Shown: positions 1-20,270 of the stretch, in pieces | Layout: the number at the start of each line of letters is the position of its first letter | Numbering within the stretch: position 1 is the first letter of the stretch | Virus record (IMG/VR): IMGVR_UViG_3300008111_000316 | Location: 1-20,270 of that record | Reading direction: 5' to 3' (one strand) | Origin: a virus | Length of the DNA: 20,270 nucleotides | The notes under the pieces: model-generated | Databases searched by the model: none | What the model was told of the DNA's origin: nothing | The model's input: the letters and a program-made list of their open reading frames with translations, nothing else | Position numbers and translations under genes: made by a program

Positions 1-34
1 AAACCGTCTTGGATTTGTACCATCGCTTCATCAT
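1..34 (-). CDS. N-terminus of a probable small membrane protein (holin-like), cut by window edge
   Basis: Only eleven residues are visible, MMKRWYKSKTV, starting at an ATG whose first bases overlap the stop of the preceding gene (ATGA). A strong GGGAGG ribosome binding site lies just upstream. It is spaced better for the second ATG at position 31, so the protein may start one codon later. The W-Y-x-S-K-T-V opening is one I associate with short phage membrane proteins, in which a hydrophobic segment follows. Its place directly after an amidase and an XhlA-like protein fits a holin. The function is an inference from eleven residues and context. Confidence 0.5.
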   Translation of the reverse strand, partial: MMKRWYKSKTV

Positions 35-234
35 GCACCTCCCATGCGAAACCATGCAAGAAACAGCATCCATGCGCCAGTACCTGCAATCATGACCAGA
101 TAGACCTGTTGTTCGAGACGCGCAATGCGCTTCTCAAACTCTTTGAAATTGGCATCTCCAGATTCCAGACGTCGCAAAATCATGTCTTGCTTTTCTTCTA
201 TGCGCGCCAGCTTTGTTTCCACAGTCTCACTCAT
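31..234 (-). CDS. XhlA-like coiled-coil membrane protein (probable lysis accessory or holin)
   Basis: This 67-residue protein has a charged, heptad-patterned N-terminal part (about residues 5-43, rich in E, K, R with L/I spacing) predicted to form a coiled coil. One transmembrane segment follows at about residues 44-62 (VYLVMIAGTGAWMLFLAWF). That layout matches the XhlA family of phage and PBSX-type lysis proteins, which sit in the cytoplasmic membrane and act with a holin and an amidase. The start is chosen because AAGGA lies 7 nt upstream of the ATG. It overlaps the amidase stop by 8 nt, so translation is probably coupled. Family membership is judged by architecture only. Confidence 0.72.
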   Translation of the reverse strand: MSETVETKLARIEEKQDMILRRLESGDANFKEFEKRIARLEQQVYLVMIAGTGAWMLFLAWFRMGGA

Positions 235-784
235 GATAATTTCCTTGGTATGCTCGAAACTCTTGTCGAATCATTTCCATGTTGATTGCTGATCCTGGAC
301 ATGTCTTGCGCGCAGCTTGGTATTCTCGATGGCCTTTGAGCGTGTCAGATGTCACAGTGATTTCATGCCATGCCATCAGTGCGAGAGTCGTCGCACGCAC
401 CATGGTATGCAAATCGTCTGGCCATGGACGCACATCGTAATCGCCAACGACCTCAATGCCCCACATCGACGCATTGCCTTTTAAATCACTGCAGTGAATG
501 CCTGCCACATTTAGTGGACACATCTGCCAGATACCATCATTCTCTACTTTTGGAGATCCAAGCACAATGAACAAATGTGGGCCACCACGCCAGCCCATGG
601 CTTGGTATCGTGCGCTCATGGCGTCCATGGTGCGCTTTCCATTCCATTGGCTTGGTGTCGGTCTCCATGTGTGATGTAGCACGACACCTTTGGCCCATGG
701 CGCCACATCTGGATTGTGCCTGTCGAGATGCATGCGAAATTCTGCGACAGTCTTCCATTGCATCAACGCATACGCATATGCCAT
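227..784 (-). CDS. N-acetylmuramoyl-L-alanine amidase endolysin (Amidase_2/PGRP fold)
   Basis: This 185-aa protein is a single-domain zinc amidase that cleaves the bond between N-acetylmuramic acid and L-alanine in peptidoglycan. The zinc ligands are visible: a His in VVLHHTW (residues 37-38), His152 in GHREY, and Cys162 in the TCPG motif; WGIEVVGDYD is the family's central strand. No cell-wall-binding domain or signal peptide is present, so export would depend on a holin. I start it at the ATG at 784, not the ATG six codons upstream at 802: AAGGTG sits 7 nt before 784, and this ATG shares a base with the upstream stop (TGATG). It is followed by an XhlA-like protein and a probable holin, giving a conventional lysis cassette. 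Confidence 0.9.
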   Translation of the reverse strand: MAYAYALMQWKTVAEFRMHLDRHNPDVAPWAKGVVLHHTWRPTPSQWNGKRTMDAMSARYQAMGWRGGPHLFIVLGSPKVENDGIWQMCPLNVAGIHCSDLKGNASMWGIEVVGDYDVRPWPDDLHTMVRATTLALMAWHEITVTSDTLKGHREYQAARKTCPGSAINMEMIRQEFRAYQGNYHE

Positions 785-1110
785 CAGCGAACACCTTGCC
801 ATCGTTGAATCTTATTCATGAACGTCGTGCCATTGCCACGATTGACAATGAAGAATAATTCGTTGCCGATCACAGTGATGTTGCCATGTGCATCCTCGAC
901 AAACTGAATCAATTCCCATGATGCAGTGATGGTTTTGCGATACCACAAATGGATTGCGAATTTCTTGCTTGGTATCAGATGTGATCCCATGGACGTCGCA
1001 AACCATTGACCGGCTTTGTCTACCTGCACAAAAGTTTGCGTCGCAGTGTATGTGCCTCCCGGAATGCCAAGCTCAGTCGCCAATGGGATTGGTATTAGTG
1101 CGTTTGTCAT
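784..1110 (-). CDS. Hypothetical protein, 108 aa
   Basis: I do not recognise this protein. It starts at an ATG with AAAGG 7 nt upstream and ends in a TGATG overlap with the amidase, so it is probably translated with it. It has no signal peptide, transmembrane segment or cysteine motif. The N-terminal half is rich in small and aromatic residues (TYTATQTFVQVDKAGQWFAT), the middle has a basic and aromatic stretch (KFAIHLWYRKT), and the C-terminus is hydrophilic. The pattern suggests a small beta-rich soluble fold. Being first in the lysis set, it could be a host-wall or structural accessory, but nothing in the sequence shows that. A 59-nt gap separates it from dcd and holds no convincing promoter. 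Confidence 0.7.
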   Translation of the reverse strand: MTNALIPIPLATELGIPGGTYTATQTFVQVDKAGQWFATSMGSHLIPSKKFAIHLWYRKTITASWELIQFVEDAHGNITVIGNELFFIVNRGNGTTFMNKIQRWQGVR

Positions 1111-1169
1111 GGTGTGCCTTTCGCAGATGCATTGGCTTCTGCTTTCATTATCGCATCACTGTCAAGAAT

Positions 1170-1721
1170 TCATTGCTGCATCCTTGGCAGTGTGACACCA
1201 GATTGGTCTTGGTATTTTCCTCGTTTGTCAGAGTATGTCACTCTTGGCCGATCTCCACGGAAAAACATGACCTGCGCAATTCCTTCATTGGCGTAAATCT
1301 TGACTGCATTCAGCGACGCATTGTGTATCTCAATGGTCAATTCGCCTCGCCATCCCGGCTCCATTGGTGTGCAGTTGATGATAAGACCACATCTGGCATA
1401 CGTCGATTTGCCAACAACGATGCCAATGACATCCTCAGGCATGGCGAATTTCTCTACACTGCGACACAGCACAAACTCTCCAGCACCGATCACATACTCT
1501 GATTGTTTGTATGTGCGCACTGCCATGACATCGAATGCGTCGCGATTCTTTGGATCTACTGTGTCGTTTGCGTATTCCATCCATTCATCTGCAACACGCA
1601 TGTCATAGCCAAACGATGTCAGGCCATAGGAAATCACATCTGGACGACTTTCGCACGGTGCGAAATTCTCAATCATGCCTGCGTGTGCCAGTCTCTCTAT
1701 CTCGACGTCATGCAAAATCAT
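1170..1721 (-). CDS. dcd: dCTP deaminase
   Basis: This 183-aa enzyme should deaminate dCTP to dUTP, supplying dUMP for the adjacent ThyX. Diagnostic motifs are SYGLTSFGYDMR (residues 31-42), GKSTYARCGL (104-113, with the phosphate-binding Ser and Arg), PGWRGELTIEIHN (122-134, with the catalytic Glu131) and the C-terminal GKYQDQSGVTLPR. The length matches the usual ~190 aa. No residue that would make it a dUTPase-only member stands out, but a bifunctional dCTP deaminase/dUTPase cannot be excluded. The start at 1721 is in an ATGA overlap with the thyX stop and has GAAGG 7 nt upstream; the longer reading from 1760 would lie deep inside thyX and lacks support. Confidence 0.93.
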   Translation of the reverse strand: MILHDVEIERLAHAGMIENFAPCESRPDVISYGLTSFGYDMRVADEWMEYANDTVDPKNRDAFDVMAVRTYKQSEYVIGAGEFVLCRSVEKFAMPEDVIGIVVGKSTYARCGLIINCTPMEPGWRGELTIEIHNASLNAVKIYANEGIAQVMFFRGDRPRVTYSDKRGKYQDQSGVTLPRMQQ

Positions 1722-2386
1722 TCGAAGGCCTTCCATGCTTGACCATAGTGATGGTCGCAAATCGTATTGACTGCATCTGCGTAGAATCGGATATGGCTTT
1801 GCGCAGTGCTGTGTGTGCGCAGACTGACGAAATGCTTCAATGCTTGCTGCGATGCAGTCCAGTAAAATCGTGTGTAGACTGCCAATGGCAATGCCATGCG
1901 TGCTTCCTCGCGAGACATGCCATGCGCAATCAGATAGTGATAGTGAAGCAGTGATGTCTCGATTGATTCGCGCAATTGCTTTGCATGCAATTCGTCCATG
2001 GCTTCAGCGGATCCTTGCTTGCTCACTGAGCTTTGCACATGGACGACGTCTGGATAATATGCATGCAACACCTCGCTGTATCTCTGCGAAACCTCATTCC
2101 ATCCAGTATCGACGAATGCGTATGTAGAGCCAACGACATGCTTATACCATTGGCGTGCGACAAACTCTGGACAAGACACCATCAGTGTGACTGGCGAATG
2201 ACGGAATGGAGACCAGTGCCCATCTTTGGCCAGACGCGCAATCAGACGCGCATCCTTCTCAGCATCATGCGCACCGTCTCTGTCATAGCTTACTCTGGCA
2301 GCATCAGTGATTTTCTCTGATGGATTGACGGTCATCCAGTCTACCAATTCCACAAAGCCATGCTGATTATCAACGTCGATTTTCAT
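1718..2386 (-). CDS. thyX: Flavin-dependent thymidylate synthase, variant motif
   Basis: This 222-aa protein should make dTMP from dUMP using FAD, NADPH and methylene-tetrahydrofolate. It aligns with ThyX by the HWSPFRHSPVTLMV segment (57-70), the signature region 78-103 (ARQWYKH then WNEVSQRYSEV) and the C-terminal ALPLAVYTRFYWT plus LRTHSTAQSHIR. Three departures are visible. The classic RHR is KHV. About ten extra residues separate it from NEVSQRY. The usual AQxEIR is AQSHIR, with His for Glu. The length is normal and the fold segments are intact, so I expect an active enzyme, though the substrate pocket may differ. It overlaps both neighbours by ATGA and is followed by dcd, forming a dTMP supply pair. 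Its ribosome binding site is weak, suggesting translational coupling. Confidence 0.93.
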   Translation of the reverse strand: MKIDVDNQHGFVELVDWMTVNPSEKITDAARVSYDRDGAHDAEKDARLIARLAKDGHWSPFRHSPVTLMVSCPEFVARQWYKHVVGSTYAFVDTGWNEVSQRYSEVLHAYYPDVVHVQSSVSKQGSAEAMDELHAKQLRESIETSLLHYHYLIAHGMSREEARMALPLAVYTRFYWTASQQALKHFVSLRTHSTAQSHIRFYADAVNTICDHHYGQAWKAFE

Positions 2387-2559
2387 GCGCGTTTCTCTGC
2401 TTCCTCTTTGTAGACCTGCCTCTGCAATTGCTCAATCCTCACAGTGATTTGACTGCGCCAGATGTGCAAATCCTGTCGCTCAGGATGCTTTGCAATTTCT
2501 GCGTCGATCTCCATGCGTTTCCATCGCCAGAATTCCAAGACCTGCATCGTGCTACTCAT
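2383..2559 (-). CDS. Hypothetical 58-aa charged helical protein
   Basis: This small protein (MSSTMQVLEFWRWKRMEIDA...) is mostly charged and amphipathic, with heptad-like spacing between about residues 8 and 55, so one long helix or helical hairpin is likely. It has no cysteines and no membrane segment. The ATG at 2559 is used here because it forms an ATGA overlap with the preceding lysozyme-like gene and has AAGGG about 10 nt upstream. A GTG at 2565 is the alternative and is spaced closer. It sits between a transglycosylase and thyX, overlapping both, so it is clearly part of the operon. No function can be assigned. Confidence 0.68.
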   Translation of the reverse strand: MSSTMQVLEFWRWKRMEIDAEIAKHPERQDLHIWRSQITVRIEQLQRQVYKEEAEKRA

Positions 2560-2921
2560 TGCCACACTGCCCTTCCATCAATGACGACCATCCATTGTGA
2601 CCAGCATGCTTGCGAAGATTTCCAATGCCTCCATCCAGTGCCATCACTCCACAATCTGCGAAATGCTGTGTACTGGTTTTCGTATGAATCTCTCTGCGCA
2701 TGATCGGTGCCCATTAGCCAGAGATACGTTTTGTCGTTGAATTGAAACAGTCCACCATCATGTGTTTTCGATCTGGACTGCGTCGTATATGTGCCATAGT
2801 TGTGGCCATCGCCAGACTCGCATGAGATGATGGCCAATGCTTCGCGAGACACAGCGAATGGCTCGACGCGACAATCACTGCCAGCACACAGCAGATACCA
2901 AAACAATACTATGGTTTCCAT
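2556..2921 (-). CDS. Small transglycosylase/lysozyme-like protein with N-terminal hydrophobic segment
   Basis: The 121-aa product opens with a short hydrophobic stretch (METIVLFWYLLCAGS), which could be a signal or signal-anchor sequence. A compact lysozyme-like domain follows: AIISCESGDGHNYGT at 30-44, with the probable catalytic Glu35, then THDGGLFQFNDKTYLWLMG at 53-71. The CESG...GGLFQF layout resembles Rpf-type and SLT-type muralytic domains, which cut the glycan strand of peptidoglycan. The start at 2921 has a very good AAAGGTGG site and a TGATG overlap with the upstream membrane protein; the longer reading from 3122 runs through other genes. Two tiny membrane proteins immediately precede it, which suggests a lysis cassette separate from the amidase set. 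A virion-associated or host-entry role is also possible. Confidence 0.8.
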   Translation of the reverse strand: METIVLFWYLLCAGSDCRVEPFAVSREALAIISCESGDGHNYGTYTTQSRSKTHDGGLFQFNDKTYLWLMGTDHAQRDSYENQYTAFRRLWSDGTGWRHWKSSQACWSQWMVVIDGRAVWQ

Positions 2922-3076
2922 CAGCGCCACCTTTCGTATGCAATGGCCATCCCCATGCCAATGACACAGTACATGGTATGCAAGAGAATCGCATGCATGA
3001 TTGGCATGCCTGTGGAATAGTGCATGAACAACGACACGCCAAAAATGATTACTCCAAGACCAGCAATCATTTTCAT
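2921..3076 (-). CDS. 51-aa membrane protein, two predicted transmembrane segments (holin candidate)
   Basis: The protein (MKMIAGLGVIIFGVSLFMHY...) has two hydrophobic segments, about residues 3-19 and 29-47, joined by a short loop (HYSTGMPIMHA), and ends with the basic-aromatic tail YERWR. Small size, two membrane spans and a charged C-terminus are features of class II holins. I start it at the ATG at 3076, which forms an ATGA overlap with the 32-aa gene before it. A longer in-frame version from 3151 would add a cysteine-rich, out-of-frame-looking extension and is unlikely. Its stop overlaps the lysozyme-like gene's start. Holin function is an inference from topology and neighbourhood. Confidence 0.68.
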   Translation of the reverse strand: MKMIAGLGVIIFGVSLFMHYSTGMPIMHAILLHTMYCVIGMGMAIAYERWR

Positions 3077-3171
3077 GGCTTCCATCTTCGTTGCTCCAAT
3101 GCCATACCGACGACAATCGCAACAGTCGCAGTCACAAAACCAAGCACGCATCCTGCAATAAACTCAATCAC
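3073..3171 (-). CDS. 32-aa single-span membrane protein (GTG start)
   Basis: A 32-residue frame opens at GTG 3171, with AGAGG 6 nt upstream, and ends by ATGA at the start of the 51-aa membrane protein. It reads MIEFIAGCVLGFVTATVAIV and then VGMALEQRRWKP: one continuous hydrophobic span (about residues 4-24) followed by a basic tail. This is the layout of a minimal inner-membrane protein with a cytoplasmic C-terminus. It overlaps the end of the 70-aa gene before it by 8 nt, in keeping with the packing style of this operon. It could be an antiholin, a pinholin-like partner or a spanin-like accessory. The coding claim rests on its start, site spacing, overlap and clean membrane segment, not on a known family. 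Confidence 0.6.
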   Translation of the reverse strand: MIEFIAGCVLGFVTATVAIVVGMALEQRRWKP

Positions 3172-3376
3172 TCTGCACCTCTTCTGCTAATGCCTGCAAT
3201 TCCTCGACGATGTCTTCTAAGATCAGTGCCAGTGTGGCATCAATCCTGCTGCCACGTGTCACTACTTCGTCTTCCTCGTCGTCTGCTTTCTCTCTGACCA
3301 TCATCCACCTTCCGCTTGGCCCGACGTCGATGTGGTACCAATATCTGCCAATCAATTTCCGATATATCGTATGCAT
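3164..3376 (-). CDS. Hypothetical 70-aa acidic protein, overlapping the nuclease gene
   Basis: The product (MHTIYRKLIGRYWYHIDVGP...) has a small beta-type N-terminal half with many aromatics, then an acid-rich segment (EKADDEEDEVV) and a helical, Leu/Glu-rich C-terminus. It resembles no family I can name. GGAGA lies 9 nt before the ATG. Its first 137 nt lie inside the 3' part of the VRR-NUC gene in another frame, which is unusually long for this tightly packed genome. The protein looks natural in composition, so I accept it as a gene. Either the overlap is genuine or the nuclease frame normally ends earlier. Confidence 0.66.
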   Translation of the reverse strand: MHTIYRKLIGRYWYHIDVGPSGRWMMVREKADDEEDEVVTRGSRIDATLALILEDIVEELQALAEEVQSD

Positions 3377-3668
3377 TGCGCAGTATCTCCATCATGTCCA
3401 TGGCCTCGTCTACTGTGCGTATGACGACTGCTGGATATTCAGACCATTGCGCAAAGAATTCTCTCTGCTTCAGACTGAGTGATCCCTTTGGAGATTTTAC
3501 TTCTACACAGAAGAGTGCGCCACGATAGCCACAGAGTAAATCAGGTACGCCACCACCAGCATTGCTCAGGTCTGCGACCATGGCACCACAGTATGTCAAT
3601 GCTGCCACAATGGCTTTGTGATTGTCGTCGAGCTTCTGGCGAAACCTTGGAATGTATCCCTTGCTCAT
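3240..3668 (-). CDS. VRR-NUC-domain nuclease
   Basis: The first ~105 of 142 residues form a PD-(D/E)xK nuclease of the VRR-NUC type. GGGVPDLLCG carries Asp43, VEVKSPKG carries the Glu56-x-Lys58 pair, and LSLKQREFF carries the conserved Gln68. Phage VRR-NUC proteins are structure-specific or resolvase-like nucleases involved in replication and recombination, which fits a position just after the primase-helicase. AAGGTG is 7 nt before the ATG, and the gene overlaps its upstream neighbour by ATGA. The last ~35 residues are a very basic tail (RRRAKRKVDD, then RRRGRRSS), encoded over the start of the next gene in another frame. The tail may bind DNA or may simply be over-printed sequence. Confidence 0.88.
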   Translation of the reverse strand: MSKGYIPRFRQKLDDNHKAIVAALTYCGAMVADLSNAGGGVPDLLCGYRGALFCVEVKSPKGSLSLKQREFFAQWSEYPAVVIRTVDEAMDMMEILRNAYDISEIDWQILVPHRRRAKRKVDDGQRESRRRGRRSSDTWQQD

Positions 3669-4144
3669 TTCTGCACACCTTCGCCAGTGAATGCAAGCAT
3701 GATATCAATCAAATCCCGATCACTACTGCGTGTCTTCCATTGTCGCCATTTGGATGCCAGCATGGCGAATTCGCCACCTTGCAGAATGCTGGCATCGAGT
3801 CGCACATTGAAGCGGTCAATGGCCTCTTTGCGCTTCATTGCTGTACCTGGCCCATATGCAGATGATGCGCTTTCCATCATGGACACAAATCGCTGTTGCG
3901 TGTCGATCTGCGATGCGCGCAGTGCTGTGCGCCATGTGGTTTCCAATTCGTCTACCTCATGCGCCACAATGGTCAGTGAGCCAGACGCATCCTGCCTGCA
4001 TAGTGTGCAAAGCTGTGGATATGGTGTGGCAGTATCCATGGCACGCATGCAACACAGACACAGTGCAGGCACACTCTTTTTTATGATTGGACTGTTGTCG
4101 GTTTTGGCATCCATGAAAAGATCGCCTTTCTCTCGCTTGGCCAT
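3665..4144 (-). CDS. Hypothetical protein with a four-cysteine zinc-ribbon
   Basis: The 159-aa protein has two CxxC knuckles, at residues 29-32 (CLCC) and 46-49 (CTLC), spaced like a zinc ribbon. A mainly helical region follows (about 55-159) with many charged residues and a WRQWK patch near 125. No catalytic motif is visible. The start at 4144 is preferred because AAGGA is 8 nt upstream; a second ATG two codons earlier lies too close to it. It is the first gene after the AT-rich inverted-repeat element and precedes the VRR-NUC nuclease with an ATGA overlap. A DNA-binding role in replication is reasonable but unproven. Confidence 0.75.
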   Translation of the reverse strand: MAKREKGDLFMDAKTDNSPIIKKSVPALCLCCMRAMDTATPYPQLCTLCRQDASGSLTIVAHEVDELETTWRTALRASQIDTQQRFVSMMESASSAYGPGTAMKRKEAIDRFNVRLDASILQGGEFAMLASKWRQWKTRSSDRDLIDIMLAFTGEGVQK

Positions 4145-4160
4145 TTTCATCTTCCTTCAC

Positions 4161-4262
4161 TGCATTAAGACATTAAGTAGGTATGTTTTTTGTAAAGTAT
4201 GTACATGAAGAGAATATAGTAGAAACTCTTGGAAAACATAGTGCAGTTAATGTCTTAATGCA
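4161..4262. repeat. 16-bp perfect inverted repeat bounding an AT-rich 70-bp spacer
   Basis: The arms are TGCATTAAGACATTAA at 4161-4176 and its exact reverse complement at 4247-4262. The spacer is clearly more AT-rich than the genes around it and contains GTATGT twice (4181, 4197) and a T-run. It fills the gap between the primase-helicase stop and the zinc-ribbon gene. No U-tract follows on the minus strand, and a 70-nt loop is too long for an intrinsic terminator. Candidates are a replication origin, a two-site operator or an integration site. A weak minus-strand -10 (TATATT, near 4213-4218) lacks a good -35. Confidence 0.85.
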
Positions 4263-4267
4263 CATGA

Positions 4268-6613
4268 TTATGCTTCGCCTCGACGCATTTGACTGCGCGA
4301 CGGCCGTGTTTCGTCAGGTGCAGTGCGAAACTCATCCAGCATACCAATGCCAAACACAGAAGAGCGATTGTGCGAGACTGCACCGATCTCTGCATACCGT
4401 GTCAGCAATTGCTGCACAAGCCATCGCTGTGATTTGAATGATGCACCTCTTTCGCCTTCGTCTTCTGCCCATTCTTTCCATGCGTCATAAAGCGTGTGTT
4501 TGCTGATGACAGCAGTGAGATTCATGACGCATCTCTGCTGGATGAATCGCGCAACAATGTCTTCCTCTCCACGATATTCCGTCGTTGCCTTCTCGACGGC
4601 TTCGCATGAGCCAAGACCATTCCTATACCAGAGATGTGCGCCAAAGATCATCCATTGCAGTATGGCTTCTGATTCCTCATGAAACATGGCTTCCAATTCT
4701 CTTGGATCTTTTCGCTGTGCTTCTGGAATAGTTGCAGTGAATGGTAGGATGCGAAGACGTCGCCAGATGCCCACATCGAGACCTGTAATGCGAGGTTTGT
4801 GATTGCCAGTAATCCAGAGAGTGTGCGACGGATTGAACACGAATGGCTTTCCGTAGAGTGTGCGCGCAGTGATCGCATCGCCACCAGTGATGTCTTTCAC
4901 TCTGGATTCATTGAGCTTTCTGCCTTCTGGCATCTCTGAGGCCATGGCGAATCGTTTTCCGACAAGCGCAGCAATCATTGGTGTGGCACCTTCGCCATCC
5001 TGCCTGTGGTCAAGCAGTGCTTCGATAGATGATGTAGTGCCATAGTCGCCAGCAATGATGCTCAGTGCCTTCATGAATGAAGATTTACCATTGGCCCCAT
5101 TGCCATAACAGAAGAAAAGACAATGCTCATCTGTGGAGCCAGTCATGGTATATCCGACAGCTTTCTGCACATAGTCAATCAGATCGGCATCGTCTTGGAA
5201 GACAGTGCGCAGGAATGTTTGCCATTTCTGCGACATGGGAATTTCTTTGTACTCGACATTGACGATTTTCGTCAGCATCAGTGCAGGATCATGCTTGATG
5301 ACAGTCATGGTGCGCAAATCGACGACGCAATTGGCGCAATTGAATAGCCATGGAGAGGAATCGAATTCTGCTGGCTTTGCGACAAGATATGGCTGAGCTT
5401 CTGCAATCATGCCATCGATGCGCGATGTGGATTCACTCTTCAGTGCCCATTTCGCCAGATCGGCATTGATGGCGAGTGATCCACCAGCTTCTTTGTACAT
5501 TTCAAGCACGACTGCGTGTGCCAGTCGCTTGACTGCATGAACGTCAGTGTGTTCCCATCTTTGGCCATTCCACACAATCCATGCTTTCCATTCTGGCACG
5601 TATCGCAATTTGTCTTTTGTTGCGTCCACCAGTCTTTTTCCATTGCCAACATCAGTGTGATGGTATGGCGCATCGATTATTGCGACATCGTTTGTCTCAG
5701 AGTCTGTCAGTGCATCCTGTGACGATGTTTTGATTGGCACTGCTTTCGCTGTTGGTCGAGGAATAGGCAATGGTGCCTGTCGTCCATATCCAATGCCATC
5801 AACGATTGCTTTCCGCTCTTGTCGCTGTGCGCCAGTGCGAGGAATCTGTGCGCCATACAGCATGTCAGTAATCTGGTCATCAGAGTATTGAGAAAAGCCA
5901 ATCGACTCAGCGCCAGCAAGATATCCTCCAAGCAGTCTACCTGCGCGAATGCGAGTCTCGTGTCTATCGCCTTCAGAAGCATTTGCGACCATGCGTATAC
6001 CTGCATTGATGCGTCGCTGCATTACTTCCTTTACCCAAGCATCTGGATAGTCAGCATTGCTTGGTGCGACATTTGGCAAAGGTTTTTCTGCCTGATGTGC
6101 ATCCTTCAATTCCTCGATAAGCCAATCGACCGCATCTTGGATGTCGGTCAATTCCTCAGATGATCCTTCAGTGAGATTCTCAGTGAATGTGAAATATCTG
6201 GCAGTCTCGTATATCTCTACTTTATCGCCACCAGCAGTGCGTCCTTTGAGTCTGCTTCCTTCAGGTATCTCTGCAGTGCCAATGATGTGCAGGCCTTTTC
6301 CGCTTGGAGATATTTCGCTGTAGGATTTGGCGAAATACAATGCCTGCTTTGCGACAGATGATGGCTTCACCGATCCGTCAGGCATCGATGTGAGACATGC
6401 GTCTAGGTCGATGCCAACAATGCCGTCTCCAGTCAGCACAAAGCCAACACCAACAGTGTTGTATTTCCCTACGGCTTTCTCTGCTTCGTCATGTGTCGTC
6501 CATGTGGACGAGTCTGTGGACGATGCATTGCGTCCAGATTTGGCATCCACAGGAATTTTCTTCGCTGTGTAGCACACCCATCTTGGCTGCGATTTGAGGT
6601 CATCAATGTTCAT
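4268..6613 (-). CDS. Primase-helicase (prim-pol/D5-type, SF3 helicase)
   Basis: The 781-aa protein combines two enzymes of replication initiation. The N-terminal ~170 residues look like an archaeo-eukaryotic-type primase/polymerase: GIDLDAC (67-73) holds the metal-binding aspartates, SPSGKGLHI (102-110) is the conserved S-G-H strand, and VEIYETARYFTFT (132-144) follows. The C-terminal part is a superfamily 3 helicase with a D5_N-like region (about 330-480), Walker A GNGANGKSS (504-512), Walker B-like RFAMASEM (554-561), sensor LWITGNHKPRI (599-609) and an arginine-rich WRRLRILPF (617-625). Such proteins prime and unwind DNA in phages lacking a separate primase. It starts in an ATGA overlap with the methyltransferase stop, with GGA upstream. 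The inverted-repeat element follows its stop. Confidence 0.93.
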   Translation of the reverse strand: MNIDDLKSQPRWVCYTAKKIPVDAKSGRNASSTDSSTWTTHDEAEKAVGKYNTVGVGFVLTGDGIVGIDLDACLTSMPDGSVKPSSVAKQALYFAKSYSEISPSGKGLHIIGTAEIPEGSRLKGRTAGGDKVEIYETARYFTFTENLTEGSSEELTDIQDAVDWLIEELKDAHQAEKPLPNVAPSNADYPDAWVKEVMQRRINAGIRMVANASEGDRHETRIRAGRLLGGYLAGAESIGFSQYSDDQITDMLYGAQIPRTGAQRQERKAIVDGIGYGRQAPLPIPRPTAKAVPIKTSSQDALTDSETNDVAIIDAPYHHTDVGNGKRLVDATKDKLRYVPEWKAWIVWNGQRWEHTDVHAVKRLAHAVVLEMYKEAGGSLAINADLAKWALKSESTSRIDGMIAEAQPYLVAKPAEFDSSPWLFNCANCVVDLRTMTVIKHDPALMLTKIVNVEYKEIPMSQKWQTFLRTVFQDDADLIDYVQKAVGYTMTGSTDEHCLFFCYGNGANGKSSFMKALSIIAGDYGTTSSIEALLDHRQDGEGATPMIAALVGKRFAMASEMPEGRKLNESRVKDITGGDAITARTLYGKPFVFNPSHTLWITGNHKPRITGLDVGIWRRLRILPFTATIPEAQRKDPRELEAMFHEESEAILQWMIFGAHLWYRNGLGSCEAVEKATTEYRGEEDIVARFIQQRCVMNLTAVISKHTLYDAWKEWAEDEGERGASFKSQRWLVQQLLTRYAEIGAVSHNRSSVFGIGMLDEFRTAPDETRPSRSQMRRGEA

Positions 6614-7578
6614 ACCAGATCCATCTTTGGCTGTATGGCTGACAATCGTTTGTTGGCCAATGCGACATATTCGGGATTCAATTCCGTACCAATATACGAC
6701 CTGCCATTGGTCAATGCAACAAGAGCAGTCGTACCAGATCCAGTGAATGGATCAAAGACTGTGCCATCTACTGGGCATCCTGCCAAGATGCATGGCTCAA
6801 TAAGTTTTGTCGGATACACTGCGATATGGGCTTCGGCATAAGCCATTGGTGCGACTGTCCACACACTGCGACGGTTTCGCATGCCATTTTCTGCACCCAA
6901 TCCTTCATCTTTACGATTCTCATCTGCTTTTTCCTTCACTGCTTCATTGTCGTAGTAATATCTCTCACTCTTACTGAGCAGGAAGATATATTCGTGCGAT
7001 TTTGTGCATCGATCGGTCACAGACTCTGGCATTACTTTTGGCTTGTGCCATATGATGTCTTGGCGCAAATACCATCCATCAGAATGCAGTGCAAATGCGA
7101 CACGCCAAGGGATGCCGATTAGGTCTTTAGGTTTGAAAATAGAAACACCACCAACAGATTTATCTGTTCGATTTGGTGCTGCACCATAATAACTATCTCC
7201 AAGATTTAGCCACACTGTGCCATCATTGCGCAGGATGCGTCGCACATCGCGAAAGACGTCGACCATCTTCGCCACATATGCATCTGGCGATTCTTCAAGA
7301 CCGATCTGTTGGTCAATGCGACGTGCGCCACATTTTCTACAAATGTCATAGAATGGCTCGAAATACAATGCGGTTTTTCCGTCTTTTGATCCTGCGTTTT
7401 TTCGTGTGCCCATTGGATTTCCTTTGTGGTCACACGCAGGATCGCCATCTTCCCATGATGCAGTACCATAGTCTCGAAGACCATAGTAGGGAGGCGATGT
7501 GACGACGCAATGCACAGACTGATCTGGCAGTGTGCGCATCCCTTCGATGCAATCGCCTTGTATGATGCGATACGTCAT
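6610..7578 (-). CDS. DNA methyltransferase, N4-cytosine/N6-adenine, beta class
   Basis: This 322-aa enzyme methylates exocyclic amino groups in DNA using S-adenosylmethionine. The catalytic motif TSPPYYGLRDYG (about 27-38) comes first, and the AdoMet-binding FDPFTGSGTT (about 280-289) is near the C-terminus, the order of beta-class enzymes such as many phage methylases. The SPPY form is commoner in N4-cytosine enzymes but does not settle the target. An insert at about 45-90 carries CDH and CRKCGARR, likely a small zinc-binding element. The start at 7578 lies in an ATGA overlap; the longer frame from 7737 covers the preceding gene. No restriction endonuclease is adjacent, so it probably protects phage DNA from host restriction. 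Confidence 0.92.
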   Translation of the reverse strand: MTYRIIQGDCIEGMRTLPDQSVHCVVTSPPYYGLRDYGTASWEDGDPACDHKGNPMGTRKNAGSKDGKTALYFEPFYDICRKCGARRIDQQIGLEESPDAYVAKMVDVFRDVRRILRNDGTVWLNLGDSYYGAAPNRTDKSVGGVSIFKPKDLIGIPWRVAFALHSDGWYLRQDIIWHKPKVMPESVTDRCTKSHEYIFLLSKSERYYYDNEAVKEKADENRKDEGLGAENGMRNRRSVWTVAPMAYAEAHIAVYPTKLIEPCILAGCPVDGTVFDPFTGSGTTALVALTNGRSYIGTELNPEYVALANKRLSAIQPKMDLV

Positions 7579-7820
7579 GCGTTTTTCTCGTCTGGATAGT
7601 TGTACGTATTGACCAGATGTCGCAACACGCTCAGAGACTCTTGGACAATGCCAATGGTCTGATCTGCCTGCCATTGCAAGACAGAGTCTGGACGTGTCAT
7701 CAACAGACTGATTGCGCCATGCAAATCCAAAATGCATTTGTCAAGATGCTTTGCTTGCTTCCTGATTGCATTGCGTCGTATGCGTAGAGTTTCTGCGTGT
7801 GCTTTGCTATCGTACATCAT
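7575..7820 (-). CDS. Hypothetical 81-aa helical protein
   Basis: I do not recognise this protein. It is almost entirely helical in composition: a basic N-terminal half (RIRRNAIRKQAKHLDK), then amphipathic helices with Leu/Ile repeats through VLRHLVNTYNY, ending in the acidic-basic DEKNA. No cysteine motif or membrane span is present. The start at 7820 is in an ATGA overlap with the preceding gene, and GGGGA precedes it. The next codon is also ATG (7817) and has better spacing; a third ATG at 7829 is less likely. Its place between a DUF1599-like protein and a methyltransferase, overlapping both, links it to DNA metabolism only by context. Confidence 0.68.
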   Translation of the reverse strand: MMYDSKAHAETLRIRRNAIRKQAKHLDKCILDLHGAISLLMTRPDSVLQWQADQTIGIVQESLSVLRHLVNTYNYPDEKNA

Positions 7821-8128
7821 TTTCCCCATTTCCCTTGTCGCAGTATCAGTGCATTGATGGCGTATCCTGCCAGATCGCGCAGTGTGTCGTCGATGGATTC
7901 ATCATCAGTCGTCGTGTGTGGATTGGTAGACAGTGTGATGAGTCTCTCAATCTTATCGCTCATGCGCACAACGATGCCATGGAGACCAAACCTGCCAATC
8001 GCATTGGCGCCATACGCTTGTGATTTGATGACATGCAGTGTGGCTAATTGGTCGCAATTAACCATGAATGCTTCGTATTGCTTTGGATAGGTTTTCAGCA
8101 TTTCTTCTAAATTGTCCAATGGTTTCAT
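7817..8128 (-). CDS. DUF1599/Nmad1-like protein
   Basis: The 103-aa protein has the pattern I recall for DUF1599, also called nucleotide modification associated domain 1: an N-terminal helical region, AYGANAIGRFGLHGIVVRMSDK around residues 38-59, then ERLITL and the closing DDESIDDTLRDLAGYAINALI (about 75-95). The Lys/Arg and Asp residues of R-x-S-D-K-x-x-R-L and ESIDDTLxDLAGYA are the strongest matches. The family is widespread in phages next to nucleotide metabolism or DNA modification genes, and its biochemical activity is not settled in my knowledge. GAGGTG lies 5 nt before the ATG, with ATGA overlaps at both ends. It sits between two DNA methyltransferases, with ThyX and Dcd in the same strand block. 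Confidence 0.72.
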   Translation of the reverse strand: MKPLDNLEEMLKTYPKQYEAFMVNCDQLATLHVIKSQAYGANAIGRFGLHGIVVRMSDKIERLITLSTNPHTTTDDESIDDTLRDLAGYAINALILRQGKWGK

Positions 8129-8298
8129 TCCTGCACCTCAGATGCGACTGCGCGAAGCACATCGCCAATAAGCTTATTCCTCGACGTCTTCTTTGATGCT
8201 GCCAGCACATGCAGTGCTTGTGCGATGCTCAATGGCAGTCGCACACTGATGTATACCGATGTGATGCCAGATGGCTTCCGGCCGGGTTTCGTCGTCAT
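8125..8298 (-). CDS. Ribbon-helix-helix-like DNA-binding protein, 57 aa
   Basis: The product begins MTTKPGRKPSGITSVYISVR and continues as LPLSIAQALHVLAASKKTSRNKL..., a layout typical of ribbon-helix-helix (MetJ/Arc or CopG-like) proteins. There is a basic flexible arm, a beta strand (TSVYISVRL, about 12-20), helix A (SIAQALHVLAASKK) and helix B after a turn (SRNKLIGDVLRAVASEV). Such proteins bind operators as dimers through the paired strands. GGAG is 8 nt upstream of the ATG at 8298, which overlaps the methyltransferase stop (ATGA); the longer reading from 8352 lies inside that gene. It may regulate the methylation and replication operon, but its operator is not identified. Confidence 0.78.
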   Translation of the reverse strand: MTTKPGRKPSGITSVYISVRLPLSIAQALHVLAASKKTSRNKLIGDVLRAVASEVQE

Positions 8299-9566
8299 TT
8301 GAGAATCTCCATTATACGTTTGCCAATCCATTGCACCACAGGAACAGGCCATGAGTTTCCTAATGCTTTGTATCTTGGCGCATCAGATGCCATTTTCCCT
8401 TTGAAAGGGATCAGTGTGTAGTCGTCTGGAAATCCTTGCAGTCTCTCGCATTCTCTTGGTGTCAGTCGTCTGATATCGACCATGGGCACATTTCCTCCGC
8501 CAGTGCCCATGTGCGATGTTAGTGCTGGAGCGATGTCGTCAGTCTGGACACGCATGGGATCAAAGCCAATCTTCTGCCAGATCGTGTGGTCGTGTGCAAT
8601 GTACTGATCCTGTGTTGATGCAATGGTAAACGTCTTTTCTTCTGAAACAATCATGCCATGTCCACCAAAAATGTTTGTGTTGACGATGCGTTCACCATTC
8701 TCACCAGTGTAGGTGCCTTTTCCTCGCACCTTGAATGCTACGCTTGCATGATGTTTCAGTGTGACTGCTGGCGAAATCTCTTCATAGAAACCTGGTGCAT
8801 TTCCAAGCTTTCCAATGTGGACACCATTGCCAGATATGCTGTACGTCATTCCTGCTGAGCTTTGGCCATCAGTGCTTCTCTCAGCGGATTCGGTATTTGC
8901 TTTCCGTATCTCTCTGATCGGTCGATGATGCTTCTGCACTGTTCCGAATTCAAATAGTATCTGTCCGATATCGATATCGTCTCTAGCACTGCTGACAAGA
9001 AACACACGCTTGCGTCGTTGTGCCAATCCGAAGTATTGAGCATCGAGAATTCGCCATGCAATGCTTCTGACTGGGCCAACGACAATACCCGCGTTTGGCC
9101 ATTTGTTCCTTGGTGTGATAAGAGGTTTTGATTCGCCAGCAAGGCCTGCGAGAAAACTACCGAAGGCATTGTCATGCGTGCTGAGAACTCCCGGAACATT
9201 TTCCCAGAGGATGATTGCTGGCTTTTGTCCATTTCCTCTTCGAACATCGTCAATTGCATTTGCGACCTCACAGAATATAAGACTAAGATTTCCGCGATCG
9301 TCGTCGAGACTCTGGCGATTGCCTGCCATGCTGAATGCTTGGCATGGTGTTCCTCCACACAGCATCTCTGGTGCAGTCACACTGCCTGTGCGAATCAGCT
9401 CAGGAAGCAGTGCCATATCGCCAATGTTTGGCGTGTCTGGATAGTGATGCGCCAGCACTGCAGATGGAAACGCGTCAATCTCAGCAAACCAAGCAGCATG
9501 CATGCCAAGAGGATTGAGTGCAACAGATGCAGCTTCGATACCACTACAGACAGATCCGAATTGCAT
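8295..9566 (-). CDS. C5-cytosine DNA methyltransferase
   Basis: This 423-aa protein carries the ordered motifs of Dcm-type enzymes: I FGSVCSGIEAAS (3-14), IV GGTPCQAFSMAG (71-82, catalytic Cys75), VI WENVPG (121-126), VIII LAQRRKRVFLV (181-191), IX RRLTPRECERLQGFP (366-380) and X ALGNSWPVPV (401-410). The region 190-360 between motifs VIII and IX is the target recognition domain and is unusually Gly/Thr-rich. It transfers methyl groups from AdoMet to carbon 5 of cytosine. The true start is the ATG at 9566, because the GGAGG site lies inside the longer frame from 9578. It follows a hairpin-bearing gap after the SSB-like gene. No cognate endonuclease is visible. Confidence 0.95.
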   Translation of the reverse strand: MQFGSVCSGIEAASVALNPLGMHAAWFAEIDAFPSAVLAHHYPDTPNIGDMALLPELIRTGSVTAPEMLCGGTPCQAFSMAGNRQSLDDDRGNLSLIFCEVANAIDDVRRGNGQKPAIILWENVPGVLSTHDNAFGSFLAGLAGESKPLITPRNKWPNAGIVVGPVRSIAWRILDAQYFGLAQRRKRVFLVSSARDDIDIGQILFEFGTVQKHHRPIREIRKANTESAERSTDGQSSAGMTYSISGNGVHIGKLGNAPGFYEEISPAVTLKHHASVAFKVRGKGTYTGENGERIVNTNIFGGHGMIVSEEKTFTIASTQDQYIAHDHTIWQKIGFDPMRVQTDDIAPALTSHMGTGGGNVPMVDIRRLTPRECERLQGFPDDYTLIPFKGKMASDAPRYKALGNSWPVPVVQWIGKRIMEILK

Positions 9567-9579
9567 GGAAACCTCCAAT

Positions 9580-9611
9580 GAGATGCGCAGTGCTTACACA
9601 CTGCGCATCTC
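9580..9611 (-). other. Intergenic hairpin, 13-bp stem, 6-nt loop
   Basis: The arms GAGATGCGCAGTG (9580-9592) and CACTGCGCATCTC (9599-9611) are perfect complements. The hairpin fills most of the 53-nt gap between the SSB-like gene and the C5-methyltransferase, ending a few bases before the GGAGG site of the latter. No U-run follows on the minus strand, so it is not a standard terminator. It may protect or process mRNA ends or insulate translation. Confidence 0.85.
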
Positions 9612-9619
9612 GATACGAC

Positions 9620-10423
9620 CTAGAATGGTCGAGAATCCTCATCATACTCTACTGGCGTGTTGCGAGTCTCTTGCACTGCCTGCTCAGCAGGCATCTCGTC
9701 ATTGGTACGCATTTCCTTTGACCAGTCGCGATATTCCTCGAATGCCGTCTGGGCTTTTTCCATCATGGTCTTTCCGACATAGAGTGATGCGCACAGATCG
9801 CGGTCAATCTTGGCAATGTCGAAACCAATCTTTGGAATGATGACTGAAGATCCGTATCCAGTATCAGTCGTAATCAGACGATTCTTTCTGTCCAATGGCT
9901 GTGTGATCGGTGTCCAGAACATGAAGCTTGGAATGTCGCGTTTCGCAGTCTTCTTTGCTTCCGTCGCAACATCTCGCATTGCTGCAAAGATAGATTCACT
10001 CTTCATTGCTGTGACACCTCGACCGACCAAACCTTTGACTGGCCAGACGACCACATCATCATGGCCTTCAATGAGACAGAGAATCTCAGTGTACAGACGC
10101 ATGTTGGCATTGGCTTTCCAGTGTGGATGCCATGTCTTCGTGCGAATGCCATTGGTCGTCTCTTCAGTGTATGCCTGTGTGCGTGTGCGAATGACGACAA
10201 TACGCAATGATGATGCAGTAAAGCCATCTTCGTCGTCGAACAATTCTGCGTTTTCCCATGGTGCCAGCAGATCAGGCAATTGCGATGCGCGTGCGTAGAA
10301 TTTCCCCACAATGCCTGTGGTCTTCGTCGTTGATAGCCAAGAGATGCGAGGAATACCATCGCCAATGTCTTCTCGCTCATGGCTATAGTTGATGTCTTGC
10401 AGATCGCGCTCAAAATCACTCAT
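9620..10423 (-). CDS. Putative single-stranded DNA-binding protein with acidic C-terminal tip
   Basis: The 267-aa protein contains beta-rich stretches such as RISWLSTTKTTGIVGKFYAR (26-45), LRIVVIRTRTQAYTEE, MRLYTEILCLIEGHDDVVVW and WPVKGLVGRGV. This resembles a phage family (I recall DUF5895) often found with replication genes. The last residues are PVEYDEDSRPF, an acidic tail ending Pro-Phe, the hallmark of bacterial SSB proteins that recruit partners through their C-terminus. I infer an ssDNA-binding role, though no classic OB-fold signature is readable by eye. AAGGGAG lies 7 nt upstream of the ATG, the same strong site used by the major tail protein, suggesting high expression. Hairpins flank the gene on both sides. 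The primase-helicase and methyltransferases lie downstream. Confidence 0.68.
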   Translation of the reverse strand: MSDFERDLQDINYSHEREDIGDGIPRISWLSTTKTTGIVGKFYARASQLPDLLAPWENAELFDDEDGFTASSLRIVVIRTRTQAYTEETTNGIRTKTWHPHWKANANMRLYTEILCLIEGHDDVVVWPVKGLVGRGVTAMKSESIFAAMRDVATEAKKTAKRDIPSFMFWTPITQPLDRKNRLITTDTGYGSSVIIPKIGFDIAKIDRDLCASLYVGKTMMEKAQTAFEEYRDWSKEMRTNDEMPAEQAVQETRNTPVEYDEDSRPF

Positions 10424-10445
10424 GGAGTTTCTCCCTTGTGTATAG

Positions 10446-10470
10446 TGGAGCAGTCACAGCGACTGCTCCA
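10446..10470 (-). other. Intergenic hairpin, 10-bp stem, 5-nt loop
   Basis: TGGAGCAGTC (10446-10455) pairs perfectly with GACTGCTCCA (10461-10470). It lies in the 61-nt gap between the 76-aa gene and the SSB-like gene, just upstream of that gene's AAGGGAG site. No U-tract follows, so it is not a simple terminator. Its placement matches the hairpins at 9580, 12546, 12826 and 13089. Confidence 0.82.
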
Positions 10471-10484
10471 TGGCTTCCTGTTGT

Positions 10485-10715
10485 CTAGGTGTTTGGATTG
10501 ACGTCTTCCCATGTCGGAATGGCATCCAAGGGATCAATCTGGTATGTGCCACACTCGACATCGATGCGACGAAGCAATTCTTCACTGTAGATGTCATAGG
10601 CAATCACATCGCCAATCACATATGCTACCTGTGAAGCAAACTCCACATACGATGCACTACGCTCAGAAACCGTCTGGCGCATTTCCTTGGCCTGTTCCTC
10701 AGTGATGTGTCTCAT
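10485..10715 (-). CDS. Hypothetical 76-aa protein, first gene after promoter P2
   Basis: The protein (MRHITEEQAKEMRQTVSERS...) is hydrophilic in its first third, has a hydrophobic helix in the middle (YVEFASQVAYVIGDVIAYDI) and ends with an acidic, Pro-rich tail (IPTWEDVNPNT). No known motif is evident. The start at 10715 is set by AAGGA 8 nt upstream; the 10742 alternative is a TTG with no site. Promoter P2 lies about 70 nt before it, so it is the leader gene of the SSB-methylase-helicase operon. First-position small genes in phage operons are often host-takeover factors, which is speculation here. Confidence 0.72.
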   Translation of the reverse strand: MRHITEEQAKEMRQTVSERSASYVEFASQVAYVIGDVIAYDIYSEELLRRIDVECGTYQIDPLDAIPTWEDVNPNT

Positions 10716-10784
10716 TGGTCGTTTCCTTTCTGACGATACCAATTATGTACTGCGCAGTGCGCCTTGTACCAAGATTACCTGTCC

Positions 10785-10813
10785 AGCATATAGCATATCA
10801 ATTTATCTGTCAA
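10785..10813 (-). promoter_or_regulatory. Promoter P2, sigma70-type
   Basis: On the minus strand, TTGACA (10813-10808) is followed by a 17-bp spacer and TATGCT (10790-10785). In an alternative register, TGC-TATATG forms an extended -10 at 15 bp. The spacer shares the 15-mer ATTGATATGCTATAT with promoter P1. Transcription would start near 10778, leaving a leader of about 60 nt before the 76-aa gene. The -35 overlaps the stop codon of the tandem-HTH gene. Confidence 0.8.
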
Positions 10814-11403
10814 GCATCTTCCTCATCGAGACAGACAATGTTCATGCGCCAGATACGCATTCGTACAGTGTGGTATGCAATACCTAATTCTGCAGAGATT
10901 TGCTTGCGTGTGCGAGAAGCAAACCATTCGGGATTATTAGGCCATCCATTTTCCTTGCGATATGGCATGCGTGTGTATCCATGTCGTCTGCAGTGATCTC
11001 TCACTGAATCAGATGATGCGCCCAAATCGATTGCTATCTGAGCAGTCGTCTTCGCTGCGTAGTACGATGCATCTGTTGGCCATTTGATGTGTGTATAGAT
11101 TCGTTTCCTTGCAAAGCCATGCTTGTGGCAATACTTTTTCACTGTGTTTGTGTCCACATGGAGCGTATCAGCAATCTCTCTGGTCGTCTTTTCTGCATAC
11201 CATGCAGCATCGCTTGGCCATCGATTGTAGTATGTTGATGGTCGAATTGCGCGTCTGGTCTTAAATCCAAACTTAAGCACAAAGTTTCTCACTGTGGAGT
11301 CTGACAGATTGAATTCATGACAAATCTGCTTCACAGTGTGCGATGCGTAATAATCAGCATCTAATGGCAGTACATTCGATTTGCATTTCCGACCAGCATG
11401 CAA
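10810..11403 (-). CDS. Tandem helix-turn-helix repeat protein (four HTH units)
   Basis: Nearly the whole 197-aa product is four related units of about 46 residues: 12-61, 62-107, 108-153 and 154-197. Three begin W-P and share the scheme W-P-x-(D/N)-x-x-(W/Y)-(Y/F)-A-x-(K/R)-T-x-x-(Q/E)-I-A, then an HTH turn (LHVDTNTVKK, LGASSDSVRD, LGIAYHTVRM) and a basic tail such as HKHGFARKR or RRHGYTR. Each unit looks like a homeodomain-like HTH, so the protein could read a long or repeated DNA site. No nuclease domain is visible. The frame has no ATG; it opens at TTG 11403 with a poor site. A related HTH half-unit ends just upstream in another frame, so the intact gene may be split or frameshifted (see 11414-11527). 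A regulatory role is inferred. Confidence 0.78.
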   Translation of the reverse strand: MHAGRKCKSNVLPLDADYYASHTVKQICHEFNLSDSTVRNFVLKFGFKTRRAIRPSTYYNRWPSDAAWYAEKTTREIADTLHVDTNTVKKYCHKHGFARKRIYTHIKWPTDASYYAAKTTAQIAIDLGASSDSVRDHCRRHGYTRMPYRKENGWPNNPEWFASRTRKQISAELGIAYHTVRMRIWRMNIVCLDEEDA

Positions 11404-11413
11404 TTCTTCGCAA

Positions 11414-11527
11414 TCAAACTTCTTCTGAGATGTTCAATGCTTTTGCAATGTACGATGTTGGATGCACACTCTGCAGTGTGGCAATCACATCGTCTGTGTA
11501 TCGCAGGTCGTCTCGACAAATCTTCAT
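11414..11527 (-). CDS. 37-aa HTH-like ORF, probable 5' part of the tandem-HTH gene
   Basis: The frame starts at ATG 11527 in an ATGA overlap with the preceding stop. It reads MKICRDDLRYTDDVIATLQS and then VHPTSYIAKALNISEEV before TGA. The HPTSYIAKALNIS segment matches the start of an HTH unit like those in the downstream protein but is cut in mid-unit. Shifting +1 at the GTT-TGA end continues as KKFDCEELHAGRKCKSN directly into the tandem-HTH protein with no stop. Either a one-base change has broken one gene into two, or the GTT TGA context supports +1 frameshifting as in prfB (CTT TGA). GAGGAA lies about 8 nt before the ATG, so translation starts here are plausible. Confidence 0.6.
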   Translation of the reverse strand: MKICRDDLRYTDDVIATLQSVHPTSYIAKALNISEEV

Positions 11528-11763
11528 AGATGTATTCCTCTTGCAGTCAGTACTGCGTCGATCATGGAGCGCACCTCACTGAGAGTCTTTCCCATATAGG
11601 ATTTGACGACTCTTCCCTTGCGTCCACCAGTCTCTTCCAATGTGCCAATCCACAGACCATCCAAACCTAATGCAATCCGTCCAGCATAATGACGATTTGG
11701 CGTGTCGTATGAGACACGCCATGTCATGCCAGTATTTCGCCATTCAATCTTTGGTGTGCTCAT
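11524..11763 (-). CDS. Hypothetical 79-aa protein (integrase arm-binding-like pattern)
   Basis: The product (MSTPKIEWRNTGMTWRVSYD...) has alternating strands in its first 45 residues, with a W-R-V-S-Y-D and H-Y-A-G-R-I pattern, then a basic turn (GGRKGRVVKSYMGKTLSE) and a terminal helix (EVRSMIDAVLTARGI). The three-strand-plus-helix layout resembles small DNA-binding domains like the arm-binding domains of integrases, but the match is by shape only. It overlaps the next and previous genes by ATGA, so it belongs to the P1 operon. Function unknown. Confidence 0.68.
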   Translation of the reverse strand: MSTPKIEWRNTGMTWRVSYDTPNRHYAGRIALGLDGLWIGTLEETGGRKGRVVKSYMGKTLSEVRSMIDAVLTARGIHL

Positions 11764-11945
11764 GCTTGCTCCATATGCTCTTTATTGCGATGCTGGATGA
11801 CACGAGATAGTTGATACATCCTATACAGCAATGCTTCGTATCGTTGCTTTTCGCGCAATGTCAGACATGCGAACAATCGAAGACGCAATTCTGCAATTTC
11901 TTCCATGACCTGCTGAAGATCGGTATCGATGGTAGGTGCAGTCAT
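11760..11945 (-). CDS. Hypothetical 61-aa coiled-coil protein
   Basis: The protein begins MTAPTIDTDLQQVMEEIAEL and is then almost wholly helical with Leu at heptad positions (ELRLRLFACLTLREKQRYEALLYR...), ending in the charged HRNKEHMEQA. A short coiled coil or helical hairpin is expected. The ATG at 11945 makes an ATGA overlap with the gene before it; the longer frame to 12065 runs antisense-like through that gene and lacks a site. It overlaps the next gene by ATGA. No family or function is recognised. Confidence 0.68.
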   Translation of the reverse strand: MTAPTIDTDLQQVMEEIAELRLRLFACLTLREKQRYEALLYRMYQLSRVIQHRNKEHMEQA

Positions 11946-12247
11946 AGTGGATCCGTTTGCTGTGTATCGAAGCGTGCTTCCTCCAACATGCTCAGCATCA
12001 GATGCGCATCGCACACATGATACACATAGTCTTCGTCTCGCTCGACCAGGTACACACATCCGCATGATGCAGTGATGTAGACTGCGCCAACATCGCGACG
12101 ACGAATCATGAAGCGATACAGAGGATAGTCGCGATTGATGTCGTCATGCAGTGCTGGCATCTGCGCATTGCGCACATCCATAGTGAATTTGACTGTGTAT
12201 GCGCCATGGCCCATGCGACGCAGCCAAGCATAGAATTCGTTGTGCAT
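11942..12247 (-). CDS. Hypothetical 101-aa protein
   Basis: The protein has an aromatic and basic N-terminus (MHNEFYAWLRRMGHGAYTVK), then strands rich in Val/Tyr (YPLYRFMIRRRDVGAVYITA). A cysteine pair CGC near residue 62 and a third Cys in YVYHVCDAH near residue 79 follow; with the adjacent His these could bind a metal, but the spacing matches no known finger. The C-terminus is helical and acidic (MLSMLEEARFDT). Its ATG shares a base with the upstream TAA (TAATG) and its stop overlaps the next ATG. I cannot assign a function. Confidence 0.7.
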   Translation of the reverse strand: MHNEFYAWLRRMGHGAYTVKFTMDVRNAQMPALHDDINRDYPLYRFMIRRRDVGAVYITASCGCVYLVERDEDYVYHVCDAHLMLSMLEEARFDTQQTDPL

Positions 12248-12528
12248 TAGTTTGCCTTTCTGTATCGACGTGCTTCGCGTGTCGTTGCGTGCCAGTAGCC
12301 ACCAATAGGATTGAGGATTCTGCCTTCGTCGTTGCGCATGACCGCATAGGTGCGAGTGCCATACTCGATATCAGCATAGTCCAGCATGCCGATGATGCGC
12401 TTTGCAAATTCGCGGTCAATTGCGACATAGTACTGGTGTGTGTACAGGATTTTGTCATTGTCTGCGCGACAAATAGAGATTGCGATTCTCTCAGTGATCG
12501 GTCTGCGCAAATCGGTCAGCACACTCAT
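12247..12528 (-). CDS. Hypothetical 93-aa protein
   Basis: The product (MSVLTDLRRPITERIAISIC...) appears to be a small alpha/beta fold: strand IAISICRAD, strand YTHQYYVAI, helix REFAKRIIGMLDYADI, strand RTYAVMRND, and a basic tail ATTREARRYRKAN. No motif is recognisable. The start at 12528 is clear from the AAAGGAAGAAACC leader, the same leader used by two genes upstream. An intergenic hairpin cassette precedes it. It ends in a TAATG overlap with the next gene, the first of the tightly overlapped part of the P1 operon. Confidence 0.72.
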   Translation of the reverse strand: MSVLTDLRRPITERIAISICRADNDKILYTHQYYVAIDREFAKRIIGMLDYADIEYGTRTYAVMRNDEGRILNPIGGYWHATTREARRYRKAN

Positions 12529-12585
12529 GGTTTCTTCCTTTCTGTATGGTGCCAGCACTGTACTGGCACCATTGCTCTATACGCT
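12529..12585 (-). repeat. Intergenic hairpin/leader cassette, copy 1 (57 nt)
   Basis: The whole gap between two genes is a hairpin followed by a strong ribosome binding site. Stem ATGGTGCCAG (12546-12555) pairs with CTGGCACCAT (12563-12572) around a 7-nt loop, then ACAGAAAGGAAGAAACC precedes the ATG. Copies 2 and 3 at 12808 and 13071 are close relatives in sequence and almost the same length. Confidence 0.85.
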
Positions 12586-12807
12586 CTACAGTGTGTCGTC
12601 ACCGACAATGTAGCAAACGACGACGTTTTCTTCTGGATGCTTTTCTTTCCAGTGATTGACGATTGACTGAAAATCGGCATATGTCGTGTTCAGTCCATTG
12701 AATGCAATCTTGATTTCTCTGGTCTCTGCATCCTTGATTATGACGCGATTGTATATGGCTTCAGTCATGGGATTCTTCGTCTTAGTGAATGGATGGTTTT
12801 CTTTCAT
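12586..12807 (-). CDS. Hypothetical 73-aa protein
   Basis: The protein (MKENHPFTKTKNPMTEAIYN...) has a basic hydrophilic N-terminus, a strand (NRVIIKDAETREIKIAF), a helix (DFQSIVNHWKEKHP) and a final strand (NVVVCYIVGDD). The EIKIAFNGLNTTYADFQ stretch links the two halves. It matches no family I know; the small alpha/beta pattern is like many phage host-interaction proteins. The start at 12807 follows AAAGGAAGAGACC from the repeat cassette. It is flanked on both sides by copies of the same intergenic hairpin cassette, so it may have arrived or been shuffled as a module. Confidence 0.7.
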   Translation of the reverse strand: MKENHPFTKTKNPMTEAIYNRVIIKDAETREIKIAFNGLNTTYADFQSIVNHWKEKHPEENVVVCYIVGDDTL

Positions 12808-12863
12808 GGTCTCTTCCTTTCTGTGTGGCGCCAGCACTGTACTGGCGCCATTGCTTGCGAGTC
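12808..12863 (-). repeat. Intergenic hairpin/leader cassette, copy 2 (56 nt)
   Basis: Stem TGGCGCCAG (12826-12834) pairs with CTGGCGCCA (12842-12850) around CACTGTA, followed by ACAGAAAGGAAGAGACC and the ATG. Relative to copy 1, one T-A pair in the stem has become C-G with both arms changed, which keeps the pairing. It shares the stop-side sequence TAAGACTCGCAAGCAATGG with copy 3. Confidence 0.87.
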
Positions 12864-13070
12864 TTATGCTTCCAGTGTGGCTTTTGCAAACCGGATCATG
12901 GCTTCTGAATAACTTATGTCTTTCTTGCAAGCCATCTTCCCTTGCATCGTTGCAGTCTTTTCTACTGCCTGTGACCATTCAATCCGCAGAGTGTAATACT
13001 CGATGCGTACCATGGGATCAGTAAAGTTTTCTGGCTGTTTGGGCTCCAGCTTCATCAATTTCGGATCCAT
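12864..13070 (-). CDS. Hypothetical 68-aa protein
   Basis: The product (MDPKLMKLEPKQPENFTDPM...) is hydrophilic with a Pro-rich N-terminal third, a helix with aromatic residues (VRIEYYTLRIEWSQAVEKTA), a short lysine patch (GKMACKKDIS) and a C-terminal amphipathic helix (YSEAMIRFAKATLEA). No motif is recognised. The start at 13070 is set by the AAAGGAAACGAAC leader in the repeat cassette. Its gap to each neighbour is one copy of that cassette, and both copies are exactly 56 nt long. It is the second gene of the P1 operon. Confidence 0.7.
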   Translation of the reverse strand: MDPKLMKLEPKQPENFTDPMVRIEYYTLRIEWSQAVEKTATMQGKMACKKDISYSEAMIRFAKATLEA

Positions 13071-13126
13071 GTTCGTTTCCTTTCTGTGTGGTGCCAGCAC
13101 TGTGCTGGCACCATTGCCTGCGAGTC
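13071..13126 (-). repeat. Intergenic hairpin/leader cassette, copy 3 (56 nt)
   Basis: Stem TGGTGCCAGCA (13089-13099) pairs with TGCTGGCACCA (13103-13113) around a 3-nt loop, followed by ACAGAAAGGAAACGAAC and the ATG. This is the most stable of the three copies. The loop-proximal bases differ from copies 1 and 2 in a way that extends the stem. The homology runs from the upstream stop codon to the downstream start. Confidence 0.87.
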
Positions 13127-13324
13127 TTAGAATTCCGATGCGTCGTCCAATTCGTTTGGCAGTGCTGTGCAGAATCCGTCGCATTCCCCAATCGATGCGC
13201 CACAGACTACGCAATCGTCCAATTCGTTTGGCAGTGCTGTGCAGAATCCGTCGCATTCGCCAATCGATGCGCCACAAACTGTGCAGTCAGTGCTGGTCAT
13301 CTCAATGTTTGCATTGGTCATCAT
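13127..13324 (-). CDS. 65-aa protein with two identical-type four-cysteine zinc knuckles
   Basis: After a 13-residue lead (MMTNANIEMTSTD), the protein is two consecutive 24-residue units that differ by a single residue (CTVCG versus CVVCG), then ASEF. Each unit has the spacing C-x2-C-x6-C-x3-C (Cys14, 17, 24, 28 and Cys38, 41, 48, 52) and ends TALPNELDD, so each could hold one zinc ion. The acidic linker argues against simple nucleic-acid binding and fits a small adaptor or decoy. It is the first gene after promoter P1; AAAGG lies 8 nt before the ATG at 13324. The longer frame upstream passes through the promoter and terminator and is not coding. Confidence 0.78.
   Translation of the reverse strand: MMTNANIEMTSTDCTVCGASIGECDGFCTALPNELDDCVVCGASIGECDGFCTALPNELDDASEF
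13144..13287 (-). repeat. 72-bp tandem duplication inside the zinc-knuckle gene
   Basis: Units at 13144-13215 and 13216-13287 start with the same CGTCCAATTCGTTTGGCAGT (plus strand). They are identical for more than 40 bp and differ at only a handful of positions near their far ends. The unit length is a multiple of three, so the frame and one complete four-cysteine motif were duplicated. The near identity at DNA level points to a recent event. Confidence 0.92.
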
Positions 13325-13364
13325 GGTCGTTGCCTTTCGTGTCATCTGTCTCTTACCTGATGTA

Positions 13365-13393
13365 ATTATATAGCATATCAATGATACATGCAA
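13365..13393 (-). promoter_or_regulatory. Promoter P1, sigma70-type
   Basis: On the minus strand, TTGCAT (13393-13388), a 17-bp spacer and a perfect TATAAT (13370-13365) are followed by a ~35-nt leader to the zinc-knuckle gene. The 15-mer ATTGATATGCTATAT in spacer and -10 is shared exactly with P2. It lies downstream of the tail-module terminator, so it should restart transcription for the accessory genes. Confidence 0.88.
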
Positions 13394-13562
13394 GCATTTT
13401 AGTGACCAATTTTCAATGAGTTTTGTGGTAGTATGAAATGCGAATTCAGCGGTCATTAGATATCGTAATCCGTGCCTGCCTGATCGCACTGCTCGATGCG
13501 CATCGTCATCACTGGCATACATTACTGCAGAATAGATGCCAGTGAGAGAAAAGCAGAAAACC

Positions 13563-13595
13563 AAAACCACATTGCTCCAAGAGCAATGTGGTTTT
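13563..13595 (-). terminator. Rho-independent terminator of the tail operon
   Basis: The 15-bp arms AAAACCACATTGCTC (13563-13577) and GAGCAATGTGGTTTT (13581-13595) enclose a 3-nt loop. On the minus strand the stem is followed by TTTTGGTTTTC, a reasonable U-tract. It lies about 105 nt after the last tail gene and before P1. The plus-strand direction has only four T residues, so it would be weaker that way. Confidence 0.9.
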
Positions 13596-13701
13596 AGTAC
13601 AGATGACAGACGCAGGAAAGGAAACTGCACCGTCATGCAAATTGTATCACTGTGATGCAGTTCTGCCAAGAATAGGACACCACAGTGATGCCAGAATTAT
13701 A

Positions 13702-14004
13702 CTATGGCTTTGCAGGCCATGTCGTAACATTCCAGATCAGGCCATCAGTGATGTCTCGCAGTGCTTGTCGATACGTCTGCCATGCTGCCACAGTCTGCGC
13801 ATCCAAGCCGACATCAGGAAGTTGCGTATAGTCACAGTCTGCAAGTTTCTGATTGCGCACCAGTCGCAGTGCGCTCATTGCCTGAGCTTCAGTGTATGGC
13901 CGATCACTGACGATTTCGCCTTCTGGCACTGCGTCATATTGATTGCCTTCGTCATCCCAATACTCAAATGCAATGCTGTCAGGCATGAAAATTCGATAAA
14001 TCAT
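13702..14004 (-). CDS. Tail-fibre assembly/tail APC-like protein
   Basis: The 100-aa protein ends with a region like the phage tail assembly chaperone/tail-fibre assembly families: LRLVRNQKLADCDYTQLPDV (47-66), then AAWQTYRQALRDITD (74-88) and a Trp-Pro close (TTWPAKP). In these families the R-N-x-x-L-x-x-(C/S)-D-(W/Y)-T-Q-L-P-D and W-x-x-Y-R-Q-x-L motifs are diagnostic. The N-terminal half (MIYRIFMPDSIAFEYWDDEG) is a small beta domain. It probably helps fold or attach the fibre protein encoded just upstream. Its ATG overlaps that gene's stop (ATGA). It is the last gene before the terminator. Confidence 0.85.
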   Translation of the reverse strand: MIYRIFMPDSIAFEYWDDEGNQYDAVPEGEIVSDRPYTEAQAMSALRLVRNQKLADCDYTQLPDVGLDAQTVAAWQTYRQALRDITDGLIWNVTTWPAKP

Positions 14005-14486
14005 ATCATTACCATGTGCAGGATTGGCGATTCTGATGCACTGTCTTCTTCTGTTACCTGCAGTGTGTGTGTCGCTGTAGTCGTCGTTGCTCGATACTGC
14101 ACCACATCGCCAGATTTAAAGAATCTGCAGACAGAATGCATAAATTTCACATCCTTTTGGCCACCAGTGCCCATTGAACAAACCTCCACAGCATTGACGC
14201 GCAAATCTCCATGGATGTTGTCTCTTGTGCTGAGTGTGCCAATAACTGTGATTAGGTAGTATCCTGCGATTGGCACAGTGATTGACGATCCTGACCATGT
14301 CATACCACCAGCAACATCAATTTCATCCTGCCATGTGACTGTGACGCCAGCAGTAGTGATGCTGAGCGTGCTTGTGCGAGTGAGACTGATAAACACAGCA
14401 TTATCTGCGCGCTCCAATTGCACAATTCTTTCGCGCAGTGCTTGCTCATTGCTGGCTGTGAGATAGCTAGATGTTGGATAGGTCAA
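14001..14486 (-). CDS. Tail fibre or receptor-binding-like protein with C1q/TNF-like domain
   Basis: The 161-aa product has a short helical lead with heptads (NEQALRERIVQLERA, about 13-27), then a Ser/Thr/Val-rich beta domain. TWSGSSITVPIAGYYLITVI (about 63-82) is the classic strand pair of C1q/TNF-like jelly rolls, where an aromatic pair follows P-x-x-G. A coiled-coil stalk followed by a jelly roll suggests a trimer. I start it at TTG 14486, which has AAGAGGTG 4 nt upstream; the in-frame ATG at 14507 has no site. It overlaps the end of the gp37-like gene by 20 nt. Receptor binding is inferred from fold and position at the end of the tail module. Confidence 0.75.
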   Translation of the reverse strand: MTYPTSSYLTASNEQALRERIVQLERADNAVFISLTRTSTLSITTAGVTVTWQDEIDVAGGMTWSGSSITVPIAGYYLITVIGTLSTRDNIHGDLRVNAVEVCSMGTGGQKDVKFMHSVCRFFKSGDVVQYRATTTTATHTLQVTEEDSASESPILHMVMI

Positions 14487-15606
14487 TTTGCACCTCTTCA
14501 GCACCATTGGAAGACATCGCCAGTGATACTGCGTAGATTTTGCGAGACAGAGTCTCTGTTGATGTGACTGCGATGCTTACCAGATCACCTAAGAAATAAT
14601 CTCTGCCGTATCGCCATGTCGAGGATTGCAACACCTCAACATCATACGATTTTACTTTTCGTTGTTCCTGATTGTATCTGCGTTTCGCCACAGATGTCAG
14701 CTGAGCGACTGTCGTGCTATCGCTTCCCTTGACCATGGCTTCTCGCAGATCGGTATTAGTAGGTGCAGAAGATGGCCATGCACTGCGCAGATTGTTTTTG
14801 TCTTTTCCTTTGCCCACTGCAATGATGTATGTTGGATAATTTACCAAGCTGGACTGCTTGACCAGTGTGCCAAGAGTGCCATTGAGCTGACTAAGCTTCA
14901 CATATGACCGCCGATCTGCACCAAGAGTCGAAGCATAGAAAAGGGAATATCCAAGACTGGCAACATCGAAATTGACTTTAAAATCTATGCTGCCAACATC
15001 TGCAATTTTCTGCATCGTCAGAAGCAGATTCTCGCCAGAACACGTCAACGCCATGGATGCGCCAATGCTCAAATCGACAGCATCTGTCGCTGTGTTGATG
15101 CGACCATCAGTCCATCGTTGCAATCCTAAAGCATATCTACGTGTCAATGCTGCTGTGATGTATGGCGAATTTCCTTCTGCATCTGATCCAACATTTGTAT
15201 TCCACAGTGCAGTGATGATTGACGATGCTGTTGGATAGGTAGCCACAGTGAATTGCGAGACACCTCGCATGCTTGGATACCATGCCACAATACGATCCTG
15301 CAGAATGCACATCGCATCAACTGCAGTCACAGTCAGCATGCGATTCTGTCCAAATTCTCGCGTCCATGCGCGTATGAATCCAACAAACTCTTCATACGCA
15401 TTCATGCCAGCAGATGCATCTGCGCGTGTGATCGACACGATGTATCCATAGTCCAAATCAGCGACGACTGGCGCATCAAGATTCACTGTGAATGTGGCGA
15501 TGCTTGGAGAATTGATTTTATGCACAATCGCCAGATTCAATGGTGTGACGATGCCAAGAGCAGTGCCAGTATCGTCGTATAGTTTTATGACGTATTGAAT
15601 CGCCAT
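14467..15606 (-). CDS. ReqiPepy6 gp37-like tail/baseplate hub protein
   Basis: The 379-aa protein matches the siphovirus gp37-like family in pattern. It has an N-terminal beta domain (YVIKLYDDTGTALGIVTPLN), a stretch about 75-110 like GFIRAWTREFGQNRMLTVTA followed by aromatic and aspartate residues, LQRWTDGRINTATD near 163-176, a central helix LLLTMQKIADVGSIDF (about 197-212), and a C-terminal beta domain with YGRDYFLGDLVSI. These proteins sit at the tail tip, near the hub that contacts the distal tail protein. GDLVSI and the end part resemble baseplate hub domains. Two bases separate it from the upstream gene. The start site has no strong ribosome binding site, suggesting coupled translation. 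Confidence 0.85.
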   Translation of the reverse strand: MAIQYVIKLYDDTGTALGIVTPLNLAIVHKINSPSIATFTVNLDAPVVADLDYGYIVSITRADASAGMNAYEEFVGFIRAWTREFGQNRMLTVTAVDAMCILQDRIVAWYPSMRGVSQFTVATYPTASSIITALWNTNVGSDAEGNSPYITAALTRRYALGLQRWTDGRINTATDAVDLSIGASMALTCSGENLLLTMQKIADVGSIDFKVNFDVASLGYSLFYASTLGADRRSYVKLSQLNGTLGTLVKQSSLVNYPTYIIAVGKGKDKNNLRSAWPSSAPTNTDLREAMVKGSDSTTVAQLTSVAKRRYNQEQRKVKSYDVEVLQSSTWRYGRDYFLGDLVSIAVTSTETLSRKIYAVSLAMSSNGAEEVQIDLSNI

Positions 15607-15608
15607 GG

Positions 15609-16508
15609 CTATGCTCGACTAATAGTGAAGATACCAGAAGCAAATGATTGACCTGCCAAACTGCTAATTGCAGTAATTTTGATGACATCAGTCACAGCAG
15701 TTGTCGCAATCAGAGATGTCTGCGTCATGGTGTGCGATGATCCACCTGACGAAGCCATACGTGTGGACTGGATGTTAGTACCATTTAATGTGATTGCCAA
15801 AACACGATTGCCTGTGGTGCCTGACGTAAAATTACCGTATGCATTCACCAGATACAAACCAATACGACGCACAGTGATTTCGCCAGTCGTTGTATTCACA
15901 CTAAAAATATTGTCTGCAGTCGTTGATGGCGAGGAATAACCAGTGATGTCATATGACGTGTTTGCAGTCGTCAGTGTGGCAGTGCCACCAGACATCGTTG
16001 CATAGGATTGGTATGGCAATTGCGTCGTTGTGCCATACATCGCATACGATTGCGCAATTGCAGTAATCGACGCGCCAGAAACCGTCACAGTGCCCAATGT
16101 GACATACGTCTGACCAGATAACTGTGCATTAGTAGCGACTGCAAGACGCACAGAGTATGTGCCCACAGTCGTGCCAGCAACACTGCGCGAAACCGTCAAT
16201 GATCCTGCAGTGCCATTGACGATGACGACGACATTGTATGTGGCATTGGCCAGTGTAGAGATGTTGATTGATGATGATGTGGTGTTTTCGTAGAAATAGC
16301 CACCGACGACTGCTGCGCCATCAGCAATGGCGAGTGTTGCTGAGCCAGTGCCTGACATCGCCATTTCATTCCCTACCTGAAGCACGCCATCACTGAGAGT
16401 CTTCGTCTCCATGGCAGTCAATCGACTGCTGGCATATCCCGATCCCACATTACCATCACCATATGCTGCGCCAGTACCTGTGGCCATTCCAATTGATTGT
16501 TCTGCCAT
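15609..16508 (-). CDS. Tail/baseplate structural protein with C-terminal C1q/TNF-like domain
   Basis: The 299-aa product is extremely rich in Thr, Ser, Gly, Ala and Val with almost no charge, typical of beta-structured tail tip proteins. Residues 1-150 contain a repeated strand pattern (NATYNVVVIVNGTAGSLTVS, then TYVTLGTVTVSGASITAIAQ). From about 180 onward a jelly-roll-like domain appears, including NIFSVNTTTGEITVRRIGLY and LVNAYGNFTSGTTGNRVLAI, the strand pair seen in C1q/TNF-like phage fibres. The same fold type seems to be present in the 161-aa protein downstream. AAGGGAG is 7 nt before the ATG, a high-expression site. It follows the distal tail protein gene. The exact role is inferred. 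Confidence 0.78.
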   Translation of the reverse strand: MAEQSIGMATGTGAAYGDGNVGSGYASSRLTAMETKTLSDGVLQVGNEMAMSGTGSATLAIADGAAVVGGYFYENTTSSSINISTLANATYNVVVIVNGTAGSLTVSRSVAGTTVGTYSVRLAVATNAQLSGQTYVTLGTVTVSGASITAIAQSYAMYGTTTQLPYQSYATMSGGTATLTTANTSYDITGYSSPSTTADNIFSVNTTTGEITVRRIGLYLVNAYGNFTSGTTGNRVLAITLNGTNIQSTRMASSGGSSHTMTQTSLIATTAVTDVIKITAISSLAGQSFASGIFTISRA

Positions 16509-16520
16509 GTCAAAACTCCC

Positions 16521-17429
16521 TTATATACCGACGTAGCGATCATACCAAAACATCGTTACCTTAGAATCAGACGTCGTGCCAGTCGCACTGACTGAGAGAT
16601 ACTGCAGACCTGCATCAAATGTCGGATCTGGATACAATCCCCAATTAATCAAATCGCTGTAGATGCTGAGCGATGCGAATTGCGAGATGCCTGCAGTATC
16701 AACGACAGTCTTTTTGCCATATCGCAGGTCAATCGTCCAGATGTCTCCAGCTGGCACTGATGATGTGAATTGAATCATACGACCTGCGCCATCGACCAGA
16801 GTGAGATTCGTCAAAGGCCCAACACACTGCAGGATTGGAGATGCCATGACTGTGCCAGTGTACGCCACAGATATCGTGTTATTGACTGACTCTGCGCCAT
16901 ATGGCACTGGATACGGTTTGGGATATGGTGTTGGTGTTCCATACTGTGTATACGTCATCTGTTGCACATTTTGTGTGCTGTTGTACCATGTCGGATCATC
17001 TGCGCGAAGCTGGATAATTGCTCGAACATTGAAATCAGTGTTGGATGCATCCATCGATGCGCCAGAAACTTTGACGTCAATGCTACGTGCGAATACGTAT
17101 TCTGGATAAGGATTGTCAGGATCAAGAGTATGTCGCAGTGTTGCTGTGTCGTTTCCGGGTTTAAACATCTGTATCAGGTTTTCGCGATTGGTCGTCATCT
17201 CGCCATAGTTTGTGCCAGGTATGACAATGGGCAGATTGATGACACGAGGATTGATGCGATAGTCAACGTCTGTGTCGCCATCTTGGAATGGGCCTCTTTG
17301 CACAATGCGTGTGATCGGTGCAATGCCCCAATTGACTGCACCAGTCACATACAGAGTAATGCCAGAATAGCCGCCATTAGGAACATTGAATTCCCATGTG
17401 TGTGTACCGCGAATGAATTCGAGTTTCAT
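16521..17429 (-). CDS. Distal tail (Dit-like) protein
   Basis: The 302-aa protein begins MKLEFIRGTHTWEFNVPNGG, a beta-rich opening like Dit proteins that form the hexameric ring at the tube end. It continues with INPRVINLPIVIPGTN, a typical strand ladder, TNRENLIQMFKPGNDTATLR (about 82-101) as the conserved loop, and a C-terminal galectin-like half with DIWTIDLRYGKKTVVDTAGI and LINWGLYPDPTFDAGLQYLS. Position right after the tape measure gene is where Dit is found in siphoviruses. GGAGC is 6 nt upstream of ATG 17429, which overlaps the tape measure stop (ATGA). The short central Pro-rich stretch (PTPYPKPYPVPYG) is a flexible insert. Confidence 0.87.
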   Translation of the reverse strand: MKLEFIRGTHTWEFNVPNGGYSGITLYVTGAVNWGIAPITRIVQRGPFQDGDTDVDYRINPRVINLPIVIPGTNYGEMTTNRENLIQMFKPGNDTATLRHTLDPDNPYPEYVFARSIDVKVSGASMDASNTDFNVRAIIQLRADDPTWYNSTQNVQQMTYTQYGTPTPYPKPYPVPYGAESVNNTISVAYTGTVMASPILQCVGPLTNLTLVDGAGRMIQFTSSVPAGDIWTIDLRYGKKTVVDTAGISQFASLSIYSDLINWGLYPDPTFDAGLQYLSVSATGTTSDSKVTMFWYDRYVGI

Positions 17430-19174
17430 TGGCCAGCTCCAATCGTCATCATCCAAGCTTTAGCATCGCTGATCAATGACGATTCTGATTGTTGGCTTCC
17501 ATAGTTAGCAGTCATGTTGAGATAGTATGTGGTGCCATTGGAATTGGTCGATCCTGTCAATGATGCGCGTCCAGTCGTTGATGGTGCATCGTCACCTTCG
17601 CCATCGCCACCACTACCTTGACCAGAGAAATACGATGTCACTGCTGACCATGCATCTCTCGCAGCCTGAAGCAGTGCATCCTTAATCCATGATGCTCCAC
17701 TCTTGATGCCATCAGCGATGCCTTGCACCATGTCAGTGCCAAGCTTCAACACTGTTGGTCTGATCTCTTCAAAAAACGTCAACAGATTCTTGTCGAGTGT
17801 TTTGAAGAATCCCCATAAATCCTCCAGTGCAGTGCCCACAGTTTTTTTCATGGTTTCAAATGCACCAGAGAAATCGCCTTTGACCAATTGTGACAGTGCA
17901 GTGAGAATGCCTGTGACTGCATTGATGACAATCGTCGCAACAGAAAGAAATGTATCCAAGACTGTCTGGATGTATGGCCACATGATAGTGAATGCCTGGC
18001 TCAGGTATGTCCAAGCAATTGTTGCACCTTGAAACGCCAGCACAAGGATATCTTGCACAGTCGTTGCCAATTGCACAAAAAACGTCGAGAGTGTTGTGAT
18101 GTATGCAGATACCTGTGGCGATCCGAGATATTCAGCGATTGCCATACCTGCAGACGTAATCGCAGGAACAAACACACCAACAAAATTCATGACTGCATCA
18201 GTCAATGGCTGAAGAAATGCCTGCACTGTTGCAAGGCCTGCACCCATTTGCGCCAGCACACCAGGAATCGCAGCAATGGCATTGCGTATCGTTTCGAAGA
18301 TGCCAGACGTCGTGCCAGTCATCTGCATCGTATTAATCCATGCAGACAATTGACCAACAACATCTGCGATGATTGGCACCACAGTATCAGACATGAATGT
18401 GCCAAACTCCATCAGGATTGGCATCAATGCCATGCCAAGAGTCTGCTGAATGTCAGCAAATTTCTCTTTCAGCACGACCTGCTGTCCAGCATAGGTGTCC
18501 ACTGCTGCTGAAGCACTGCCACCAAACTGCGTGTTCAATTCCTTCATCATTACTTCTTGTGCGCCAGCAACATTGCCTGCTTCGACCATGGCTTTAATCA
18601 TGGCTTCTTGCTCAGCAGTAAACTGCACACCAGATCGCGACAAAGCAGCCAATCCTGCCACAGGATCATTGAGCGCTTTACCTACCTGCATTGCTGCAGA
18701 ATCCAAATCCATTCCCAATGCTTGCGACATGTCGAGGATTGACTGCGTCGCACTGCCAAAGTTTTGGCCTTTGATGTTGGTAAATGTTGCCAAAACATTC
18801 TGCGCACCAAGAATTGCGTCATCAGAGAAGAGTCCCATTTCTGCTGCTGTCAATCCTGCTGCTTCTCCAGTAGATGCAACGACTGCTTGTGTCTGAGCAA
18901 ATACAGAATTCCATTGTGAAGCTTCATCAATGCTTCCACCTATGAAATCTGTGACTGCACCAAGCGCTTTGCTACCTAATTGCGCAGCCATGCCTGCAAG
19001 GCCTTGCCCAATTCCTTGCAACACGCCAGTCATCACTGATCCCATGCCAGAGAATGATGATCCAGCTTTGCCAGCATTTTTGCTGACGTCGTCGAGACCA
19101 TCATTGACTGCTTTGGTCGTCTTTGTAGCATCATCTTCGGATTTAAAACGAATTAAGACAGTCTCTTCTGCCAT
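17426..19174 (-). CDS. Tail tape measure protein
   Basis: The 582-aa protein is Ala/Gly/Met-rich and mostly helical. It has conserved tape measure features: an N-terminal coiled region (SEDDATKTTKAVNDGLDDVS), ASQWNSVFAQTQAVVASTGE (about 85-104), and the segment from NVLATFTNIKGQNFGSATQS through SGVQFTAEQEAMIKAMVEAG (about 126-194), which is typical of the family. Hydrophobic stretches between about 240 and 430 could form membrane-active helices during DNA entry. The C-terminal part has an acidic Gly-rich linker (GSGGDGEGDD) and a short tail. At roughly 0.15 nm per residue it implies a tail of about 85-90 nm, short for a siphovirus. Its ATG overlaps the stop of the frameshifted chaperone gene (TAATG). 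Confidence 0.93.
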   Translation of the reverse strand: MAEETVLIRFKSEDDATKTTKAVNDGLDDVSKNAGKAGSSFSGMGSVMTGVLQGIGQGLAGMAAQLGSKALGAVTDFIGGSIDEASQWNSVFAQTQAVVASTGEAAGLTAAEMGLFSDDAILGAQNVLATFTNIKGQNFGSATQSILDMSQALGMDLDSAAMQVGKALNDPVAGLAALSRSGVQFTAEQEAMIKAMVEAGNVAGAQEVMMKELNTQFGGSASAAVDTYAGQQVVLKEKFADIQQTLGMALMPILMEFGTFMSDTVVPIIADVVGQLSAWINTMQMTGTTSGIFETIRNAIAAIPGVLAQMGAGLATVQAFLQPLTDAVMNFVGVFVPAITSAGMAIAEYLGSPQVSAYITTLSTFFVQLATTVQDILVLAFQGATIAWTYLSQAFTIMWPYIQTVLDTFLSVATIVINAVTGILTALSQLVKGDFSGAFETMKKTVGTALEDLWGFFKTLDKNLLTFFEEIRPTVLKLGTDMVQGIADGIKSGASWIKDALLQAARDAWSAVTSYFSGQGSGGDGEGDDAPSTTGRASLTGSTNSNGTTYYLNMTANYGSQQSESSLISDAKAWMMTIGAGQ

Positions 19175-19571
19175 TACTTCTTAATCCTTCGCTGTTGCAC
19201 TGTGCGCTCCACGCTCATCATCAGCAAATCCTGCTGAATAGTTTGCCATGGCACTGCTTCCAATTCCGTCGGTGTGCAGTGATAAACATCTCGACACATG
19301 ACCAGTCGTATATATTCCATTGGCGCCACATCACCTGTCCATAGATGGGCCATGAGCGCCTTCTTTAGTTTCCCATTGATGGATTCAGAGAAGCCAGAAT
19401 CTCTCGCACAATCTTGGAAAAATGTTTTGCAGGAATGTCTTCAAAGCTTCCATTCTCTACTTCAACACATTTCCTCAGAATCGAAACCATGCTGGCAATG
19501 TCGTCTTTTGCAGACTGCAATTTGATGAGATCGCCAATGGTCAATTTGTTGTCATCTACGATGTAGTGCAT
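19174..19571 (-). CDS. Tail assembly chaperone G-T fusion via -1 frameshift
   Basis: Translation of the G frame from 19571 reaches ATG-GGA-AAC at 19376-19368, slips back one base and continues to TAA at 19174, giving about 132 aa. The extension reads LKKALMAHLWTGDVAP..., contains the compact motif CRDVYHCTPTELEAVPWQTI, and ends in a basic tail (VERTVQQRRIKK). This T part is helical and shares the L-x-x-P-x-x-x-I-x-x-D-L pattern of gpGT-type chaperones. It binds the tape measure protein while G alone binds tail protein, in a ratio set by frameshift efficiency. No ATG start of its own with a site is visible for the T part. The stop overlaps the tape measure ATG (TAATG). Confidence 0.9.
19365..19571 (-). 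CDS. Tail assembly chaperone G protein (unshifted product)
   Basis: The 68-aa product MHYIVDDNKLTIGDLIKLQS... is the short chaperone made when ribosomes do not shift. It is helical, has the LTIGDLIKLQ opening common in these small chaperones, and ends NPSMGN at a TAA directly after the slippery site. The ATG at 19571 has GGAG 9 nt upstream; an in-frame TTG at 19586 is less likely. It sits between the major tail protein and tape measure genes, where siphoviruses encode this pair. A candidate attenuator lies just upstream, which would lower its transcript relative to the major tail protein. Confidence 0.88.
   Translation of the reverse strand: MHYIVDDNKLTIGDLIKLQSAKDDIASMVSILRKCVEVENGSFEDIPAKHFSKIVREILASLNPSMGN
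19368..19374 (-). promoter_or_regulatory. Slippery heptamer GGGAAAC for -1 ribosomal frameshifting
   Basis: In the G frame the codons read ATG GGA AAC TAA, so the heptamer is in the X-XXY-YYZ register, as in the lambda G-T slippery site (GGGAAAG). A -1 shift re-pairs GGG AAA and enters the T frame at CTA. The zero-frame stop follows immediately. No obvious strong downstream hairpin is visible by eye. Confidence 0.9.
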
Positions 19572-19597
19572 GTGGGGATGCTCCAATCAAAATAATG

Positions 19598-19642
19598 TGT
19601 GGGGAAGAGATTGGCATGCAGTCTTTCCCCACAAAGACTGCA
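19598..19642 (-). promoter_or_regulatory. Two mutually exclusive hairpins after the major tail protein (attenuator candidate)
   Basis: Hairpin A pairs 19633-19642 with 19617-19626 (10 bp, 6-nt loop), starting 8 nt after the major tail protein stop. Hairpin B pairs 19625-19633 with 19598-19606 (TGTGGGGAA/TTCCCCACA, 9 bp) and is followed by ATTATTTTG on the minus strand. They share bases 19625-19633, so only one can form. B is terminator-like but its U-tract is imperfect. This could reduce read-through to the low-copy chaperone and tape measure genes. Confidence 0.68.
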
Positions 19643-19650
19643 CACCCAAA

Positions 19651-20106
19651 TTATGCGACGTCGGTGTATGTGATGCCTGGACATCGCACAGTGAATGACG
19701 CCATGATTGCATCTGCAGACGTAGCATCTACTGCAGGATAATCCAATGATGTGATGTATCCAGTCGCATTGGTTTCGATAGTGTTTGCACCTGATGCTGA
19801 TCCCTTAGGTGCCCATTTGATTTGCACTGCGCTCTTCGCAGCAAATGCACCACTGACAATCATGAATGCTTCTGTGGTCGTCACCTCAGTGTAGATGATG
19901 TTCACAGTCACATCTACTGGCTCCACCTTGCCAAGCAAGATGATTGCTGAAGATCCGTCTAGTGTGTAGGTGTCAGAATTCATGATGGTCGCTGTGGCTG
20001 CATCAACACTCTGCGTTGAGCCAGAGATATCAACGTATGAGCCAGAAGCCACCTTGATGCTGACGATTGATGCGACTCCATTGATTGCTGCGGTCGTTTG
20101 TGGCAT
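19651..20106 (-). CDS. Major tail tube protein
   Basis: The 151-aa protein is beta-rich with high Thr, Ser, Ala and Val content: NGVASIVSIKVASGSYVDIS opens it, then TYTLDGSSAIILLGKVEPVD and VTVNIIYTEVTTTEAFMIVS (about 48-84), with ADAIMASFTVRCPGITYTD at the end. Length, composition and position before the chaperone and tape measure genes match siphovirus tail tube proteins, which form stacked hexamer rings. Its ribosome binding site AAGGGAG, 7 nt from the ATG, is among the strongest here, as expected for the most abundant tail protein. The hairpin pair directly after its stop fits differential expression. No C-terminal Ig-like domain is present. Confidence 0.87.
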   Translation of the reverse strand: MPQTTAAINGVASIVSIKVASGSYVDISGSTQSVDAATATIMNSDTYTLDGSSAIILLGKVEPVDVTVNIIYTEVTTTEAFMIVSGAFAAKSAVQIKWAPKGSASGANTIETNATGYITSLDYPAVDATSADAIMASFTVRCPGITYTDVA

Positions 20107-20118
20107 GGTATTACTCCC

Positions 20119-20270
20119 TTATTGAACAATTTCCGATATGACAATTGTCGCAATGACTGTGTCATAGCTTCTGCCTGATGCCTGTGGCCATTCCAGTATC
20201 TGTGATCGACATCGCACGTCAATGACCTGCCAAGCAGGTGCGACGAGTGTGCGCACTGCATCATGGTACG
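20119..20270 (-). CDS. C-terminus of head-tail joining or tail terminator protein (partial)
   Basis: The minus-strand frame runs in from the right edge and ends at TAA 20119, giving 49 readable residues beginning YHDAVRTLVAPAWQVIDVRC. These are followed by an SQILEWPQASGRSYDTV segment and a hydrophobic final strand (IATIVISEIVQ). The short beta strands and position directly before the major tail protein fit a tail terminator or minor capsid/connector protein. The start lies outside the window. Other frames of the same strand are interrupted or unnatural in composition. A 12-nt gap with AAGGGAG separates it from the tail tube gene. Confidence 0.75.
   Translation of the reverse strand, partial: YHDAVRTLVAPAWQVIDVRCRSQILEWPQASGRSYDTVIATIVISEIVQ

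Follow-up and report, generated by a model that had tools for sequence, protein, structure and literature searches.

Programmed +1 frameshifting in prfB involves several highly conserved elements: the slippery run CTTT, an AGGGGG-like (SD-like purine) element three nucleotides before it, and the weak stop TGAC (PMC12421855). Among helix-turn-helix (HTH) proteins of phages, D5 of phage T5 comprises 255 residues and has been reported to be the trigger of retron-Kva2 (preprint PMC13405049). Virome assemblies, in turn, are documented to contain chimeric contigs derived from co-existing related strains (PMC5610896). All three descriptions are relevant to a split tandem-HTH gene in a virus record of 20,270 bases, the whole of which was analysed and is called the window here; on its minus strand, the window carries tail genes, a primase, two DNA methyltransferases, thymidylate synthase, and an endolysin.

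The split gene consists of two frames, both on the minus strand. The upstream one is a 37-aa ORF (11414-11527; MKICRDDLRYTDDVIATLQSVHPTSYIAKALNISEEV), which provides the start and helices 1 and 2 of the first HTH unit and closes with the codons GAA GAA GTT TGA. The downstream one is a 197-aa frame (10810-11403), which contains HTH units 2 to 5 and displays WP at residues 62, 108, and 154. Skipping one T at GTT TGA yields GAT TGC GAA GAA TTG and leads without interruption into the larger frame, where residue 146 is the first Met codon and the sole earlier start is a TTG at 11403 without a well-placed ribosome-binding site. The first-pass annotation had pointed out the GTT TGA end, the open +1 path, and the doubtful TTG start, and all of these are present as described. 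It considered either one gene that was recently broken or expression by a prfB-like programmed +1 shift; the latter draws on the open frame beyond the stop codon and on the similarity of GTTTGA to CTTTGA. Upstream, the TGA of a 79-aa gene (11524-11763, minus strand) shares bases with the start codon of the HTH gene (ATGA), which suggests that the two genes are translationally coupled.

Homologues of the whole gene are present in six close viral metagenome contigs (L002 to L007) and in 25 further contigs. Each of the about 25 complete homologues is a single uninterrupted frame of 209-304 aa (249-269 aa for the close ones), and GTTTGA was found in none of them. Comparison of homologues had been suggested as a way to tell a recent break from conserved recoding, and it returned intact single-frame versions and no conserved split. 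Given that the search yielding the 25 further contigs was seeded with KICRDD and YTDDVIA, the conservation of these residues is biased, while single-frame status is unbiased; the invariance of YTDDVIATL in unit 1 is therefore not used as a sign of importance. The first 36 residues of the 37-aa ORF recur unchanged at the N-terminus of the single-frame L003 and L004 proteins, which bears out the earlier proposal that this ORF is the source of a fifth unit. The same identity speaks against two unrelated adjacent genes, one for a 37-aa peptide and one for a four-unit HTH protein. Although a TTG start is available to the second of these at 11403, its poor ribosome-binding context also argues against such an arrangement, which we regard as barely conceivable.

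Two of the close relatives differ further from the window. In L002, an in-frame 45-nt deletion lies inside HTH unit 1 (within 4836-5585); just upstream, at about 4563-4831, some 270 additional nucleotides include a different small ORF. L003 carries an out-of-frame 101-nt deletion near its position 2241 (window 12625-12725), with 100% identical flanks and almost no microhomology. Elsewhere, a tblastn search of deposited phages with the 197-aa frame gave no match at E 1e-5 and weak ones at relaxed limits (best E 9e-3). Genome contigs yielded no relative, the PDB returned no significant match by sequence or by fold, and a literature search on tandem HTH phage proteins retrieved nothing relevant.

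The two parts of the split gene belong to different sequence types. On the gene-upstream side, towards higher coordinates, identity to L004 is 100% over 11419-13235 (1817 bases), and the 37-aa ORF is likewise identical to L003 from 11419 outward; on the other side, the window follows L007 with 97.7% identity over 9562-11426. Among 127 sites differing between L004 and L007, 43 of 43 upstream of the junction are of the L004 type and 79 of 84 downstream are of the L007 type (Fisher p about 1e-28 for the parent switch). The last L004-type informative site is at 11420 and the first L007-type site at 11414, which bounds a mosaic junction at 11414-11420 (minus strand), where GAAGAAG meets TTTGAT and gives rise to the in-frame TGA. 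This join is out of register: it is 86 nt shorter than L007, and most of the recognition (third) helix of unit 1 is gone together with the linker. Intact unit 1 runs on as EEDVLYHCIETHGMSHNGTVLPITEE in L003 and EDDVLYHYEETLGLAHNGTVLSITEEEQEDAFDCEELHAGRKC in L007, the nearest relative downstream, which reads in-frame GAAGACGCATTTGATTGC at the junction site; the window passes from NISEE straight to FDCEELHAGRKC, out of frame. The two sides of the junction occur separately, one in L003 and L004 and the other in L007. The base preceding TTTGATTGC is A in L007 instead of G; the true downstream parent is thus unsampled, and the join is not reproducible base for base. No other viral contig was found with the junction 35-mer, which is weak evidence because the scans may lack records that are very close to the window.

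From these sequence comparisons, it is highly probable that one five-unit gene was broken by a one-off, out-of-register join of L004-like to L007-like sequence, either through recombination or in a chimeric assembly. The proposed join would connect the upstream L004-like type to the downstream L007-like type, drop the 86 nt present in L007, and thereby make GTT TGA. The single-frame homologues and the mosaic junction both fit the view of one recently broken gene. Two other accounts of the stop codon were rejected: a homopolymer sequencing error is at odds with flanks of two sequence types and 86 missing nucleotides, and TGA as a sense codon is at odds with TGA ending most genes of the contig, including the HTH gene.

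The same observations weigh heavily on the frameshift proposal, according to which a programmed +1 shift at GTT TGA fuses the frames into a functional five-unit protein. The parent switch sits at GTT TGA, which makes this motif a product of the join, and the complete homologues are all single-frame and do not have the site. While the window resembles the prfB site in its NTT TGA and its open +1 frame, it differs from it in being unconserved and in every flanking element: no AGGGGG-like, SD-like purine element lies three nucleotides before the slippery run (the window reads CTCAGAAGAAGTTTGAT), GTTT stands in place of CTTT, and TGAT stands in place of TGAC (the sequence compared with these elements is CTCAGAAGAAGTTTGATTG). 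Moreover, the fused product would be without most of helix 3 in unit 1 and of the linker, so that even +1-shifted translation would fail to recover the ancestral protein. We thus consider programmed frameshifting at this locus extremely improbable.

The preferred reading, a gene broken by a mosaic join, can be accounted for in two ways. One is a chimeric contig, in which the assembler, or a chimeric read, fused sequences from two strains that live together and both carry the gene intact; we give this slightly better than an even chance. It is supported by the switch of the nearest relative exactly at the junction and by the intact genes in both parental types. The clean loss of 101 nt (out of frame) in L003 and of 45 nt in L002, in each case between near-identical flanks and with almost no microhomology, points the same way, as do the documented cases of chimeric virome contigs (PMC5610896). 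However, simple k-mer merging would require a longer overlap than the join offers.

The other account is a real event, in which illegitimate recombination or a deletion has recently inactivated or shortened the regulator in the phage; we assign this somewhat less than an even chance. De Bruijn assembly normally requires a read spanning the junction, which makes a blind join less plausible than a chimeric read or a molecule that really existed. In addition, no Ns are present at the join, and identity to L007 also shifts near 9900 in the window, in register, indicating that mosaicism occurs elsewhere in this sequence. Against a real event stand the failure to find a second contig with the junction, the out-of-register position of the join within a homologous gene, where no microhomology to L007 is evident, and the comparably odd, clean losses of sequence in L003 and L002. 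Taken together, recombination and artefact are weighted almost equally, and the deletions in the neighbouring contigs tip the weighting slightly toward artefact. If the break is real, the phage of the window would produce no more than a 37-aa stub, plus a four-unit remnant through weak initiation at TTG. Building on the 86-nt mosaic join in the window and the independent 45-nt in-frame deletion in L002, one might further speculate that the break is both real and selected, with a phage sub-population trimming unit 1 so that the array reads a different DNA site; one example of a benefit would be evasion of a host defence that recognises proteins of this kind in the way a retron senses T5 D5. We view this as very improbable.

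The intact gene product is, judged from sequence and modelling, a nuclease-free protein of ~264 aa with five tandem HTH units and a DNA-binding function predicted from its fold. In the window, units 2 to 5 are all encoded on the minus strand and were delimited by repeat statistics and modelling: unit 2 (LPLDADYY...) spans 11251-11370 (residues 12-51 of the 197-aa frame), unit 3 (WPSDAAWY...) 11101-11220 (residues 62-101), unit 4 (WPTDASYY...) 10963-11082 (residues 108-147), and unit 5 (WPNNPEWF...) 10825-10944 (residues 154-193). The repeat statistics were taken on the intact homologue L003 using 1000 shuffles. Units 2 to 5 have 11-16 of 40 residues in common pairwise, and none of 1000 shuffles reached any of the six scores. 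Unit 1 is far more diverged, resembling unit 3 (3 of 1000 shuffles) and unit 4 (1 of 1000) and not units 2 and 5. Whole-protein scores with Pfam HTH models of the Sigma-70 region 4 and LuxR-GerE type exceed the curated cut-offs. An AlphaFold2 model of L003 built on a 23-row alignment, used in place of an earlier and poor 6-row model (pLDDT 62), predicts five three-helix units (H12-44, H83-111, H133-162, H179-208, and H225-253) with a mean pLDDT of 77. Values reach about 80-87 inside most units, linkers lie between them, and a pTM of 0.30 leaves the relative placement of the five units undefined. The Pfam matches, the repeat statistics, and the modelling of the repeats that had been called for thus back the tandem-HTH interpretation of the first-pass annotation, including its fifth unit. 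Its claim that a nuclease domain is missing also holds, as no HNH or GIY-YIG model is among the Pfam families listed for the 23 homologues.

Binding of DNA through several successive recognition helices, as the fold implies, would make the intact protein most likely a phage transcription regulator. Candidate targets are two promoter-like elements. P2 (10785-10813, minus strand), a sigma-70-like promoter (TTGACA-17-TATGCT) recognised by sequence match and conservation, overlaps the stop codon of the HTH gene, in agreement with its earlier placement at the gene end, and precedes the next gene (10742-10485). It is kept in the close relatives, and similar TTGACA elements occur in several distant ones. 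P1 (13368-13400) is a second conserved promoter-like element, and the 13-mer TTGATATGCTATA, which it also contains, has two sites in all six close relatives, one after the HTH gene and one at the position matching 13369 of the window. Support for the promoters comes from conservation and not from the match itself, because a regional scan gave fewer matches than shuffles did.

Other repeats are found nearby. A repeat with the perfect or near-perfect palindrome TGGYGCCAGCACTGTRCTGGCRCCA occurs in three copies (12526-12594, 12805-12873, and 13068-13136), each just upstream of an ATG start with a strong ribosome-binding site, where none is expected by chance; many relatives have two or three copies, and the palindrome could be an operator or an RNA hairpin. 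At 13143-13286, a 72-nt tandem duplication lies in frame within a small ORF, with an apparently different copy number in L004.

The analysis strikes a false candidate off the list of programmed frameshifts and illustrates that mosaicism among strains can make metagenomic phage contigs imitate recoding. The interest of the locus, which is modest, lies in the protein family, and that of the split is low: an uncharacterised, nuclease-free family of five-unit HTH proteins encoded beside a conserved promoter is tractable for DNA-binding assays.

With respect to known families, the best PHROG is phrog_323 (transcriptional regulator, D5-like), which is matched by six of six close homologues (best E 1.1e-14). 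Of the five units, this match takes in only about two to three, and the scores of other HTH families are nearly as good. A D5 protein of a Vibrio phage is among the fold matches (E 2.3e-6), the TM-scores of which are low (about 0.2). Similar to T5 D5, the protein described here is an HTH phage protein of comparable size, but the match is partial and does not extend to a tblastn match with deposited phages at the threshold given above. HNH and homing endonucleases (phrog_8446 and phrog_7545) have similar HTH repeat units, whereas the tandem-HTH homologues have no nuclease model among their Pfam matches. Sigma-70 region 4 and LuxR-GerE proteins resemble the family in the HTH units that produce the above-cut-off scores; the HTH core alone is held in common, and here it is present in five copies with no partner domains.
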